Origin: Kutzneria buriramensis
Lineage (GTDB): Bacteria > Actinomycetota > Actinomycetes > Mycobacteriales > Pseudonocardiaceae
Reading direction: 5' to 3'
Length of the DNA stretch: 64,000 nucleotides
Assembly: GCF_003387475.1 (NCBI RefSeq)
Contig: NZ_QUNO01000034.1
Span: 1-64,000 of the forward strand
In this document: positions 1 through 64,000 of the stretch, in pieces
How the letters are laid out: each line of letters begins with the position of its first letter
Numbering within the stretch: the stretch's first letter is position 1
The notes under the pieces: generated by a model
Told to the model about the DNA's origin: nothing
Seen by the model: the letters and a program-made list of their open reading frames with translations, nothing else
Databases searched by the model: none
Made by a program: the position numbers and the translations under genes

Positions 1-1065
<1,065 letters not shown>

Positions 1066-1197
1066 GTTCTCTCGCCCAACCAACACCTGTCGGAGCCGCA
1101 GCCGGCAGGAACATAGTCTGAGACCGCCGATACACGCCACCCAGCTCTGCGACTCCACTTGGGACGATCCGGAGGAGCATCGCCGACGCCGGATTGT

Positions 1198-1228
1198 GGT
1201 GGCGTGACAGCCTGACCGACACGCCACC
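1198..1228 (-). terminator. Hairpin downstream of the SDR gene
   Basis: GGTGGCGTG (1198-1206) and CACGCCACC (1220-1228) form a perfect 9-bp stem with a 13-nt loop, 12 bases past the stop of the minus-strand SDR. There is no clear U-run, which is usual in high-GC actinomycetes. A third copy of the arm sequence (ACGCCACC) lies near 1133-1140. Confidence 0.5.
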
Positions 1229-1239
1229 GCGGTCCGGTT

Positions 1240-1989
1240 TCAGATCTGGTTCTCGCCGCCGTCGACGTAGAGGTTGGTGCCGATGATGTAGCTGCTGTCC
1301 GCGGAGGCGAGGAAGGCCACGGCGGCGGCGACCTCCTCCGGGCGCCCGATCCGGCCCATCGCGACCCCAGCCCCCAGATTCGCCTTGAAAGCGGCCGAGT
1401 TCTCCTCGCCGACGAGTTCGGTGATCCCGGAGGTGTCGATCGGCCCCGGCGAGATCGCGTTGACACGGACGCCCCGGCCCGCGAGTTCGTTAGCCCAGGT
1501 GCGCGCGAAAGACCGGATGGCCGCCTTGGACGCCGCGAACAGGCCGAACGCCTGCGTGCCGTTGTCGGCGGCGGTGGAGGCGTTCAGGATCACCGAGGCG
1601 CCGTCGTTGAGCAGTGGCAGCGCCTTCTGGACGGTGAGGAGCGTGCCCTTGACGTTGACGCCAAAGATCTGGTCGTAGTCCTCCACGGTGCTCTGCTCCA
1701 GAGTCGCGAAGGAGGCGGTGGCCGCGTTGGCGAACAGCACATCCAGGCCGTGGCCGCGGGCGCGGACCGCGTCGTAGAGCTTGTCCAGGTCGGCTGGGTC
1801 CGTGATGTCACCCGGCACCGCGGTGGCCGCCGGACCGATGTGCTCGACAGCCTCGTCCAACTCGGCCTTGCGTCGGCCGGTGATGAATACGTGCGCTCCC
1901 TCGGCGGCCAGTCGTGCGGCGGTGGCGCGGCCGATCCCGCGCGTGCCGCCGCCGGTCACGACGGCGGTCTTCCCTTCCAGCTTTCCCAT
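1240..1989 (-). CDS. Short-chain dehydrogenase/reductase with Phe in place of the catalytic Tyr
   Basis: This is a classical-size SDR of 249 residues. The start is ATG 1989, behind GGAGG with a 6-base gap; a GTG 15 bases upstream has no ribosome site. The NAD(P) loop reads TGGGTRGIGRA, the NAG-type motif reads FANAATA, the active-site Ser is in ILNASTA, and the C-terminus has the usual YVDGGENQ end. The YxxxK motif reads FAASK, so the catalytic tyrosine is phenylalanine while the lysine is kept. Close relatives normally have YAATK or YSASK there. It is divergent from a TetR gene with two operator-like sites between them, so it is very likely the regulator's main target. The substrate is unknown. 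Confidence 0.85.
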   Translation of the reverse strand: MGKLEGKTAVVTGGGTRGIGRATAARLAAEGAHVFITGRRKAELDEAVEHIGPAATAVPGDITDPADLDKLYDAVRARGHGLDVLFANAATASFATLEQSTVEDYDQIFGVNVKGTLLTVQKALPLLNDGASVILNASTAADNGTQAFGLFAASKAAIRSFARTWANELAGRGVRVNAISPGPIDTSGITELVGEENSAAFKANLGAGVAMGRIGRPEEVAAAVAFLASADSSYIIGTNLYVDGGENQI

Positions 1990-2012
1990 CCTTGACCTCC
2001 ACACACTTAAGC

Positions 2013-2058
2013 ACCGATCGGTACAGAACGAGACCGTAGCACTTCCAGACCGACCGGT
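2013..2058. promoter_or_regulatory. Paired operator-like sites in the SDR/TetR divergent promoter
   Basis: ACCGATCGGTAC (palindromic core 2013-2022) and ACCGACCGGTAC (core 2049-2058) lie 36 bp apart, centre to centre, between the SDR and tetR starts. Two near-identical palindromes on about the same helical face (3.4 turns) are what a dimeric TetR protein would bind. The assignment to the adjacent TetR is inferred. Confidence 0.6.
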
Positions 2059-2081
2059 ACCGAAGGGGTACGATCGACACT

Positions 2082-2690
2082 GTGAACGTCACCGGGAAGA
2101 CGTCGATCGGCCGACCGCGAGGATTCGACGCCGACGAGGCCCTTGAGCGGGCCATGGTGGTCTTCTGGGAGCAGGGCTACGAGGGCGCCACCCTGACCGA
2201 CCTGACCAGTGCCATGGGCATCACGAAGACGAGCATGTACGCGGCCTTCGGCAACAAAGAGGACCTGTTCGGCAAAGCCTTGGAGCGCTACGCCGAAGGT
2301 CCGGCCGCCTACGCGGCTCGCGCGCTGGAGCAACCGACCGCCCGAGAGGTGGCCACGGCGTTCCTCGCCGGCTCGGTCGAGGCTAGTACCCGCCCCGGCT
2401 GTCCCGCCGGGTGCCTGGGCGTTCAGGCGTCTCTGGCGGCCGGTGAGGTGGGGCGGACCGTCCGCGACGCCCTGACCGCCTGGCGTGAGGAGGGTCGTTC
2501 GCGCCTCTGCGACCGGTTCCAGCGAGCCGTCGACGAAGGAGACCTGCCCCCGGACGCCGATCCGGGACTGCTCGCCCGGTACATCATGACCGTGGCGAAC
2601 GGCATCGCCGTCCAAGCCTCCGGCGGCGCCAGCCGCGATGAACTCCAGCAGGTGGCCGACGCAGCCCTGCGGAACTGGCCACCCGCCTGA
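2082..2690 (+). CDS. TetR-family transcriptional regulator
   Basis: This is a 202-residue one-component repressor. The N-terminal helix-turn-helix (about residues 12-58) contains GYEGATLTDLTSAMGITKTSMYAAFGNKEDLF, here named only by its family pattern, followed by an all-helical ligand domain with a CPAGC motif near residue 108. That motif occurs in the AcrR/YcdC-like subgroup often paired with SDR or redox genes. The start is GTG 2082. It is divergent from the SDR at 1240-1989, sharing a 90-bp promoter region with two palindromes, which suggests autoregulation plus repression of the SDR. The ligand cannot be predicted from sequence. Confidence 0.88.
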   Translation: MNVTGKTSIGRPRGFDADEALERAMVVFWEQGYEGATLTDLTSAMGITKTSMYAAFGNKEDLFGKALERYAEGPAAYAARALEQPTAREVATAFLAGSVEASTRPGCPAGCLGVQASLAAGEVGRTVRDALTAWREEGRSRLCDRFQRAVDEGDLPPDADPGLLARYIMTVANGIAVQASGGASRDELQQVADAALRNWPPA

Positions 2691-2806
2691 CAACCGCCGC
2701 TCCGGCGGGTAGTGGACCGAGGATCCCGCCCCATGGCCCTCGCCTGCCAGGCCGAGATGCAGCCTGCGGGCCTGACAGACCCCGCGAACGACCGGCAGTT
2801 TCCTCA

Positions 2807-3167
2807 ACGCTGGTGTTGCTGCTCGACCACGTGGGCCGCAAGTCCGATCATGCCCGCACCAGCCCGCTGATCTGTTTCGACGACGCACCCGCCTGGTCAT
2901 CGTCGCGTCGAAGAGCGACACGGACGCCCACCCGGCGTGGTTTCACGGCCTGATGGCCATGGAGTCCGCTGAGGTCGAACGTCCAGGAGGGCACCGCCGC
3001 CGGGTCCGACCGCGCGTTGCCGACGGAGACGAACGGACGGCGCTGTGGGAATGGAATGGATGGTCGCGATGTATCAGCCTTACGCGACCTATGCCACCTA
3101 CACCCGGCGACAGATCCCGCTCGGCGTGCTCGAGCCCGCCGACGACCGCCCCTCGTTGGCTTCATGA
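2807..3167 (+). pseudogene. Decayed deazaflavin (F420)-dependent nitroreductase-family gene
   Basis: Pieces of the DUF385/Ddn family can be read in different frames. First comes LLLDHVGRKSDHARTSPLICFDD, read here as family blocks LLLxxxGRKS and RTSPLICF. After a shift near 2885 come RLVIVASKSDTDAHPAWFH and GGHRRRVRPRVADGDER. After another shift near 3055 come MVAMYQPYATYA and RRQIPLGVLEPADD, ending TGA 3165-3167. Members are about 130-150 residues, fold as a split barrel and bind F420H2. At least two frameshifts and a poor N-terminus make function unlikely. The 580-bp stretch between tetR and the PAS gene holds nothing else I can recognise. Confidence 0.7.
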
Positions 3168-3275
3168 CTGGCCAGGCCAGCCACGCGTCCTGTCCCCCGC
3201 AGGTTGGTTCCGCGTCTGTTTGGGCCAGGTGGCGACCGCCACAGCATTGCCCTCAGCGGCTGGGTGCACCAGCAC

Positions 3276-3548
3276 CTATGGGCTCCAACCGATGCGGGGT
3301 GTAGAGACGTGGAGCAACCGTCCGATCAGCTGGGTGAGCTCGCGGCCGGCGCGTTCCCGCACGCTCGGGTGCAGTAGGGCGAGGAAGGGATGGCCGTAGC
3401 TGTCCGGCGGCCGGCGGTCGAACTGATTGAGGACGTCCACAGTGGACTCATGCAGCAGCAACTCGGAGTCCAGGTCGGCCATGCACATGCCGGACTGCTC
3501 GAACAACGACCGGAAACCGTCCCGGTACTCCGAGTGCTGCTGCGTCAT
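3276..3548 (-). CDS. Short PAS-domain protein, probably a truncated sensor/regulator
   Basis: The 90 residues cover most of one PAS fold: FRSLFEQSGMCMADLDSELLL at the start, then LNQFDRRPP, then FLALLHPSVRERAGRELTQLIG. The same opening is common in actinomycete PAS-LuxR regulators, which continue with about 100-250 more residues including a DNA-binding helix-turn-helix. None is present here. It starts 17 bp after the GH87 stop, on the same strand, with AGGAC upstream, so it may be co-transcribed as the last gene. Reading runs on past the homology with an odd tail (RLLHVSTPRIGWSP). It may be a remnant or a stand-alone PAS protein; I favour a remnant. Confidence 0.55.
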   Translation of the reverse strand: MTQQHSEYRDGFRSLFEQSGMCMADLDSELLLHESTVDVLNQFDRRPPDSYGHPFLALLHPSVRERAGRELTQLIGRLLHVSTPRIGWSP

Positions 3549-3565
3549 GATGCAAGAAGGTCCTC

Positions 3566-6442
3566 TCAGAAGCCGCTGTCACCGGCGCCGCGGTTGATGG
3601 TGTAGCCGTTCGGGTTGTTCAGGCCGCCGGACTGGGCGCCGCTGACGGTGACCCCCTCGGCGGCCATGCTGCCGGTCACGTCCTCGATGTCGATGCCGTA
3701 GGTGCCGGCGCCGGAAATGGTGTCCTGGGTGAGGCCGAGATTGCTGATCTGCTTGGCGTAGCTGAGCAGCACCGCCTGGTAGGTGCTGTTGTCGATGGCG
3801 GTGCCGGCGACCAGGACCGGCTGGGTGATGTCGAGCTGGTTGGCGTAGATCCACAGAGCGCCGAGGGCCGAGCCCCAGTTGGAGTTGAACGATCCGGCGC
3901 GGGTCAGGGTGTTGTCCTGCACGGTGGTGGGGCCGGTGAAGCCTCCGCCGAACGCGGTGCTGACGGTGATGCCGGAGCCGAACGCCACGGTGTCGGCGAC
4001 CAGGTTGTCGGCGACGAGGTTGTTCCCGCCGCCGTAGACACCGATGCCATTGGCCTGGATCGGGCTCTGCACGGTGTTGTTGGCCAGCACGCAGCCGGTG
4101 ACGTTGCCGTTCTCGGTGTCCAGGGCGAGTTCGTCGTCGCCGGCGTTGCGCACGACGGACTGGGCCACACGTGAGTTGGTGGTGCCGCCGTTGAAGTGCA
4201 CGCCGTCGGCGAACACGTCGCGGACCCTGGCGTTCACCACGTCCAGGCCGTTGCCCGCGTCGGTCCAGATGCCGACCTTGGTGTGCTCGATCCACACGTC
4301 GAAGATGAGCGAGCCCGCTGAGAAGTTCCCTTCGACGCCGGCGGCACCTGCGTTGTTGTTGCGGTCGGTCTGGTCGCCAGCGACGGTCAGGTCGGCGATC
4401 TGGTTGACGCCGCTGGTGGCGAACAGACCGCCGGCACCGTTGACGGCGGTGGACTGGAGCGTGGCGTACCACTGACCCGCACCGCGCAGGGCGACGTTCG
4501 CCATGCTGATCTGGCCGGAGATGTTGTATGTGCCGGTGGGGAACCACAGGCCGGTCCCCGTGCCGGACAGCGACGACAGCGCACGGTTGATCGCTGAGGT
4601 GTCGTCGGCCCCGCTGTTCGGTGTGACCCCGAAGTCGGTGATCGACTTGAAGTTCGCCGGCATCGTGTAGGCCGGGTCGACTTGCTCGGCGTCGAGGACA
4701 TCGATCGTGTAGGAGGCGGCGGTGTCGGCGCTGTCCTTCTGGAGCTTGATCACGGTGCCGGCCGGCTGGCTGCCGATCAGCGCTCGGGTCTCGTCGTAGA
4801 AATGGTGCGCCGGTCCGTTGGACGGGTCGTGGGTGTCGGTGTAGCCACCGCCGTAGAGCCAGGAGTATTTGGTGGTCAGGGCGAGGTCGGTGATGTGGTT
4901 GCCGCTCGCGTAGACCGCCAGCGGCGCGGTCGCGGTCGACCCGTCGGAGTTGTCGGGGATGGAGTAGCGGACCACAATCGCGTTGGCCGCCTTGGTCAGC
5001 GTGAACTGCACGTACTGGCCGGTCGACGTCAGCTGGACGGCCCGGCGGCCGGTCGACTCCGCCTGCAGGCTCGGGTAGGTGGTGCTCGCTGGCAGCACGG
5101 TGCCGTTGGTCTGTGCCGCTGCGGCCGGGTATTCGGTGTACGGGGTGGTCGCGCCCCGGCCTGCCAACGGCTGGCCGCCGGCCACGGCGATGTAGTTAAC
5201 CGCGAGGTTGCCGCTGTCGCCCGAGTCGGTCTTGAGGCCGACCACGTTCACGCCGGCGCGCAGGCTGACGTTGGCGGTCAGCGTCAGCCAGCCGCTGCCC
5301 GACGCGGCACTGAGCTGCCCGTTCTTGATCCCGTTGAGGTACAGCGAGACGGTCTGGCTGGAACCGGTGGAGTTCGCGTAGGCCACCGTCACCGGATAGG
5401 TGCCGGTTGTCGGCGCGTTCACCGTGAAGTCTGCCAACGCGCCCTGTGTGGTGAAGCCGGTCAGGTAACCGGGACCGTAGTAGCCCGACAGCGCGGTGGC
5501 CATCGTGGGGCCGCCGGCGGCGAAGGCGCTGGCGGCGGGATAAACCTGGCCGGACGGGGTGGGCAGGGGTGTGCCGACCGTGATGTCGTCGAGGTTGACG
5601 TTGCCTGTGTCGGTGGTGTCGAACTCGTAGGTGATCGTGTTGGTGCCGGCATCGAGTGGCAGGTTCTCGGTCTTGGTGGCCCAGGTGTTCCAGTCGGCGG
5701 TGGCGGCGAGGACGGTTTGCAGTGTCTTGGATCCGTTGGTATAGACCGACAACGTCATCGTCGCGCCGGTCCCGTTGGCGTAGCGGAGGGTGACTGGTGT
5801 GCTGCCTGCCGCGGTGGTGGTGACGGTGAACGCGGTGGCGGCGATGCCCTTGTTGCCGTCGGTGTAGCCAGCGACGAACCCGGTACCGCTGTAACCGGAG
5901 TGATCGCCGGCAACGACGACACCGCCGGACAGCGCGGCGTTCTCCGCTTCGTATGTGCCGGCCGCCGCCATGGCCTGGGCCACGTCGAGGTAGTCGAGGT
6001 TGAGGTTGCCGCTGTCGGCGGTGCCGAAGGAGTAGGAGACGCTGTGGGAGCCGGCGCCGAGCGACACGACGCTGTTGATGGTGGCCCAGCTGTCCCAGTT
6101 GGCGGTCGCGGGCAGCGTGATCTGCTGCGGTGAGCCGGAGTCGACGGTCAGCGTGAGCGTCTTGGCGGACCCGGTGCCGTTGGCGTAGCCGAGGGTCAGC
6201 GAATACGAGCCGGTGCTGGCAGTGCTGACCGTGAAGGTCGTCTTCGCGGTTGCCTTGTTGCCGTCGGTGTAGCCGGCGACGAACCCGGTGCCGCTGTAAC
6301 CGGAGTGATCGCTGGCGACAACCGCACCGCCGGACAGCGCGGCGTTCTCGGCTTCGAGCCGGATACTGGTCGCCGCGTGGGCGCTGCCGAACGGCAGCAG
6401 CGCCACGACCAGGATCAGGGGAAACAATCGGTGCAGGGACAT
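3566..6442 (-). CDS. Secreted GH87 alpha-1,3-glucanase (mutanase/mycodextranase) with three CBM modules
   Basis: This 958-residue endo-acting enzyme is predicted to cut alpha-1,3-glucan outside the cell. It has a Sec signal (residues 1-23, ending GSAHA), then three CBM35/CBM6-like modules (about 26-155, 163-290 and 300-425). Modules 1 and 2 share EAENAALSGG and DHSGYSGTGFVAGYTDGNK. A linker and jelly-roll region follow, then a right-handed beta-helix (about 590-958). The helix shows WTD (Asp728), ADGVHF (Asp746) and GDDELAL (Asp769, Asp770). The 746/769/770 spacing equals that of the catalytic Asp1045/1068/1069 I recall for Paenibacillus GH87. The start at 6442 has GGAG 8 bases upstream; an ATG at 6472 overlapping the permease stop is the alternative. 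It is the last enzyme gene of a LacI-controlled operon. Confidence 0.88.
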   Translation of the reverse strand: MSLHRLFPLILVVALLPFGSAHAATSIRLEAENAALSGGAVVASDHSGYSGTGFVAGYTDGNKATAKTTFTVSTASTGSYSLTLGYANGTGSAKTLTLTVDSGSPQQITLPATANWDSWATINSVVSLGAGSHSVSYSFGTADSGNLNLDYLDVAQAMAAAGTYEAENAALSGGVVVAGDHSGYSGTGFVAGYTDGNKGIAATAFTVTTTAAGSTPVTLRYANGTGATMTLSVYTNGSKTLQTVLAATADWNTWATKTENLPLDAGTNTITYEFDTTDTGNVNLDDITVGTPLPTPSGQVYPAASAFAAGGPTMATALSGYYGPGYLTGFTTQGALADFTVNAPTTGTYPVTVAYANSTGSSQTVSLYLNGIKNGQLSAASGSGWLTLTANVSLRAGVNVVGLKTDSGDSGNLAVNYIAVAGGQPLAGRGATTPYTEYPAAAAQTNGTVLPASTTYPSLQAESTGRRAVQLTSTGQYVQFTLTKAANAIVVRYSIPDNSDGSTATAPLAVYASGNHITDLALTTKYSWLYGGGYTDTHDPSNGPAHHFYDETRALIGSQPAGTVIKLQKDSADTAASYTIDVLDAEQVDPAYTMPANFKSITDFGVTPNSGADDTSAINRALSSLSGTGTGLWFPTGTYNISGQISMANVALRGAGQWYATLQSTAVNGAGGLFATSGVNQIADLTVAGDQTDRNNNAGAAGVEGNFSAGSLIFDVWIEHTKVGIWTDAGNGLDVVNARVRDVFADGVHFNGGTTNSRVAQSVVRNAGDDELALDTENGNVTGCVLANNTVQSPIQANGIGVYGGGNNLVADNLVADTVAFGSGITVSTAFGGGFTGPTTVQDNTLTRAGSFNSNWGSALGALWIYANQLDITQPVLVAGTAIDNSTYQAVLLSYAKQISNLGLTQDTISGAGTYGIDIEDVTGSMAAEGVTVSGAQSGGLNNPNGYTINRGAGDSGF
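5849..5951 (-). repeat. Second copy of a 103-bp intragenic repeat (CBM module 2 start)
   Basis: This aligns without gaps to 6254-6356 with about eight mismatches counted by eye. It encodes the start of the second carbohydrate-binding module. The DNA identity is much higher than that of the rest of the modules, suggesting recent duplication or gene conversion. Confidence 0.8.
6254..6356 (-). repeat. First copy of the 103-bp intragenic repeat (CBM module 1 start)
   Basis: Partner of 5849-5951. It covers the codons for EAENAALSGG through YTDGNK of module 1. The third module at about 5460-5530 is clearly diverged. Confidence 0.8.
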
Positions 6443-6468
6443 GGTTCTTACTCCATTCCGCAGGCGGG

Positions 6469-7329
6469 TCATCCCTTCACCGCACCGCTGAGCGCGTCGT
6501 TGCGCAGGAACAGCCGTTGGAACACGAGGAACAGCGCCACCGGGATGACGGTGGCAATGGCCAGCGCGGCCAGGAACACGTCCAGCTCGACGAACGGCTG
6601 CAACGCCGGTAGCCGGACCGACAACGGCTGCACCGACGGATCAGGCAGCACGAGCATGGGCCACAGGAAGTCCTTCCAGGACGCGATGACGGCGAACACC
6701 GAGACCACACCGATGATCGGTTTGGACATCGGCAGCACCAGCGACCAGAACAGCCGCCCGGCGCCGGCGCCGTCGACGCGCGCGGCCTCGAAGACCTCGC
6801 GGGGCAGGTTGGCGAAGAACCGTTGCACGATCAGGACGTTGAACGCGCTGGCGCCGGAGGGCAGCCACACCGCCCAGAACGTGTTGATCAGCGATAGATG
6901 CACCATCGTCAGGTACATCGGCACCAACAGCACGATCGACGGCACGAACATCGTGGCCAGCACGACGCCGGAGACCGCATGCCGGTAGCGCGGTCGCAGC
7001 ACCGACAGCACGAAGCCGGCGGTGGTCGCGACGACGAGCTGCACCAGCCACGAGCCGGCGGCCAGCAGCACGGTGTTGAGGAAGTACCGGTCGATCTGGA
7101 CCCGGGTCCATGCCGTGGCGATCGTGCTGAGGTCCACGCCGTGCGGCCAGAGTGCCAGCGGGTCGCGCAGGGTGTCCTGGGTGGGGGTGATCGCCGACTT
7201 CGCCAGCCACAGCACGGGACCAAGCCCGACCAGGAACAACAACACGAGCAGTACAGCGTGCACGGTGCGTGCCGTGCGCCGCACCACCGGCCGGCGCCAG
7301 TCATAGGACGAGAGCAGCCCGCGGTTCAC
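6469..7329 (-). CDS. ABC sugar transporter permease, MalG type
   Basis: This is a 286-residue inner-membrane permease with six predicted helices and the CUT1-family EAA loop EAARVDGAGAGRLFWSLVLP, which docks the ATPase. It pairs with the MalF-type permease just upstream; start and stop overlap by 4 bases (ATGA), indicating translational coupling. Together with the lipoprotein it should import oligosaccharides released by the GH87 enzyme. As in many actinomycetes, no ATPase gene lies in the operon, so a shared MsiK-like ATPase elsewhere is expected. Start ATG 7329. The substrate is inferred from context only. Confidence 0.93.
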   Translation of the reverse strand: MNRGLLSSYDWRRPVVRRTARTVHAVLLVLLFLVGLGPVLWLAKSAITPTQDTLRDPLALWPHGVDLSTIATAWTRVQIDRYFLNTVLLAAGSWLVQLVVATTAGFVLSVLRPRYRHAVSGVVLATMFVPSIVLLVPMYLTMVHLSLINTFWAVWLPSGASAFNVLIVQRFFANLPREVFEAARVDGAGAGRLFWSLVLPMSKPIIGVVSVFAVIASWKDFLWPMLVLPDPSVQPLSVRLPALQPFVELDVFLAALAIATVIPVALFLVFQRLFLRNDALSGAVKG

Positions 7330-8285
7330 AAGGTGCCCCAGCTGCGGGTGAGACGGAAGTACACCGCGGAGAACACCGCCAGTACCAGGGCGAGTAGTAC
7401 GCTGAGCGCCGTCGCCGAACCGTAGTCGCCGCCCAGGGTGCCGGCGAACGCGTAGTCGTAGATCAGCAGCAGGATCGTGGTGGTGGCGTGCGCGGGACCG
7501 CCGCTGGTGAACAGGAACGGTTCGAGGAAGACCTGGGCGGTGCCGATGATCTGGAGGATGAACGTGATCAGCAGGACGCCGCGCAGCTGCGGCAGCGTCA
7601 CGTGCCAGATCTTGCGCCAGACCGAGGCGCCGTCGATCTCGGCGGCCTCGTACAGGTCAGGTGACACGCTGGTCAGCGCGGCGAGGTAGATGATGACCGT
7701 GCCGCCGGCCGCCGCCCAGGTCGCCTCCATGACCAGCGACGCCATCGCCGTTGACGAGTCCTGCAGCCACGGCAGCGGTCCGAGCCCGACCGCGCGCAGC
7801 ACGGTGTTGAACACCCCGGTGGGCCCGGCGTCGTAGAAGAACTTCCACAGCAGCACGGCAACCACCGGTGGGATCACCACGGGCAGGTAGGCAAGGGCGC
7901 TGTAGAGCCCGCGGAATCGGCGGACCTCGCTCATCAGCACCGCGGCCACCAGTGGCACCGGGTAGCCGAGCAGCAGGGCCAGCAGCGCGAACCACAGTGT
8001 GTTGCGCACCGCCGTCCACAGCAGCGGATCGGTGAGCACGGTGCGGAAGTTGTCCAGGCCGACGAACACCGGCGCAGTGACCAGGTTGGTCTGCTGGAAG
8101 CTCATCACGACGGACTCGGCGATCGGGTACCAGGAGAACGCCGTGAACACCACCAGCATCGGCAACAGGAACAGCAGTGCGCCGAGCCCGCCGCCGCGCA
8201 CCCACGTGACCAGCGAGCGGCGCCGCCGCCGGACCGGCGGCCGCCCGGTCGCGGCGGTCGTCGGCTTCTCCGCGGTGATGGTCAC
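7326..8285 (-). CDS. ABC sugar transporter permease, MalF type
   Basis: This 319-residue permease has a basic N-terminal tail (VRRRRRSLVTW), six transmembrane helices and the EAA motif EAAEIDGASVWRKIWHVTLP. It is the first permease after the binding protein, overlapping it by 4 bases and overlapping the MalG-type gene by 4 bases at its end. The order lipoprotein, MalF, MalG is the standard CUT1 order. It should form the channel heterodimer for the alpha-glucan oligosaccharide importer. Confidence 0.93.
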   Translation of the reverse strand: MTITAEKPTTAATGRPPVRRRRRSLVTWVRGGGLGALLFLLPMLVVFTAFSWYPIAESVVMSFQQTNLVTAPVFVGLDNFRTVLTDPLLWTAVRNTLWFALLALLLGYPVPLVAAVLMSEVRRFRGLYSALAYLPVVIPPVVAVLLWKFFYDAGPTGVFNTVLRAVGLGPLPWLQDSSTAMASLVMEATWAAAGGTVIIYLAALTSVSPDLYEAAEIDGASVWRKIWHVTLPQLRGVLLITFILQIIGTAQVFLEPFLFTSGGPAHATTTILLLIYDYAFAGTLGGDYGSATALSVLLALVLAVFSAVYFRLTRSWGTL

Positions 8286-9637
8286 GACTTGTCCAGCAAC
8301 GCTTGCGCCTGCAGCTGCGCGTCCGCGAGCATCGCCGGGATGCTGGCGTTGCGGTCGGTGAGCACCTTCTGCACCACTGTGTCCAGCAGCGCGTACACCT
8401 GCTGCGTGGACTTGGTGGGCTCAGGGACCAGCGGCTGGTCGAACATCTTGTCCGTGTAGGGGGCCATCTGCTTGACCGGCACGTTGACGTAGCGGGCGAT
8501 CCAGGTCATCCGCTGGTCGTACTGGGCCTTGTCGAAGACCGGCAGCTCCGGCGCGCCGACCACCTCGCCGGAGTCGGCCGTGGCCTTGGCGTCGGCGACC
8601 GCGGCGTCCTGGTTCGTCTGCTTCTGCATGTAGTAGAAGTCGATCCACTTCACCGCGGCGGCTTTGACGCTGTCCGATGCCGTGGCGCTGACCGCGGCCA
8701 GCGTGCCGCCGCCGAGCACGCCGGCGTCCTTACCGGTCAGCGGCAGAGCGGTGACACCGTAGTCGGCGGGCTTGATGGCGTTCTGGGCCTTGAGCGAGCC
8801 GTAGTTGGCGCCGCCGGAGACGTACATGCCGACGCGGCCGGCGGCGAAGTCCTGGTTGATGCCGTTCCAGTCGTACAGGAAGTTCGAGCCCATGCTGTTG
8901 TCGTCCCAGCGCATGGCGTGGAGCTCCTGGAGCGCGGCGGTCATCTGAGGTGTGTCCAGTGTGGACTTTGCGTGGTCGCCGCCGAGCTGCTCGGTGCGGC
9001 CGCCGAAGGCGTAGTCCAGAGTCGTCAGGATCCAGCCGCCGGTGTTGTCGGTGGTCATCTCGGCGTAGCCGGCCTGCCCGGTGCGCTGGGCGATCTGTCG
9101 CGCGTCGGCCCGCACTTGGTCCCACGTGATCGGCGGGTCGTCCGGGTTCAGTCCGGCCTGGGTGAACAGGGTGCGGTTGTAGTGCAGGGCCTGCCCGTAG
9201 GCGGAGATCGGTACCGCCCACATCCCGCCGTCGTCGGCCTCACCGGCCTTGGCGATCTGTGGCGAGAACTTGTCGAAGTACGGGAACGCCTTGACCAGTC
9301 CGCTGATGTCGGCGATCTGTCTGCGCTGGATGAGCCCGCGCCCGTCGGTGAACGGCATCGTGAACACGTCCGGCAGCGTGCCGCCGGCCAGCTTCGCGGT
9401 GAACGTCGTGGCGTCCCACTTGAACTCCTGGGTCCGCACATCGATGCCCGGGTTGGCGGTCTCGAACTGCTTGACCCTGGTGGTGAACGCCGCCACGGCG
9501 CCTTTGTCCAGGCCGGGGTCGATGGACACGGTGAGCGTGGTGTGGCCGTTGGCCGAGGTGTCGCCGCCGGCGCAGCCGGCCAGTGCGGTGGCGGCGACCG
9601 CGAGCGCGGCACCGGTGGTGAGGAGCTTCCAGGACAT
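8282..9637 (-). CDS. Sugar-binding lipoprotein of the ABC importer
   Basis: This is a 451-residue extracellular solute-binding protein (family 1). A lipoprotein signal peptide ends in the lipobox LAGC at about residues 20-23. Family features include FTTRVKQFETANPGIDV, LAGGTLPDVF and the GGGTLAAVS region. Start ATG 9637 is fixed by a perfect AGGAGG seven bases upstream; longer readings up to 9781 would run back into the GH13 gene. It follows the GH13 gene by 23 bases and overlaps the MalF-type permease by 4. It should capture nigero- or malto-type oligosaccharides; the binding specificity cannot be read from sequence. Confidence 0.92.
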   Translation of the reverse strand: MSWKLLTTGAALAVAATALAGCAGGDTSANGHTTLTVSIDPGLDKGAVAAFTTRVKQFETANPGIDVRTQEFKWDATTFTAKLAGGTLPDVFTMPFTDGRGLIQRRQIADISGLVKAFPYFDKFSPQIAKAGEADDGGMWAVPISAYGQALHYNRTLFTQAGLNPDDPPITWDQVRADARQIAQRTGQAGYAEMTTDNTGGWILTTLDYAFGGRTEQLGGDHAKSTLDTPQMTAALQELHAMRWDDNSMGSNFLYDWNGINQDFAAGRVGMYVSGGANYGSLKAQNAIKPADYGVTALPLTGKDAGVLGGGTLAAVSATASDSVKAAAVKWIDFYYMQKQTNQDAAVADAKATADSGEVVGAPELPVFDKAQYDQRMTWIARYVNVPVKQMAPYTDKMFDQPLVPEPTKSTQQVYALLDTVVQKVLTDRNASIPAMLADAQLQAQALLDKS

Positions 9638-9660
9638 CGTCGTCCCTCCTGTGCGGTGAA

Positions 9661-11316
9661 TCAGACTCGCAGCCAGACGGCTGTGTCGGTGGGGACCCGG
9701 GTGCCGTCGAGCTCGCCGCTGGCGAGCAGGACCGTGTCGTGCGGTGGCAGCGGCACCGCGTCGCCGAAGTTGACCAGGCACACGAACTGCTCACCCCGTC
9801 GGAACGCCAGGACGTGGTCCGGCAACCCGTCGACCCAGGCGAACGTCTCGCCCCGCAAGGCGGGTTCGGTACGACGCAGCCGGATCGCGACGCGGTAGAG
9901 CGTGAGCATCGAGTCCGGGTCGCCGGCCTGCGCGTCGACCGCGTACCGACCCCACCACTGCGGCTGAGGCAGCCAGGCCCTCCCGCCCTCACCGAACCCG
10001 AACGACGGACCCAAAGCGGTCCACGGCAGAGGCACACGGCAACCATCACGGCCAGGATCCTGACCGTCGGACCGGAAATACATCGGGTCCTGACGGGCCT
10101 CGTCGGGCAGGTCCTCGACCTCAGGCAACCCCAACTCATCACCCTGGTAGACGTAGAGCGAACCGGGCAGCGCCGCCGACATCAGCGCGGCAGCGCGGGC
10201 CCTGCGCCGGCCAAGCACGAGGTCGGTCGGCGTGCCGAAGCGCCGCGCCGCGAAGCCGAACGAGCTGTCCTGGCGGCCGTAGCGGGTCGCCGGGCGCGTG
10301 ACGTCGTGGTTGGACAGCACCCAGGTCGGCGGCGCATCGACGAGACCATGTGCGTCCAGTGTGGACTGGATGGACTCGCGCAGGCCGGCGATCTCCCAGG
10401 GGCGCATCATGAAGTCGAAGTTGAACGCCGTGTGCATCTCGTCCCGGCGCAGGTAGCGGGCGAACCGGTGCTGGTCGGCCAGCCAGATCTCGCCGACCAG
10501 GACTCGGGGCTCGGCATAGGAGTCCGCGACCGCACGCCAGGACCGGTAGATGTCGTGCAGGCCGTCCCGGTCGACGTACGGGTGCTCGCCAGGCCCGTGG
10601 GAGTGGACCAGCTCGGGGAAGGTGGCGTCCTTGACCGGCATCGTCGCGGAGTCGATACGGATACCCGCCACGCCGCGGTCGAACCAGAACCGCAGCACGT
10701 CCTCGTGTTCGCGCCGCACGTCGGGGTGGTTCCAGTTCAGGTCGGGCTGCTGTGGCGCGAACAGATGCAGGTACCACTCCCCGGGCCTGCCGTCCGGGTC
10801 TGTCGTGCGGGTCCAGGTTCCGCCGGAGAACGGAGACACCCAGTCAGTCGGCGGCAGCTCGCCGCGCTCGCCGCGGCCCGGACGGAACCAGAACCGTTGG
10901 CGCTCGGGCGATCCCGGCGCGGCGGCGAGCGCGGCCCGGAACCACTCGTGCTGGTCGGACACGTGGTTGGGCACGATGTCCACAATGGTGCGGATGCCGA
11001 GGTCGGCCGCCTCGGCGATGAGCGCCTCCGCCTCGGCGAGCGTGCCGAAGGCGGGGTCGATCGCGCGGTAGTCGGCGACGTCGTAGCCACCGTCGGCCAG
11101 CGGCGAGATGTACCACGGCGTGAACCAGATGGCGTCCACGCCCAGGGCCTTGAGGTAGGGCAGCCGGGAGCGGACACCGGCGAGGTCACCGGTGCCGTCG
11201 CCGTTGCCGTCGGCGAAGCTGCGCGGATAGACCTGGTAGATCACCGCGGTCCGCCACCACTGGTCCGTCGACCGGGCGGACCGCGGGTCGGTCGCGATGG
11301 AGACACTGCTGCTCAC
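9661..11316 (-). CDS. GH13 alpha-glucosidase (oligo-glucosidase type), cytoplasmic
   Basis: This is a 551-residue alpha-amylase-family enzyme without a signal peptide, so it should split imported oligosaccharides to glucose. Family regions in order: AVIYQVYPRSF, DIVPNHVS, GIRIDS (nucleophile Asp about 222), VGEIW (acid/base Glu about 276), SNHDVTRP (Asp about 338). The residue after the nucleophile is Ser where alpha-1,4-specific enzymes often have Val, which may bear on linkage preference (inference). I chose GTG 11316, behind GGGAG. The ATG at 11376 would put the start only 6 bp from the LacI operator. It is the first gene of the operon and divergent from lacI. Confidence 0.9.
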   Translation of the reverse strand: MSSSVSIATDPRSARSTDQWWRTAVIYQVYPRSFADGNGDGTGDLAGVRSRLPYLKALGVDAIWFTPWYISPLADGGYDVADYRAIDPAFGTLAEAEALIAEAADLGIRTIVDIVPNHVSDQHEWFRAALAAAPGSPERQRFWFRPGRGERGELPPTDWVSPFSGGTWTRTTDPDGRPGEWYLHLFAPQQPDLNWNHPDVRREHEDVLRFWFDRGVAGIRIDSATMPVKDATFPELVHSHGPGEHPYVDRDGLHDIYRSWRAVADSYAEPRVLVGEIWLADQHRFARYLRRDEMHTAFNFDFMMRPWEIAGLRESIQSTLDAHGLVDAPPTWVLSNHDVTRPATRYGRQDSSFGFAARRFGTPTDLVLGRRRARAAALMSAALPGSLYVYQGDELGLPEVEDLPDEARQDPMYFRSDGQDPGRDGCRVPLPWTALGPSFGFGEGGRAWLPQPQWWGRYAVDAQAGDPDSMLTLYRVAIRLRRTEPALRGETFAWVDGLPDHVLAFRRGEQFVCLVNFGDAVPLPPHDTVLLASGELDGTRVPTDTAVWLRV

Positions 11317-11381
11317 GGGGCTCCCGTCGTCGGATTCCGGGCAGGGGAAACACAGAAGCGCGAGGCGCGCCGCCATTAAGG

Positions 11382-11393
11382 TTTAGCGCTATA
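11382..11393. promoter_or_regulatory. LacI-type operator between the glucan operon and its regulator
   Basis: TTTAGCGCTATA carries the palindrome TAGCGCTA with a central CG/GC step, the usual half-site style of LacI/GalR proteins. It lies 65 bp upstream of the chosen GH13 start and about 90 bp from the lacI start, so it can control both directions. Confidence 0.55.
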
Positions 11394-11478
11394 CTTCGGA
11401 TGAAGGTAATCTCGGTGCCCGCTGCTGTCAACGGTCACCGGGCTGCATAATCTGGGGCATCGACGAAGGGGGTCTGGC

Positions 11479-12504
11479 GTGCGGGTTACGTTGCGCGACG
11501 TCGCCGAGCGGGCGGGCGTGAGCATCATGACCGTGTCGAACGTGATCAACGGCAACCGCGCACGGGTGTCCCCGGAGACCATCGAGCGGGTCCAGCGCAT
11601 CGCCGCCGAGCTCGGCTACGTGCCCAGCGCCTCGGCACGCAGCCTGTCCGCCCGCTCGTCCCGGCTGATCGGACTGCTCGTGCCCGCCGCCGACGAGGAC
11701 AGCCTCATGATCAGCCCGCACAACGTGGCCATGGTCGGCCAGATCGAGCGCGAACTGCGCCGGCTCGGCTACCACCTACTGCTGCGCGGGATCGCCAACC
11801 AGCGCGAGGTCACTGAGGCGTTACAGTCGTGGAGCCTGGACGGGGCGATCCTGCTCGGTTTCCTCGACGAGCAGGTCGACGGGCTCACCGCCAAGACCGT
11901 CGGCAGTGTGCACGTGCTGGCCATCGACAGCTACTCGACCAATCCCCTGACCATCGGTCCACGCTCCGACGACTTCACCGGCGCCCGGCTGGCCACCCGG
12001 CACCTGCTCGACCTCGGCCACCGCCGGATCGTGTTCGCCGGGCCGGCGTTCACCGGCGTCGGCGTCGTGCACGAGCGTTTCGAGGGCTACCGTCAGGCGC
12101 ATGCCGACGTCGGCGCCACCTGGGACGGCCAGTTCATCGAGACCGTCAACACCACCCACGCCGACGGCCGAGAGTTGGGGCTCGGTCTGCTCGACCGGCA
12201 TCCCGAGGCGACCGCCGTGTTCGCCACCGCCGACGTCCTGGCCATCGGCATCATGCGTGGCCTGGCCGAATCCGGCGTCCGCGTGCCCGACGACGTGTCC
12301 GTGGTCGGGTTCGACGACCTCGACCTGTGCGAGTACGCGGTGCCGCGGCTGACGACCGTGTCCCAGGACATCACCGCCAAGGCCGCCACCGCCGTGCGCA
12401 TGCTCATCGACTCCATCGAAAATGGCGCACGCCCCAGCGAGCCCGTGACGATCACCGTGTCACTCGTGAAACGTGAATCGACCGCGCCGGCACCCCACCA
12501 ATGA
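11479..12504 (+). CDS. LacI-family repressor of the alpha-1,3-glucan operon
   Basis: This 341-residue regulator has an N-terminal LacI helix-turn-helix (TLRDVAERAGVSIMTVSNVINGN, residues 4-26, quoted as family blocks), a hinge (ASARSLSARSS) and a periplasmic-binding-like effector domain with VVGFDDLDL near the end. Start GTG 11479 follows GAAGGGGGT. It faces the GH13-ABC-GH87 operon with one palindrome between them. By analogy with MalR and CebR it should repress the operon until an imported oligosaccharide binds. Dyad position and orientation support this; the inducer is unknown. Confidence 0.92.
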   Translation: MRVTLRDVAERAGVSIMTVSNVINGNRARVSPETIERVQRIAAELGYVPSASARSLSARSSRLIGLLVPAADEDSLMISPHNVAMVGQIERELRRLGYHLLLRGIANQREVTEALQSWSLDGAILLGFLDEQVDGLTAKTVGSVHVLAIDSYSTNPLTIGPRSDDFTGARLATRHLLDLGHRRIVFAGPAFTGVGVVHERFEGYRQAHADVGATWDGQFIETVNTTHADGRELGLGLLDRHPEATAVFATADVLAIGIMRGLAESGVRVPDDVSVVGFDDLDLCEYAVPRLTTVSQDITAKAATAVRMLIDSIENGARPSEPVTITVSLVKRESTAPAPHQ

Positions 12505-12545
12505 ATTGGTCGGGCTCCCGCCTTCAACGTGCCATCCCGGACCCG

Positions 12546-13244
12546 TCAGATCGAGGTCGCCAGTCCGTGTTCCAGGACACGCGCCGCGCGTCGCACGTCC
12601 GCGGCAACCGCTTTCCGCAAGTCCTCCGGCGAGGTGGTGTGTTCCAGGTGCCTACAGGAGGCGTCGGCCTGGACAGGCCAGAGCCCCGCCAATGCGGCGG
12701 CGGCGATGCGGAGTTCGGGATCGTGCGAGGGCTTGCCAGTCCTTGAGGCGAGGGCTTCCCTGGCCGCGTCCGTCATGCGGCTGAGTAGCCGGAGCGAGTG
12801 CACCTGAAGGGCCGGGGTGTCTCGGACCATGGCCTCGATTCGGAGCGCCGTGTCGGCCGCCCGGGTTTGTTCGTCTTGCTCCGCGAGCCAGGTGACCAGG
12901 TCGTCGAGCACACCGTCCAGGATCGCCAGCATGGCCTCGACTGCCGTACTGGTCGGGTTGGTCAACTCCGCCCGGAGCTTGTCCAGCAGCGTCTCGGGCA
13001 CGTCGAAGATCATCGACTCCTTCGACGGGAAATAGTTGTACACGGTCGCCGTCGCCACACCGCACGCGCGGGCGATCTCGGCGACCGTGATCTCGTCGAA
13101 GCCATGCTCCAGGGACATCCGCGTCGCGGTGTCGATCAACAGCTCGCGCGTGGCGCGCTTGCGTTGCTCCCGCCGGCCGGCCGGCCAGGCGTCGTCTGCC
13201 GCGGCGTGACGTCGCGCGGTCCAGTTCACCTGCTGAGGTGACAT
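12546..13244 (-). CDS. TetR-family regulator divergent from SnoaL-like genes
   Basis: This is a 232-residue TetR protein. The DNA-binding part (about 30-75) contains ELLIDTATRMSLEHGFDEIT and GVATATVYNYFPSKE. The C-terminal domain is helical and unclassified. ATG 13244 is preferred; a GTG at 13253 is possible, and neither has a strong ribosome site, so a leaderless message is conceivable. A perfect 8-bp inverted repeat (13288-13310) lies in the 116-bp gap to the divergent SnoaL-like operon, which points to repression of that operon and of itself. Confidence 0.88.
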   Translation of the reverse strand: MSPQQVNWTARRHAAADDAWPAGRREQRKRATRELLIDTATRMSLEHGFDEITVAEIARACGVATATVYNYFPSKESMIFDVPETLLDKLRAELTNPTSTAVEAMLAILDGVLDDLVTWLAEQDEQTRAADTALRIEAMVRDTPALQVHSLRLLSRMTDAAREALASRTGKPSHDPELRIAAAALAGLWPVQADASCRHLEHTTSPEDLRKAVAADVRRAARVLEHGLATSI

Positions 13245-13287
13245 AGCGGACACAGTAGCCAGGCCTTCCAGAAGCGAGCGTTACGAT

Positions 13288-13310
13288 AAACTTGGAACGA
13301 TGCCAAGTTT
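13288..13310. promoter_or_regulatory. Perfect inverted repeat, likely TetR operator
   Basis: AAACTTGG, 7 bases, CCAAGTTT. This is a perfect 8-bp dyad located between the divergent tetR and SnoaL-like genes. It is AT-rich compared with its surroundings and sits where a promoter would be expected. Confidence 0.7.
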
Positions 13311-13360
13311 GCGGCGAGGGTCTTCCCGCCGCGTTCAGACCCTACGGAGTGGAGCACCTC

Positions 13361-13750
13361 ATGTCCGACCTCGAGCGCAACAAGCAGGTCGTCGTCGACT
13401 ACTACCAGACCGCCTTCGACGGCGACCCGGAGAAGGCGATCGCCGACCACTTCGGCCCGACCTACACCCAGCACAACCCAGACGCCCAGGACGGCCCCGA
13501 GGCCTTCATCGGTTTCGTGCGCTGGCTGCGCGGCGAGTACCCGAACGTGCAGCTGAACATCAAACGCGTCATCGCTGAGGGCAACTTGGTCGCCACTCAC
13601 TCTCACCTGGACCTGGAGCCGGGCAACCCGGACAACCCCGGCCGCGCGTTGGCGGACTTCTTCCGCCTGGAGAACGGCAAGGTCGTCGAGCACTGGGACG
13701 TCATCCAGGAGGTCCCGAAGAAGTCCGCCAACGACAACGGCATGTTCTGA
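13361..13750 (+). CDS. SnoaL-like (NTF2-fold) protein
   Basis: This is a 129-residue NTF2-fold protein with the pattern VVDYYQTAFDGDPEKAIADHFGPTYTQHNP and an ending HWDVIQEVP typical of SnoaL-like polyketide cyclase or ester-cyclase relatives. Many such proteins are lone enzymes of unknown substrate. Start ATG 13361 is set by GGAG 6 bases upstream; longer reading to 13292 would cross the operator. It is first of a two-gene operon; its stop overlaps the next start (TGATG). Control by the divergent TetR is inferred. Confidence 0.85.
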   Translation: MSDLERNKQVVVDYYQTAFDGDPEKAIADHFGPTYTQHNPDAQDGPEAFIGFVRWLRGEYPNVQLNIKRVIAEGNLVATHSHLDLEPGNPDNPGRALADFFRLENGKVVEHWDVIQEVPKKSANDNGMF

Positions 13751-14157
13751 TGACCACGGCCGAACCCGGCCGCACCCCTGCGGAGACCGTGCGGCTGCAG
13801 TACCTGGCCTCGGCGACCGGCGACATGGACCTGTGGCGGTCGGTGGTGGCGGAGGACCTGGAGTGGACCGAGTCCGCGGGCTTCCCGCTGGCCGGTACCT
13901 ACCGCACCCCCGACGGCACGATCGACGGCGTCTTCGCCAAGCTCGCCGAACAGTGGGATGACTGGACCACTCACGACGACAGCTATGTTGCCGACGGCGA
14001 ACGCGTCGTGGTCCTGGCCCGTTACAGCGCTCGCAACAAGGCCACCGGCAAGGCGATGCAGGCCCGCGTCGCGCACTCTTTCATCGTCCGCAGTGGACGC
14101 ATCGTGCGGATGGAGCAGATCGTCGACTCCGCCACCGTCCGCGCCGCGATGAGCTGA
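13750..14157 (+). CDS. Second SnoaL-like (NTF2-fold) protein
   Basis: This 135-residue protein has an NTF2-like core: YLASATGDMDLWRSVVAEDLEW, VFAKLAEQWDDW and VAHSFIVRSGRIVRMEQIVDSATV. This is the KetoSteroid isomerase-like branch (SnoaL-2), different from its neighbour, so the pair is not a simple tandem duplication. Translation is coupled to the upstream gene through a TGATG overlap. It may form a heteromer with it or act on a common substrate; nothing in the sequence fixes the reaction. A hairpin follows 26 bases after the stop. Confidence 0.85.
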   Translation: MTTAEPGRTPAETVRLQYLASATGDMDLWRSVVAEDLEWTESAGFPLAGTYRTPDGTIDGVFAKLAEQWDDWTTHDDSYVADGERVVVLARYSARNKATGKAMQARVAHSFIVRSGRIVRMEQIVDSATVRAAMS

Positions 14158-14182
14158 GCCACCCGAACCAGGACACGGACCC

Positions 14183-14217
14183 GACGGCCCGTGGGCGGGC
14201 TTCCCTCACGGGCTGTC
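14183..14217 (+). terminator. Hairpin after the SnoaL-like operon
   Basis: GACGGCCCGTG and CACGGGCTGTC form an 11-bp stem (one G-U) with a 13-base loop, just after the second SnoaL-like gene. The 140 bases from here to the next start hold no other gene that I can support. Confidence 0.6.
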
Positions 14218-14355
14218 GGGCCTGTGCGGCCAGCCGGCCGCCTGGACCCTGGCCTGCTCGGCGGTGATGACACCGCTGTACAAGCCGTCCACCAAAGCCT
14301 GACGCTGGCAACCCCCCTGCCGAAGACACATCCGCCGGAACGGAGACACACACCC

Positions 14356-15051
14356 ATGCGTATCGAGATCTGGAGCGACGTAGTCTGCCCCTGGTGCTAC
14401 ATAGCCGAGGCCCGCTTCACCAAGGCCCTGGCCGAGTTCCCCCACCGCGACCAGGTCGAGGTCGTCCACCGCTCCTTCGAGCTAGACCCGGGCCACGACG
14501 GCACCCACGTCGAGCCGGTCCAGGTGTTCTTGCAACGCCGTTTCGGCGAGCAGGGCCCGGCCATGGACGAGCAGGTCGCCAGCCGCGCCCGCCGTGAGGG
14601 GCTGGACTACCGCACCGACCGCCAGGTCGGCAGCACGCTGGACGCCCATCGGCTCCTGCACTGGGCCAAGGCCCAGGGCCGCCAGCAGCAGCTGATGAGC
14701 GTGCTGTTCGAGGCCAACTTCGCCAAGGCCGAAACCATCTTCACCCAGCAGGCGCTCGCCGACCTGGCCGGCAGCGCCGGCCTGGACCCTGAGCAGGCTC
14801 GCGGTGTCCTGGCCAACCCGGACGCCTACCTGGACGCCGTCCGTCAGGACGAGCGCGCCGCCGCCGCCAGCGGTGCCCAGGGCGTACCGTTCTTCGTCTT
14901 CGACGGTCACGAGGCCCTGTCCGGGGCGCAGCCCCTCAGCGCCTTCCGTAACGCGCTGAACGCCGCCTGGCAGAAGCGCGTGGTCGACGACCTAGAGGAG
15001 GGCGCGGTGTGCACCCCCGACGGGACCTGCGCCGGCCCGGCCCGCCCGTAA
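14356..15051 (+). CDS. DsbA-family oxidoreductase, FrnE type
   Basis: This 231-residue protein has a thioredoxin fold with helical insert. The redox motif CPWC sits at residues 13-16 (WSDVVCPWCYIAE), followed by the FrnE-type RSFELDPG. The cis-proline loop is GVPFFVFDG. No signal peptide, so it is cytoplasmic, like FrnE of polyketide clusters, where it is thought to act on thiol substrates. The C-terminal CTPDGTC pair may be a second redox or metal site. Start ATG 14356 gives the usual N-terminus; longer in-frame reading to 14191 crosses the terminator. Likely its own transcript. Confidence 0.9.
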   Translation: MRIEIWSDVVCPWCYIAEARFTKALAEFPHRDQVEVVHRSFELDPGHDGTHVEPVQVFLQRRFGEQGPAMDEQVASRARREGLDYRTDRQVGSTLDAHRLLHWAKAQGRQQQLMSVLFEANFAKAETIFTQQALADLAGSAGLDPEQARGVLANPDAYLDAVRQDERAAAASGAQGVPFFVFDGHEALSGAQPLSAFRNALNAAWQKRVVDDLEEGAVCTPDGTCAGPARP

Positions 15052-15291
15052 CCGCCTCCGCCCCACAGCGCGCCGGCCTGGCACCGACAGGCCACGGTGA
15101 ACTGGCGCCACTGCGCACTGGGTCCCAGCCGGGCGTTGAGGCTGATGGTGTCGCTGATCCGGGTGATGATGTCGTCCGCCGGGCCACTCATGTTGGCCAA
15201 GGCAGCGCAACACATATCGGGCTGGGTCGCTGTCCCAGCCCTCGTCTACCTCGCGACACTCGTCCCGATCGTTCTGGCGTGGAGGCACAGC

Positions 15292-15372
15292 AGTCTCGTG
15301 CGGGTCGATGATCTCGATGGTGGCCAATCGTTTGTGGGGGTCCATACCGATGATCACTGGTCCCACGTTCAC
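15292..15372 (-). pseudogene. N-terminal scrap of an IS110-family transposase
   Basis: From GTG 15366 or 15372 (GAGGAG upstream) the minus strand reads VGPVIIGMDPHKRLATIEIID. The GMDPHKR-ATIE block is the start of the RuvC-like DEDD catalytic domain of IS110 transposases. After about 27 codons the match ends. The rest of the 565-bp gap from 15052 to 15616 shows no gene; three short GAGCCAC-containing repeats lie at about 15443-15535. Confidence 0.55.
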
Positions 15373-15616
15373 TCTCCTCGCCGTGCAGGGGTTGTATCGG
15401 GCGAGGTGGGCAGCGCTACTTCGAGCTGGGCAGACCCCTCTTGAGCCACACCCCGCCACGGTGCTCGACGGGGACACGCCATGAGAGAGCCACACCGAAC
15501 AGCAGGGTGGGCAGCCGCTAAGGGAGCCACCCGCCGAGCACCTCGACCTAGCCTGGCCGGGCATCGGTCGTACCGCCATTCAACAAGTAGCCGCTGGTCG
15601 TGTGCCGGGTGTCCCG

Positions 15617-16573
15617 TCATGTCGCTGTGTCCGGGGTACGCGGCGCGTGTGCACGGTGCAAAAGCTCGGCGGTCGCCTCCCACAGCCGCCGCTCCCGGTC
15701 GCGGTCGTGTGCGACTGGCTGCACCTCGGTCACTTTGGTCTTCACCACGAACGCGCCGTCACGCAGGTGCGCCCACTGGTCGTCGAAGGCCATCGCGGCC
15801 AGCAACGGCCCCGAGCGCTGCGGCGTCGAGACGCCGGGAATCCTGCCCAGGGCGCGGCTCATCGCCTGGAACGCCGCGGGGGCGCCGCGGCCCAGCGCGG
15901 TGCCGGGCATCCAGCCCGGCTCGAACACGGACACGTTGATCCCCGGGCCGGCCTGACGCTGCAGTTCGTGAGCGTAGTAGAGGATCGCGAGCTTGGCGTT
16001 TGAGTAAGCGACGCCGGCGGCCGTCATGTCCGGGGTTTGGTCGCCACCGGCCGGGCGAGCGAGCTCGACGGGGTCGGCCCACTCGGCCTCGGCCACGTGC
16101 AGCAGCTTGCGCCAGAAGTTGGCGTGGTAAGTGTTCGAGCCGACCAGCACGACCCGTGCCGGGGCCGTGAACGAGGTGAGCAGGTCGCCGATGAGTTGCG
16201 CGTGGGCTAGGTGGTTAACGGCGAAGGTCAGCTCGTAGCCGTCGGCCGAGGCCCGCCGGGTGTCGGCCGACATGGTGCCGGCGTTGGCGACCAGCGCTCG
16301 CAGCGGACGGACGGCGCCGTCAGCGAGTAGGCCGCGGGCGGTGGCTGCGGCCTCGCGGACGTCGGCCAGGCTCGCCAGGTCGCAGCCGATCTCGTGGACA
16401 CGCGCCCCGAGGGCACGAGCCTCGTCGGCGACCGCGGTCAGGTCACGCCCGGCGCGGCCGACGAGCAGCAGGTCGGGTCGTTGCCCGTCCGGGCGGCCGG
16501 CCATGGCCAGCACGGCGTGGCGGCCCAGGTTGCGCGTGGGGCCGGTGATGAGGACGGTTCCGGGCTCGGTCAT
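15617..16573 (-). CDS. Short-chain dehydrogenase, retinol-dehydrogenase-like
   Basis: This is a 318-residue SDR, longer than classical ones. It shows the cofactor loop TGPTRNLGRHA, LVANAGT, an intact active site (Ser in VVLVGSNTYH, then YSNAK) and the PGWMPGT loop. It resembles the protochlorophyllide-reductase/retinol-dehydrogenase-like SDR group common in actinomycetes. Start ATG 16573; longer readings overlap the divergent regulator. It faces an XRE-MmyB regulator with a 93-bp shared promoter, a common pairing in which the regulator controls the SDR. Confidence 0.88.
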   Translation of the reverse strand: MTEPGTVLITGPTRNLGRHAVLAMAGRPDGQRPDLLLVGRAGRDLTAVADEARALGARVHEIGCDLASLADVREAAATARGLLADGAVRPLRALVANAGTMSADTRRASADGYELTFAVNHLAHAQLIGDLLTSFTAPARVVLVGSNTYHANFWRKLLHVAEAEWADPVELARPAGGDQTPDMTAAGVAYSNAKLAILYYAHELQRQAGPGINVSVFEPGWMPGTALGRGAPAAFQAMSRALGRIPGVSTPQRSGPLLAAMAFDDQWAHLRDGAFVVKTKVTEVQPVAHDRDRERRLWEATAELLHRAHAPRTPDTAT

Positions 16574-16636
16574 GGCTCCAGCCTGCGAGTGCGTCCGTGG
16601 CACAGGCAGCCGTCCGGTTTTCGTAGGACTGCCGGT

Positions 16637-16651
16637 ACCAGGACAACTGGT
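16637..16651. promoter_or_regulatory. Short dyad in the SDR/XRE divergent promoter
   Basis: ACCAG, 5 bases, CTGGT, 16 bp upstream of the XRE start. A plausible operator for the adjacent regulator, but only 5-bp arms. Confidence 0.35.
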
Positions 16652-16666
16652 GCAGGCTCGTCCAGA

Positions 16667-17521
16667 ATGGACCACGTGGAGGCGTGGGAGTTCGGCCGGA
16701 CGGTGCGCCGCTGGCGCGACCGGGTGGCGCCCGAGGCCGTCGGCGTCCCGGCGGGCCGGCGGCGCCGGGCCAGCGGGTTGCGCCGCGAAGAACTGGCCGC
16801 GCTCGCCGGCATCTCGGCCGACTACCTGACCCGCCTCGAGCAGGGCCGCGCGACGGCACCGTCGACGCAGGTCGTGGAGTCGCTGGCCCGCGCACTGCGC
16901 CTGGCCAACACCGAACGCGACCTGCTCTACCGGTTGGCCGGGCACGCCGCGCCCGGCCCGGACGTCGTGCCCTCGCGGGTCACCCCAAGCGTGCAGCGGC
17001 TGCTCGACCGGCTCTCGCACACGCCGGTGGTCGTCTACGACGCCACCTGGACGCTCGTGCTGGCCAACGCGCCCTACCACGCGCTCATGGGCGACACGAC
17101 CACCTGGCGGGGGCTGGAACGCAACGCCGTCTGGCGCAACGTCACCCGGCTGCCCTCGCGGGTCGTGCACACTCCGCAGGAACAGGCCGAACACGAAGCC
17201 CGGCTCGTTGCCGACCTGCGCCTTACCGCGTCGCGCTACCCCGCCGACCGCGCGCTGCGGCGGCTGGTCGCCGACCTGGCCGCCGGCAGCCCGCGATTTG
17301 CCGAGCTCTGGGACGCCGAGGCCCCGCCGTCTCTGGCCGACCCGTCCCGGCGCAAGACCATCGACCACCCGGCGGTCGGCCCGATCACCCTCGACTGCGA
17401 CACACTGCTCGTCGCCCTCGACGACCTGCGCATCAGCGTCTACACCGCCGAGCCCGGCACCGAGGACGCCGACCGCCTGGCCCTCGCCGCCGTCCTCGGC
17501 ACCCAGTCGCTTCAGCTCTGA
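16667..17521 (+). CDS. XRE-family regulator with MmyB-like ligand domain
   Basis: This 284-residue regulator has a helix-turn-helix (about 35-95) containing ASGLRREELAALAGISADYLTRLEQG and VVESLARAL, then a MmyB/MLTR-type PAS-like domain (about 110-275) with TPVVVYDATWTLVLANAPYHALMG and a late ADRLALAAVL segment. Proteins of this type usually sit next to and regulate an SDR, as here. Start ATG 16667 follows TCCAGA with no strong ribosome site. The ligand is probably a fatty-acid-like molecule by family analogy (MmyB); this is inference. Confidence 0.9.
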   Translation: MDHVEAWEFGRTVRRWRDRVAPEAVGVPAGRRRRASGLRREELAALAGISADYLTRLEQGRATAPSTQVVESLARALRLANTERDLLYRLAGHAAPGPDVVPSRVTPSVQRLLDRLSHTPVVVYDATWTLVLANAPYHALMGDTTTWRGLERNAVWRNVTRLPSRVVHTPQEQAEHEARLVADLRLTASRYPADRALRRLVADLAAGSPRFAELWDAEAPPSLADPSRRKTIDHPAVGPITLDCDTLLVALDDLRISVYTAEPGTEDADRLALAAVLGTQSLQL

Positions 17522-17659
17522 CTACGAATGTTCGGAGGTGTCGGGTGAAACGCCGCCGGCCGTCGGTCGGGGTCTCGGCCTGAGGTCCACTCATGCCACC
17601 GACCGAGCGTTCTTGGCCGGCCGTCGACACCTGTTGAAGAACGAGTGGCCGACCGGTCC

Positions 17660-17859
17660 GGGTGTCATCGGTGGGGCGATGGGAGCGTTGGGGAGCAAAT
17701 GGGGAGCAGACAGACGCGTTCAACGGCTCTGAACTGCATTCAACGACTCTGAACGGACCTGCGCCAACCTGCGAAAGCGCATTTCCGCTGGTCAGCGAAA
17801 TGTACCGTCCATAGTTGACACGGTAGGGGTCACTGGTTCATTCCCAGTATCGCCCACCA
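17660..17859 (+). mobile_element. Probable integration-site remnant: integrase-like tail, tandem repeats, tRNA-Val 3' half
   Basis: Around 17670-17733 a frame ending GALGSKWGADRRVQRL resembles the C-terminal tails of actinomycete tyrosine integrases. It is followed by TTCAACGGCTCTGAAC (17719-17734) and TTCAACGACTCTGAAC (17739-17754), a 20-bp-period direct repeat. Then comes 17815-17859, which matches the 3' half of tRNA-Val(GAC) from the anticodon to CCA. This order is what is left at one end of an integrative element that used a tRNA-Val gene. No intact integrase is present. Everything is short, so this is a reading, not a proof. Confidence 0.45.
17815..17859 (+). other. 3' half of tRNA-Val(GAC), likely att site
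   Basis: The stretch folds as the 3' anticodon arm, a T-arm with stem ACTGG/CCAGT around loop TTCATTC, an acceptor strand ATCGCCC, a discriminator A and CCA. No 5' half lies upstream, so it is not a working tRNA. Integrases commonly leave exactly this segment as the distal attachment site. A few T-loop and stem bases differ from a functional tRNA. Confidence 0.6.
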
Positions 17860-17881
17860 GTTGTATGTACTGGTCAAACAG

Positions 17882-17906
17882 GCCGTCGGTGATCTCCACC
17901 GGCGGC
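17882..17906 (+). terminator. Hairpin after the tRNA remnant
   Basis: GCCGTCGGTG and CACCGGCGGC pair over 10 bp (one G-U) with a 5-base loop, then TTGTTG. It sits 22 bases past the CCA, the usual place for a tRNA terminator, and may have come along with the tRNA fragment. Confidence 0.45.
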
Positions 17907-17991
17907 TTGTTGCGTTGTGCCAAGATCTGACGGCGATGGCGTGGCGGCGGCGCCGGCCGTCGAGGATCGCCCGAAGGTGTGGAGATTGGTT

Positions 17992-18585
17992 GTGGCGCAG
18001 CTGAAAGTGGCGGTTCTGGTGTCCCACACGGGGTCGAACTCTCGGGCGCTGCACGAGGCGTCGCTGAGGGACGATGCCGGGTTCGGGATCTGCCTGGTGG
18101 TGAGCAACAACAGCGGCGCGCGGGCGCTGGAGTACGCGCGCGAGCAAGGGATTCCGAGCCGGCACATGTCGGTGCGCACGCATGGGACGCCGGAGGAGTT
18201 GGACGCAGCGCTGCTGGACGAGCTGGTGACGCGAGGCGTCGACCTGGTGGTGACGGCGGGCTACATGAAGAAGCTCGGCCCACGCACGCTGGCGGCGTAC
18301 GAGAACCGGATCATCAACATCCACCCGTCGCTGCTGCCCAGGCACGGCGGCCCGGGAATGTACGGGATGGCGGTCCACGAGGCGGTGCTCGCGACGGGCG
18401 ATGAGGTAACGGGGGCGTCGGTGCACCACGTCACGGCGGAATACGACGCCGGCGAGGTGATCGCACGGCGCGAAGTGCCGGTAATGGCCGGGGACACGGC
18501 GGAGGGCCTGGCGGCGAGGGTGCTGGCGGTTGAGCATCAGCTGCTGCCGGAGGTGGTTCGGCGCATCGCTGCCGGAAAGGGCTGA
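17992..18585 (+). CDS. PurN-like formyltransferase (GART fold)
   Basis: This 197-residue protein has the whole glycinamide-ribonucleotide formyltransferase fold. Catalytic residues fit: Asn and His in IINIHPSLLP (about 105-113), His in VHHVT (about 143) and Asp in YDAGEVI (about 151). The N-terminus VAVLVSHTGSNSRAL matches the phosphate-binding GSGSN loop in modified form. Start GTG 17992 has GGAG 7 bases away. There is no purH or other purine gene nearby and it lies right after an integration scar. It may be a second copy or a formyltransferase with another substrate, such as a sugar nucleotide or secondary metabolite. Function assigned at fold level. Confidence 0.82.
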   Translation: MAQLKVAVLVSHTGSNSRALHEASLRDDAGFGICLVVSNNSGARALEYAREQGIPSRHMSVRTHGTPEELDAALLDELVTRGVDLVVTAGYMKKLGPRTLAAYENRIINIHPSLLPRHGGPGMYGMAVHEAVLATGDEVTGASVHHVTAEYDAGEVIARREVPVMAGDTAEGLAARVLAVEHQLLPEVVRRIAAGKG

Positions 18586-18696
18586 GGGCCGGCGGCCCGT
18601 GAGGGAAACCCCTGGTGTGCGCCGGGTAGAGGGCGTGAGACCGGTCATGGCCGCCCGCATCGTGCGAGGGTTCGCGCGAGGGCGAGCAGTGCCGGG

Positions 18697-19653
18697 ATGC
18701 GAGTTCCGCTGTCCACGATCGGAGGTCGCGGCAAGGTCGAGCCGCTGCTGGTGCTCGGCGTCCGGCTGAAGCGCATGGGGCGGCGGGTCCGGTTGTGCGC
18801 ATCGCCGGAGTTCCATGGCCTGGTGGAGTTCCACGGGCTGGAGTTCGCGAGGATCGGCCCGGTGGGGTGGGAGAAAGCGCTGCGAGACCCGGAAAGAATC
18901 GTGCCGGCGATCGTGGCCAACCAGTTCGCGACGCTGCGAAACGCGGCGGCGGACTGCGATGTGGTCGTCGGGGGCAATCAGCTGCTGGTGACGGCGCCGA
19001 CGGTCGCGGAATCCCTCGGCACCACCTACCTACACGTGGCCCAAAGTCCGATCGGCCTGCAACGGATCGCGGAGCGCAACGCCGTCTGGATCGACGGGCT
19101 CAATGCGCTGCGCGGCGTTGGGACTGGGACCGATCGACGGCCAGAGGAGGAGCGGATCGCGCTGTGGGAGGCCGTGGGCCGGATTCTCGAACGAGCGGTC
19201 ACGGGCAGACGGAGGCCGGACGACGTCGAGAAGTTGATCTGCGCGGCGGGTCACATCGAGCAGGATCTGACGCCATGGCTGAGACATCTCGACTTGTTGA
19301 CGGGGGCCGAGGCGGATGCGGGCATCGCGGCCCTGGTGGAGCACTGGGCTCAGGACATCGGCGAAGGGCACGAGCCGTCGCTGTGGTGGTATCCGGACAA
19401 CCCGGCGCGGCCGGTTCGCGACTGGCTCCGCTCGGATGGGCTGCGCGGGCGTCTGTCCCAAATGGACACTCGGGCGGGCGCTGGCGGCGATCGACCGGAT
19501 GTGACGCGGGTTGCGCCGACAACGCGTCGGTCGGCGCCACCGCGAGTTCAGGTTCGGTTGATACCGAAGGTGTCGACCGGTCAGACCTGGGGCTCCGCCA
19601 CGGCGCGCTCGGCGAGGACGCGGCTCGCCTTGGCCTGGGCGCGGGCCGCGTAG
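18697..19653 (+). pseudogene. Chimeric reading frame: N-terminal glycosyltransferase (GT1) plus unrecognised tail
   Basis: The first 115 residues are the N-terminal half of an actinomycete GT1 glycosyltransferase of the vancomycin GtfE/EryCIII sort: MRVPLSTIGGRGKVEPLL, RRVRLCASPEFHGLV, then CDVVVGGN and HVAQSPI. Near 19110 the family match shifts into another frame (ALGLGPIDG). The original frame continues as a well-behaved but unfamiliar helical sequence (LWEAVGRILERAV to VRDWLRSDGLRG) with good codon usage to about 19490, then runs over the 3' end of the opposite gene. The C-terminal donor-sugar domain is missing, so it cannot be an active glycosyltransferase. It could be a fused new protein; most likely it is a remnant. 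Confidence 0.5.
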
Positions 19654-20159
19654 CGGCCGGACGCCACGAGCGGGATCACGAACGCGAGGACCTGCACGGC
19701 GATCAGCGGCACGGTGGCGGCGTTGTCGAGGGCGATGATCAGGGCCGCGGCGACCGCGCCGCCGACGAAGGCGGCGGCCCAGATGCTGGTCAGCACGACG
19801 TTGACGTGGATGAAGCGCGGCGCGTGCCACAGCTCCCGGGGGACCTGCTTGCGGGAGATCGACAGGGTGAACGGCCGGCGCACGGCCAGCGACGCGAGGG
19901 CGGTGACGGCGAGGGTGCCGTTGGCCAGGACGGTGATCCACCGGCCCAGTCCGGACGTCGGGTCGACGATGGCGATGACCGCCATGACGATGAAGAACAC
20001 GGTGGTGGCGGCGCCGAGCAGGTCGACGTTGCGGTCCCGCAGCTGCGCGACGAGCAGCAGCAGGGAGGCCACGGCGGCGGCGCTCAGCCCGAGGCGCCAG
20101 TCGAAGGCGCTGAGCAGCGCGTAACACAGCCAGGGCGCGAAGCCGCGGACGTAGTTCAC
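19581..20159 (-). CDS. Small multi-pass membrane protein downstream of the NCS1 permease
   Basis: This 192-residue protein has about five or six hydrophobic segments (for example AAAVASLLLLVAQL, TTVFFIVMAVIAIV and VGGAVAAALIIAL) and a basic C-terminal tail with ARAQAKASRVLAERAVAEPQV. A central RRPFTLSISRKQVPRELWHAPRF loop is conserved-looking but I know no function for it. It follows the purine-type permease on the same strand, 67 bp apart, with a palindrome between them. It could be a transport accessory. Start is the ATG at 20159, behind GGAGGTCCCC on the other strand read as a weak site. Confidence 0.75.
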   Translation of the reverse strand: MNYVRGFAPWLCYALLSAFDWRLGLSAAAVASLLLLVAQLRDRNVDLLGAATTVFFIVMAVIAIVDPTSGLGRWITVLANGTLAVTALASLAVRRPFTLSISRKQVPRELWHAPRFIHVNVVLTSIWAAAFVGGAVAAALIIALDNAATVPLIAVQVLAFVIPLVASGRYAARAQAKASRVLAERAVAEPQV

Positions 20160-20187
20160 CGGAGGTCCCCTCTACGTTCCAAAATTA

Positions 20188-20209
20188 GACGGTCCAACTA
20201 TGGACCGTC
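20188..20209 (-). promoter_or_regulatory. Perfect palindrome between permease and membrane-protein genes
   Basis: GACGGTCC, 6 bases, GGACCGTC. On the minus strand it is followed by TAATTTT, so it can serve as a terminator of the permease gene. The right arm also overlaps a possible -35 (TTGGAC, 17 bases, TAGAGG) for the downstream gene, so an operator role is equally possible. Confidence 0.55.
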
Positions 20210-20226
20210 CGAGGCGACCTGTCCAG

Positions 20227-21651
20227 TCAGCGGGCCACGCCGGTGTCGGTGAGGAGCCGCTCGCTCTCCTGGATGGCGTCGGCCTCGCTGCCCGGGTCCA
20301 GGCCGCGGGTGAGCAGGAAGTACAGGCCCCCGGCGACGGCCATCGAGATGATCCACGAGATGTCGACGCCGTGCAGGTAGTCCTCGGCGAGGAAGCCGAC
20401 GTAGTCGGTGCCGACGACGACGAACGGGATCTCCACCAGCACGCCGAGCAGCAGGCAGAGGATGCCCTTGCCGTTCCACGCGCCGTAGATTCCCTTGGGG
20501 GTGAACAGATCGGTGATCGCGTAGTGTCCTCTTCGGACGAAGAAGTAGTCCGTGAGGTTGATGGCGGTCCACGGCGCGAGCAGGTAGAGCATGACCAGCA
20601 GGCTGTCGCTGAGGGCGGCGCTGGCGTTCTCGAGGACGCTGCCGAGGATCCACCACACGACGGCGAGGACGAGGATCACGACGACGCGCAGCCGGCGGGT
20701 GGGGTTGACGGGGCGCAGCGAGTCGGCGGCGGTGACCACGGTGAGCATGCCGCTGTACGCGTTCAACCCCATGGTGACAACGAGGACCAGCACCGAAAGC
20801 ACCGTGAGCACGCCGCCCAAGCCGGCCACGACGTGGTTGCCGGAGGCGTAGATGCCGGCCAGGGCGTCGCTGACGCCCAGCTTCGCGCCCAGCCACGCGC
20901 CGACCGGGATGAGCCAGATCGGCGAGGCGGAGGCGCCGACGAAGACGGAGACCACGATGGAGGCGGGCTTGGTGTCGCGGGGCAGGTAGCGCGAGTAGTC
21001 CGAAACGTACGGCGCGTACGTGAGGTTGTAGGAAGCGCCAACGGCGAACATGCCGAGGAAGCCGGCCCAGGTGAAGGCCCCGGCATCGCCGCCCCCTCCG
21101 CCTCCGTTGCCGGTCGCGATGGCGACGGTGAGCACCAGCCACAGCGGCAGCGACGCCCAGAACAGGATCTGGAACGCCCGGTGCAGCCAGTCGTGGCCGT
21201 AGATGGCGATCACCGCGGCCAGCACGGTGCAGCCGATCGCGACGACGGCGGGGTCCCAGCCGAAGATCCCGCTCAGCCCCCGCTTGAGGATGACGACGTC
21301 GACGACGTTGAACATGACGAAGGTGAAGGCGGTCGCGACCAGCGCGAGGATCACGCCGCGGTACCCGAACTGGGCGCGGGACTGGATCATCTGCGGCAGC
21401 CCGAAGTTCGGCCCCTGCGAGGCGTGGAAGGCCATGAACCCGGTGCCGAGCAGGATGCCGAGCACGCCGGCGAGCGCGGTCTGCCCCACGGTCAGGCCGA
21501 ACGCCGTCGGGCCGAGCAGGCCGATGCCGACGGTGAACGGCTGGAAGTTGCCCATGAACCAGAACGGGCCCTGCGTCCACAGCTTGCCGTGCCGTTCGGT
21601 GTCGGGCACCCAGTCGATGGAGCGCTTCTCGATGGCGGACGACTCGGTCAC
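20227..21651 (-). CDS. NCS1-family purine/pyrimidine (cytosine-type) permease
   Basis: This 474-residue, 12-helix transporter starts with SIDWVPDTERHGKLWTQGPFWFMGNFQP, which contains the NCS1 N-terminal signature region. It carries SRAQFGYRGVI and, further on, SYNLTYAPYVSDYSRYLP and a late WTAINLTDYFFVRRG. NCS1 proteins bring in cytosine, purines, allantoin or hydantoins with Na+ or H+. Start GTG 21651 lies behind AGGAGG with 5 bases between. It is divergent from a PucR regulator, which usually activates purine or allantoin catabolism genes, so a purine-breakdown substrate is likely. No catabolic enzymes lie in the window. Confidence 0.9.
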   Translation of the reverse strand: MTESSAIEKRSIDWVPDTERHGKLWTQGPFWFMGNFQPFTVGIGLLGPTAFGLTVGQTALAGVLGILLGTGFMAFHASQGPNFGLPQMIQSRAQFGYRGVILALVATAFTFVMFNVVDVVILKRGLSGIFGWDPAVVAIGCTVLAAVIAIYGHDWLHRAFQILFWASLPLWLVLTVAIATGNGGGGGGDAGAFTWAGFLGMFAVGASYNLTYAPYVSDYSRYLPRDTKPASIVVSVFVGASASPIWLIPVGAWLGAKLGVSDALAGIYASGNHVVAGLGGVLTVLSVLVLVVTMGLNAYSGMLTVVTAADSLRPVNPTRRLRVVVILVLAVVWWILGSVLENASAALSDSLLVMLYLLAPWTAINLTDYFFVRRGHYAITDLFTPKGIYGAWNGKGILCLLLGVLVEIPFVVVGTDYVGFLAEDYLHGVDISWIISMAVAGGLYFLLTRGLDPGSEADAIQESERLLTDTGVAR

Positions 21652-21758
21652 GGGTGCCTCCTGCTGGCGTTTCGAGGTGGGAAGCGTGACTCATGCCGGG
21701 CCCGCGACGCATTGGGCGAACATGGCGAATTCGTGCCGAAGCGTCGTAGGATCCTCCA

Positions 21759-23231
21759 GTGACGACGCTCCGCGATCTGCTGGCGGAACCGGCGCTGCGG
21801 CTCGATCTGCTGGTGGGCGGCGACCTCGACCGGGAGATCCGGTGGGTCCACGTCACGGAACTCGCCGACGCCTCGCCGTACCTCGTCGGCGGCGAGCTGG
21901 TGCTGACCGCCGGCATCTGGCGCGGCCGGCGGCACTCGGCGGCGGCGTTCGTCGCGGCCCTGCGCCGCCGGGACGTGGCCGGCATCGGCTACGGCCTGCT
22001 CGAAGGCGACGAACTGGTGCCGACGGCGGTGGTCAGGGCCTGTCGGGAGCGCGGCGTCCCGCTGTTCCTGGTGCCGATCAGCACCCCGTTCATCGCCATC
22101 ACCCAGTGGTTCGTCGATCGGCTGGCGGACAAGCGCGAACGCAGCCTGCACGACGCCCTCAAGCTCAGCGCGGACCTGCTGGCCGCGGCCGAGCTGGACG
22201 AGCCGCGCAGCGCCCTGGCCCAGGTCGCACGTCTGGTCTGCCGCTCCACCGGCCTCGACGTCTGGATCTGTGACGGGGACGGCCGCGAGCTGGCGCGGGC
22301 GGGCGCCCAGGTGCCCTCGGGTGACGTACGGGAGGGCGTGCCGGGCTGGACCGCCTTCCCGATCGGGATCCGGCACGACGCGGTGATCGCGGTGCGGGCC
22401 GCCACGGTGGACGTGGAGGTGCGGCCCCGGCTCGACGCCGCCAGCCCGGTCGTCGGCCTCATCCTGGCCAAGGAGCGGGCGGTTCGCGAGAGCGAGCGCC
22501 GGCTGGCCGGCGAGGTCATCTCGCTCATTCTCGGCCGCCAGTTCGACACCGCCGCGGCCCGCATGCCGTACTACGACCTGGATCCGCTCGGTCCGCTGGT
22601 GGCGATGGTCAGCTCGGTGGCCGACCGCGAGGCGGCCCTGCGCGCCGCCGAGCGGTGGCTGACTGAGCTCGACCGGTCCGGCGTCGTCGCCCTGCGCGGC
22701 AACGAGTTGATGTTCGTCCTGACCGCACAGCAGCTGGACGACGCTGCGATCCGCGACCTGGCGCGCGACCTCGCCGCCCGCCTCGGCGCGATCGCCACGG
22801 GCACCGGACCGGTGGTCGCCCGCGTGTCGGATCTGCGGCGCAGCCTGGTCCAGGCCCGCCACGCGTGCGAGCTGGGCCGCCGGCGCGGCGGCGGCGTGGT
22901 CGTCTCGCACGACCTGAGCGGCGATCACAACCTGCTGCTCGCGCTCCAGGACCAGGACGTGCTCGACACGTTCCGCGAGTCGCTGCTGGCGCCGCTCGCG
23001 GCGTACGACGCCGAGCACCACGCCGACCTCGAGCTGACGCTGACCACCTTCCTGGAGACCGGCGGCCGCTGGCAGGACACCGCGGAGCTGCTGCACATCC
23101 ACGTGAACACCCTGCGGCACCGGCTCGGCCGCGTCGAGCAGCTGACCCGGAAACGGCTCGACTCCACCCCCGATCGGGTCGACCTCTGGTTGGCGCTCAA
23201 GGCATCCCGCGCCGGCACACCGGACACGTAG
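21759..23231 (+). CDS. PucR-family transcriptional activator
   Basis: This 490-residue regulator has an N-terminal PucR-type ligand domain (about 5-125, IRWVHVTELADASPYLVGGELVLTAG), a GGDEF-like central domain (about 260-380) and a C-terminal PucR helix-turn-helix (about 425-480, TAELLHIHVNTLRHRLGRVE). Start GTG 21759 is preceded by TCCTCC on the wrong strand only, so initiation is weakly marked. It faces the NCS1 permease over 107 bp. By analogy with Bacillus PucR it should switch on uptake of a purine-related nitrogen source. No obvious dyad was seen in the shared promoter. Confidence 0.9.
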   Translation: MTTLRDLLAEPALRLDLLVGGDLDREIRWVHVTELADASPYLVGGELVLTAGIWRGRRHSAAAFVAALRRRDVAGIGYGLLEGDELVPTAVVRACRERGVPLFLVPISTPFIAITQWFVDRLADKRERSLHDALKLSADLLAAAELDEPRSALAQVARLVCRSTGLDVWICDGDGRELARAGAQVPSGDVREGVPGWTAFPIGIRHDAVIAVRAATVDVEVRPRLDAASPVVGLILAKERAVRESERRLAGEVISLILGRQFDTAAARMPYYDLDPLGPLVAMVSSVADREAALRAAERWLTELDRSGVVALRGNELMFVLTAQQLDDAAIRDLARDLAARLGAIATGTGPVVARVSDLRRSLVQARHACELGRRRGGGVVVSHDLSGDHNLLLALQDQDVLDTFRESLLAPLAAYDAEHHADLELTLTTFLETGGRWQDTAELLHIHVNTLRHRLGRVEQLTRKRLDSTPDRVDLWLALKASRAGTPDT

Positions 23232-23373
23232 GACGCTGTGTCGCCGACGGGTCGGAGGATGCTGGCGGATGGCCCTCCGGACGCCGTCGACCTCGTGGCG
23301 GCGGTCAGGCAAACCGCCACGCGGCTTCAGGAAACCCTCGGCGGGCTGCCACCGAACCTGTGATGATCCAGTC

Positions 23374-23997
23374 GTGGACGACTGGTTGGCCGACACCCGC
23401 ACCTCGTACGACACCGTCGCCGTCAGCTACGCCGACAAGATGCGCGACGCCATCGCCGGCGATCCGCACCTGCGCGCCGCGCTGGCGGTGTTCGCCGAGC
23501 AGGTGCAGTCCGGGCCGGTGGCCGACGTCGGCTGCGGCCCCGGGCACGTCACCGCGCACCTGAACCGGCTCGGCGTCGACGCGTTCGGCATCGACCTCTC
23601 CCCCGGCATGATCGACATGGCCCGGCGCGACCACCCCGGCCTGCGGTTCGAGGTCGGCTCGATGACCGACCTGCGCCTGCCCGACGCCTCGGTGGGCGGC
23701 CTGATCGCCTGGTGGTCGCTGATCCACATCCCCGACGACGAGGTGCCGACCGTGTTCGCGCACTTCCACCGGGTGCTGTGCCCGGGAGGGCCGCTCCAGC
23801 TCGGATTCCACGTCGGCGACGAGTCGCGGTTGAAGACCGCCGGCTACGGCGGCCACCCGATGAAGGTCCACGTGCACCGCCGCCGGCCGGACACGGTGGC
23901 GTCCTGGCTGCGGGACGCCGGGTTCGCGATCGAGGCCCAGTGGCTGTGCGAGCCGGACGCGGCGGTGCCGCAGGCGTTCGTGTTCGCCCGTCGATGA
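23374..23997 (+). CDS. Class I SAM-dependent methyltransferase
   Basis: This is a 207-residue methyltransferase. Motif I is VADVGCGPGHVTAHL (about residues 48-62), then GIDLSPGMIDMARRDHP, motif II/III region LPDASVGGLIAWWSLIHIPD and LCPGGPLQLGFHVGD. These are the Ubie/type-11 features; the substrate is unknown. Start GTG 23374 gives the usual VDDWLADTRTSYDTVA opening; earlier in-frame codons are not supported by a ribosome site. It is transcribed in the same direction as PucR and the ECF pair but has its own 140-bp upstream region. A 6-bp hairpin (24006-24020) follows it. Confidence 0.88.
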   Translation: MDDWLADTRTSYDTVAVSYADKMRDAIAGDPHLRAALAVFAEQVQSGPVADVGCGPGHVTAHLNRLGVDAFGIDLSPGMIDMARRDHPGLRFEVGSMTDLRLPDASVGGLIAWWSLIHIPDDEVPTVFAHFHRVLCPGGPLQLGFHVGDESRLKTAGYGGHPMKVHVHRRRPDTVASWLRDAGFAIEAQWLCEPDAAVPQAFVFARR

Positions 23998-24005
23998 CAA
24001 CTTTT

Positions 24006-24020
24006 CACGGCGAAGCCGTG
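24006..24020 (+). terminator. Short hairpin between methyltransferase and ECF gene
   Basis: CACGGC GAA GCCGTG, a tight 6-bp stem 9 bases past the methyltransferase stop and 12 bases before the sigma-factor GTG. It may terminate the first or lie in the leader of the second. Confidence 0.4.
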
Positions 24021-24031
24021 TCTGGTTCTGT

Positions 24032-24535
24032 GTGACGACCGAAACCCGCACGGACGAGGCGTACCGGGATTTCGTCCGGAGCCGGGCCGCACCGCTGCAC
24101 CGCACCGCGTATCTGCTGTGCGGCGACTGGCACCTGGCCGACGACCTGGTCCAGGAGGCCCTGGCCAAGGCCTTCCGCCACTGGCGGAAGGTGCGGCGGG
24201 CCGACAACCCGGACGCCTACGTGAAGCGAATCCTCGTCAACGAGGCCAATCGCCACTGGCAGCGCCGGGCGGCGCCGCCGACGGACATCGTCGCGGCGGA
24301 GGCGTCGGCGCCGGATCCCGCGACCCGCCTCGTCGAGCGCGACGAGCTGCTGCACGCCTTGCTGTCGCTGCCGGTGCGCCAGCGGGCGACCGTCGTCCTG
24401 CGCTACCTGGAGGGCCTGAGCGAGCGGGAGACCGCCGCCGTCCTGAAATGCAGCGAGGGCACCGTGAAGAGCCAGGCGTCGCGGGCGCTGGCCGCACTGC
24501 GAACCGTTCTGAACCGAGAGGAACTGCCGCTATGA
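24032..24535 (+). CDS. ECF sigma factor, SigE-family (pair 1)
   Basis: This 167-residue sigma-70 factor has region 2 (about 12-75, AYLLCGDWHLADDLVQEALAKAFRHW) and region 4 (about 105-155, RQRATVVLRYLEGLSERETAAVLKCSEGTVKSQASRALA). It belongs to the SigE-family group (SigM-like) of actinomycetes. Start GTG 24032. Its stop overlaps the start of the partner gene by 4 bases (ATGA). The partner has one membrane segment and is probably its anti-sigma or output protein. Promoter choice is unknown. Confidence 0.92.
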   Translation: MTTETRTDEAYRDFVRSRAAPLHRTAYLLCGDWHLADDLVQEALAKAFRHWRKVRRADNPDAYVKRILVNEANRHWQRRAAPPTDIVAAEASAPDPATRLVERDELLHALLSLPVRQRATVVLRYLEGLSERETAAVLKCSEGTVKSQASRALAALRTVLNREELPL

Positions 24536-25419
24536 CGTCGCAGGAACAACTCCTGAGCACCGCGCTGCACGACATCGTCGCCGAGCAGCCCTTCGAGCCG
24601 GACCTGGTGGCCATCGAGCGCCGCGGCCGCCGCCTGCGGCGCCGAGCGACCATCCGGTTCGCCGGTGCCGGTGTCGCCGTCACGGTGGCGGCAGTCGCGA
24701 TCGGCACCTCCGTGGGCCCCCGAGGCCGGCCCGACGTGGCCGAGCCACCGCTGCTGCTGCTCGCCGACAAGATCGCGACGGCCCCGAAGGTCCCCGGCGA
24801 CGCGACCCTGATCAAGTCCGACGAGGCCGAGGACTCGGGCAAACGGTCCGTCGGCTGGGAACTGTGGGGCGACGACGGCACGGGCTACGTCAGCCTGGAC
24901 CGGGATCGCCTGCCGACGCTGGTCGCCGGCCACAACAGCGTGCGGGAGCCCGCGTTCGTCCAGGACGTCGCGGCGGCGGAATACGCCGCCAAGGCAGACC
25001 TGGACCGCGCCCGCGAGCGGATGGCCTACGACGCCTTCGGTCGCGACACCCATCCGGCGAACCCGAAATACGAGGTCGACGACTGGATCTGGACCAACAG
25101 CGTGAACGCGCTCAAGGTCGGCGCCGGCAACCCGGCCGTGCGCGAGGGCGTGATGCGGCTGATCTCCACGCTGCCGCACGTCACCGTCGAACCGACCGTG
25201 ACCAACGGCAAGCCCACCCTCACCCTCACGGACAACGAGCCGGCCGTCGAGGCCGGCATCAGGTCCATGCCCGCCTTCACCCAGATCCTGGTCGTCACCG
25301 CCGACACGGGCGTGCCGGTCCGGTTCCACGGCTACATCGGCAAGAAGGACACCGGCGGCGGCACCAACTACGAGATCTCCCGCGTCACGCTGGCCGACGT
25401 GGCCGCCGGCAGGTTCTGA
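24532..25419 (+). CDS. Single-pass membrane partner of ECF pair 1
   Basis: This is a 295-residue protein with a 40-residue cytoplasmic head (LLSTALHDIVAEQPFEPDLVAIERRGRRLRRRATIRF), one membrane helix (about 44-62, GAGVAVTVAAVAIGTSV) and a large outside domain. The head lacks the HxxxCxxC zinc motif of classic ZAS anti-sigma factors. This family (CU044_5270-like in style) is often found behind SigE-family sigma genes. Translation is coupled by a 4-base overlap. A role as membrane regulator of the sigma factor is inferred from position and topology alone. Confidence 0.8.
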   Translation: MTSQEQLLSTALHDIVAEQPFEPDLVAIERRGRRLRRRATIRFAGAGVAVTVAAVAIGTSVGPRGRPDVAEPPLLLLADKIATAPKVPGDATLIKSDEAEDSGKRSVGWELWGDDGTGYVSLDRDRLPTLVAGHNSVREPAFVQDVAAAEYAAKADLDRARERMAYDAFGRDTHPANPKYEVDDWIWTNSVNALKVGAGNPAVREGVMRLISTLPHVTVEPTVTNGKPTLTLTDNEPAVEAGIRSMPAFTQILVVTADTGVPVRFHGYIGKKDTGGGTNYEISRVTLADVAAGRF

Positions 25420-25424
25420 CGTGG

Positions 25425-26885
25425 TCAGCGGCCGGCCGGGTCGGCGATCGACGCGGCCTTTCCGCGCATCGCCGACAGGACCGCGGCCAGCACCATGACA
25501 CCGGTCAGCGTGTAGAAGGCCGTGCCGAGGCCGTCGGTGAAGACGGTGGCGAGTTCCCCGTGCAGGCTCGTGGTTCCGACGAAGATCGCGAACGCCGTGC
25601 CGCGCGGGATGGCGTTCGCGGCGACGAGAATGGCCGTGGTGAAGGAGAACACCATGCCGATGCTGGCGAACGTCCTCAGCAGACCGGAGGCGATGCCCAG
25701 CCGTTGCGGCGGAACGGCCTTCATCACCGCCGAGCTGTTGGCCGGGTAGAACAGGCTGCCGCCGATCATGATCACCGCGTTGCCGAGCGCGGCCAGCCAG
25801 AGGCCGCTGGTCGTCGTCATCTGCGCGAAAATCACCAGCGCCACAACGGAAATCGCCAGTCCGACGGTTGCCGGGATCACCGGACCCAGCCGGTCGGCCA
25901 GCCGCCCCGCGTAGGGGCCCACCGCCGCGCCGATCACGTAGCCGGGCAGCATCAGCAGGGACGCGTCGATCGGGCTCAGGCCACGCGGACCCTGCAGGTA
26001 CATGATCACCAGGAACAGCACCGCGAAGCTGCCCAGGCCCTGGAGGAGCGCGGCCAGCAGCGACGGCGTCACCGTGGGGATGCGGAACAGGAACAGGTCC
26101 AGGGTCGGCTCCTGCTGCCGTTTCTCGATGAGCACGAAGACCGCCAGCAGCGCCAGGCCGCCGATCAGGTAGCCGATCACCTTGGCGCTCAACGGTTCCG
26201 AGGCCAGTTCGGTCATCGCCCAGGCCACCCCGAACAGGCCAAGGCCCAGCGTGATCGCGCCCGGCAGGTCGAGCCGCCGGCGGGTGCGCGGGCCGGCGTC
26301 GTGCAGGACCCTCGCCGCCAGGACCAGCGCGATCACGCCGATCGGCAGGTTGATCCAGAAGATCCAGCGCCAGGACACGTAGGTGACGATCACGCCACCG
26401 AGCAGGACGCCCAGCACCGAGCCCACCGAGTAGCCGAGCGCGTTGAAGCCGTACGCGCGGCCCCGCTCGGCCGGCGGGTACAGCTCGGAGATGATCGCGC
26501 CGCTGTTGGCCGCGATCAGGGCGGCGCCGATCCCTTGCAGGACCCGGAATCCGATGATCGCCACCGCGTTCCACGCCACCGCGCACAGCACCGACCCCAG
26601 CACGAACACCGCGAACCCGGCCCGGTACATCCGCACCCGGCCGAACATGTCCCCCAGCCGTCCCAGCTGCGTTGCCAGCACCGTGACGACCAGCAGGTAG
26701 CCGATCACCACCCAGGTCACCGCCGACAGCGAGACGCCCAGGTCGTGCTCGATCGCCGGCAGCGCCAGCACCACGATCGTGCCGTCCACCGCCGCGATGA
26801 GCACCCCGATCATCACCACCAGCATCCCCAACGTGCGCCGCCTGCCGGTTGTCACCGACCCGCCCGCTTCCCGATCGCCACGCAT
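25425..26885 (-). CDS. MFS exporter, DHA2 (14-helix) type
   Basis: This 486-residue drug/proton antiporter has motif C-like and motif A features: VDGTIVVLALPAI in helix 1, LGRLGDMFGRVRMYRAG after helix 2, and GYSVGSVLGVLLGGVIVTYVSWRWIFWINLPIG in helices 5-6. This is the EmrB/QacA subfamily that exports drugs or self-made antibiotics. Start ATG 26885. It ends only 5 bases from the opposite ECF partner gene. Upstream (26944-26963) is a near-perfect 20-bp palindrome that would suit a MarR or TetR repressor, but no such regulator is next to it. Confidence 0.92.
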   Translation of the reverse strand: MRGDREAGGSVTTGRRRTLGMLVVMIGVLIAAVDGTIVVLALPAIEHDLGVSLSAVTWVVIGYLLVVTVLATQLGRLGDMFGRVRMYRAGFAVFVLGSVLCAVAWNAVAIIGFRVLQGIGAALIAANSGAIISELYPPAERGRAYGFNALGYSVGSVLGVLLGGVIVTYVSWRWIFWINLPIGVIALVLAARVLHDAGPRTRRRLDLPGAITLGLGLFGVAWAMTELASEPLSAKVIGYLIGGLALLAVFVLIEKRQQEPTLDLFLFRIPTVTPSLLAALLQGLGSFAVLFLVIMYLQGPRGLSPIDASLLMLPGYVIGAAVGPYAGRLADRLGPVIPATVGLAISVVALVIFAQMTTTSGLWLAALGNAVIMIGGSLFYPANSSAVMKAVPPQRLGIASGLLRTFASIGMVFSFTTAILVAANAIPRGTAFAIFVGTTSLHGELATVFTDGLGTAFYTLTGVMVLAAVLSAMRGKAASIADPAGR

Positions 26886-26943
26886 CGCCGCCCCCGTCTC
26901 GTCTTCGGCCTGGCCGCGGCCCTCGGCCCGCCGCCATCCACGT

Positions 26944-26963
26944 CTAGGATGCTAGCATTCTAG
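26944..26963. promoter_or_regulatory. 20-bp palindrome upstream of the MFS exporter
   Basis: CTAGGATGCTAGCATTCTAG is self-complementary except for one pair (G/T at positions 5 and 16). It is AT-rich in a 70 percent GC region and lies 58 bp upstream of the exporter start. It is a likely operator. The regulator is not adjacent. Confidence 0.6.
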
Positions 26964-27061
26964 CGTCATGGCGAGCGGGGCCGGCATCCTCGACGCGCCA
27001 TGGCCTGAAATCCCGTGCAGCAACGAAATTCCACCCCGGCGGAAGTGAGACAGAGGAAAGG

Positions 27062-27160
27062 GTGACCGAGAACGGCGAACCCTCAACGCCGCACGACTGG
27101 ACTGCCCGAGTGACGGAGCCGGTCACCCTCCACAATAGACATGCTCCCAACGCCAAGTGA
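27062..27160 (+). CDS. Possible 32-residue small protein
   Basis: GTG 27062 sits behind AGAGGAAAGG and opens a frame reading VTENGEPSTPHDWTARVTEP and so on to TGA at 27160. It is hydrophilic and has no known relatives that I recognise. The only support is the ribosome site and sensible composition. It occupies part of the 400-bp gap 26886-27286, which otherwise holds the palindrome at 26944 and nothing else that I can see. Confidence 0.25.
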   Translation: MTENGEPSTPHDWTARVTEPVTLHNRHAPNAK

Positions 27161-27286
27161 CCGCTGCCATCCCTACCCCTGCTCCGATCAGGGATCAGAT
27201 CCCCCCTTTGAGATCAACCTCCACGGCCGCCTCCCGCTACTACGCTTGACCGCACACTGGTGCGCCCACAGAATGCGGTGAAACCC

Positions 27287-28507
27287 ATGACAGCTATGGA
27301 AACCGGGGAATCGGCCAGACTTCTCAGGGAGATGGCCCGGCCGTTCGTCGGGGACTGCCCGGACCTGGCTCTCCAGAAGGCGATGGTGGAGGCGCTGGAA
27401 GGGGGCATCAAGAAGGACACCTCCCACGACAAGCACGTGATGTTCGTCGGCGCGTTCGAGCTTCCCGTCATCCCGGCCAGCCAGCAGGACTTCGACCAGA
27501 TCAAGCTGGTGGACCTGCCGTCGAACTTCGAGGCGGACGGGACCCTCGCCCATTCGCTGCCCGGCAACCTGAACGGGTTCGAGCTGGTCGAGGCGATCGG
27601 CATCCAGGGCCAACTGGTCCGCTTCAGCCTGCTCACGATGAACGCGGCCCGCCAGCTGGACTACCTGCGCCGCAGCGGGTTCGTCGGGAAGGGCTGGAAG
27701 GTCGTCGTCGAGATCCACTACTACCGCAGGCGCCAGACCGTGGTGAAGGACATTCTGCACAAGGACACCTACGGGCAGACGCTGTTCGTCAACCTGAACT
27801 ACGACACGGAAGTGGACATCCCGGGGCCGGAGTACATCCTGAACCCGGCGGTGGTCGACGAGCACGAGGCGCAGATCGTGCTGACGCTGCCGGAGAAGTT
27901 CATGGACGACCTGCGGTGGGTCCGTGGCCAGCTGGGCCGACCCACCGAGATCAGTATCGCGACGGTCAAGCCGAAGCAGTTCGTGGCGTTCGTGGACGAG
28001 GCGATCCACCACATGAGCCCGCAGCTGGGCGGCCGGACGGTCACCAGCAACCAGCTCCTCACCTTCCTGGGCAAGACCTACAGCGAGAAACACGTGCAGG
28101 ATGCCAAGGCCGCGCGCAAGGCGTTCCGTTCGGCGCCGTCGACCATCAAGGGGATGGTCCGGGCCCTGCACAAGTCGCCCAAGCCGTTCTCCCAGTACCT
28201 CAAGGTGATTCAGGTGGACCAGGTCATGTGGTTCAACCTGATGGAACTCGCCGAGACGCCGAACGCCGTGATCAACCGGCTCGCCCTCACGGACGCGCGC
28301 CTGCGCGCCGACCTCATCGACGAGCTGCTGGACGAGAACTGGGAGGGCTACAGCAACGTCTCCATCCCCGGAGCCGGCACGGCGCCGCTGGCCGAGGGCA
28401 AGCTCAAGCGGCAGGCGAGCCGTGACGCGCTCACCGGCCCGGTGCCGGCGCCGACCACGGACGACCGCCGCTTCTTCCGGACCTGGGTGCGGGTCATCAA
28501 GCTCTGA
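27287..28507 (+). CDS. Unrecognised 406-residue protein
   Basis: The protein is soluble, with no signal peptide or membrane helix. The N-terminal third mixes helices and strands (LLREMARPFVGDCPDLALQK, VMFVGAFELPVIP). The middle has strand-rich stretches such as WKVVVEIHYYRRR and TLFVNLNYDTEVDIPGPEYIL. The C-terminal part is helical and ends RRFFRTWVRVIKL. Composition and codon use are normal for the window, so it is a real gene. The start is ATG 27287; GTG 27260 and ATG 27296 are alternatives, none with a strong ribosome site. It is alone, convergent with sigJ across a strong terminator. I do not know its family. Confidence 0.8.
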   Translation: MTAMETGESARLLREMARPFVGDCPDLALQKAMVEALEGGIKKDTSHDKHVMFVGAFELPVIPASQQDFDQIKLVDLPSNFEADGTLAHSLPGNLNGFELVEAIGIQGQLVRFSLLTMNAARQLDYLRRSGFVGKGWKVVVEIHYYRRRQTVVKDILHKDTYGQTLFVNLNYDTEVDIPGPEYILNPAVVDEHEAQIVLTLPEKFMDDLRWVRGQLGRPTEISIATVKPKQFVAFVDEAIHHMSPQLGGRTVTSNQLLTFLGKTYSEKHVQDAKAARKAFRSAPSTIKGMVRALHKSPKPFSQYLKVIQVDQVMWFNLMELAETPNAVINRLALTDARLRADLIDELLDENWEGYSNVSIPGAGTAPLAEGKLKRQASRDALTGPVPAPTTDDRRFFRTWVRVIKL

Positions 28508-28512
28508 CGGGT

Positions 28513-28539
28513 GCGGGCGCCGCCGGCGGCGGCGCCCGC
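28513..28539. terminator. Strong bidirectional hairpin
   Basis: Perfect 12-bp stem (28513-28524 with 28528-28539, all G/C) and a 3-base loop, between the convergent stops at 28507 (+) and 28544 (-). Confidence 0.8.
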
Positions 28540-28543
28540 GACG

Positions 28544-29413
28544 TCACGCCACCAGCCCGGCGAGCTTGGCGGGGTTCACCACCATCAGGGACCGCCGAAC
28601 CCCGTCCGCGGCGGCGTCGATGCCGATCAAGGCGACCGGCTCGCCGTCCCGGGTCATGAGCACGGCCTGACCGCCGTTGGCGTCGACGATCGACGCCTGA
28701 AGGCCGGTGCCGAACTTCGTCGCCATGCCGGCGATGAACCGGGCGACCCGTTCCCGGCCCACGACCGGCATCCGCGCGGCTGACACCACGCCGCCACCAT
28801 CGGAGTACGACACGGCGTCCTCGGTCAGCAGCTTCTCCAGCGCGGCGAGGTCGCCGCTGGTGGCGGCGGCCAGAAACGCGCCGAGCAGCCGGCTGCGCTC
28901 GGCCGGCGCGACGGGGGCGTGCCGCTCGTCGGCCAGGTGCACCCGGGCCCGCCGCGCCAGCTGCCGGGCGTTGGCCTCGGTGGTCTCCAGCACCTCGGCG
29001 ATGTCCCGGAACGAGTAGTCGAACGCCTCCCGCAGCACGTAGGCGGCGCGCTCGCGGGCCGGCAGGCGTTCCAGGAGCAGCAGAACCGCCAGGTCGAGGG
29101 CCTCGGCCCGCTCCGCGCCGAGGGTGGGGTCGTCCGCGGTGGACACGGGTTCGGGCAGCCACGGGCCGACGTAGACCTCGCGGCGGGCGCGGGCCGAGGT
29201 GACGGCGGTGATCGCCAGCCGGGTGGTGACCGTGGTGAGGAAGGCCGCCGGATTGCGCACGTCGTCGAGGTCGGTGCGGGCCCAGCGCAGCCACGCCTCC
29301 TGCAGCACGTCCTCGGCGTCGGCGACGCTGCCGAGCATCCGGTACGCGATGCCGAACAGGCTCGGCCGCACCTCGTCGAACTGGGCCAGGGCTTCGGCGC
29401 CGCCCACGACCAT
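28544..29413 (-). CDS. sigJ: SigJ-type ECF41 sigma factor with SnoaL-like tail
   Basis: This 289-residue factor has region 2 (about 8-75, LFGIAYRMLGSVADAEDVLQEAWLRW), region 4 (about 110-165, LPARERAAYVLREAFDYSFRDIAEVLETTEANARQLARRA) and a fused NTF2/SnoaL-like domain (about 180-289). The DGGG motif in YSDGGG and the late NPAKL are hallmarks of ECF41, where the tail controls activity in place of an anti-sigma factor. ATG 29413 lies directly behind AGGAGGAAGG. It faces the small gene and NmrA-like gene that carry the same promoter pattern, so the three form a self-activated regulon (inference). Confidence 0.9.
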   Translation of the reverse strand: MVVGGAEALAQFDEVRPSLFGIAYRMLGSVADAEDVLQEAWLRWARTDLDDVRNPAAFLTTVTTRLAITAVTSARARREVYVGPWLPEPVSTADDPTLGAERAEALDLAVLLLLERLPARERAAYVLREAFDYSFRDIAEVLETTEANARQLARRARVHLADERHAPVAPAERSRLLGAFLAAATSGDLAALEKLLTEDAVSYSDGGGVVSAARMPVVGRERVARFIAGMATKFGTGLQASIVDANGGQAVLMTRDGEPVALIGIDAAADGVRRSLMVVNPAKLAGLVA

Positions 29414-29440
29414 CCTTCCTCCTTCGTCGGTTCGCCCCCT

Positions 29441-29468
29441 CGACCGCGCGGCCGCCCGTTTCGTGACA
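29441..29468 (-). promoter_or_regulatory. ECF41-like promoter of sigJ
   Basis: TGTCACG (29462-29468), 16 bases, GGTCG (29441-29445) read on the minus strand, 28 bases before the sigJ ATG. The pattern matches the ECF41 -35 TGTCAC class I recall. Confidence 0.65.
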
Positions 29469-29476
29469 CGCCGCGC

Positions 29477-29504
29477 TGTCACGTCCGGCGCCGCTGCCCG
29501 GTCG
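29477..29504 (+). promoter_or_regulatory. ECF41-like promoter of the 52-residue gene
   Basis: TGTCACG (29477-29483), 16 bases, GGTCG (29500-29504). Start codon 30 bases downstream. Same spacing as the sigJ promoter. Confidence 0.65.
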
Positions 29505-29533
29505 TAGCGGGTGCTCCCGGCGGAAGGACACCA

Positions 29534-29692
29534 GTGATCGAGCCCGACAGCAATTCGGCGGACGAGTCCCGCGCGCCGCGGGACCCCGTTTCCGTGGCGG
29601 CGCGAATTCACCGGTTCGCGGCCCAGGTCGTGCGCATCTACCTGGGCCGGGACGACGAGCCGGAGCCGCCGCCGGACCCCGACCCGCCGTGA
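29534..29692 (+). CDS. Small 52-residue protein of the SigJ module
   Basis: GTG 29534 lies behind GGAAGGA with a 5-base gap. The protein is charged at both ends with a short amphipathic middle (VAARIHRFAAQVVRIYLGRD) and a proline-rich acidic tail (EPEPPPDPDPP). No signal peptide or known family. It has its own ECF41-like promoter, and another such promoter begins just past its stop, so it is probably a real member of the regulon. A role in the module is unknown. Confidence 0.6.
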   Translation: MIEPDSNSADESRAPRDPVSVAARIHRFAAQVVRIYLGRDDEPEPPPDPDPP

Positions 29693-29695
29693 CGC

Positions 29696-29723
29696 CGTCA
29701 CGTTTCGGCGCGCCGCGTGGTCG
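29696..29723 (+). promoter_or_regulatory. ECF41-like promoter of the NmrA-like gene
   Basis: CGTCACG (29696-29702), 16 bases, GGTCG (29719-29723). The 19 bases GGTCGAGGGGGCGAACCGA at its -10 side are identical to those in the sigJ promoter read on the other strand. Confidence 0.65.
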
Positions 29724-29753
29724 AGGGGGCGAACCGAGCGTGAGGAGAGACCG

Positions 29754-30497
29754 ATGCGAGTGGCGGTGGCCGGCGGGACCGGCCTAGTGGGCAAGCTGGT
29801 GGTGGCCGAGCTGGACGCCGCCGGGCACGAACCGGTGGTGCTGGCCCGGTCGACCGGCGTCGATCTGGTCAGCGGGGACGGCCTGCCCGGACGGCTGGCC
29901 GGCTGCGCGGAGATCGTCGACGTCACGAACATCGTCACCCTGCGGCGCCGGCAGGCGATCGGCTTCTTCGCCGCGACGGCGCACAACCTGGTCACCGCGG
30001 GCGCCGAGGCCGGCGTGCGGCAGGTGATCACGCTGTCCATCGTCGGCATCGACGACGTGGACCTCGGCTACTACGCCGGCAAGCGCACCCAGGAGGAGGT
30101 CGTGCGCAACGGCCCGCTGCCGTGGAGCATCCTGCGCGCCACCCAGTTCCACCAGTTCCCCGAGACCCTCATCGACGACACCCGCGGGCCGTTCGTGATC
30201 GTGCCGAGCTCGCTGTCGCAACCGGTCGCCGCGGCGGAGGTCGCCCGCGCGCTGGTCGCGCAGGTCGGGCAGGAACCGGCCAAGTATCTGCCGCCGATCG
30301 CCGGCCCGGAGACGATGCGGATGCCGGACATGGCCCGGCAGTTGGTGCGGGCCAAGGGTCTGCGCAAGGTCGTCGTCCCGGTGCGGCTGCCGGGCCGGGT
30401 CGGCCGCGGCATGGCCGGCGGCGCGCTGCTGCCGCACGAGCCGTACACCCAGGGCACGACGACCTTCGCCCAGTACCTCGAACGGAGCTTCGCATGA
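29754..30497 (+). CDS. NmrA-like NAD(P)-binding oxidoreductase/epimerase, SigJ target
   Basis: This 247-residue atypical SDR starts with the Rossmann loop VAVAGGTGLVGKLVV. It lacks a YxxxK at the usual site; the motif YYAGKRTQEE supplies YxxxK in the NmrA/SDR-a5 style. Later blocks are WSILRATQFHQFPE and RMPDMARQLVRAKG. ATG 29754 lies behind GAGGAGAGACCG. ECF41 genes are typically linked to such oxidoreductases or epimerases (COE family). Here it shares a promoter pattern with sigJ. Cofactor NAD(P)H likely; substrate unknown. Confidence 0.88.
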   Translation: MRVAVAGGTGLVGKLVVAELDAAGHEPVVLARSTGVDLVSGDGLPGRLAGCAEIVDVTNIVTLRRRQAIGFFAATAHNLVTAGAEAGVRQVITLSIVGIDDVDLGYYAGKRTQEEVVRNGPLPWSILRATQFHQFPETLIDDTRGPFVIVPSSLSQPVAAAEVARALVAQVGQEPAKYLPPIAGPETMRMPDMARQLVRAKGLRKVVVPVRLPGRVGRGMAGGALLPHEPYTQGTTTFAQYLERSFA

Positions 30498-31353
30498 ACA
30501 CCAGTTCATCGCCGCCACGCCCGGCACCGCGGCCGCGCCGATCACGTTGGTGGGCAGCGCGAAGGCGGTGCTGCACGACCCGCTGTTCAACCCGGGCGAC
30601 ACCGACTGCCCGACCGGGCAGGTCGGCTACGGCATGTGGCTCCAGGGCGCGAGTTACTGGAATCTCAAGGGCTTCACCGTCACCAGTTCCAAGAAGGGCA
30701 TCGTCATGGACGGCGCCCAGCACGTCACGATCGACGGCGTCACCGTGCACGACATCGGGTACGAGGGCTTGCACTTCCGCAAGAGCAGCGCCTACGGCGT
30801 GATCAAGAACTCCACCGTCTACAACACCGGCCTGGAGCAGCCGGGCTTCGGCGAGGGGGTGTACCTGGGCTCCGCCAACAGCAACTGGGCCTGTTACGGC
30901 GCGAACGGCGGCAAGTCGCCCGACGGCGGCAACTTCGTCCAGGTGCTGAACAACAAGATCGGGCCGAACGTGGCCGCCGAGGGTGTCGACATCAAGGAGG
31001 GCACGCACGACGGCCTGATCTCGGGCAACACCTTCGACGGGACCGGGGAGAAGAACGAGAACTCCGGCGACTCGGTGATCGACGTCAAGGGCGACAAGTA
31101 CACGATCACCGGCAACACCGCGAAAAACGCCTTCCTGGACACCTTCCAGGTGCACAACGTCTGGCAGAAGACGGGGTGCGGCAACACGTTCAGCAAGAAC
31201 ACGCTGACCGTGACCAGCGCCGACGGCTACGGCATCAACGTGACCGACCAGAGCCAGTGCACGTCCTCGAAGTCGCCGAACATCGTCGGCGCCTCGAACA
31301 AGAGCACCGGCGGCAAGGGCCTGTCCAAGGTGCCGACGACGCCCGGCATCTGA
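30498..31353 (+). pseudogene. 5'-truncated right-handed beta-helix (pectate-lyase-like) protein
   Basis: The family frame is already in progress right after the epimerase stop: QFIAATPGTAAAPITLVGSAKAVL, a typical first turn of actinomycete beta-helix polysaccharide enzymes. Then come parallel-helix turns such as GIVMDGAQHVTIDGVTVHD and GLISGNTFDGTGEKNENSGDSVIDV. The signal peptide and first turns that such secreted proteins need are missing, and the frame has no start near a ribosome site except a weak GTG at 30547. A deletion that joined the end of the epimerase to this gene explains it. The remaining 285 codons are intact, so the break is recent. Confidence 0.7.
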
Positions 31354-31365
31354 CCACAGTGGAGG

Positions 31366-31409
31366 GTGGGGCCGTCCCGCATGTCAGCCGCGATGCCGGC
31401 CGGCCCCAC
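31366..31409 (+). terminator. Weak hairpin after the beta-helix gene
   Basis: GTGGGGCC (31366-31373) and GGCCCCAC (31402-31409) pair perfectly, with a 28-base loop, just past the stop at 31353. Confidence 0.35.
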
Positions 31410-31501
31410 TTCCCGTGGAAAAGATCGTGGTTGCGCGACCGGCGGTCGCGCTGCCATGATCTGGGCATGACCGAGAGAAAGGGCGTGTCCGCCCTGGCGC
31501 G

Positions 31502-32581
31502 ATGACGCGCCGACCGCGGCGTGAGTTCCGCCGCGTCGAGGTTTCCGAGTTCCGGCCCCAGCTCGCGCGATCGCGCACGGAGTGGCTCGACCACGGGCTG
31601 AGCACCTCCTCCGCCGACCGTCCGGCAGCGGAAGAGGCCGTGACCAGGCTGTATTCCCTATTGGGGCAGCCGCCGCCCGAGTTCGTCTGGATCGGCTCGC
31701 CCGGGGCCGTCGGCACCGTGCTCGAACCGTCCGCCACCGTGCTGCGCTCGTACGGCGATCTGCCGCTGGTCAGCCGGCTGGCCAATCTCCTGTCCGCGCT
31801 GCGCCAACGGCTCGACGAGCACCTCAAGCCGCACAATCTATCCGTTGTGGACAGCGAGGTGCGGCAGCCGCTGCGCGAGTCGTTGCGGGTGGCGGTGGCC
31901 GACCGGATACGGGCCGAGGTGAACAAGCACTACGGCCTCTACTGGTACGGCCAGCAGGAGGCCGAGTGGGTGGCGTTCTACCAGGCGTGCCAGCAGGTTC
32001 TGGGCATCGAGCTCGATCCGGGGGACGCCGAGCAGCTGGAGTTGTGGGCGGCCACGGTCCGGTCCTGCGGCTGGTGGTGGCCACGTGAGGGCCGCTGTGT
32101 GATGGCCGAGCGGCCGCTGGCGATCAGGCTGGACAGCCAGCGGCGGCTGCACCACGAGGACGGGCCCGCCATCCTGTTCCCGGACGGCTGGGCGGTGCAC
32201 TGCTGGCACGGCGCGCGCGTGCCGGAGTGGGTGGTGGCGGACCCGACCGTCGAACGGATCACCGCCGAGCGCAACATCGAGGTGCGCCGCTGCGCGATCG
32301 AACACCTGGGCTGGCCCAACTACATCGAGCGGGCGGGCCTGCGGTTGCTGGGCCGCGCACCGGATCCCGGCAATCCCGGCCGCGAACTGCGCCTGTACGA
32401 CGACAAGTCGCCGTTGAAGGTACGGCTTCTGTTGGCGGTCAACGGTTCCGTCGAACGCGACGGCACGCGCCGCTGGTACGGGCTGCGGGTGCCGCCGTGG
32501 TTCACCGACCCGGTCGAGGCCGCCGGCTGGTCCTACGGCCTGACCGGCGCCCAGTACGCGCGGCTGCAACGCCGCACCTGA
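31502..32581 (+). CDS. DUF6745-type protein
   Basis: This 359-residue soluble protein has a helical N-terminal half (VSRLANLLSALRQRLDEHLK, AEWVAFYQACQQVLGI) and a C-terminal half with the repeating pattern LHHEDGPAILFPDGWAVHCWHG, EWVV, then LGRAPDPGNPGRELRLYDD. This is the arrangement of a conserved actinobacterial family (DUF6745 as I recall) with no known role. ATG 31502; only a weak ribosome site. It is followed at 27 bp by a small gene on the same strand that likely shares its transcript and resembles the same tail region in its WRPVTRTGVELVRGEDG part. Confidence 0.75.
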   Translation: MTRRPRREFRRVEVSEFRPQLARSRTEWLDHGLSTSSADRPAAEEAVTRLYSLLGQPPPEFVWIGSPGAVGTVLEPSATVLRSYGDLPLVSRLANLLSALRQRLDEHLKPHNLSVVDSEVRQPLRESLRVAVADRIRAEVNKHYGLYWYGQQEAEWVAFYQACQQVLGIELDPGDAEQLELWAATVRSCGWWWPREGRCVMAERPLAIRLDSQRRLHHEDGPAILFPDGWAVHCWHGARVPEWVVADPTVERITAERNIEVRRCAIEHLGWPNYIERAGLRLLGRAPDPGNPGRELRLYDDKSPLKVRLLLAVNGSVERDGTRRWYGLRVPPWFTDPVEAAGWSYGLTGAQYARLQRRT

Positions 32582-32607
32582 ACCCCGACTCCCCCAAGGT
32601 GATCACC

Positions 32608-33054
32608 ATGAAACTCGCGGAACTCCTCGACCTGTCCGGCCTCGACGTGCTCGACCACCTCTCTCGTGAGGTCGCCGTGCCGGTGGTGGACGGATTGCAG
32701 GCCCAGGGCGACCTGATCGTCGTGCCGCTGGGCATGCTCGGCATGACCGAGCTGCGGCGCGAGCGGCACTGGCGGCCGGTGACCCGCACCGGCGTCGAAC
32801 TCGTCCGCGGCGAGGACGGCAACAACCCGCACACGCTCGTCGCCGACGACGGGACGTGCTGGTGGACGAACTACACCGGCTGGGACCGCACCGGTCTGGG
32901 CATCGCGGTGTTCGAGAACACCGCACCGGCCTACCTGGTGCATCCCGAGCACGGCGGCGCCGGCGTCGCCCGCGGGCGGTGGCTCGTGCGCCGTCAGCGG
33001 GAGCGCGGCGCCGACCCCCAGCGACCGACGGCGAACCTACTTGTCGCCGACTGA
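32608..33054 (+). CDS. Small companion of the DUF6745-type protein
   Basis: This 148-residue protein starts at ATG 32608 behind AAGGTGAT. It reads LDVLDHLSREVAVPVVDGLQAQGDLIVVPLGM then LRRERHWRPVTRTGVELV, a GGNPHTL-like loop and CWWTNYTGWDRTGLGIAVF. Proteins of this kind are commonly found beside DUF6745 proteins in actinomycetes; function unknown. No membrane or signal segment. The arginine-rich end (GRWLVRRQRERG) is probably flexible. Confidence 0.7.
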   Translation: MKLAELLDLSGLDVLDHLSREVAVPVVDGLQAQGDLIVVPLGMLGMTELRRERHWRPVTRTGVELVRGEDGNNPHTLVADDGTCWWTNYTGWDRTGLGIAVFENTAPAYLVHPEHGGAGVARGRWLVRRQRERGADPQRPTANLLVAD

Positions 33055-33110
33055 ACATGAGTGGCTGATATCCGGTTGCGGCGCCGGCCACGCGCCACGA
33101 GCATGCCAGG

Positions 33111-33956
33111 GTGCGCTACTCGATCAACATCCCCAACTTCGGCGACTTCGCCGACGCCAGGAACGTGGCCCGGGTGGCCGTGGCGGCCGAGGAGGCGGGC
33201 TGGGACGGCCTGTTCGTGTGGGACCACGTCGTGCACGACAAGCGGATGCGGGCCGGCCAGCCGTTCGGCGACCCGTGGCTGCTGCTGACCGCGGCCGCGC
33301 TTGCCACCACCCGGATCCGGCTCGGCACGCTGGTCACCCCGGTGGCCCGCCGGCGGCCGGAGCAGCTCGCCCGCCAGGTCGCGACCCTGGACGGCCTCAG
33401 CGGCGGGCGGGTGGTCTTCGGCGCCGGCCTCGGCGGCCCGATCGGGGACGAGTTCGGCAGCTTCGGCGAGCCCACCGATCCGGTGCTGCTGGCCGCGCGG
33501 CTGGACGAGGGGCTGGCGCTGCTGGCCCGCTACTGGACCGGCGAATCCGTCTCCCACAACGGGATCCACTACCGGGTCGACGACGTCACCCTGCTGCCCG
33601 CCACCGTGCAGCAGCCCCGTCCGCCGATCTGGATCGGCGGCTTCTGGCCGGCCCGGCCGCCGATGCGGCGCGCCGCACGCTGGGACGGCGCGGTGCCGCT
33701 GTTCGAAACCGCCCGCCACGGCCAGATCCCGCCCGTCGACCAGGCCCGCGACCTGATCTCCTACCTCCGACGCCACCGCGGCGACGGACCGTTCGAGATC
33801 GTCCTCGGCGGGCAGACCACCTCGCACGAGCAGGTGGCGCCGCTGGCCGAGCTCGGCGCGACCTGGTGGGACGAGCGGTTCCCGATGAGCGGCGACGACT
33901 TCCACCGGCTCACGCCCGTGCTCCGTCGGATCGAGCAGGGCCCGCCGGCCGCCTGA
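33111..33956 (+). CDS. LLM-class (luciferase-like) flavin-dependent oxidoreductase
   Basis: This 281-residue TIM-barrel protein has blocks GWDGLFVWDHVVHD, ATTRIRLGTLVTPVARRRPEQLARQVATLD and GGRVVFGAGLGGP, and PRPPIWIGGFWPARPP. These bind FMN or F420. The family includes F420-dependent reductases and monooxygenases; the cofactor here is not certain. Start GTG 33111. It ends 47 bases inside the 3' end of the opposite epimerase gene, so the two are tightly convergent. Confidence 0.88.
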   Translation: MRYSINIPNFGDFADARNVARVAVAAEEAGWDGLFVWDHVVHDKRMRAGQPFGDPWLLLTAAALATTRIRLGTLVTPVARRRPEQLARQVATLDGLSGGRVVFGAGLGGPIGDEFGSFGEPTDPVLLAARLDEGLALLARYWTGESVSHNGIHYRVDDVTLLPATVQQPRPPIWIGGFWPARPPMRRAARWDGAVPLFETARHGQIPPVDQARDLISYLRRHRGDGPFEIVLGGQTTSHEQVAPLAELGATWWDERFPMSGDDFHRLTPVLRRIEQGPPAA

Positions 33957-34914
33957 GCAGCTCGGCCTCCGCGGCCGGGCTCAGCCCCACCTTCGGACCG
34001 AACCAGTCGGCGATTCGGGTCCGGCCCTCGGCGCACATCCAGCGCCACGTGTCGGCAACCGTTTGCGCCATCGGCCGACAGCGCAGGCCGGCGGCGTGAG
34101 CGCGACTCGTGTCGCGCTCCTGCACCGGCCGGTTCGGATGGTTCGGCGGCACCCAGATCGGCAGCTGGCTCCACGGCCTGATCCCGGCGGCGGTGATCGC
34201 CTCCGGGTCGATCCACCGCAGCTCCGCGCGGTCGCCGGTCACTCGGACGCACGTCTCCAGCAGTGCCGCCATCGTCGTGTGCCCCGGCGGGCTCGCCGCG
34301 TTGAACGTCCCGGCCACGCGTTTCTCTGCCGCGTCCAGCAGCCATGCCGCCAGGTCGCGGGCGTCCACCCACTGCGTCGCCAGATCCCTCGGCCCCGGCG
34401 CCGGCATCTCGCCGCCCCGAGCCGCCCTCGCCAACCACCAGGGCAGGCGGCCGACGTGCTCGTGCGGGCCGAGAATCAGCCCCGCGCGGGCCAGCAGCGC
34501 CCGGTCGTCGCCGAAGTGCCGCGTGACCACGAGCTCGCTGCCGACCTTCGCCGCGCTGTAGTCGCCGTCCCCGGCCTCGACCACCGGCGCCTGCTCCGTC
34601 ATCCCGGTCCTCAACGGTTGCCGGTACACCGCGCCGCTCGACACGTACAGGTAGTGGCCGACACGGCTTTCCAACTGCCGCGCCGCGTCGGCCACGGCCT
34701 CGGGCGCGCCGCTCCAGGTGTCGATCACCGCGTCCCAGTGGCCGGTCAACTCGGCGATGCCGGCCGTGCGGTCGCCGCGCACCGCCTCCACACCGTCCGG
34801 CGCCGGACCCGTCAGGTCCCGGTTGAACACCGTCACCTGCCAGCCGCGCCGGACCGCGTCCGCCACCGCCGCCCGCCCCACGAACCTGGTCCCGCCCAGC
34901 ACCAGCACACGCAT
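33910..34914 (-). CDS. NAD-dependent epimerase/dehydratase-type protein
   Basis: This is a 334-residue extended SDR. The Rossmann motif LVLGGTRFVGRA opens the protein, with the SSGAVY strand at about 92-97. The YxxxK motif is degenerate: YSAAKVGSE supplies Y and K in a five-residue frame (YSAAK), as in many 'reductase' members. C-terminal part holds FNAASPPGHTTMAALLETC. This is the common actinomycete group annotated as SDR reductase. ATG 34914. It overlaps the LLM gene's 3' end by 47 bases. No regulator lies next to it. Confidence 0.85.
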   Translation of the reverse strand: MRVLVLGGTRFVGRAAVADAVRRGWQVTVFNRDLTGPAPDGVEAVRGDRTAGIAELTGHWDAVIDTWSGAPEAVADAARQLESRVGHYLYVSSGAVYRQPLRTGMTEQAPVVEAGDGDYSAAKVGSELVVTRHFGDDRALLARAGLILGPHEHVGRLPWWLARAARGGEMPAPGPRDLATQWVDARDLAAWLLDAAEKRVAGTFNAASPPGHTTMAALLETCVRVTGDRAELRWIDPEAITAAGIRPWSQLPIWVPPNHPNRPVQERDTSRAHAAGLRCRPMAQTVADTWRWMCAEGRTRIADWFGPKVGLSPAAEAELLRRPAGPARSDGARA

Positions 34915-34988
34915 GCCCGCCAGCTTGCCGGACTCTCGCCCGTGAGCGGCTCATCTGCTCCCCAAAGGGAAGTGAGCCACGCACGTGA

Positions 34989-35564
34989 TCACCGGGTCGG
35001 CGCGGGGCTGGATTCGATCACGGGATCCGACCCCCAGCCCAGGCAGGACGGCGCCGGGTCGCGCACCACCCCCAGCTGGACGTCGACCTTGCCGTCGGGA
35101 TGGACGCGGGTCGCCAGCATCAGGGTGTCGCCGGCCGGAATCGCCTGCGGCTTGATGGTGACCGTGTCGATGGCGGTCGAATCCTGCGGGACCTCCTCGA
35201 TCAGCCACCCGTACGGCTCGGGGTGCCGGGGATCGGGGTGCGGCTCCTCCTTGCAGTGCGCGTCGTACGTCACCGCGTGCGCCCGCACGCCGAGCTTGGC
35301 CAGCTGCGCGTTCGCCCCCGTGACGCCGCTGATGTCGTGAATGGCCACGGTGACCGTGCCGTCGGCGTTCTGGGTCACCGCGTATGCCGGCGTGCCCGTT
35401 GTCACCGTCAGCGTGACGGCCAGGGCCGCGCCGGCCACGCCGATGCCGCCGGCCGCCAACGCGACCGGACGCACCCGGCTGCGGGGCGGCCGGTGCGCGG
35501 CCGCGAGCTGCTCCCCGTGCGCCTCGAGCAGATCACTCCACAGCTGGTTCTCGAACTCACCCAT
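34989..35564 (-). CDS. Single-pass membrane partner of ECF pair 2
   Basis: This 191-residue protein has a short cytoplasmic head (MGEFENQLWSDLLEAHGEQL), one helix (about 33-55) and an outside domain with AVTQNADGTVTVAIHDISG and GANAQLAKLGVRAHAV. The outside domain is clearly homologous to that of 51690-52382 (AVERAADGTLTVTINDFSG, LNADLSEFGVRAKVV). It starts inside the last codons of the sigma gene (8-base overlap), so translation is coupled. No zinc anti-sigma motif. Probably regulates or is made together with its sigma factor. Confidence 0.8.
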   Translation of the reverse strand: MGEFENQLWSDLLEAHGEQLAAAHRPPRSRVRPVALAAGGIGVAGAALAVTLTVTTGTPAYAVTQNADGTVTVAIHDISGVTGANAQLAKLGVRAHAVTYDAHCKEEPHPDPRHPEPYGWLIEEVPQDSTAIDTVTIKPQAIPAGDTLMLATRVHPDGKVDVQLGVVRDPAPSCLGWGSDPVIESSPAPTR

Positions 35565-36129
35565 CTTGCCGCTCCTCCCTGCGCAGTCGGGTCCGCGCCC
35601 GGAACAACCGGACGCGCAGTGCGCCGGCCGACACCGCCAGCGCCGCCGCGGCCTCCTTCGGGGTCAGCCCGGCGAGGTCCACCAGCTCGACCGCCGTCCG
35701 ATCGACCTCCGACAGCTCGGCAAGTCGGTCGATCAGCTCGCGGCCGTCCCGCTCGGCGTCGATCCGGGCCACCAGCTCGGCGATCTGGTCCGCCCCCAAC
35801 TCCCGCCGCCCCGCGACCCGCAGTGCTGTCGCCCGGCGCTGCGTGGCCTGCTCGCAGTGCCGCGCGAACACCCGGCGGGCGATGGCGAACAGCCAGCCGC
35901 GCGCCGAGCCCTTCGCCGGGTCGAACGACGGGTAGGACGTCATCGCCTCCACGAAGGTCTCCGACGTCAGGTCGGCGACCGTGTACGGATCGGCGCTGCG
36001 GCGCGCGAAGAACGCCGCGATCCGGCCGACCTCGGCCTGGTAGACGGCCTCGAACTCGGCGAGCAGCCCGCGCGGCGCCGGCCAGGCGCGTGTCGTGGTC
36101 GGTTCTTTCACACCTTGAGGTTGGGCCAC
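35557..36129 (-). CDS. ECF sigma factor (pair 2)
   Basis: This 190-residue factor has region 2 (about 22-90, YQAEVGRIAAFFARRSADPYTVADLTSETFVEAM) and region 4 (about 135-185, LSEVDRTAVELVDLAGLTPKEAAAALAVSAGALRVRLFRARTRL). GTG 36129 or GTG 36111 may start it. It follows the thioesterase by 13 bases on the same strand, but a sequence TGTAAC upstream may be an ECF promoter within that gene's end. Paired with the membrane protein at 34989-35564. Confidence 0.9.
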   Translation of the reverse strand: MAQPQGVKEPTTTRAWPAPRGLLAEFEAVYQAEVGRIAAFFARRSADPYTVADLTSETFVEAMTSYPSFDPAKGSARGWLFAIARRVFARHCEQATQRRATALRVAGRRELGADQIAELVARIDAERDGRELIDRLAELSEVDRTAVELVDLAGLTPKEAAAALAVSAGALRVRLFRARTRLRREERQDG

Positions 36130-36142
36130 CGCGGCAGTCGCG

Positions 36143-36589
36143 TTACACGGCGGCTTCGAACAGCATGCACGTGGTGGTGGCGTGCGCGATCAGGCGACCC
36201 GAGGCGTCGGTGACCCGCCCCTCGGCGGTGGCGGTGCGCCGCCCGGTGTGGATGACAACGCCTTCCCCGGTAAGGGTTTCCCCGTCGGTCTGCGCCGGCC
36301 GGACGTAGTTCACCTTGAGTTCCAGTGTGGTGTAGCCGACGCCGGCGGCCAGTGTGGTGTGCACGGCACAGCTCATGACGGTGTCGAGCAAGGTGGCGAT
36401 GATGCCGCCGTGCACGGTGCCCATCGGGTTTGCGTACTCGGGCCGCGTGGTGAGCGAGGCGACGAACCGGCCGGGCTCGACGACGTCGAAGGTCATGCCG
36501 ATGAGCTGCCGGATGGGCGGGAAGTCGGCGGGCGGGTCGGCCTGCACCCGCCGCAGGGTCTCCAGGCCGGTGACGTCTGCAATGGACAT
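36143..36589 (-). CDS. PaaI-type hotdog thioesterase
   Basis: This is a 148-residue hotdog-fold acyl-CoA thioesterase. The family signature is NPMGTVHGGIIATLLDTVMSCAV (about 53-75) where the Asn/His-Gly-Gly region and the Asp carry the catalysis. ATG 36589 follows directly after the TAA of the upstream TetR gene, with AGGAACG as ribosome site inside its last codons, so the two are one operon. Likely repressed by that TetR. The substrate is probably an aryl- or short acyl-CoA. Confidence 0.92.
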   Translation of the reverse strand: MSIADVTGLETLRRVQADPPADFPPIRQLIGMTFDVVEPGRFVASLTTRPEYANPMGTVHGGIIATLLDTVMSCAVHTTLAAGVGYTTLELKVNYVRPAQTDGETLTGEGVVIHTGRRTATAEGRVTDASGRLIAHATTTCMLFEAAV

Positions 36590-37177
36590 TTACGTTCCTT
36601 GTCTCAGGGCGTGCTCGACCAGCTCGCGGACCTCGGCGGCCGCGTCGTCGAGGGGCGCGGTGCTCCGCTCGGCGCGGCAGAGGATCAGCGCGCCCTCGAC
36701 CGCGCTGACGGTGAACGAGGCGAGCCGCCGGGCTCGCGCCTCGGGAAGACCGCGCCCGACCAGCAGCTCCGCCATGACGTCCTGCCAGCGGCGGAAGATC
36801 TCCGCGGCGGCCCGGGCCAGCTGCGGGGTGTCGTCGTCGGCGTCCACGACCACGGCGGCGACCGGGCAGCCGGCGCGGAACTCGCTGGCCAGCAGCTGGT
36901 CCCGCCACAGGCCGAACAGCGCGTCGACGGGGTCGCCGGCGGCCGCCTTGGCCAGCATGCGGTCGAGGACGTCGCCGGCCAGCGCGACGGCCTCCTCCAG
37001 CAGCTGGGTCCGGCCGCCGGGGAAGTGGTGGTAGAGCGAGCCGCGCGGGGCGCCGCTGTGCGCGAGCACGCGGTCCAGGCTGGTCGCGCCCACCCCGTAC
37101 GCACGGAGCAGCTCGGTGGTGCTGCGCACCATCCGCTCCCGACTGTCGCTCCGCCGCGGGCTCACACCGGCCTCCAT
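36590..37177 (-). CDS. TetR-family regulator in operon with the thioesterase
   Basis: This 195-residue repressor resembles the YxaF/LmrA subgroup: RERMVRSTTELLRAYGVGATSLDRVLAHSGAPRGSLYHHFPGG at the N-terminus (HTH about 15-60), then the typical CPVAAVVVDADD segment. ATG 37177. The TATGACATA dyad (37187-37195) lies 10 bases upstream, overlapping the likely promoter, so autoregulation is expected. It immediately precedes the thioesterase gene. Confidence 0.9.
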   Translation of the reverse strand: MEAGVSPRRSDSRERMVRSTTELLRAYGVGATSLDRVLAHSGAPRGSLYHHFPGGRTQLLEEAVALAGDVLDRMLAKAAAGDPVDALFGLWRDQLLASEFRAGCPVAAVVVDADDDTPQLARAAAEIFRRWQDVMAELLVGRGLPEARARRLASFTVSAVEGALILCRAERSTAPLDDAAAEVRELVEHALRQGT

Positions 37178-37186
37178 TCTAGGTAA

Positions 37187-37195
37187 TATGACATA
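37187..37195. promoter_or_regulatory. Likely TetR operator
   Basis: TATGACATA inside the longer imperfect dyad GTAATATGACATAC, in the only AT-rich stretch upstream of the tetR gene. Confidence 0.5.
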
Positions 37196-37224
37196 CTACA
37201 TAGAACACCGCGCAGGGAAAAGCC

Positions 37225-37241
37225 CCAGGTCAAAGACCTGG
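37225..37241 (-). terminator. Second small hairpin behind the metallopeptidase
   Basis: CCAGGTC AAA GACCTGG, a perfect 7-bp stem with 3-base loop, directly beyond the long hairpin at 37249-37301. Confidence 0.6.
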
Positions 37242-37248
37242 AGCTGGT

Positions 37249-37301
37249 GCAGGGAAGGACGCCTTACCCGCATTGAACGAGGGTAAGGCGTCCTTCCCTG
37301 C
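37249..37301. terminator. Perfect 21-bp inverted repeat hairpin
   Basis: Arms 37249-37269 and 37281-37301 are perfectly complementary over 21 bases, with an 11-base loop. It lies 12 bases past the stop of the minus-strand metallopeptidase. Both arms carry GGACGCCTTACCC or its complement; from memory similar hairpins recur in Pseudonocardiaceae genomes. Confidence 0.8.
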
Positions 37302-37312
37302 GTTGGAGAGGG

Positions 37313-39133
37313 TCAGCCGACCACGCGGTGGGAGGCCCAGAACGACGTGAGGTCGGTCGAGCCGGCCGCGGCCTGCGCCGCCGCCTTGAACTCGGCCGTG
37401 GTGGACACGCCGTACCAGTGCGACTGCGCGTAGGTCTTGAGCAGGTTCGCCATCGCGGTGTCGCCGATCAGCCGCTGCAGGTCGTGCAGGGTGCACTTGC
37501 CGTAGCCGTAGACGACCGTCGAGTACCGCGAGGAGTGCGCGTCCCAGTACGCCATCGAGTTGGTGAGCTTCTCGTCGGCCGACGCCCAGGTGATGCCGCA
37601 GCCCGCGCCGGTCACGCCGCGGTACAGATCCGTTGCGTAGTCGGCGAAACTCTCGTCCAGCCACGGCGAGTTGTACTCGTCGTCGCCGACGATGCCGTAC
37701 CACCACTGGTGCGCGATCTCGTGCGGCAGCGCGACATTGGACACCAGGTCGAGCACGAAGCCCGGGTACTCCATGCCGCCGAACCAGAAGTTGTTGTCCA
37801 GCACGGCATCCAGCTCACCGTACGGGTACGCGCCGAACCGCCCGGCGTGCACGTCGACGGCGTCCGAGGCCAGGCTCAGCATGGAGTTGGCGCTGCTGGA
37901 GGAGATGCCGCTGACCGAGTAGACGTTGACCCGCACGCCCTTGGGGGAGGTCGTGCTGACCTTCGCGAACGGCCCGGCGGCCCAGGCGAAGTCGCGCACC
38001 TTCGACGCCGTCGCGCGGGTCGTGGTGGTGCTGCCGCTGGTGGTCTCGGTGGACGTGCCGGTCGCCGGCGTCAGCAGGCTGGTCGGGTGCACCAGCGTGA
38101 CGTCGAAGTCGCCGGCCACCGTGTAGAACGACTCGCCGTTGTTGGTGTAGGGATCCAGGTGCCAGCCGGAGCCGTCCCGGATCGCCAGCACCGGCAGCGC
38201 GTTGCCGATCATGCTGTACGCCCCGTCGCGGCCGAACCGGTCGGCGCCGTCGGGCACCGCGATGCTCAGGTCGAAGCCGATGGTGGCGGACTGGTTCTGC
38301 GCCAGCGGCGACGGCAGCGTCACCTTCATGGCGGTGCAGTCCACACTCAGCGCCGACGCGGTGCCGCCGGTGACGTTCGTGACGGTGATCGGCGTGCTCG
38401 GGCAGGAGCCGTGCCAGTTGTCCCACAGCCGCAGGTACACCTCGGGCAGCGCGGTCGCCGAGCCGTTGGTGAAGGTGACGCTCTGGTGGCCGGTCCAGGT
38501 GTCGCCGGTGCTGTTGGACGTCAGGTTCACCGTGTACGCCGGGCTGATCGGCGTGCGGGTGGAGTCCGGGGGCGGCGGCGGGTTGCCGGTGCCGGTGGTC
38601 AGCGCGAAGTCGTCCAGCGCGAAGTTGGTGGCGAGGCTGGAGTCCTCCTTGCCGGTCACGGTCAGCGTCACGGTCTGGCCGAGGTAGCGCGACACGTCGA
38701 CGCTGCGCTGGACGTAGCCGGTGTTCTTGTCCAGGTTGGAGTAGCTCGCGACGGTGTCGGAGCCGATCTGCACCGCCAGCGTGTCGTACTTGGTGCTGGT
38801 GGTGGTCTCCTGGGTGTCGATGTGGGACCAGAACGTCAGCGTGGCCGACGAGCACCCGGCGGGCAGGGTCACCGACTGCGACAGGGTGTCGGTGTGGGTG
38901 CGGCCGGTGCCGTCCAGCAGCGCCAGCCGGCTGCCGCCGTGCGCCGGCTCGGCCGACGTGCCGGCGACGACCGCGGCCGTCGAGCCGGTCCACGGCGCGG
39001 TGCCGGATTCGAAGTCGGCGTTGCCGATCACCTGGTCGCCGCAGGCCGCGGCGTGGGCCGCCGGGGCGACCAGCGCTGCTCCGAAAAGGCTTGCCGCCAG
39101 CGTGAGGGCGGCAGAGATCGCCCTGCGAGTCAT
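37313..39133 (-). CDS. Secreted M1-family zinc metallopeptidase
   Basis: This 606-residue protein has a Sec signal (about 1-28, ending APAAHA), a beta-sandwich N-terminal module (about 30-180; GNADFESGTAPWTGSTA), a proline linker (GNPPPPPDSTRTP) and the M1 domains. Zinc ligands lie in HEIAHQWWYG (about 473-482), the third ligand being Glu in WLDESFADY, 18 residues on. The usual GAMEN exopeptidase motif is replaced by GGMEYPG, as in bacterial M1 relatives whose aminopeptidase activity is less certain. ATG 39133 follows AAAGGAAAAG. Monocistronic, with strong terminator hairpins. Confidence 0.9.
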   Translation of the reverse strand: MTRRAISAALTLAASLFGAALVAPAAHAAACGDQVIGNADFESGTAPWTGSTAAVVAGTSAEPAHGGSRLALLDGTGRTHTDTLSQSVTLPAGCSSATLTFWSHIDTQETTTSTKYDTLAVQIGSDTVASYSNLDKNTGYVQRSVDVSRYLGQTVTLTVTGKEDSSLATNFALDDFALTTGTGNPPPPPDSTRTPISPAYTVNLTSNSTGDTWTGHQSVTFTNGSATALPEVYLRLWDNWHGSCPSTPITVTNVTGGTASALSVDCTAMKVTLPSPLAQNQSATIGFDLSIAVPDGADRFGRDGAYSMIGNALPVLAIRDGSGWHLDPYTNNGESFYTVAGDFDVTLVHPTSLLTPATGTSTETTSGSTTTTRATASKVRDFAWAAGPFAKVSTTSPKGVRVNVYSVSGISSSSANSMLSLASDAVDVHAGRFGAYPYGELDAVLDNNFWFGGMEYPGFVLDLVSNVALPHEIAHQWWYGIVGDDEYNSPWLDESFADYATDLYRGVTGAGCGITWASADEKLTNSMAYWDAHSSRYSTVVYGYGKCTLHDLQRLIGDTAMANLLKTYAQSHWYGVSTTAEFKAAAQAAAGSTDLTSFWASHRVVG

Positions 39134-39265
39134 GGGCTTTTCCTTTCGTGGCCCCGCCCGTCGGAGCCCTCGCCAGCGTCCCCGGGCGGGCCAGGCCCAA
39201 CAACCCGCCACTAGTACTGTTTTCGCCCACCGCGTGACAATGCCGACTTCTGGTGGGCATGACCA

Positions 39266-40711
39266 TCACACGTGAACGGGCCGAGTCCGCAGCAACAGGG
39301 CGAGCGTCGCGCCCACCACCACCAAAGGGGTGAGCCAGAGGAAGGTCTCGCCGATGGCGCGGGCGAACACGTCCAGCACGGCCTCGCGGACGTCGGCGGG
39401 CAGCGTGGCGATGCCGTCCGGGCGGGTGGGGTCGACGCCGGGCACGCGCAGCCGGCGGGCGAAGTCGCTCGTGAACACGCTGCCGAAGACGGCCACGCCG
39501 AGCGCCGCCCCGATGGACCGGGCAAAGGTCACGACGGCGCTGGCGGCGCCGAGATCGTTGGGGCGCACCGAGTTCTGCACGGCGGTCAGCACGACCATCG
39601 GCACCATGCCGATGCCCACGCCGGTCACGAGGAAGTAGCCGGCGAGCGCGACGGCCGAGGTGTTCGGCGCAAGGGTGCTCAGCAGCGCCAGGCCGACCAC
39701 GTTCAGCGCCATGCCCGTGACGAGCACGAAACGCTGCCGCCGCGCGGCCCAGCGGCCGGCGATGGACTGGCTGGCGACGAGTCCGACGACCAGCGGCAGC
39801 ATGTACACGCCGGACAACGTCGCCGTCACGCCGTCGACGATCTGGAGGTACGTGGGCAGGTAGACGAGCACGCTGAACATCGCCACGTTGGCGATGAAGC
39901 CGATCAACGAGGCCAGCACGACGGTGCGGGACGTCAGCATCGACAGCGGCAGGATCGGCGCCGCCGCCCGTTGTTCAACGGGGACAACGAGAGCCGCCAG
40001 CAACAGCGCCACCACGATCAGCCCGAGGATCGGCGGCGACGCCCAGCCCCACCGCTGCCCGAACGACGCGATGAGCACCAGCGCCGTGGCGAGGCCGGCC
40101 AACAGTGTCGCCCCGAGGTAGTCGACGCCGGCAGTCTCGCCGCGGCGGCCTGCCGGCAGCGCCCGGAAAGCGATTGCCAGCGCCACCAGGCCGATCGGGG
40201 CGTTGATCAGGAACGCCCAGCGCCAGGACAGCACGTCGGTGAACAGGCCGCCGAGCAGCGGGCCGACGATGCTGGCGACGCCGTAGACGGAGCCGATCAT
40301 GCCCTGGTACCGGCCGCGCTGCGCGGGTTCGGCGATGTCGCCGACCAGCGCGAAGGTCAGCACGATCATGCCGCCGCCGGCGATCCCTTGCAGCACACGG
40401 GATCCGACCAGCTCCGGCAGGTTGCGGGCCAGGCCGCACAGCGCGGAGGCGACGAGGAAGGCGCCCGTGGAGATCAGGTACAGGCGCTTGCGCCCGAGCA
40501 TGTCGCCGAGCTTGCCCCACAACGGGGTCGCGGCGGTGGACGCGAGCAGGTAGGCGGCGCTGACCCAGGCGATGTCGTCGAAACCGTCGAGGTCGGCGGC
40601 GATCCGGGGTAACGCGGTGGAGACGATGGTCTGGTCGAGCGAGGCCAGCAGCACCGCCAAGGCCAAGGCGCTCAAGGCCAGTAACCGTTTCCTCGAGCCC
40701 AAGGATTTCAT
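39266..40711 (-). CDS. MFS exporter, DHA2 (14-helix) type
   Basis: This 481-residue transporter has LDQTIVSTALPRIAADL in helix 1, WGKLGDMLGRKRLYL after helix 2 and VYGVASIVGPLLGGLFTDVLSWRWAFLINAPIG in helices 5-6. Typical EmrB/QacA exporter. ATG 40711 overlaps the stop of the aldehyde dehydrogenase gene (ATGA), so the two are made together. This pairing with an aldehyde dehydrogenase and a divergent TetR suggests a detox module that oxidises and exports a reactive compound. Confidence 0.93.
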   Translation of the reverse strand: MKSLGSRKRLLALSALALAVLLASLDQTIVSTALPRIAADLDGFDDIAWVSAAYLLASTAATPLWGKLGDMLGRKRLYLISTGAFLVASALCGLARNLPELVGSRVLQGIAGGGMIVLTFALVGDIAEPAQRGRYQGMIGSVYGVASIVGPLLGGLFTDVLSWRWAFLINAPIGLVALAIAFRALPAGRRGETAGVDYLGATLLAGLATALVLIASFGQRWGWASPPILGLIVVALLLAALVVPVEQRAAAPILPLSMLTSRTVVLASLIGFIANVAMFSVLVYLPTYLQIVDGVTATLSGVYMLPLVVGLVASQSIAGRWAARRQRFVLVTGMALNVVGLALLSTLAPNTSAVALAGYFLVTGVGIGMVPMVVLTAVQNSVRPNDLGAASAVVTFARSIGAALGVAVFGSVFTSDFARRLRVPGVDPTRPDGIATLPADVREAVLDVFARAIGETFLWLTPLVVVGATLALLLRTRPVHV

Positions 40712-42144
40712 GACACGGTCACGGTCTTGTACTCGATGTAGGCGGACAGGCCGACGGCGCCGTACTCGCGGCCGATGCCGCTGGCCTTGAAACCGCCGAA
40801 CGGGCCGTCGAATCCGATGGGCGCGCCGTTGATCGTCACGGTGCCGGTGCGCAGCCGGCGGGCGACCGCCAGCGCGTGCTCCGGGTCGGCCGACCAGACG
40901 CCACCGGACAGGCCGTAGTCCGAGTCGTTGGCGATGCGGACGGCGTCGTCCTCGTCGTCGTAGGGGACGACCACGAGCACCGGGCCGAAGATCTCCTCCC
41001 GGGCGATGCGCATGGAGTTGTCGACGTCGGCGAACAGCGTGGGGGTGACGTAGTTGCCCTGCTCCAGGCCGACGGGCACCTGCGGGCCGCCGGTGACCAC
41101 CCGCGCGCCCTCGGCGATGCCAAGCTCGATGTAGTCGCGGACGCGCTGCTGCTGGTCGGGGCGGACCATCGGCCCGATGAACGTCTTGTCGTCGCTCGGG
41201 TCGCCGACCGGCAGCGACGCCACCATCTCGGCCAGCGCCGCGACGATCTCGTCGTAACGGCCGCGGGGCGCGAGGATCCGGGTCTGCGCGATGCAGGACT
41301 CGCCGTTGTTGAGCAGGGACCCGAACTTCACGCCCTGCGCCACGGCGTCGAGGTCGGCGTCGGGCAGGACGATCGCCGCGGACTTGCCGCCCAGCTCCAG
41401 GCTGACCCGCTTGAGCTGCTCGCCGGCCAGCGACGCGATGCGGCGCCCGGCGCGGGTGGAGCCGGTGAAGGCGATCTTGTCCACGTCCGGGTGCCGGACC
41501 AGGTGCTCGCTGGTCTCGCGGTCGGCCGGCAGCACGCTCAGCGCGCCCGCCGGCAGCCCGGCCTCGGCCATCAGCCCGGCCAGCAGGTTCATGCTCAGCG
41601 AGTTCTCCGGCGACACCTTCAGCACCACGGCATCGCCGGCCAGCAGCGCCGGGATGATCTTGGCGTTGGCCGCGGAGAACGGCGAGTTCCACGGGATGAT
41701 CGCCGCGACCACGCCGAGCGGCTCGCGGCGCACCATCGAGCGGACCGGGCCGGCCGGCTGGAGCGTCTCCTCCCAGCCGAACTCCTCGGCCGCCCGGAGG
41801 AAGGCGTCGGCCTGCCGGGTCAGACCCGACTGGCCGGCGCGGGTGAACCACAGCGCCGAGCCGTTCTCGGCGGTGATCAGCGCGGCGATCTCGTCCGCGC
41901 GGGCCTCGCGCAGCGCGTTGTAGCGGCGGATGACCGCGATCCGCTCGGCCGGCGCGGTCCGCGGCCACGGGCCGTGGTCGAAGGCGTCGCGGGCGATCGC
42001 CACCGCGCGGTCGATGTCCGCCGGCCGCGCCTGCGCGGCCCGTCCGATCACGGACCGGTCGTGCGGCGAGGCGACGTCCAGCAATTCGGGGTTGCTCGGT
42101 TCGGCCCAGGTCCCGCCGATGAAGAGCTTGTCGTAGGTGATCAT
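40708..42144 (-). CDS. Aldehyde dehydrogenase
   Basis: This 478-residue NAD(P)-dependent enzyme keeps the family motifs PWNSPF, GSTRAGRRIA, the general base Glu in LELGGKSA (about 250), the catalytic Cys in GESCIAQTR (about 284) and EIFGPVL. ATG 42144 has AAGGGAG five bases upstream; the longer reading to 42168 is unsupported. It is the first gene of a two-gene operon with the exporter and is divergent from a TetR gene, with a dyad between. Substrate unknown. Confidence 0.93.
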   Translation of the reverse strand: MITYDKLFIGGTWAEPSNPELLDVASPHDRSVIGRAAQARPADIDRAVAIARDAFDHGPWPRTAPAERIAVIRRYNALREARADEIAALITAENGSALWFTRAGQSGLTRQADAFLRAAEEFGWEETLQPAGPVRSMVRREPLGVVAAIIPWNSPFSAANAKIIPALLAGDAVVLKVSPENSLSMNLLAGLMAEAGLPAGALSVLPADRETSEHLVRHPDVDKIAFTGSTRAGRRIASLAGEQLKRVSLELGGKSAAIVLPDADLDAVAQGVKFGSLLNNGESCIAQTRILAPRGRYDEIVAALAEMVASLPVGDPSDDKTFIGPMVRPDQQQRVRDYIELGIAEGARVVTGGPQVPVGLEQGNYVTPTLFADVDNSMRIAREEIFGPVLVVVPYDDEDDAVRIANDSDYGLSGGVWSADPEHALAVARRLRTGTVTINGAPIGFDGPFGGFKASGIGREYGAVGLSAYIEYKTVTVS

Positions 42145-42179
42145 GTCGGCTCCCTTCTGCCTCACCACTGTAGCACTTA

Positions 42180-42201
42180 ACTGTCACATTGATGAGACAG
42201 T
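42180..42201. promoter_or_regulatory. Dyad in the aldehyde dehydrogenase/TetR promoter
   Basis: ACTGTC, 10 bases, GACAGT, extended by TTA/TAG-type bases on each side. Located 36 bp from the dehydrogenase start and 40 bp from tetR. Likely operator of the divergent TetR. Confidence 0.55.
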
Positions 42202-42241
42202 AGTTGTTCGAACCGTCACACCTGGGTGTACGTTTGACCGT

Positions 42242-42781
42242 ATGCGGGCAGACGCGGCACGAAACCTGGAACTCGTCCTCACCACCGGCGCGCGCATGCT
42301 CGCCGCCGACCCGGGCACCACCGTCGCCGCCATCGCCACCGAGGCCGGCGTCGACCGCCGCACCGTCTACCGCCGCTTCGCCTCCCGCGACGAGCTGCTC
42401 GCCGCCGTCTACGAGGCCCGCCTCGACGCCGTGGAGCGGGTCATCGAGGCCGCGCGCCTGCGCGACGCTCCCGTCGCCGCCGCCCTGCACCGCTACGTGG
42501 AGGGCATCATCGAGGTCAACCGCACCTGGCCGGTCGAGCTCACGCGGATGCGCGCGGAGCCGTCCATCCAGGCCCGCCGCAAGCAGTTCATGGACGAGGT
42601 CGACGCGCTGCTGCGGCGCGCCACCGACGAGGGCTTCCTGCGCGCCGGACTGCCCGAGGGCTGGAACGCCGTCGTGCTGGCCAACCTCATGCAGCTGGCC
42701 GCGCACTCCCTGCCGCAGCTGTCCGCCGCGCAGGCCGCCGACGTGCTGACCAGCACCTTCCTGCGGGGTTTCGGGACGTGA
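42242..42781 (+). CDS. TetR-family regulator of the dehydrogenase/exporter operon
   Basis: This 179-residue protein has an N-terminal HTH (about 8-52): LVLTTGARMLAADPGTTVAAIATEAGVDRRTVYRRFASRDEL. Its C-terminal helical part contains RAEPSIQARRKQFMDEVDALL. ATG 42242 has no clear ribosome site; the message may be leaderless. It is divergent from the aldehyde dehydrogenase/MFS operon, with a dyad in the 97-bp gap. The ligand could be the aldehyde or its precursor (inference). Confidence 0.9.
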   Translation: MRADAARNLELVLTTGARMLAADPGTTVAAIATEAGVDRRTVYRRFASRDELLAAVYEARLDAVERVIEAARLRDAPVAAALHRYVEGIIEVNRTWPVELTRMRAEPSIQARRKQFMDEVDALLRRATDEGFLRAGLPEGWNAVVLANLMQLAAHSLPQLSAAQAADVLTSTFLRGFGT

Positions 42782-42969
42782 GAAGGCCGGCTGGGCCGCG
42801 GGCCCAGCCGGTCTTTCCCCTCTTTCCCCACTGCGGATCCCATCCTGCCCGGCCCCGGTGTGCGGGCGTTCGCCGTCACGGAGCGGCAACTTCCGTGGTC
42901 AGGGCTGTGGTCACGCCCCCGGTACGGGTTCAATACGGGCGGACGGGACTTCTCTGGGGGTGGGGGCAC

Positions 42970-45939
42970 ATGGACACGACCGTCGGCGACCTGATCTCGG
43001 CGCGGCGAAGAACGGCGGGCATCACGCAGAAGCAGCTGGCCGAGCGAGCGGGACTGAGCGTCGGCGCGGTGCGTGACATCGAGCAGGGCCGCACGGCGCG
43101 GCCGCGGCCGGAGGCGCTGCGCAAACTGTTCGCGGTGGTCGGGCTGTCCGACCAGGACCTGGCCCGCCAGCTGGCGGAACGGGAGTCGCGGACGCCGGCG
43201 ACACCCTGGCGGTTCCAGGTGCTCGGGCCGTTCCGAGTGACGTTCAACGGCGTGCCGGTCGACGTCGGCCCGCCGCGGCAGCGGGCGGTGCTGGGGCTGC
43301 TTGCCTTGTCCCCCAACGCCTTCGTGCACCGCGATGCCATCGCCGACGCGCTGTGGGCGGACCAGCCGGCCGAGGCGGCGCGGCGGCTGGTGCCGGGCGC
43401 GGTGAGCCGGCTGCGCCGGGCGCTGGCCGAGGCGGGTCGCCGCGTGAAGCGGGAACTGGTGGTGTCGGACGGATCCCGCTACCAGCTGGCGGTGCACGTG
43501 GACGAACACGACCTGCTGCGGTTCCGACGGCTCGTCGCGACGGCCGCGCTGGAACCGGCGTTGCGGTTGTTCACCGGCGAACCCCTGGCCGATCTCGCGG
43601 ACCTGCACAACCTGCCGGAGCTCACGGCGATCCGGATCGAGCGCACCGCCGCCGTGCTGGCGTACGCGGACGTCGCCGATGCCGCCGACGCGCTCCCCCA
43701 CCTGCGGGTCGCGGCGGTCGCAGAGCCGCTGCACACCGATGTGCAGGCCAAGTTCCTGTTGGCACTGGCCGGAACCGGCCAGACGGCGGCCGCGGTGCGG
43801 CACTTCGAGGCGGTGCGCCAGCACCTGGCCGACGAGCTGGGCGTGGAACCGGACGAGGCGCTTCTCGCCGCACGCCAGCAGATCCTCGGCCGGCCGACGG
43901 TCGCCGCGCCCGTGCCGGCCCAGCTTCCGGCCGACACGGCCGATTTCACGGGACGTCGACCGGACATCGAGCGACTGCGCGCCGCGCTCGGGGCGCAAGG
44001 CCCGGCGCCGGTGGTCTGCGCGATCACCGGCACCGGCGGGATCGGCAAGACCGCACTGGCCCTGCACGTGGCCCACCAGGTGCGATCGACGTTCCCGGAC
44101 GGGCAGCTGTACGTCGATCTGCGCGGGGCGAGCGCGGTGCCGGCGCTGCCCGGCGAGGCGCTTGGCGAGATGCTGCGCGGGTTCGGCGTCGACCGGACCG
44201 ACCTGCCCGACACCGAAGCCGAACGGGCCGCGCGGTACCGGAGCCTGCTGGCCGACCGGCGGGTGCTGGTCGTGCTGGACAACGCCCGCGACCCGGCGCA
44301 GGTCCGCCCGCTGCTGCCCGGTTCGTCGAGCTGCGCGGTGCTGATCACCAGCCGGCACCGGATGACCATCCTGGCCGGCACGAGACTGTTCCCGCTGGAG
44401 CCGCTGGGCGACGGCGACGCGGTCCACCTGCTGTGCCGGGCCGCCGGCGTCGCGACCGGCTCCGCCGAGGCGACCAGCGCCGGTGCGCTGGCCCGGCTCT
44501 GTGGCGGCCTGCCGCTGGCCCTGCGCGTCGCCGGTGCGCAGGCGGCCGAGCGCGACGGGCTCGCCGGCGTGGCGACCCGCCTGGCCGACCGGCTCGACCT
44601 CGCCGAACTGGCGCTGGACGACCTGTCGGTCGCCGCCACGTTCGGGCTCAGCCTCGAACAGGCCGACGACCGGTCGGCGCTGCTGTTCCGGCTGCTCGGC
44701 CTGCTGGACGGCCCCACCTTCGACGACGACGTCGCCGCGGCCCTGCTCGACACCGACCGCTCGGACGCGGCGGCGGCCCTGGAACGCCTCGCTCGCGTGC
44801 ACCTGATCGAGCCCGGGGACCGCTACCGGATGCACGACCTGCTGCGGGCGTACGCGGCGGAACGGGTAGCCGACGTCGACGCCCAGGTCCGTGCCGACGC
44901 GTTCCACCGGGTCGTGCAGTGGTACGTGACCATGGCTCAGCAGGCCCATGCCCGCACGGAACGCACCGGCGCGGCCTTGGCGGACATGGCCGACGCCGTG
45001 GCCTGGGGAAATGCCGAACGGGACAACCTCGTGCCGATCGTGCGGCAGGCGCTGTCCACCCCCGACACCAGTGCGATGGGCGTGTCGCTGGCGCGGGCAC
45101 TGCAGTGGATGTTCGTCGAGCACTCGTACGACGAGCAGTGGGAGCGGAGCCTGGAGCTGGCCCGGCGCTCGGCCCACCAGCTGGGCGACGTCGCGGCGGA
45201 GGCGTACCTCGCGACCGCGCTGGCCGACTGCGCCGGGTACCACGACCTGCGCCGGGCCATCGAGCTGTACCGGGAGGCGCTGGAACTGGGGCGGGCCGTC
45301 GCCGACCGCACCGTCGTGACGACCGCGTTGATCAACCTCGGCGGCACCCACCACCGCCTCGGCGAGCTGGCCGAGGCGACCGAGCTGTACGAGCAGGCGC
45401 GGATCGAGGCGCAGGGCTTCCGGCCGCGGGCCGAGGGCTACGTGCTGGCCAATCTGGCGGCGATCCACCGCAAGCTGGGGCGGACCGACCACGCGGTCGA
45501 GTCCGCCCGCGGCGCCATCGCGGTCGCACGGGAGATCGGCGACCTCCGCCTGGAGGTGAGCGCCCTGGACGACCTGGCCGACACGTATCGCGCGGCCAAC
45601 GACCTCGACGCCGCCCGAGCGGCCGCCGAAGCGTCCGTCGATCTCGCCCGCACGGTCCACGACACCGGCCTCGAGGCCAAGTCGCGCACCGGCCTGGGCG
45701 CGATCCTGTTGGCGCAGAAGGACACCGCCGCCGCCCTGGACGCGCTGACCGAGGCGGCGTCGGTCTTCGAGGCCAACGGCGTCCGACAGGAGCTGGGCAG
45801 CACACTCCGGCTGCTCGGCGAGGCGCACCTGGCCGCCGGTGACCGCACGGCCGGCGTGCGCTGCCTGACGCAGGCGTTGGCGCTGCTGGAGCGGCTCGGG
45901 GTGCCCGAGGCGGCGGAGGTCCGAGCCTTGCTTGGATAG
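42970..45939 (+). CDS. XRE-SARP-NB-ARC-TPR regulator (AfsR-like with extra N-terminal HTH)
   Basis: This 989-residue regulator contains, in order, an XRE helix-turn-helix (about 8-62, TQKQLAERAGLSVGAVRDIEQG), an OmpR/SARP winged helix (about 82-170), a bacterial transcriptional activation domain (about 178-315), an NB-ARC ATPase with P-loop GTGGIGKTALAL (about 354-365), Walker B LVVLDNA and RMHDLLRAYAAERV, then TPRs (about 700-985). SARPs usually begin with the winged helix, so the leading XRE domain gives it two DNA-binding modules. ATG 42970 follows GGGGGTGGGGGCAC. An ECF gene follows at 60 bp in the same direction. Confidence 0.92.
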   Translation: MDTTVGDLISARRRTAGITQKQLAERAGLSVGAVRDIEQGRTARPRPEALRKLFAVVGLSDQDLARQLAERESRTPATPWRFQVLGPFRVTFNGVPVDVGPPRQRAVLGLLALSPNAFVHRDAIADALWADQPAEAARRLVPGAVSRLRRALAEAGRRVKRELVVSDGSRYQLAVHVDEHDLLRFRRLVATAALEPALRLFTGEPLADLADLHNLPELTAIRIERTAAVLAYADVADAADALPHLRVAAVAEPLHTDVQAKFLLALAGTGQTAAAVRHFEAVRQHLADELGVEPDEALLAARQQILGRPTVAAPVPAQLPADTADFTGRRPDIERLRAALGAQGPAPVVCAITGTGGIGKTALALHVAHQVRSTFPDGQLYVDLRGASAVPALPGEALGEMLRGFGVDRTDLPDTEAERAARYRSLLADRRVLVVLDNARDPAQVRPLLPGSSSCAVLITSRHRMTILAGTRLFPLEPLGDGDAVHLLCRAAGVATGSAEATSAGALARLCGGLPLALRVAGAQAAERDGLAGVATRLADRLDLAELALDDLSVAATFGLSLEQADDRSALLFRLLGLLDGPTFDDDVAAALLDTDRSDAAAALERLARVHLIEPGDRYRMHDLLRAYAAERVADVDAQVRADAFHRVVQWYVTMAQQAHARTERTGAALADMADAVAWGNAERDNLVPIVRQALSTPDTSAMGVSLARALQWMFVEHSYDEQWERSLELARRSAHQLGDVAAEAYLATALADCAGYHDLRRAIELYREALELGRAVADRTVVTTALINLGGTHHRLGELAEATELYEQARIEAQGFRPRAEGYVLANLAAIHRKLGRTDHAVESARGAIAVAREIGDLRLEVSALDDLADTYRAANDLDAARAAAEASVDLARTVHDTGLEAKSRTGLGAILLAQKDTAAALDALTEAASVFEANGVRQELGSTLRLLGEAHLAAGDRTAGVRCLTQALALLERLGVPEAAEVRALLG

Positions 45940-45970
45940 GGGTGTTGCATCGCGCGGGCGCCCGGACATG

Positions 45971-45989
45971 TGTGGGTGAGAAACCCACA
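45971..45989 (+). promoter_or_regulatory. Hairpin just upstream of an ECF gene's ribosome site
   Basis: TGTGGGT, 5 bases, ACCCACA, followed directly by AAAGGAG of the sigma gene. It could end the SARP transcript, bind a regulator, or mask the ribosome site. Confidence 0.45.
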
Positions 45990-45999
45990 AAGGAGAACG

Positions 46000-46536
46000 A
46001 TGGCACTCGAGACCGACGCCGAGTTCTCGGCCATGTACCGGGCGCACTACGCGGACGTGCTCGCCTTCGTGCGGCGGCGGGCCCACCCGGGACAGGCCGA
46101 CGACGTGGTCGGGGAGACGTTCCTGACCGCCTGGCGCCGCCGACGCGACCTGCCGGACGACCCCAGGCCCTGGCTGTTCCGCACGGCCCGCAACCTGATG
46201 CTCAACGCCAGCCGCAGCGCGCACCGGCAGCGGGCCGTGGCGCTGCGCGTGGCCGAGCAGGGCCGAGACGACGCGTACCAGCCGATGCTGTCCGCGGAGG
46301 CCCGGCTGGACCTGCTCGCCGCGTGGCGGGGACTGTCCACTTCGGACCAGGAGATCCTGGCGCTGCACGTCTGGGAGGGGCTGACCGACAAGGAAGCGGC
46401 CACGGTGCTGGGGTGTTCCCGCGCCGCGTACAGCATGCGGCTGTCGCGGGCGAAACGCCGCCTGGCCAAGCGTGCCGGCCCCGGTGTCGAGCTGTCGACC
46501 GCCCTCGTCCCCGCGAATGTGAACGGAGCATCATGA
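46000..46536 (+). CDS. ECF sigma factor (pair 3)
   Basis: This 178-residue factor has region 2 (about 7-75, YRAHYADVLAFVRRRAHPGQADDVVGETFLTAWRRR) and region 4 (about 108-165, LSTSDQEILALHVWEGLTDKEAATVLGCSRAAYSMRLSRAKRRL). ATG 46000 follows AAAGGAGAACG, so the longer reading to 45970 is dropped. The stop overlaps the partner's start by 4 bases. Close in style to the pair-4 sigma factor at 51178. Confidence 0.92.
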   Translation: MALETDAEFSAMYRAHYADVLAFVRRRAHPGQADDVVGETFLTAWRRRRDLPDDPRPWLFRTARNLMLNASRSAHRQRAVALRVAEQGRDDAYQPMLSAEARLDLLAAWRGLSTSDQEILALHVWEGLTDKEAATVLGCSRAAYSMRLSRAKRRLAKRAGPGVELSTALVPANVNGAS

Positions 46537-47291
46537 ACCGCGACATCTCTCCCCTGCTCGGCGTGCTCGACCCGGCGCCGCCGCGCGCCCTGACCGTCGA
46601 CGAGCAGGCCCGTCAGGAGCAGCTGCTCTCGTCGGTGCTGGCCGACGCGAGGGTTGTTCGCCGCCGGCCGGTGCGCCGGATCGCCCTCGCCGGGGCGCTG
46701 GCCGTCGGCGCGGCTGCGGCCGTGGTGGTCGCGCCGGTGGCGTACCACATGATCAAGGGGGGCGGCGGTCCGCTGTCGTCGACGGCGATCTCCAGCTGGA
46801 CCGGCAATCCGGTGCGGCTGGCCGCCTCCTCGACGGATTCCACCGCGCAGCAGTTCTGCGAGAAGAACGCGACCGGCAACCCCAATGCCACCGGTCCGTT
46901 CACCGTGTCGAACGCCGACCTGCGCGGCGAGGTGACGTCGATGGTCCTCACCCGGGGCAAGGACATCACGCTGTGCATGGTCGGCACCGACGGCGAGGGC
47001 TTCACCATGGCGGTCGACCCGATCGGCAAGATCGCGCCGAAGGACATCACGCTGGACACCGCCGGGTCGCACGGCGACGGCGACAGCGCGTTCAGCTACG
47101 TGGAGGGCTTCGCCGGCGCCGACGTCAAGTCGATCAGCGTGCACGACGGTAGCCGCACCGCCGACGCCCTCGTGGACGGCGGCCGGTGGACCGTCTGGTG
47201 GCCGGGGACGAGCGACTTCACCGGCACCGTCACGGTCACCACGACCGACGGCAACTCCCACAGCGTCCGGATCGACTCGTTGTTCCACTGA
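46533..47291 (+). CDS. Single-pass membrane partner of ECF pair 3
   Basis: This 252-residue protein has a cytoplasmic head (LTVDEQARQEQLLSSVLADARVVRRRPVRR), one helix (about 51-70, ALAGALAVGAAAAVVVAP) and a beta-rich outside domain with WWPGTSDFTGTVTVTTTDGN. No ZAS zinc motif. It resembles the pair-1 and pair-4 partners in layout but not in the outside domain. Translationally coupled to its sigma factor. Confidence 0.8.
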   Translation: MNRDISPLLGVLDPAPPRALTVDEQARQEQLLSSVLADARVVRRRPVRRIALAGALAVGAAAAVVVAPVAYHMIKGGGGPLSSTAISSWTGNPVRLAASSTDSTAQQFCEKNATGNPNATGPFTVSNADLRGEVTSMVLTRGKDITLCMVGTDGEGFTMAVDPIGKIAPKDITLDTAGSHGDGDSAFSYVEGFAGADVKSISVHDGSRTADALVDGGRWTVWWPGTSDFTGTVTVTTTDGNSHSVRIDSLFH

Positions 47292-47347
47292 GGGATCAGG
47301 GTTTTCCCCGGACGTGGGCGGGGCGCTCGGCGAGGACCATCGACGTC

Positions 47348-47725
47348 ATGAGCGATCGTGACCCGATCATCGACGAGTGGCTGCGCGGCTCGGAGATCAG
47401 CGAGCTTGCGCTGAGCGGGGACCAGCTGTTCGGCCTGCACATCGCGTCCGAGCGGGCCGCCAGCACATGCCCGGAGCCGGTGCTGGAGCGTTGGTACATG
47501 ACGCTCAGCCGGCACCGGGCCGCGCTGCTGTGGTCCGAGAAGGCGTTCATCGCGCAGGCCCGGCGCAACGGCTGGGACTGGGCGCGCATCGCCACCGCCC
47601 TGAGCCTGCCGGACGCCGAGGCGGCCTCGCGGCGGGAGGAGTTCCTGGCGGCATTCCTGCGCCGCACGCATCCCAGCCAGGATCCGCAGCCGTGGCTGCC
47701 GTGGGGCGATCCCCGGGTGGGGTGA
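47348..47725 (+). CDS. Unrecognised 125-residue protein, HTH-like
   Basis: ATG 47348 starts a soluble protein with LHIASERAASTCPEPVLERWYMTLSRHRAALLWSEKAFIAQARRNGWDWARIATALSLPDAEAASRREEFL as its core, named here only in blocks. The region NGWDWARIATALSL looks like a degenerate DNA-binding helix-turn-helix. It may be a small regulator; I do not know the family. It is in the same direction as ECF pair 3, 56 bp behind, and ends 3 bases before the opposite WYL gene. Confidence 0.6.
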   Translation: MSDRDPIIDEWLRGSEISELALSGDQLFGLHIASERAASTCPEPVLERWYMTLSRHRAALLWSEKAFIAQARRNGWDWARIATALSLPDAEAASRREEFLAAFLRRTHPSQDPQPWLPWGDPRVG

Positions 47726-47728
47726 GGT

Positions 47729-48664
47729 TCAGCTGACCGCCGCCGTGAGCCTCGCCGCTACCTCCGCGACGGCGTCCCGCAGTTCCGGTCCGCTCTCGAC
47801 GCGGAAGTCGAACGGCACGTTGGCCAGCCACTCCCCCGCGTACATCGCCGGGTTGCGGGTGCTGCCCACCAGCACGCACCCGTCACCCAGCGGCTCCAGC
47901 CGTCCCATCGGCGGCCGGATCCACGGCGCCACCTTGCCCACCGGCGCCTCGAACACCACCCGGGTGGCAAATTCCCAGCCCTTGCCCAGGTTTTCCTCCA
48001 GCACCGCGACCGGATCGAGCCCCTCCGGCGGCTCGCACTGCTGGTGCGTCTGCTCGACCGCGCGGATTCGGTCGATCCGGTACGTGCGGATCGCGTCCGC
48101 GCGGTGCGAACGGCACAGCAGGTACCAGCGGCCATGCCGGACCACCACCGCCCACGGGTCCACTTCGGACGTCCACTCGGTACCGTTCTCGCCTCGATAC
48201 GTGAGCAGCGCGACGTTTCTGGCCGCCACCGCCGCGACCAACGTGCTCACCGTGCCCGGATCCGGCCGTGCCGACCGCGGATCCGACGCCGCCGCCGCAT
48301 GCTCCCGCAACGCCGCCGCATGCCGTCCGATGCCCTCCGGCAACGCGCGGATGACCTTGCCCAGCGCACCCGCGAGCAGCTCGTCGCCCGGCGGCGCGTC
48401 CAGCACCGCCATCACCAGGATCAGCGCCTCCGCCTGGCTGAACACGATCGGCGGCAGCCGCGTGCCGCGGCCCAGCCGGTAGCCGCCGTGCGGGCCGCGC
48501 ATCGATTCCACCGGGATACCCGCCTCGCGCAGGATCCCCACGTAGCGGCGGGCCGCGCGCTCCGTGACCCCCAGCCGCCGCGCCAGCTCGTCCGCCGTCG
48601 TGCCGGGGCGGTTCTGGAGGATCTCCAGGGTCCGCAGCGCCCGGGCGGTAGGGCTCAGCTCCAT
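47729..48664 (-). CDS. WYL-domain (YafY-type) transcriptional regulator
   Basis: This 311-residue regulator has an HTH_11 domain (about 5-58, ALRTLEILQNRPGTTADELARRLGVTERAARRYVGILREAGIP), then a WYL domain (about 140-220, WAVVVRHGRWYLLCRSHRADAIRTYRIDRI) and a C-terminal WCX part. WYL proteins bind ligands or nucleic acids; in actinomycetes they often control a neighbour. It faces an alpha/beta hydrolase over 53 bp, so control of that gene is likely. ATG 48664. Confidence 0.92.
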   Translation of the reverse strand: MELSPTARALRTLEILQNRPGTTADELARRLGVTERAARRYVGILREAGIPVESMRGPHGGYRLGRGTRLPPIVFSQAEALILVMAVLDAPPGDELLAGALGKVIRALPEGIGRHAAALREHAAAASDPRSARPDPGTVSTLVAAVAARNVALLTYRGENGTEWTSEVDPWAVVVRHGRWYLLCRSHRADAIRTYRIDRIRAVEQTHQQCEPPEGLDPVAVLEENLGKGWEFATRVVFEAPVGKVAPWIRPPMGRLEPLGDGCVLVGSTRNPAMYAGEWLANVPFDFRVESGPELRDAVAEVAARLTAAVS

Positions 48665-48717
48665 GGTCCGAGCATACCGGTAGTAGAACGTCCGGAATTG
48701 GTCCTAGGGTCGCCGGC

Positions 48718-49383
48718 ATGGACATCCTGCTTGCCGCCGGCCTGTGGCTCGACGCCTCCGTCTGGGGGGACGTTGCCGCTTCGTGGGGCCCCCGCGCCGT
48801 CCCCTTGACGCTGCCGGGCCAGGGCGATGGCGCTTCTGCGGCCACTTTGGACGATCAGATTCAGGCCGTGCTGTCCGCCGTGGACCGTGCCGGAAGATGT
48901 GTCGTGGTAGGCCATTCCGCCGCCTGCACCCTGGCGTGGCTGGCTGCCGACGCGCGGCCCGAGCTGGTGGCCAAGGTGGTCCTGATCGGCGGCTTCCCCG
49001 GCAGTGGCGACCAGCCGTACGCCGACTTCTTCGAGGTGGTCGACGGGGCCATGCCGTTCCCCGGGTGGCATGTGTTCGAGGGGCCCGACGCCGCCGACCT
49101 CGACCCGGACACGCGCCGCCGGATGGCCGCCGCCGCCATTCCCGTGCCGGAGGGCGTGGCTCGGGGCGTGGTCCGGTACCGGGACGACCGCCGCTTCGAC
49201 GTGCCGGTCACGGTCGTGTGCCCCGAGTTCTCCGTGGCGCAGGCACGGGAGTGGATCGACGGCGGGCAGGTGCCGGAGCTGGCGCGGGCCAAGCACCTCG
49301 AGCTCGTCGACATCGATTCCGGTCACTGGCCCATGGTGACCAGGCCCAAGGAGCTCGCGCGGCTGTTGGAGGAGATCGTCTAG
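48718..49383 (+). CDS. Alpha/beta hydrolase
   Basis: This 221-residue hydrolase has nucleophile Ser in VVVGHSAAC (about 62-70), a late Asp/His pair in CPEF and DSGHWPM (about 200-206), and the oxyanion N-terminus ILLAAGLWLDASVW. Short and without lid; a small-molecule esterase or haloalkane-type enzyme. ATG 48718 follows GGGTCGCCGGC. It is divergent from a WYL regulator, and its stop overlaps the opposite SDR stop by 3 bases. Confidence 0.88.
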   Translation: MDILLAAGLWLDASVWGDVAASWGPRAVPLTLPGQGDGASAATLDDQIQAVLSAVDRAGRCVVVGHSAACTLAWLAADARPELVAKVVLIGGFPGSGDQPYADFFEVVDGAMPFPGWHVFEGPDAADLDPDTRRRMAAAAIPVPEGVARGVVRYRDDRRFDVPVTVVCPEFSVAQAREWIDGGQVPELARAKHLELVDIDSGHWPMVTRPKELARLLEEIV

Positions 49384-50144
49384 GGCGACATGGCGGCGCG
49401 TTCGGCGGCGGCCACGGACCAGGGGCGGCCGGCGGTGAGGGCGGCGTCGACGGCGATGTCCTGGCCGTTGACGTGGCGGGCGGCGTCGCTGGCGAGGAAG
49501 GCGGCCACCTCGGCGACGTCCTCGGGGCGTCCGATGCGGGGATCGGGCTGGTGTCGGGGTAGGAAACGGGCGAACGCCGGCAGGCCGTCGGAGTCGGCCG
49601 GGTGCATGGCGGTGGCGATGGGGCCCGGGGAGATGGTGTTGACGCGAACGCCGGACTGGCCGAGGTCGACGGCGGCGCAGCGGGTCAGGTGCTGCATGGC
49701 GGCCTTGGCGATGGAGTAGTCCGGGCCGGAGAAACCGGCGCGCAGGCCGGAGACGCTGGCGATGTTGATCACGCTGCCGGCGCGCGGCGACAGGTGCGGG
49801 GCGGCCTGCTGGATCAGCGCGAGCGGAGCCCGGACGTGCACGGCGATCGCACGGTCGAAGGCGGCCAGGTCGAGGTCGGCGATCCGGACCGCATGCCCGG
49901 GAGTGCCGGCGTTGTTGACGACGCAGTCCAGGCGGCCGTAGTGGTCCACTGCCGCCGCCACGAGCAGTGCCGGCGTATCCGAAGCGGTGATGTCGGCTCG
50001 TACGTACACGTGGTCCGACGCCATCGAACGGCGCCCCGTCAGCACCAGGCGAGCTCCCCGCCGCGCGAACTCCACGGCGATGGCGGTCCCGATACCGCTC
50101 GTCGCCCCGGTCACGATCGCCACCCGCCCGGCCAAATCCGTCAC
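49380..50144 (-). CDS. Short-chain dehydrogenase with intact active site
   Basis: This is a classical SDR. It shows VAIVTGATSGIGTAIA, CVVNNAGTPG, INIASVSG and YSIAKAA. The intact YxxxK (YSIAK) contrasts with the SDRs at 1240 and 56672. I chose GTG 50144 with GGGAG upstream; the ATG at 50186 would add a 14-residue non-family extension (SEVIAGGGSLVVV). It is divergent from the second SigJ-type sigma factor; sharing of that ECF41-like switch is possible but no matching promoter was seen on its side. Confidence 0.87.
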   Translation of the reverse strand: MTDLAGRVAIVTGATSGIGTAIAVEFARRGARLVLTGRRSMASDHVYVRADITASDTPALLVAAAVDHYGRLDCVVNNAGTPGHAVRIADLDLAAFDRAIAVHVRAPLALIQQAAPHLSPRAGSVINIASVSGLRAGFSGPDYSIAKAAMQHLTRCAAVDLGQSGVRVNTISPGPIATAMHPADSDGLPAFARFLPRHQPDPRIGRPEDVAEVAAFLASDAARHVNGQDIAVDAALTAGRPWSVAAAERAAMSP

Positions 50145-50214
50145 AACCACCAGGCTCCCACCACCGGCAATTACCTCCGACGTCATACGCCGGGCCGGGC
50201 TGGAGACGTAGGGC

Positions 50215-50241
50215 TGTCATGTCTGAAGCCGCCGATCCGTC
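50215..50241 (+). promoter_or_regulatory. ECF41-like promoter of the second SigJ-type gene
   Basis: TGTCATG (50215-50221), 16 bases, CGTC (50238-50241). This fits the ECF41 pattern TGTCAC...CGTC and has the same spacing as the three promoters near 29441-29723. Transcription would start at about 50247. Confidence 0.65.
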
Positions 50242-50268
50242 ATAGCAATGACGGAGAGGGAGCCGACA

Positions 50269-51126
50269 GTGGACGAGCACGAGTTTCTGGCCGAGCGGTT
50301 CGAGGCGCACCGCGACCACCTGGGCGCGGTGGCCTATCGCATGCTGGGGTCGCTGACCGAGGCCGAGGACGCGGTGCAGGAGGCGTGGCTGCGGCTGGCC
50401 CGCGCCGACACGAGCGAGGTGGCCAACCTGGGCGGCTGGCTGACGACGGTGGTCAGCCGGGTCTGCCTGGACATGCTGCGGGCCCGCAGGGTGCGCCGCG
50501 AGGAGCCGCTCGACGTGCACGTGCCGGACCCGATCGTCGCGGCGGACCCGGCGGAGGAGACGGTGCTCGCCGACTCGGTGGGGCTGGCGCTGCTGGTGGT
50601 GCTGGAGACGCTGACTCCGGCGGAGCGGCTGGCGTTCGTGCTGCACGACATGTTCGGCGTCTCCTTCGAGGAGATCGCCCCGATCGTCAAGCGCTCCACG
50701 GCCACCGCCACCCAGCTGGCCAGCCGCGCCCGCCGACGGGTGCGGGGCGCGCCGAAGCCGGACGCCGACCTGCCGGCGCAGCGCGAGGTGATCGACGCCT
50801 TCATGGCGGCGGCCCGGGGCGGCGATTTCGACGCGCTGGTCGCGCTGCTCGACCCGGACATCGTGTTGCGCGTCGACTTCGGGCCCTCGGGTCCGTCGGG
50901 AGTCATCCGCGGCGCGGCGGCGGTGGCGCAGCAGGCGATGTTGTTCTCGCGAGGCGCCGAATCGACGCGGCACGTCGTCATCAACGGCGCGGCCGGCGTC
51001 ATCCCGATGCCCAACGGGCGCCCTCGCTCGGTGTTCTGTCCGACGGTGCGCGGCGGCCGGATCGTGGAGATCAACATCCTGGCGGACCCGGAACGGCTGG
51101 CCCGCCTCGACATCCCGGAAAGCTAG
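50269..51126 (+). CDS. Second SigJ-type (ECF41-like) sigma factor
   Basis: This 285-residue factor has region 2 (YRMLGSLTEAEDAVQEAWLRLA) and region 4 (LTPAERLAFVLHDMFGVSFEEIAPIVKRSTATATQLASRARRRV), plus a C-terminal NTF2/SnoaL-like domain. The tail lacks the DGGG motif seen in the other SigJ (it has VLRVDFGPSG), so it belongs to a related SnoaL-fused group. The GTG at 50269 lies behind AGGGAG, six bases apart. The ATG at 50248 would coincide with the predicted transcription start, so it would need leaderless translation. An ECF41-like promoter suggests autoactivation. Confidence 0.88.
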   Translation: MDEHEFLAERFEAHRDHLGAVAYRMLGSLTEAEDAVQEAWLRLARADTSEVANLGGWLTTVVSRVCLDMLRARRVRREEPLDVHVPDPIVAADPAEETVLADSVGLALLVVLETLTPAERLAFVLHDMFGVSFEEIAPIVKRSTATATQLASRARRRVRGAPKPDADLPAQREVIDAFMAAARGGDFDALVALLDPDIVLRVDFGPSGPSGVIRGAAAVAQQAMLFSRGAESTRHVVINGAAGVIPMPNGRPRSVFCPTVRGGRIVEINILADPERLARLDIPES

Positions 51127-51177
51127 CGCCGGAAGTGGCGCTGTAACCGAACGGCCGGTGCCGGACACTAGCCAGGT

Positions 51178-51693
51178 ATGGATGTCGAGGCGTTCGAGGC
51201 GCTGTACCACACGCACTACGCCGCGTTGCTGCGCTACGGCGCGCGGAGGATCGACCACGACGCGGCGCTCGACGTCGTGGCCGAGACCTTCCTGATCGCC
51301 TGGCGCCGGCCGGACGCCGTCCCGGTGGACAACCCGCTGCCGTGGTTGTACGCGACGGCGCGGCGCGTGCTGGCCAATCACCGGCGGGGGCAGGCGCGCC
51401 GCGACCAACTCGACGAACGGATCGGCGCGACCGGCCCGCCGCCGGTCACCGCCGATCACGCCGACGGCGTCGCCGCCCGCACCGACGTGCTGCGGGCGCT
51501 CGCCGCACTCTCCCCCGGCGACCAGGAAGTGTTGCTCCTCACCGAATGGGACGGCCTGTCCGCGCAGGTCGCGGCCGAGGTGCTCGGCTGCTCCTTGTCT
51601 GCGTTCAAGGTCCGCCTGCATCGCGCACGGCAACGCCTCGCCGCGTCGATGACCACCCCACGGATGCACATAGTGAAGGGACAAACGACATGA
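51178..51693 (+). CDS. ECF sigma factor (pair 4)
   Basis: This 171-residue factor has region 2 (about 5-65, YHTHYAALLRYGARRIDHDAALDVVAETFLIAWRRP) and region 4 (about 103-155, LSPGDQEVLLLTEWDGLSAQVAAEVLGCSLSAFKVRLHRARQRL). ATG 51178. It lies 51 bp behind the second SigJ-type gene; TGTAACC at 51142 and CGGACAC at 51162 may be its own promoter. The stop overlaps the partner's start by 4 bases. Confidence 0.92.
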   Translation: MDVEAFEALYHTHYAALLRYGARRIDHDAALDVVAETFLIAWRRPDAVPVDNPLPWLYATARRVLANHRRGQARRDQLDERIGATGPPPVTADHADGVAARTDVLRALAALSPGDQEVLLLTEWDGLSAQVAAEVLGCSLSAFKVRLHRARQRLAASMTTPRMHIVKGQTT

Positions 51694-52382
51694 ACGACGC
51701 CTTGCAGTCGCTGCGCGACGCCAACCCCGTGCCGTCGGACGCCTACGAGGACGCCAGCCGCAGCCCCGGCGGGTTGATGCTGCTCGAGCGCATCACCGCC
51801 ACGCCTCGCCCGCGCCGGGTCGGCCGGCCGCTCGCGGTGGCCGGGATTGCCGCGGCCGCGGCGGCGATCGCCACCATCATCGGCCTCCAGCCGTTCGTCG
51901 GCGGCGGTGGTCCGCCACCCGCGTTCGCCGTCGAACGGGCCGCCGACGGCACGCTGACCGTCACGATCAACGACTTCAGCGGATCGTGGGGGCTCAACGC
52001 CGACCTGAGCGAGTTCGGCGTGCGGGCCAAGGTGGTCGAGATGCAGCAGGACACCGCGGACTGCGTGGTCGACCCGGCCGGTCGGGCGCCGCTGCCGCCC
52101 GACGCGCTGCGGCCGGTGCCCGGCGCGCCCAACAAGATCTCGATCAAGCCCGGCGAGATCGGCGCCGACACCACGCTGGTGTTCGGCCGCCGGACCGGCG
52201 CCGGCACGCCGCCGACGCTGGACGTCATCGCGGTGCGGTCGGCGGCGAAGAACCCGATCAGCTGTACCGCCGCGAGCGGCGCGCCGACGCCGGCGTTGAC
52301 GACCCAGCCGGTGGTGAATCCCAACGCCGTCAACGGAAACGGCGCCGACTCCAACGGCCTGACGCCGACGCCGACCCGCTGA
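51690..52382 (+). CDS. Single-pass membrane partner of ECF pair 4
   Basis: This 230-residue protein has a cytoplasmic head (LQSLRDANPVPSDAYEDASRSPGGLMLLERI), one helix (about 48-66, VAGIAAAAAAIATIIGL) and an outside domain with AVERAADGTLTVTINDFSG and LNADLSEFGVRAKVV. The latter is homologous to the pair-2 partner at 34989-35564. The tail is Pro/Asn/Thr-rich. No zinc anti-sigma motif. Coupled to the sigma gene by ATGA overlap. Confidence 0.82.
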   Translation: MNDALQSLRDANPVPSDAYEDASRSPGGLMLLERITATPRPRRVGRPLAVAGIAAAAAAIATIIGLQPFVGGGGPPPAFAVERAADGTLTVTINDFSGSWGLNADLSEFGVRAKVVEMQQDTADCVVDPAGRAPLPPDALRPVPGAPNKISIKPGEIGADTTLVFGRRTGAGTPPTLDVIAVRSAAKNPISCTAASGAPTPALTTQPVVNPNAVNGNGADSNGLTPTPTR

Positions 52383-52388
52383 CGCGAA

Positions 52389-52417
52389 CCCGGGCCGTCC
52401 GCCGTGGACGGCCCGGG
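52389..52417. terminator. Strong bidirectional hairpin
   Basis: CCCGGGCCGTCC, 5 bases, GGACGGCCCGGG: a perfect 12-bp stem between the convergent stops at 52382 (+) and 52456 (-). Confidence 0.8.
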
Positions 52418-52455
52418 CCCTACGCAGGGCGCACCGGGGGCGTCCTTTGCGGCTG

Positions 52456-53487
52456 CTAGCTGCCGGCGATCGCCGCCTCCACCACGTCCGACGGCATGCC
52501 CGGCACGATCGACGGCGTCAACTGCCCCGCCTGATCCCAGGTTCCGTCGGCGCTGTGCCGGATCGTGTGCCACACTGCGCCGCCGTTGTCCACAATCGCC
52601 ACCTGGAGATCGCCGTTGACGCCGGCGACCGCCACCGATACAAGGGTTCCCTTGTGGCCCATGGCCTTCATCGCATCGCCAGGGCCGCCCCAGTTACCGG
52701 CCGAGTCGCGGACCATGTGCCACAACGTGGTTCCGTTGCCGCCCTGCACGAGCAGTTGCAGCGCGTTGCCCGCCGCGCCCACCGCGACCCCGGACGGCGT
52801 GCCCACGACGTGGTTCGGATCGTTCGAGGCGAGCACGTCGGCGAAGGGCGTCCAGTTGCCGCCGGCGTCCCGCACCGCGTTCATCACCTTGCCGCCGGCC
52901 AGCGCGACCACCTGGAGCTGCCCGTTCACGCCGGCCGCCCCGACCTGGCCGATCGTCCCCGTCAGCCCGCCCGCCACGGCCTTGACGTCGCCGAACGAGG
53001 TCCAGGTGCCGTCGCTGTGCCGCACGGCGTGGTACAGGCCGGCCCCGTTGTCGGTCGCCACCACGATCTGGAGGTCCGAACTGACCGTGGCGGCCGCGAG
53101 CGAGGTGACGTTGGCGCAGGTGGCGATCCGTTGCAGACCCTCCCAATTGCCGTCGGTGTGCCGAATCGCCAGATACACGCCGTAGGAGTCGCTGGCGACG
53201 ATGTTCAGCTCGCCGTTGATGACCGTGCTGGCGATGTGCGTGATCGTGCCCGCCGGACGGCCGGTCTGGCTGAGCAGATCACCCGCCTCGGTCCAGGTCC
53301 TGTTGGCGTTGGACCGGATCGTGTGCATCAGGTCGTTGCTGGAGGCGCGCACCACCAACTGCGCGTCGGTTGCGCCGGCGAGCGCCACCGCCCGGCTGTC
53401 GTGGCGCACCCCGAACGTCACGCCGAGGACCACCGCGATCACCGCGACCACAATCCCCAGTGGCGCAAGGACTTTGCGACGAGTCAC
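52456..53487 (-). CDS. Membrane-anchored beta-propeller (tectonin-like) protein
   Basis: This 343-residue protein has a basic start (VTRRKVLAP), one N-terminal helix (about 8-25, LGIVVAVIAVVLGVTFGV) and about six repeats of some 47 residues with the pattern HxxRHxDGxW...GD, such as LYHAVRHSDGTWTSFGDV and LWHMVRDSAGNWGGPGDA. This is a six- or seven-bladed propeller of the type that binds sugars or glycans in tectonin/PLL-like lectins. GTG 53487 lies behind GGGAGGGGCATC; the ATG 53505 overlapping the upstream stop has no ribosome site. In operon with the upstream Tat-exported enzyme-like gene. Confidence 0.8.
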   Translation of the reverse strand: MTRRKVLAPLGIVVAVIAVVLGVTFGVRHDSRAVALAGATDAQLVVRASSNDLMHTIRSNANRTWTEAGDLLSQTGRPAGTITHIASTVINGELNIVASDSYGVYLAIRHTDGNWEGLQRIATCANVTSLAAATVSSDLQIVVATDNGAGLYHAVRHSDGTWTSFGDVKAVAGGLTGTIGQVGAAGVNGQLQVVALAGGKVMNAVRDAGGNWTPFADVLASNDPNHVVGTPSGVAVGAAGNALQLLVQGGNGTTLWHMVRDSAGNWGGPGDAMKAMGHKGTLVSVAVAGVNGDLQVAIVDNGGAVWHTIRHSADGTWDQAGQLTPSIVPGMPSDVVEAAIAGS

Positions 53488-53501
53488 GATGCCCCTCCCG
53501 G

Positions 53502-54878
53502 TCATGACGCGCTCAGCTTGTACAGCGCGGCCGCCCCCGCGTCCAACGAAACGGCTATGCACGGGGCGTCGGACTGCGGCGTGTAGCCGCCCGTGGACGG
53601 GTCGAACCTGCCGACCCCGTGAACAGCAGCGGTATCGGTGGTCAGCATGACGTCGACCGACGCCGTGTTGGACCGGTTGGCCACGAACACCCACCGATCC
53701 TTGACCGACGAGTCGGCGCTGCGGAACCGGCCCAGCACAACGGTTCCCGCCACCGAGGTGAGGTAACCGTCCGGGGTGAAGGGGTTTGTGCCGTTCGTCT
53801 GCGGGTTCTCGTTGGCGTGCACCACCGATTCCGACACCAGCGGCAGCAGCTCCTTGCCGACCGGCGCGAGCCAGGTGTGGTTTAGCGCCTGGCTGGCCGC
53901 GTAGCGATCGGTCTTGGCGCCGTTCAGGTCGATCAGCGCCGGGCCGAAGCCCTCGCCGCGCGCCGGATCCGGCGTCCAGTAGGTGAAGTACTGGATTCCC
54001 TTGCAGCCGTAGGCGAGGCTGACGTTGACCTGCCAGGCCAGGTCGGCCGCCGTGGGCTGCGGGAATATGCCGCTGGGCAGGGTCTGGACGTAGGTCCAGG
54101 TCGGCAGGCCGCTGTCCAGGCCGGCCTGGCGGATCTGCGACCAGCACAGGAAATAGTCCTCAGCCTCGCCGGTGGTGCGCAGCGGGTAGTAGTCGAAGGA
54201 CAGCAGCGGCGGCGCGACCTGGCTGATGAAGTCCTTCAGCACCTTGGGGTAGTCGAGGCCCACCGCGTAGGAGAGGTTGATGTACGCCATCGCGCTCGGC
54301 GCCATCTCGTGCACGACCCGGGTCGCGCGGCCCAGTGTGACGTTGCGGGAGCCGCCGAGGTCCGGTTCGTCGTACAGGCTGAAGCCGGCGAAGGACTGGT
54401 GCCGCGAGTAGCGCGCGGTCGCCGTCTGCACCAGCGTCCGCGCGCCGGCGGTGCTGATCGTCAGCGGGTCCGAGCGGCTGTCGTCGATGGTGAACATCTC
54501 GCCGACCGCCTTGACGCCGGGATCGGTCGCCACCAGCGCCTTCATGCCGTACTGGTCGGCCAGGCCCAGCGCGTAGTCGATGCTCTGCCAGTCGAGCTGG
54601 TAGTTGCCGGTGATGAGGAAGGTGAAACCGGCCCCCGCCATGTCGGCGTAGTTGGCGGCGGTGGACTGGTCCGGCGGTGGCGGCCAGAACACGCCGATCG
54701 GGAAGCGCGGGTCGTCGAGCAGCGGCGTCGAGTTGCACGCGTTGCCCAGCTGCATCGGGGTGACGGCCGGAGTCGCCGGTCGCGGCGTCGCGCCGGCCAC
54801 CGTCGGTGCGGCGAGCGCGGCGGCGCCCACTCCCGCGGCCCGGAACAGCCAGCGCCGGCTTCTGCGTGCGTCGGTCAT
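53502..54878 (-). CDS. Tat-exported TIM-barrel glycoside-hydrolase-like protein
   Basis: This 458-residue protein has a twin-arginine signal (RRSRRWLFRAAGVGAAALAAP). The barrel region (about 60-390) has DDPRFPIGVFWPPPP, YGMKALVATDPGVKA, FAGFSLYDEPDLGG, where Glu in DEP is a candidate acid/base, and LLSFDYYPL, GIQYFTYWTPD. A beta-sandwich C-terminal module follows. The layout is like GH42/GH-A clan proteins, but I cannot name a family. ATG 54878 has GGGAG six bases upstream. Its stop overlaps the next gene's ATG. A LacI regulator lies 340 bp away, divergent. Confidence 0.82.
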   Translation of the reverse strand: MTDARRSRRWLFRAAGVGAAALAAPTVAGATPRPATPAVTPMQLGNACNSTPLLDDPRFPIGVFWPPPPDQSTAANYADMAGAGFTFLITGNYQLDWQSIDYALGLADQYGMKALVATDPGVKAVGEMFTIDDSRSDPLTISTAGARTLVQTATARYSRHQSFAGFSLYDEPDLGGSRNVTLGRATRVVHEMAPSAMAYINLSYAVGLDYPKVLKDFISQVAPPLLSFDYYPLRTTGEAEDYFLCWSQIRQAGLDSGLPTWTYVQTLPSGIFPQPTAADLAWQVNVSLAYGCKGIQYFTYWTPDPARGEGFGPALIDLNGAKTDRYAASQALNHTWLAPVGKELLPLVSESVVHANENPQTNGTNPFTPDGYLTSVAGTVVLGRFRSADSSVKDRWVFVANRSNTASVDVMLTTDTAAVHGVGRFDPSTGGYTPQSDAPCIAVSLDAGAAALYKLSAS

Positions 54879-54890
54879 GGAACGCTCCCG

Positions 54891-55040
54891 TCAGATGAGT
54901 TCGCGGCGGGCCGCCCAGGCCACCGCCTCGATCGGGGTGCCGGCGCCGACCTTGTCGCACAGGTCGCGCACGCGGCGGCGAAGGGCGCGCGGGCCGAGGT
55001 GGAGTCGGTGGATGTCAGCATCACAGCCCCCACTGCCTGC
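54891..55040 (-). pseudogene. C-terminal scrap of a LuxR-type regulator
   Basis: On the minus strand a frame reads DADIHRLHLGPRALRRRV then RDLCDKVGAGTPIEAVAWAARRELI and stops at 54891-54893. This is the end of a LuxR DNA-binding domain as found in actinomycete response regulators and LuxR-type regulators. No N-terminus is present. It lies between the Tat-exported gene and the LacI gene and may be left from a displaced regulator. Confidence 0.6.
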
Positions 55041-55048
55041 CCGTCCGA

Positions 55049-55062
55049 TTGAAATGATTCAA
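55049..55062. promoter_or_regulatory. Dyad in the glycoside-hydrolase/LacI intergenic region
   Basis: TTGAA, 4 bases, TTCAA in an AT-rich stretch, between the divergent genes. It may be a second LacI site. Confidence 0.35.
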
Positions 55063-55188
55063 ACAGCGACGCCGAAGACTCGTCAAGACGGGTGCACCGG
55101 ATGGCCCAGCACCCCGTCTTCGTCCAGATAGATACCCATCTACCTGGGAATTCTCTGGCCCGCGTACGATGGTGACGAGCGCCGGCTC

Positions 55189-55200
55189 TGACACGTTTCA
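55189..55200. promoter_or_regulatory. LacI-type operator
   Basis: TGACACGTTTCA differs by one base from the perfect palindrome TGAAACGTTTCA with a central CG, the classic LacI/GalR half-site style. It lies 20 bp upstream of the lacI start, so autoregulation is likely. Confidence 0.6.
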
Positions 55201-55219
55201 AGCGAGAAGGTGGACAGCC

Positions 55220-56242
55220 ATGCGACGCGTGGGCATCAAGGACGTCGCCCGGCTGGCCGGGGTGTCGGTCGGCACCGTCTCACACGTGCTGAACCGCCCC
55301 GAGGTGGTCGCCGCCACCACCCGGCAGCGGGTCGAGCAGGCCATCGGCGAGTTGGGTTTCGTGCGCAACAGCGCCGCCGGCACACTGCGCGCCGGCCGCA
55401 GCAAGGTGCTCGGCCTGGTCGTGATGGACGTGACCAATCCGTTCTACACCGACATCGCCCGTGGGGCCGAGGATGTCGCGCAGGTCAACGGGTACGTGGT
55501 GATCCTCGGCAACTCCGACGAGTCCGACGACAAGGAGTCCAACTACCTTCGCGTGCTCCAGGAGCAGCAGGTCGCCGGCGTCCTCATCACGCCCGTGCAC
55601 GACGATTCGACGCGCCTGCGCCAACTCCGCGACGTCGGCACCTCGGTGGTGCTGGTCGACCGGCCAGCACAGGGCGTGGACCAGTGCTCCGTCGCCGTCG
55701 ACAACGTCGCCGGCGGCCGCCTCGCCGCCGAACACCTGTTGGGCCTCGGCCATGACGAGATCACCTTCGTCACCGGTCCCGCCGCCATCCGCCAGTGCGC
55801 CGACCGCCGCGCCGGCGTCAAGGCCGCCCTGCGCGCAGCCGGCATCCCCGCCGCGACCGGCCTCCGCGAGTTCGTCGTGCCCGCCATGAACACCGCCTCC
55901 GGCCGCGCCGCCGGCGAGAAACTGGTGCAGGGCAAGCGCCGGCCCCGCGCCATCTTCTGCGCCAACGACCTGCTCGCCGTCGGCGTCCTCCACGTCCTGC
56001 TGCGCGCCGGCGTCCGGGTGCCTGAGGACGTCATGATCGTCGGCTACGACGACATCACCTCCGCCGAGTCCGCCGCCATCCCCCTCACCACCGTCCGCCA
56101 GCCCACGTACCAGATGGGCCACATGGCCGCCGAGTTGATGATCGCCGAGTGCGAGCAGCCGCAGCACCACGCCCACCAGCAGATCCTCTTCCAGCCGACC
56201 CTGGTGGTCCGCAGCACCACCAAGGCGAGCCCGCCGCGATGA
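55220..56242 (+). CDS. LacI-family regulator
   Basis: This 340-residue repressor has an HTH (about 4-28, GIKDVARLAGVSVGTVSHVLNRP), hinge (AAGTLRAGRSK) and effector domain with VIVGYDDITSAES near the end. ATG 55220 has GAAGGTGG seven bases upstream; the longer reading from 55169 crosses the operator. Divergent from the Tat-exported enzyme/propeller operon, it probably controls that operon in response to a sugar. Ends two bases before the opposite VOC gene stop. Confidence 0.92.
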   Translation: MRRVGIKDVARLAGVSVGTVSHVLNRPEVVAATTRQRVEQAIGELGFVRNSAAGTLRAGRSKVLGLVVMDVTNPFYTDIARGAEDVAQVNGYVVILGNSDESDDKESNYLRVLQEQQVAGVLITPVHDDSTRLRQLRDVGTSVVLVDRPAQGVDQCSVAVDNVAGGRLAAEHLLGLGHDEITFVTGPAAIRQCADRRAGVKAALRAAGIPAATGLREFVVPAMNTASGRAAGEKLVQGKRRPRAIFCANDLLAVGVLHVLLRAGVRVPEDVMIVGYDDITSAESAAIPLTTVRQPTYQMGHMAAELMIAECEQPQHHAHQQILFQPTLVVRSTTKASPPR

Positions 56243-56244
56243 GC

Positions 56245-56655
56245 TCAGCGTTCCTGGACGGTCCATGTGTTGCCGTCGGGGTCGGCGAAGTCGAAGAAGC
56301 TGGCGTAGGGGCGGCGGGTGGGGTCGACGCCTGGCGAGTAGTCACCCTGCCACTCGACCGGCGCCTTGTGACGGACGGCGGAGACCGGCATGCCACGCCC
56401 GGCGAGTTCCCGGTGCGCGGCCTCGATGTCCGACACCACAAGGTAGTTGTTCCGCGCGGACCCCACCGAGGCATCGCTGACGCCTAGTCCGAATTGGATG
56501 GACGCGGCGGATCCCGGCGGGGTCAGTTGCACGACGCGGAAGCGGTCGTTGGGGCGGTAGTCGACGTCCAGCGCGAAGCCGGCGGCGACGTAGAAGCGGA
56601 GCGCGCGGTCCACGTCGCTGACGGGCAGGGTGAGCACCTCGATGCGGTAGTCCAT
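56245..56655 (-). CDS. VOC-fold (glyoxalase-like) protein
   Basis: This 136-residue protein has a vicinal-oxygen-chelate fold: IEVLTLPVSDVDRALRFYVAAGF at the start and PYASFFDFADPDGNTWTVQE at the end. These carry metal-ligand positions in related enzymes. ATG 56655 lies behind GGAGG. It is third gene in the DUF427-SDR-VOC operon, 16 bp after the SDR. Substrate unknown. Confidence 0.9.
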   Translation of the reverse strand: MDYRIEVLTLPVSDVDRALRFYVAAGFALDVDYRPNDRFRVVQLTPPGSAASIQFGLGVSDASVGSARNNYLVVSDIEAAHRELAGRGMPVSAVRHKAPVEWQGDYSPGVDPTRRPYASFFDFADPDGNTWTVQER

Positions 56656-56671
56656 TGGGTCCTCCAGACCA

Positions 56672-57331
56672 CTAGACAAGAACTTCCCCACCGTCGATGG
56701 CCAGCGAGACACCGGTCATGAAGGTGGAGCCGAGGGCGAACAGGACGGCGTCGGCGACGTCCTCGACGGCGCCGACACGACGAGCGGGACTACCAGCCCG
56801 GCGGGCGGCGAACAGGTCCGCTTTGGCGCGCTCGCCGAGGGCGTCGTAGGCACCGCTGTCGATGGTGCCGGGCGACACGGCGTTGACGCGGATCGGCGCC
56901 AACTCGACGGCCAGGCCCCGGACAACCGCGTCAAGAGCGGCGTTCGTGCCGCCGACGGCGAGCATGCCGACCACGGGTTTCCGCGCCGACGCCCCGGAGA
57001 AGAACACGAACGAGCCCGTTGCCGGCATGCGTGGCGCGAAGTGCTTGGCCAGCAACATCGCCCCTACGACCTTGACGTTGAACGACGCCAGCACGGCTTC
57101 GTGGCTCAGCGAATCGACCGTCCCACGCGCCCGAGCCGAAGCCGTCGACACGACGTGGTCAACGGTGCCGAGCCGTGCGGCCAGCGCCTCGACGCTGGAC
57201 TCGTCGGTGAGATCGACGTGCTCGCCGGCATTCCGTCCGGCGACGACAACCTCGTGCCCGGCAGCACGGGCCGCGGCGGCGACCGCCCCCGCGATTCCCC
57301 CGCCGCGACCGATCACCAGAATCCTGGACAC
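56672..57331 (-). CDS. Atypical short-chain dehydrogenase without YxxxK
   Basis: This is a 219-residue SDR. It has a divergent cofactor loop (VIGRGGGIAGAVAAA), SFVFFSGASAR and RVNAVSPGTIDSG. At the catalytic site GMLAVGGTNAALDA replaces YxxxK, so neither Tyr nor Lys is present. A known small SDR-like branch has this lack, so it may be a binding protein or use other residues. GTG 57331 follows GAAGGGGAACTGAG. It starts 2 bases past the DUF427 stop and lies 16 bp before the VOC gene. Confidence 0.85.
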   Translation of the reverse strand: MSRILVIGRGGGIAGAVAAAARAAGHEVVVAGRNAGEHVDLTDESSVEALAARLGTVDHVVSTASARARGTVDSLSHEAVLASFNVKVVGAMLLAKHFAPRMPATGSFVFFSGASARKPVVGMLAVGGTNAALDAVVRGLAVELAPIRVNAVSPGTIDSGAYDALGERAKADLFAARRAGSPARRVGAVEDVADAVLFALGSTFMTGVSLAIDGGEVLV

Positions 57332-57332
57332 C

Positions 57333-58181
57333 TCAGTTCCCCTTCAGTTCGTCGGGGTCGAGCCCACGGTCGATGCCGTGCGGTACAACGGTCTGGCCGG
57401 GCTCCAGCGCGAGCTTCCTGCCGTCCAGCCAGACATCGACGACGTCCGGCTCGAAGGAGATCCACCCGGACACGGCCGCGACCTCGGGCCACGCCTCCGG
57501 ATATCCCCAGGCGGCCCGCCGACGCCCACCGATGTCGTAATAGCTGGCCAAACCCTTGTACGGGCAGAAGGTCTGCCCCTCGACCGGCGTCAGAGCCGAC
57601 AAGTCGACGTCCGAACGCGGCACGTACCACCGAGTCGCGAAACCGGATTCGTAGAGGGCCAACGGGTGCCGGCTCTCGGCGACGACCCGGTCGCCGTCGC
57701 GGACGACGAGATGCCGCGAGGTCTTGCGGATGTCGATCCGGTGGTACAGGTCGGCGGCGTGACCGACGATCCGCTCGTCCTCCTCGTAGAACGCATCCAT
57801 TGCCCGCCAGGCGAAGGCGACCCGGTCCCGCAGGATCGACGCGTACGAGGGCAGATCGTCGAACCGCCACGCCGCATGCGGGGTGCCCTGCACGGAAAAC
57901 CACCCGGTGACGCCGAGGTCCTTGTGCTTGGTGACCCGCGTTTCCATCGCCAGCACATCCGACGAGACGTCCGCGATCGGGAAGTACGCCACCGGATAGC
58001 GCCCCGGCTCGTGCAGGAGCACGACGTCCTCGCTGTCGGCGATCCACTCCCCGCCGTGACGCACCCGCATCCGCCGCCGCAGCGGCTCGGCGAACAGCAG
58101 CCGCTCGGGCAGCGGCTCGGGCGTCAGGAACCGCCCCACCGCCTTGCCCGCCAGTGGTCCTTGCTGCCAGGCCAGTCCCAT
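57333..58181 (-). CDS. Tandem DUF427-domain protein
   Basis: This 282-residue protein has two DUF427 repeats. The first (about 30-130) includes RRRMRVRHGGEWIADSEDVVLLHEPGRYPVAYFP; the second (about 145-260) includes RHLVVRDGDRVVAESRHPLALYESG and the signature FCPYKGLASYYDI. The family is soluble, with conserved acidic and aromatic residues and unknown function; some members lie with ligand-binding or lipid genes. ATG 58181 lies behind GGAGGTTAGG. First gene of the operon, divergent from a CGNR regulator. Confidence 0.88.
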   Translation of the reverse strand: MGLAWQQGPLAGKAVGRFLTPEPLPERLLFAEPLRRRMRVRHGGEWIADSEDVVLLHEPGRYPVAYFPIADVSSDVLAMETRVTKHKDLGVTGWFSVQGTPHAAWRFDDLPSYASILRDRVAFAWRAMDAFYEEDERIVGHAADLYHRIDIRKTSRHLVVRDGDRVVAESRHPLALYESGFATRWYVPRSDVDLSALTPVEGQTFCPYKGLASYYDIGGRRRAAWGYPEAWPEVAAVSGWISFEPDVVDVWLDGRKLALEPGQTVVPHGIDRGLDPDELKGN

Positions 58182-58185
58182 GATG

Positions 58186-58265
58186 CCTAACCTCCATATC
58201 GAGCTTTACTGGTTAGAGTTCAGCAGGCATGCTGTAACCTGTCAAGGGCAAGTTTGGAGGTTAGG
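58186..58265. promoter_or_regulatory. Symmetric divergent promoter region with 11-bp mirror elements and central dyad
   Basis: CCTAACCTCCA (58186-58196) and its exact complement TGGAGGTTAGG (58255-58265) flank the region and serve as the ribosome sites of both divergent genes. Between them GGTTA (58211-58215), CAGCA (58221-58225), TGCTG (58230-58234) and TAACC (58235-58239) form a nested dyad, a likely operator. Confidence 0.6.
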
Positions 58266-58267
58266 AC

Positions 58268-58762
58268 GTGACGGACGAGACGCTGCTGCTCGACCTGCTG
58301 AACACGACACCGGTGATCGACGGCGTGCCCCGCGACACCCTGGACGACGCCGAGGCCGGCCGGGCCTGGCTCGCCGAGCACGGCCAGACCGCCTCCGACG
58401 CCGAGTGGCACGCGGCCGTCGAAGCGCGCAATGCGTTGCAACACGTCGTGCGTGGGCACGCGACGCCGGCCACGCTGGCGGCGTTCGTGGACGGCGTGAG
58501 CAATCGGGCATCGCTGGTCGACGATGGCGTCGTCTGGACACCCGACCTGCCCGAAGGCCGACGAACGGCGGCGAGGGCCGTACTAGCCTGGGACGCGCTG
58601 CGAACCGGCAGCCCGGGTCGGCTCCGCCCGTGCGCCAACCCGGAGTGCCAACTGTTCCTGATCGACCACAGCAAGCCGAACAGCGCCCGCTGGTGCTCGA
58701 TGGCCGTGTGCGGCAACCGGATGAAGGCCCGCCGGCACTACCAGCGCAGCCGCCAGGGCTGA
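58268..58762 (+). CDS. CGNR zinc-finger regulator (ABATE type)
   Basis: This 164-residue protein has an N-terminal stress-related helical domain (ABATE; LLLDLLNTTPVIDGVPRDTLDD) and a C-terminal zinc finger: CANPECQLFLIDHSK then WCSMAVCGNRMKARRHYQR. The CGNR box gives the family name. It likely binds DNA and senses a ligand. Start GTG 58268 is behind GGAGGTTAGGAC. It forms an operon with the MOSC-reductase gene and is divergent from DUF427-SDR-VOC. Both sides carry the same ribosome-site box, so shared control is likely. Confidence 0.9.
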   Translation: MTDETLLLDLLNTTPVIDGVPRDTLDDAEAGRAWLAEHGQTASDAEWHAAVEARNALQHVVRGHATPATLAAFVDGVSNRASLVDDGVVWTPDLPEGRRTAARAVLAWDALRTGSPGRLRPCANPECQLFLIDHSKPNSARWCSMAVCGNRMKARRHYQRSRQG

Positions 58763-58776
58763 GGGAGGAGATCACC

Positions 58777-60420
58777 GTGCCACGACTGCTGTCGCTGAAC
58801 GTGGGTCTGCCCAAGGATGTGCCCTGGCAGGGCCGGACCGTCCACACCGGAATCTTCAAGTACCCGGTCGAGGGCCCGCGCACGGCCCGCAAGCTCAACA
58901 TCGACGGGGACGGGCAGGGCGACCTCGGCGGCCACGGCGGCGAGCAGCGCGCCGTCATGGTCTACCAGCGCCAGTCCTACGACTACTGGCGCGACGAACT
59001 CGGCCGCGACGACTGGGAGTACGGCCAGTTCGGCGAGAACTTCACGGTGGACGGGCTGCTCGACGACGAGGTGCACATCGGCGACCGCTACCGGATCGGC
59101 GACGCCGAGTTCGAGGTCAGCCAGCCGCGGGTGACCTGCTTCCGGGTGGGCATGCGGCTGGGCGACCCGGAAATGCCGTCGCTGCTGGTCGCCCGGCACC
59201 GCCCCGGCTTCTACCTTCGGGTGATCACCGAGGGCGAGGTGCGCGCCGGCGACGAGATCGTGCGCACGGCGGTCGGCCGGCACGAGCTGAGCGTCGCCAC
59301 CGTCGACGCCTTGCTGTACCTGCCGAAACGGGACGTCGTCACGCTGCGCAAGGCCGTCGACATCCCGGCGCTCAGCCCCGGCTGGCGCGGCTCGTTCGAG
59401 GACCTGCTCCGCCCCAAGGCCGAGCCCGCGATCGGGTGGCCCGGGTTCCGAAAGCTGCGGGTGACCCGGATCGTGCCGGAGAGCGCGACCATCTCCTCCA
59501 TCCTCCTCTCGGACGGTTCCGTTCTCCCCCAGCCCAAACCGGGCCAGTTCCTCACGCTACGGGCCGCCTCCCAGGTGCGGAGCTACTCCCTGTCGGGCAC
59601 GCCGTCGGACACCGAGTACCGGATCAGCGTCAAGCGCGACGGCGTCGTCAGCACGTTCCTGCACACCCAGCTCAAGGTCGGCGACGACGTCGAGGTCGCC
59701 GCGCCACGCGGCGACTTCACACTGTCCGAAGAGGACTCGAATCCGGTCGTGCTGCTCTCCGCCGGGGTCGGCGTGACGCCGGTGCTGGCCATGCTGAGGG
59801 CCCTGGAAAAGACGGAGCGCGAGGTGTGGTGGCTGCACACCACCCGCTCCCCCGCCGACCACGCCTTCGCCGATGAGGCCCACAACCTGTTGGCAGCACT
59901 GAAGAACTCCCACGAGCACGTCTACTACACGTCCGAGCGAAACCGCCTCGACCGTGACGAACTCGCAGCCCTTTCCCTGCCCGCCGACGCGACCGTCTAC
60001 ATGTGCGGCCCCGCCGGCTTCATGGACGACATGCGCGCAGCGCTGAAGGACGTCGGCCTCACCGACGTCCACCAGGAGCTGTTCGGCGCGCTCCCGGCGA
60101 TCAATCCCGGCATCGTCGGCGCCACCACGACAACCCCGCACCAGCTCGCCGGCGCGCAGGGCACGGGACCGCGAATCACCTTTGCCCGCAGCGGCTTGAC
60201 CGTCCCCTGGCGCGAGGACTTCCCCAACCTCCTGGAGTTCGCCGAGGCCTGTGACGTGCCGACGCGCTGGGCCTGCCGCACCGGCGTCTGCCACACCTGC
60301 GTCACCCCGGTGCTCTCGGGAGACGTCAGCTACCGACCGGATCCCCTCGAACCGCCGGAGCCCGGCTCGGCACTGGTGTGCTGCGCAACGCCTTCCGAGG
60401 ACCTCGTGCTGGACCTATGA
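58777..60420 (+). CDS. MOSC-ferredoxin reductase-2Fe2S fusion
   Basis: This 547-residue protein has three parts. A YiiM-like MOSC domain (about 1-215) contains LGGHGGEQRAVMVYQRQSYDYW and Cys121 in RVTCFRVG. A reductase (about 222-440) binds flavin and NAD (RSYSLSG; SAGVGVTPVLAML; YMCGPAGFMDDM). A plant-type 2Fe2S domain (about 460-547) has cysteines 500, 505, 508 (CRTGVCHTC) and a late CC. It may reduce N-hydroxylated compounds, as YiiM does with 6-hydroxylaminopurine, with its own electron chain fused. GTG 58777 has GGGAGGAG six bases upstream. In operon with CGNR. Confidence 0.92.
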   Translation: MPRLLSLNVGLPKDVPWQGRTVHTGIFKYPVEGPRTARKLNIDGDGQGDLGGHGGEQRAVMVYQRQSYDYWRDELGRDDWEYGQFGENFTVDGLLDDEVHIGDRYRIGDAEFEVSQPRVTCFRVGMRLGDPEMPSLLVARHRPGFYLRVITEGEVRAGDEIVRTAVGRHELSVATVDALLYLPKRDVVTLRKAVDIPALSPGWRGSFEDLLRPKAEPAIGWPGFRKLRVTRIVPESATISSILLSDGSVLPQPKPGQFLTLRAASQVRSYSLSGTPSDTEYRISVKRDGVVSTFLHTQLKVGDDVEVAAPRGDFTLSEEDSNPVVLLSAGVGVTPVLAMLRALEKTEREVWWLHTTRSPADHAFADEAHNLLAALKNSHEHVYYTSERNRLDRDELAALSLPADATVYMCGPAGFMDDMRAALKDVGLTDVHQELFGALPAINPGIVGATTTTPHQLAGAQGTGPRITFARSGLTVPWREDFPNLLEFAEACDVPTRWACRTGVCHTCVTPVLSGDVSYRPDPLEPPEPGSALVCCATPSEDLVLDL

Positions 60421-61293
60421 CGCCAGGCCCGCCACCAGTCGCCGCGCCACCTCGGTCATGACCTTGGCCGCCCCGCCGAACCCGCCGGCCACGGGCTGCT
60501 GGCTCATCGCGACCACGATGTACCGCTGCCCCGGCCCGACCAGGCCGGTGGTGTGCACGTCCCACGCCGGCCGGCAGCACGCCCACGCCTGCTTCACCCA
60601 CCACTGCCCGGCCGGCACCGCCGCGGTGATGCCGAAGTCCTGGTCGGTGCCGTCGGCGGCGCGGGGCAGGGCGGTCAGGTCCCGCAGCACGATGTCCCGC
60701 GGCCCGGCCGGCATCCTGGTCATCAGGAACTGGTAGATCCGCACCACGTCGGCGGCGGTCGTGGTCATGTCGCCCCAGCGGCCGGGGTCGCGCGGCGGCG
60801 TGGTGGCCTTCAGACCCATCGACCGGACGGACCGGCTCACGATCTGGGTGCTGCCGTCGCTGGTCCACAGCTGGTTGGCGGTCTGGTCGTCGCTGGTGGC
60901 CAGCATGGCCTGCACCTTCGGGAGGGTGTCGCCGGTCAGCTTGCCCGCCATCCCGAGGTCCATGGCGATCAGCAGCTTGGTCAGCGACTCCGCCGCGAAC
61001 GGCGTGTCCACCTCGGAACGGTTCACGAAGGCGTCGGTCTTCAGGTCGTAGACGGCGGTCGCGAGCCGCACGTCGGCCGGCAGCGCGGTGGTCGTGGGAG
61101 CCGGCGGCTTGACCGTGGTTGTGACCTTCACCGGCACGCTGACCTGCGACGACGGGGCCGGCTTGGCCGGCTCGGCGGTCGCCGTTCCCTCCGTGCCGAC
61201 GCTGTGGAACACGACCGCCACCGCCACGAGCGCGGCGACCGCGACCCCGACGAGCGTCACCGGCTCGGTCAGGTCTCGTCGTCGCGTGCTCAC
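60415..61293 (-). CDS. Exported beta-lactamase-fold serine hydrolase
   Basis: This is a 292-residue protein. An N-terminal helix (about 14-32, VTLVGVAVAALVAVAVVF) anchors or exports it, a Pro/Thr-rich linker follows, then a class A beta-lactamase-like domain. SxxK is SLTK (Ser about 102); the SDN-like motif is SDDQTAN. The third box is KQA (WWVKQAW) in place of KTG, so activity on beta-lactams is doubtful; a peptidase or regulatory role is more likely. Start GTG 61293; no strong ribosome site. Its end overlaps the MOSC gene's stop. Confidence 0.82.
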   Translation of the reverse strand: MSTRRRDLTEPVTLVGVAVAALVAVAVVFHSVGTEGTATAEPAKPAPSSQVSVPVKVTTTVKPPAPTTTALPADVRLATAVYDLKTDAFVNRSEVDTPFAAESLTKLLIAMDLGMAGKLTGDTLPKVQAMLATSDDQTANQLWTSDGSTQIVSRSVRSMGLKATTPPRDPGRWGDMTTTAADVVRIYQFLMTRMPAGPRDIVLRDLTALPRAADGTDQDFGITAAVPAGQWWVKQAWACCRPAWDVHTTGLVGPGQRYIVVAMSQQPVAGGFGGAAKVMTEVARRLVAGLAS

Positions 61294-61386
61294 GGCACTC
61301 AGTACGCCGCTCGGGCGCGAGCGGGTCGATGGTCGGACGAATCCGTTCCTGGATAATCGCTGGCAACCGCTCACCTGGGGGTGCGT

Positions 61387-64000
61387 GTGGAGTTGCGCTT
61401 GCTGGGGCCGGTGCGTGCCCAGGTCGGGGACGAGGTGCTGCCGCTGGGGCCGCGACAGCAGCGGCTCGCGCTGGCCGTGCTGGCCCTGGAGGTGAACCGG
61501 CCGATCAGCGTCGACCGGCTGGTCCGGTGGATCTGGCCCGACCACCCGCCGCGCAGCGCCCCGCACGCCGTACGGGTGCAGATCTCCAACCTGCGGTCCA
61601 TCCTCGCCGGCTGCGACGTGGAGATCACCACCGAGGGCGGCGCCTACCTGCTGCGCGCCGACCCCCTCACCGTGGACGTGCACCGCTTCCTCGACGGCGT
61701 CGCCCGCGCCCGGGCGGCCCCGAACGACCGGGCCCGGGTCGCGCTGCTCGACCAGGCCATCGACCTGTGGACGGGGCCGACGCTGGCCGACACCATCACC
61801 CCGGACGTCCGGGACCGGCTGTGCGGCGGCATCGAGGAGTCCCGGCTGCTGGCGCTGGAGGACCGCTTCGACGCCATGCTCCGCCTGGGCGAGCACCACC
61901 AGATCCTCGGAGCCGTCACCGACCTCGCCGAGGGCTATCCGACCCGGGAGCGGCTCGTCGGCCAGCTGATGCTGGCCCTGCACCGCACCGGCCAGTCCGG
62001 CAAGGCGCTGGACGTCGCCCAGCGCACCCGCGCCCTGCTCGCCGACGAGCTCGGCATCGATCCCGGCGCCGAGCTGCGCCGCCTGGAGCTGGGGATTCTC
62101 CGCGAGGACAAGGCCCTGGACGCGCCGGTGGACGCCGCCGTCACCATCATCCCGGAGCCGCGGAACCGGCTCATCGGGCGCGGCCCGGACGTCACCGCTC
62201 TCGTCGACCACCTCGCGACCACCCGCCTGCTGACGCTGACCGGCCCCGGCGGCGTCGGCAAGACCCGGCTGGCGATGGAGGCCGCGCGGCGGATGTCCGC
62301 GCACGTCGCCGACGGCGTGACGGTGGTGTCGCTGGGCCCGGTGCGCGACCCGAACCTGGTGCTGGCGACCATCGCCGGCAGCCTGACGATCCGGGACACG
62401 GCCGGCGTCCCGCTCCGCACGACGCTGCAGGTGCACCTGCGGGACCGGCAGTTGCTGCTCGTGCTGGACAACATGGAGCACCTGCTGGACGCCGTCGGCG
62501 ACGTCGGCTGGCTGCTGGACGCCGTGCAGGGGCTGACCGTGCTGGTGACCAGCCGCTCGCCGCTGCGGCTGACCGGCGAACGCCTCCGGCCCGTCGAGCC
62601 GCTGGACTCGCACGCCGCCGCCGAGCTGTTCACCGAACGGGCCGAGCAGGCCGGGGCCAACGACCTCGAACCCGACGCGGTGGCGGCGATCTGCGAGCGC
62701 CTGGACGGGCTGCCGCTGGCCATCGAGCTCGCCGCCGCCCGCACCCGGCTGCTGTCGCCGTCGGCGCTGCGGGATCAGCTGATGAGGTCATACGACCTGC
62801 TCAGCGACGGTGCCCGCGATCTTCCGATTCGGCACCAGGCGCTGTCGGCGACGATGCGGTGGAGCTACGACCTGCTGACCGGCGAGGAGCGTCGGATGCT
62901 GCACGCTGTCGCCGTGTTCGAGGGCGGGGCGACGCTGCCGGCCATCACCGCGGTCGCGGGCGTCGAGCCGCTGCGGCTGCTCGGCGCGCTGCTGGACGCC
63001 AGCCTGATCACCCGTCAGGACGATCGGTTCGCGATGCTGGAGACCATCCGCGTCTTCGCGCTGGCGCAGGCCGACCTGCCCGAGCTCCGCGAGCGGCACG
63101 CCGCGTGGGTGGAGCAGTTCCTCGCCGACGCCCGGCACGGCGTGGAGGGCCCTGACCCGCGGGAGTGGTTCGATCGGCTGGTCCGTGAGCAGGGCAACCT
63201 GCGGGCGGCGATGCGGTGGATGCTCGACCGGGGCCAGCACGAGCGGTGCGCGGCGGCGCTGGTGTTCCTGCGGTACTGGATCATCTGCGGCAAGCTCGGC
63301 GAGTACCGGCAGTGGGCGTTGCAGGTGCTCGCCGGCGAGCTGAGCGTCGGGGCCCGGGCCAGAGTCCTTGGCCTGTACGGATTCGCGGTGTTCGGGACCG
63401 ACCGCGCCGAGGGCGACCGGGTGACCGACGAGGCCGTGCGGCTGGCCCGGCAGACCGGTGACCCGCGGGTGCTGGCGCCGACGCTGCTGATGCGGGCGCA
63501 CGTCGCGATGTGGTTGGAACGCGACGATGTCGCCGCGGCGGCGTTCGCCGAGGCCGAGGAACCGTTCCGGCAGCTGGGTTCCGCGCCGATCCTCGCGGCC
63601 GTGCGGGCGGCGTGGACGGCGGTCGCCGCGCCCGAGGACGCCGCGCAGGTGCTGGCCGAGCTGGAGGCCGAACGCCGGGAGGCCGGCGGGACCTGGGACC
63701 TCGGCGTGACGCTGATCTACCTCGGGCTGGCGCTGATCCGGCGCGGCGACTGGGATCGGGCCGAGCGGGTCGTGCTGGACGCCATCGCCAGCCTGCACCA
63801 GTTCGGGGCCGGGGCGATGATGATGTACGCGCTGAACTACCTGTCGGTGACCGCCGCGCACACCGGTCGGCACCGACGCTCGGCCCGGCTCGCCGGGGCC
63901 GCGGCGGTGCTCGTGGAGCAGTTCGGGCCGTCGATGTTCGAGATCGCCGTGACGCAGCTGACCCGCCAGGCCACGGAGATCGTCCGGACCGAGCTCGGGT
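61387..64000 (+). CDS. SARP-NB-ARC-TPR regulator (AfsR-like), cut by window edge
   Basis: At least 871 residues lie in the window. In order: a winged helix (about 1-90, MELRLLGPVRA, LALAVLALEVNRPISVDRLVRWIW), BTAD (about 95-235), NB-ARC with P-loop GPGGVGKTRLAM (about 285), Walker B LLVLDNMEHLL and GLPLAIELAAAR, then TPR-like repeats. It starts with the winged helix, unlike the XRE-fused one at 42970. GTG 61387 follows GGGGGTGC; GTG 61381 is possible. Divergent from the serine hydrolase. Runs off the window at 64000. Confidence 0.92.
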   Translation, partial: MELRLLGPVRAQVGDEVLPLGPRQQRLALAVLALEVNRPISVDRLVRWIWPDHPPRSAPHAVRVQISNLRSILAGCDVEITTEGGAYLLRADPLTVDVHRFLDGVARARAAPNDRARVALLDQAIDLWTGPTLADTITPDVRDRLCGGIEESRLLALEDRFDAMLRLGEHHQILGAVTDLAEGYPTRERLVGQLMLALHRTGQSGKALDVAQRTRALLADELGIDPGAELRRLELGILREDKALDAPVDAAVTIIPEPRNRLIGRGPDVTALVDHLATTRLLTLTGPGGVGKTRLAMEAARRMSAHVADGVTVVSLGPVRDPNLVLATIAGSLTIRDTAGVPLRTTLQVHLRDRQLLLVLDNMEHLLDAVGDVGWLLDAVQGLTVLVTSRSPLRLTGERLRPVEPLDSHAAAELFTERAEQAGANDLEPDAVAAICERLDGLPLAIELAAARTRLLSPSALRDQLMRSYDLLSDGARDLPIRHQALSATMRWSYDLLTGEERRMLHAVAVFEGGATLPAITAVAGVEPLRLLGALLDASLITRQDDRFAMLETIRVFALAQADLPELRERHAAWVEQFLADARHGVEGPDPREWFDRLVREQGNLRAAMRWMLDRGQHERCAAALVFLRYWIICGKLGEYRQWALQVLAGELSVGARARVLGLYGFAVFGTDRAEGDRVTDEAVRLARQTGDPRVLAPTLLMRAHVAMWLERDDVAAAAFAEAEEPFRQLGSAPILAAVRAAWTAVAAPEDAAQVLAELEAERREAGGTWDLGVTLIYLGLALIRRGDWDRAERVVLDAIASLHQFGAGAMMMYALNYLSVTAAHTGRHRRSARLAGAAAVLVEQFGPSMFEIAVTQLTRQATEIVRTELG

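Follow-up and report, generated by a model that had tools for sequence, protein, structure and literature searches.

We analysed a 64,000-nucleotide stretch of the Kutzneria buriramensis genome (NZ_QUNO01000034.1, positions 1–64,000 of the forward strand, assembly GCF_003387475.1; this whole stretch is called the window) and find in it a real and conserved operon, most likely for the use of alpha-1,3-glucan, that joins a secreted GH87 enzyme to importer genes and a GH13 glucosidase. That the operon is repressed locally by its divergent LacI regulator and serves the use of alpha-1,3-glucan, from fungal cell wall or streptococcal mutan, is a reading that we hold with good confidence.

Between positions 3566 and 12504 lie five minus-strand genes and one divergent LacI gene; an earlier note on this DNA had placed these six genes on the same strands, which coordinates and domain matches confirm. 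Transcription proceeds from GH13 through the binding lipoprotein, the MalF-type permease and the MalG-type permease to GH87. The features are as follows:

3566..6472, minus strand: secreted GH87 enzyme of the alpha-1,3-glucanase type, 968 aa as called
6469..7329, minus strand: permease of the MalG/UgpE type
7326..8285, minus strand: permease of the MalF/UgpA type
8282..9637, minus strand: sugar-binding lipoprotein of the MalE/CMMBP type, 451 aa, lipobox LAGC (by inspection)
9661..11316 or 11376, minus strand: GH13 alpha-glucosidase, presumably cytoplasmic, 551 aa from GTG 11316
11379..11396: predicted LacI operator, AGGTTTAGCGCTATACTT on the plus strand, an 18-bp palindrome centred on CG
11403..11408, minus strand: -10-like element TACCTT, assigned by conservation
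11426..11431, minus strand: -35-like element TTGACA, assigned by conservation, with a 17-nt spacer to the -10-like element
11479..12504, plus strand: divergent regulator of the LacI family, 341 aa

The overlapping stops and starts of the earlier description hold for the last three of the four junctions, with four shared bases each by coordinates, and fail between the GH13 and binding-protein genes, which are separated by a 23-bp gap. The number of overlaps falls to two of four if GH87 begins at ATG 6442, which follows GGAG, stands just before the signal peptide and may be the true start (958 aa). For GH13, a start at ATG 11376 had been proposed; the gene probably starts at GTG 11316 instead, because the ATG is 3 bp away from the operator and has no recognisable ribosome site, and the GTG is preceded by GGGAG and has a counterpart in all six other loci of the same gene order. 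In the structural model of the 571-aa version (pLDDT 75.2), residues 1–37 score under 50. Two further descriptions need trimming. The locus had been drawn from 3276, which takes in an extra 90-aa ORF (3276–3548, minus strand); neither Pfam nor a tblastn search (E ≤ 1e-3) of the loci compared gives a match for this ORF, and we therefore take the operon proper to end at 3566. The word 'complete' was too strong, since the ATPase of the transporter is encoded outside the operon. Elsewhere in the window, a 174-aa ORF at 592–1116 (plus strand) matches the finger domain of DNA polymerase III alpha and is apparently a piece of a dnaE-type gene discontinued in the same frame, and a second LacI-family regulator gene lies at 55169–56239 (plus strand).

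The binding lipoprotein and two BPD_transp_1 permeases make up the parts of a CUT1 (MalEFG-type) importer. No ABC ATPase is found in 3566–12504, and three UgpC-type ATPases exceed the cut-off elsewhere in the genome; coding of the importer ATPase away from the operon is a common arrangement in actinomycetes. The lipoprotein has no Pfam match at E ≤ 0.001, and its family was assigned from NCBIfam, PDB and fold matches. In a fold search with its model (pLDDT 88.9), MalE, GacH, CMMBP, UgpB, TmMalE3, a beta-1,2-glucan protein and a cycloalternan protein score about alike, and the nearest folds span the ligands maltose, acarbose, CMM and cycloalternan, so that the search does not discriminate among these ligands, a point against our main reading.

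The GH87 protein carries a signal peptide, seen by inspection, and the two-part catalytic unit of the family, that is, a galactose-binding-like D1 domain (CatAgl_D1, residues 444–598, 151 bits) and a right-handed beta-helix D2 domain (CatAgl_D2, residues 628–929, 67 bits, matched over model positions 10–339 of 389), both over the Pfam cut-off. CBM35/CBM6-type domains occupy residues 38–165 and 175–299, with a weaker third. Alignment with solved GH87 enzymes predicts Asp756, Asp779 and Asp780 as catalytic, where Agl-KA has Asp 1067, 1090 and 1091 (available text of PMC6814745). The three aspartates stand in 53 of 62 aligned GH87 stretches; the other nine stretches do not extend over two or three of these columns. 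The window enzyme has its two-domain unit and its three catalytic Asp in common with Agl-ST of Streptomyces thermodiastaticus (7c7d) and Agl-KA of Bacillus circulans, but is distant from both in sequence. It is distant from every solved GH87, the best solved match being the streptomycete alpha-1,3-glucanase 7c7d at 251 bits, which counts against our main reading.

Five further GH87 genes are encoded in the same genome, on contigs C3, C5, C12, C18 and C19 (loci L154–L158); one matches 7c7d at 471 bits and another 6k0m, also a solved alpha-1,3-glucanase, at 444 bits. Among the ORFs picked around these five paralogues there is no importer gene of this kind. A tree of GH87 sequences, in which a length filter dropped L043, L044, L045, L080 and other stretches and which thus placed three of the seven same-order enzymes and four of the five genome paralogues, puts the window enzyme in a seven-row set (support 99) with L041, L042, L093, L092, L111 and L131. 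The Streptomyces loci L092, L111 and L131 have the gene order SBP-GH87-GH13. This branch, which includes some Streptomyces and Streptacidiphilus loci, is separate from the paralogues that match solved mutanases, so that the substrate could be mutan or nigeran.

Characterised GH87 enzymes are all mutanases or mycodextranases, the latter being 4-glucanohydrolases, according to the available text of PMC13421300. The operon might accordingly be a nigeran locus, in which GH87 would act as a mycodextranase on the alpha-1,4 bonds of this alternating alpha-1,3/alpha-1,4 polymer and nigerose-type units would be imported and split. The presence of mycodextranases among characterised members, a known Streptomyces mycodextranase (PMC11475409, in the part available) and the position of the window enzyme outside the clades of the mutanase-like paralogues speak for nigeran; against it, the best solved match is an alpha-1,3-glucanase, and we regard this reading as unlikely. 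In favour of our main reading, a related GH87 acts on a preparation of fungal wall and yields glucose, nigerose and nigerotriose (available text of PMC10696023).

The GH13 enzyme matches Pfam Alpha-amylase with 322 bits, and inspection of its sequence revealed no signal peptide. Alignment identifies its catalytic residues as Asp242 (nucleophile), Glu296 (acid/base) and Asp358 in the numbering of the 571-aa version, the roles being those that we presume from familiar motifs; the residue after the nucleophile is Ser243. The nearest solved sequences are 8yif and 8yie at 559 and 558 bits, followed by the next at 292 bits, and the reference list of PMC13210095 ties both to CmmB of Arthrobacter globiformis, a member of GH13 subfamily 30. 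CmmB serves a pathway with alpha-1,4 and alpha-1,6 bonds, which counts against our main reading, and it has Val where the window enzyme has Ser.

One abstract and one reference title support a role of region II in the specificity of GH13 alpha-glucosidases. We compared 101 GH13 rows, some of them from loci that had been selected for linkage: 61 have Ser directly after the nucleophile, 39 have Val and one has a gap. The 45 GH87-linked rows divide into 36 Ser and 9 Val, the nine counting against Ser as a mark of nigerosidases; rows with the same binding-protein family and without GH87 are also mostly Ser (23 Ser, 6 Val, 1 gap), the one row with a partial binding protein has Ser, and where the binding protein is of another kind or missing (25 rows), Val stands in 24 cases and Ser in one. 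Ser243 was therefore discarded as a sign of linkage to GH87. A single Ser/Val change suffices on the GH13 tree, which indicates that Ser marks a lineage rather than a repeated adaptation; the label of GH87 linkage needs at least 14 changes, some possibly caused by contig ends. No other column separates the two groups cleanly, the groups having been defined by that same column. We treat Ser243 as a lead to, not proof of, alpha-1,3 specificity.

A pathway argument is stronger than the argument from Ser243. The products of GH87, from mutan or from nigeran, keep alpha-1,3 bonds, whose cleavage would fall to GH13, the sole cytoplasmic hydrolase that the operon encodes; on this ground we infer a GH13 specificity for alpha-1,3 bonds. 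The nigerose-active hydrolase families named in the available text of PMC9061262 are GH31 and GH63, not GH13, and variants of a GH13_31 enzyme have been assayed on nigerose (PMC10096246, in the part available). The related locus L044 (genome G069) has a second GH13 gene at 12752–14281 after GH87, 51% identical to the window GH13.

The LacI protein has an HTH and a sugar-binding domain, and a palindromic predicted operator stands at its presumed target promoter. The earlier note had placed an operator near 11382 beside the divergent LacI gene, and this is borne out by the palindrome at 11379–11396. We compared the control region in seven loci of the same gene order (the window, L041–L045 and L080). 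In all seven, the LacI-GH13 intergenic region contains TTGACA, then TAnnnT and, directly after it, the palindrome, present as AGGTWTAGCGCTAWACCT or a near copy with at most two mismatches; the window site differs from AGGTWTAGCGCTAWACCT by one mismatch, with 0.00 such sites expected from 100 shuffles. The window operator thus lies just downstream of TTGACA-N17-TACCTT. An automatic promoter scan of 2600–13500 returned no sigma-70-like site, and the promoter is assigned solely from its conservation in the seven loci.

A search of the window's own genome yields one operator site with at most two mismatches, that of the operon, and two others with three mismatches. Because the operon site is the sole genomic site at this threshold, LacI looks like a local regulator of the operon; for the same reason we dropped a wider LacI regulon over the other GH87 genes. 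Across 10 genomes the search returned 17 sites, eight of them with at most two mismatches (six of them operon sites, the other two in G064:C7 and G002). The reversed-pattern control gave eight, so the nine sites with three mismatches look like noise. The site in G064:C7 lies upstream of a 217-aa lipoprotein-like ORF.

The gene order GH13-SBP-GH87 with a divergent LacI gene recurs in six other loci (L041–L045 and L080), each with the operator, which answers the question of recurrence across actinomycetes that the earlier note had raised. Its broader claim also stands: genes for import and cleavage, under predicted LacI control, form one operon whose last gene encodes a secreted GH87, and this gene set recurs in several orders. 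Among loci L041–L140 with binding protein and GH13, counted by the GH87 nearest to the binding protein, we find GH13-SBP-GH87 in 6, SBP-GH13-GH87 in 24 (9 of which are numbered under L061 and were picked for linkage) and SBP-GH87-GH13 in 4, the last two orders with all genes on one strand; in 9 loci GH87 stands ahead of the binding protein, six of these on mixed strands. Most of the 20 loci L041–L060 were chosen for linkage and are no evidence of a linkage rate. The gene set is kept together in at least three gene orders. A search of viral contigs gave no match.

In a class sample of 296 genomes, GH87 occurs in 39, the binding-protein family (defined at E ≤ 1e-50) in 50, and both in 36. The family is thus present in 36 of 39 GH87 genomes versus 14 of 257 without GH87, and 3 of the 39 GH87 genomes are without it; 14 of the 50 binding-protein genomes have no GH87. 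A control, the binding protein of the maltose locus, is found in 38 of 296 genomes, with 20 of 39 GH87 genomes versus 18 of 257 others; it too tracks GH87, to a lesser degree, which means that part of the association comes from lineage and genome size. Physical linkage is the cleaner test. In the class sample 25 of the 71 binding-protein genes listed lie within 12 kb of GH87, spread over 25 of the 36 genomes that carry both, versus 0 of 39 control genes in the 20 genomes with both; the other 46 of the 71 stand away from any GH87. Among 150 relatives, GH87 occurs in 35, the family in 39 and both in 34 (one genome with GH87 only, five with the binding protein only), and 21 of 45 binding-protein genes lie within 12 kb of GH87, in 19 of the 34 genomes with both. 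The genomes are mutually related, and Fisher p values on co-occurrence and linkage consequently overstate independence. The grouping of GH87 with the importer set is not due to chance.

A scan of named genomes with an 18-row GH13 alignment, from which the best 80 of 589 relatives were kept, shows the same set with and without GH87. The binding-protein family, called here by its own profile at ≥350 bits, is present in 54 of these 80 loci; GH87 accompanies it in 28 and is absent from the DNA examined in 26, six of which end at contig ends (e.g. Kribbella L078). In the remaining 26 loci of the best 80 the binding protein is a different one, partial (L068, 257 bits) or absent, and GH87 is found in none (0 of 26), six of these also ending at contig ends. 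Most of these 26 look like what we take to be the Streptomyces maltose locus. With 26 of 54 binding-protein loci, among the best 80 of 589, lacking GH87 in the DNA examined, the import-and-GH13 module also exists in its own right, and this counts against our main reading. A set of LacI, GH13, binding protein and permease genes without GH87 in the DNA examined is seen in L061–L067, L070–L072, L075, L082 and L086, in Microbacteriaceae, Promicromonosporaceae and Kineosporiaceae.

We scanned 16 large neighbours of such sets in 12 loci. Two have no Pfam match; the others include GH51/GH43-type enzymes (Isoptericola), a GH95-like protein, LigD, NAD synthase, methylmalonyl-CoA mutases, peptidase/ABC exporters, an EAL/GGDEF protein and regulators. 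The idea that these neighbours point to another polysaccharide was set aside, as nothing related to polysaccharides recurs among the 16 beyond the GH51 type in two Isoptericola loci. The genome of the window has a second GH13/permease/binding-protein/LacI set of different gene order at G000:C15:5958–11896 (L047), which adjoins methylmalonyl-CoA mutase genes, with GH87 absent from the 16 kb examined.

These observations bear on whether the operon is a general alpha-glucoside uptake system (maltose, isomaltose, kojibiose or trehalose type) to which GH87 became attached, its transporter and GH13 being untuned to alpha-1,3 bonds. The GH87-less module in the flanks examined of the three families, the lack of a consistent other polysaccharidase among the 16 neighbours, CmmB as the nearest solved GH13 and the undiscriminating fold search of the binding protein would all fit such a system. 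Co-occurrence with GH87 above that of the binding protein from the maltose locus, linkage that recurs in three or more gene orders and Ser in place of Val after the nucleophile in most GH13 enzymes of the module argue the other way, and we consider general uptake improbable, to the same degree as a nigeran locus.

Under the preferred reading, use of alpha-1,3-glucan, GH87 would act outside the cell, anchored to the polymer through its CBM6/35-type domains, and free nigerose and short nigero-oligosaccharides. These sugars would be captured by the lipoprotein and taken up through the two permeases, with a shared MsiK/UgpC-type ATPase coded elsewhere supplying the energy; the cytoplasmic GH13 would then split them to glucose. 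Without inducer, LacI would sit on the 18-bp operator downstream of the -10-like element and block transcription, until a pathway product, probably nigerose, releases it. An operon for attack on living fungi or remodelling of the cell's own glucan, to which the five further GH87 genes might lend some weight, is very improbable, since GH87 appears to be co-transcribed with importer genes and the gene of a cytoplasmic glucosidase, which speaks for a role in nutrition.

The statement that GH87 enzymes are usually described alone was overstated, as two published neighbourhoods illustrate. In Lachnoclostridium phytofermentans a nigerose phosphorylase clustered with GH31_u1, ABC-transporter and LacI genes has a putative GH87 in its vicinity (available text of PMC9061262). 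The likeness thus extends to a nigerose-cleaving enzyme, ABC transporter and LacI, whereas the enzymes there are the GH65 phosphorylase Cphy1874 and the GH31_u1 Cphy_1877, no GH13 is named in the available part of that paper, the organism is a Firmicute and the GH87 is described only as nearby (PMC9061262). A predicted GH87/GH97/GH99 locus of Prevotella melaninogenica likewise combines GH87 with regulator and transport genes, but is a Bacteroidota locus with a TonB-dependent transporter and a surface sugar-binding protein; in the available text of the same source, the authors state that, to their knowledge, no GH87 PUL has been experimentally characterised (PMC13421300).

Two actinomycete systems for other sugars are also close. 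The cmmA-G cluster of Arthrobacter globiformis for cyclic maltosyl-maltose has an extracellular enzyme, a binding protein, two permeases and the intracellular GH13 CmmB, but its substrate has alpha-1,4/1,6 bonds and its extracellular enzyme is a GH13 (PMC7676653, in the part available). Loci L112, L117 and L127 have LacI, a binding protein, two permeases and a related GH13, 56–58% identical to the window GH13 in the best segments; they differ in a distant binding protein, in Val after the nucleophile and in having no GH87 in the flanks examined. We presume these three to be the Streptomyces maltose locus. Mutan-growing Streptomyces strains have been described, with GH87 among the enzyme families listed (PMC11475409, in the part available), and a term search finds no 'ABC transporter' in the main text of that paper. 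Among the open-licence papers listed in our searches we found no description of an actinomycete GH87/GH13 operon, or of alpha-1,3-glucan use beyond the secreted enzyme.

The concept of a GH87/ABC/LacI neighbourhood is thus already in print for another phylum, and its GH13 version in actinomycetes is new. A more far-reaching proposal, which we advance tentatively and with slightly less than even confidence, is that the GH13 belongs to a Ser-marked group of nigerosidases and that the operon represents one version of an as yet undescribed system for using alpha-1,3-glucan, widespread in actinomycetes, with an enzyme set reassembled in several gene orders. Alpha-1,3-glucan is an important polymer of fungal walls and dental plaque, and a compact operon with an exact predicted operator, a binding protein and a candidate GH13 nigerosidase would make the full path from polymer to glucose testable in laboratory strains.
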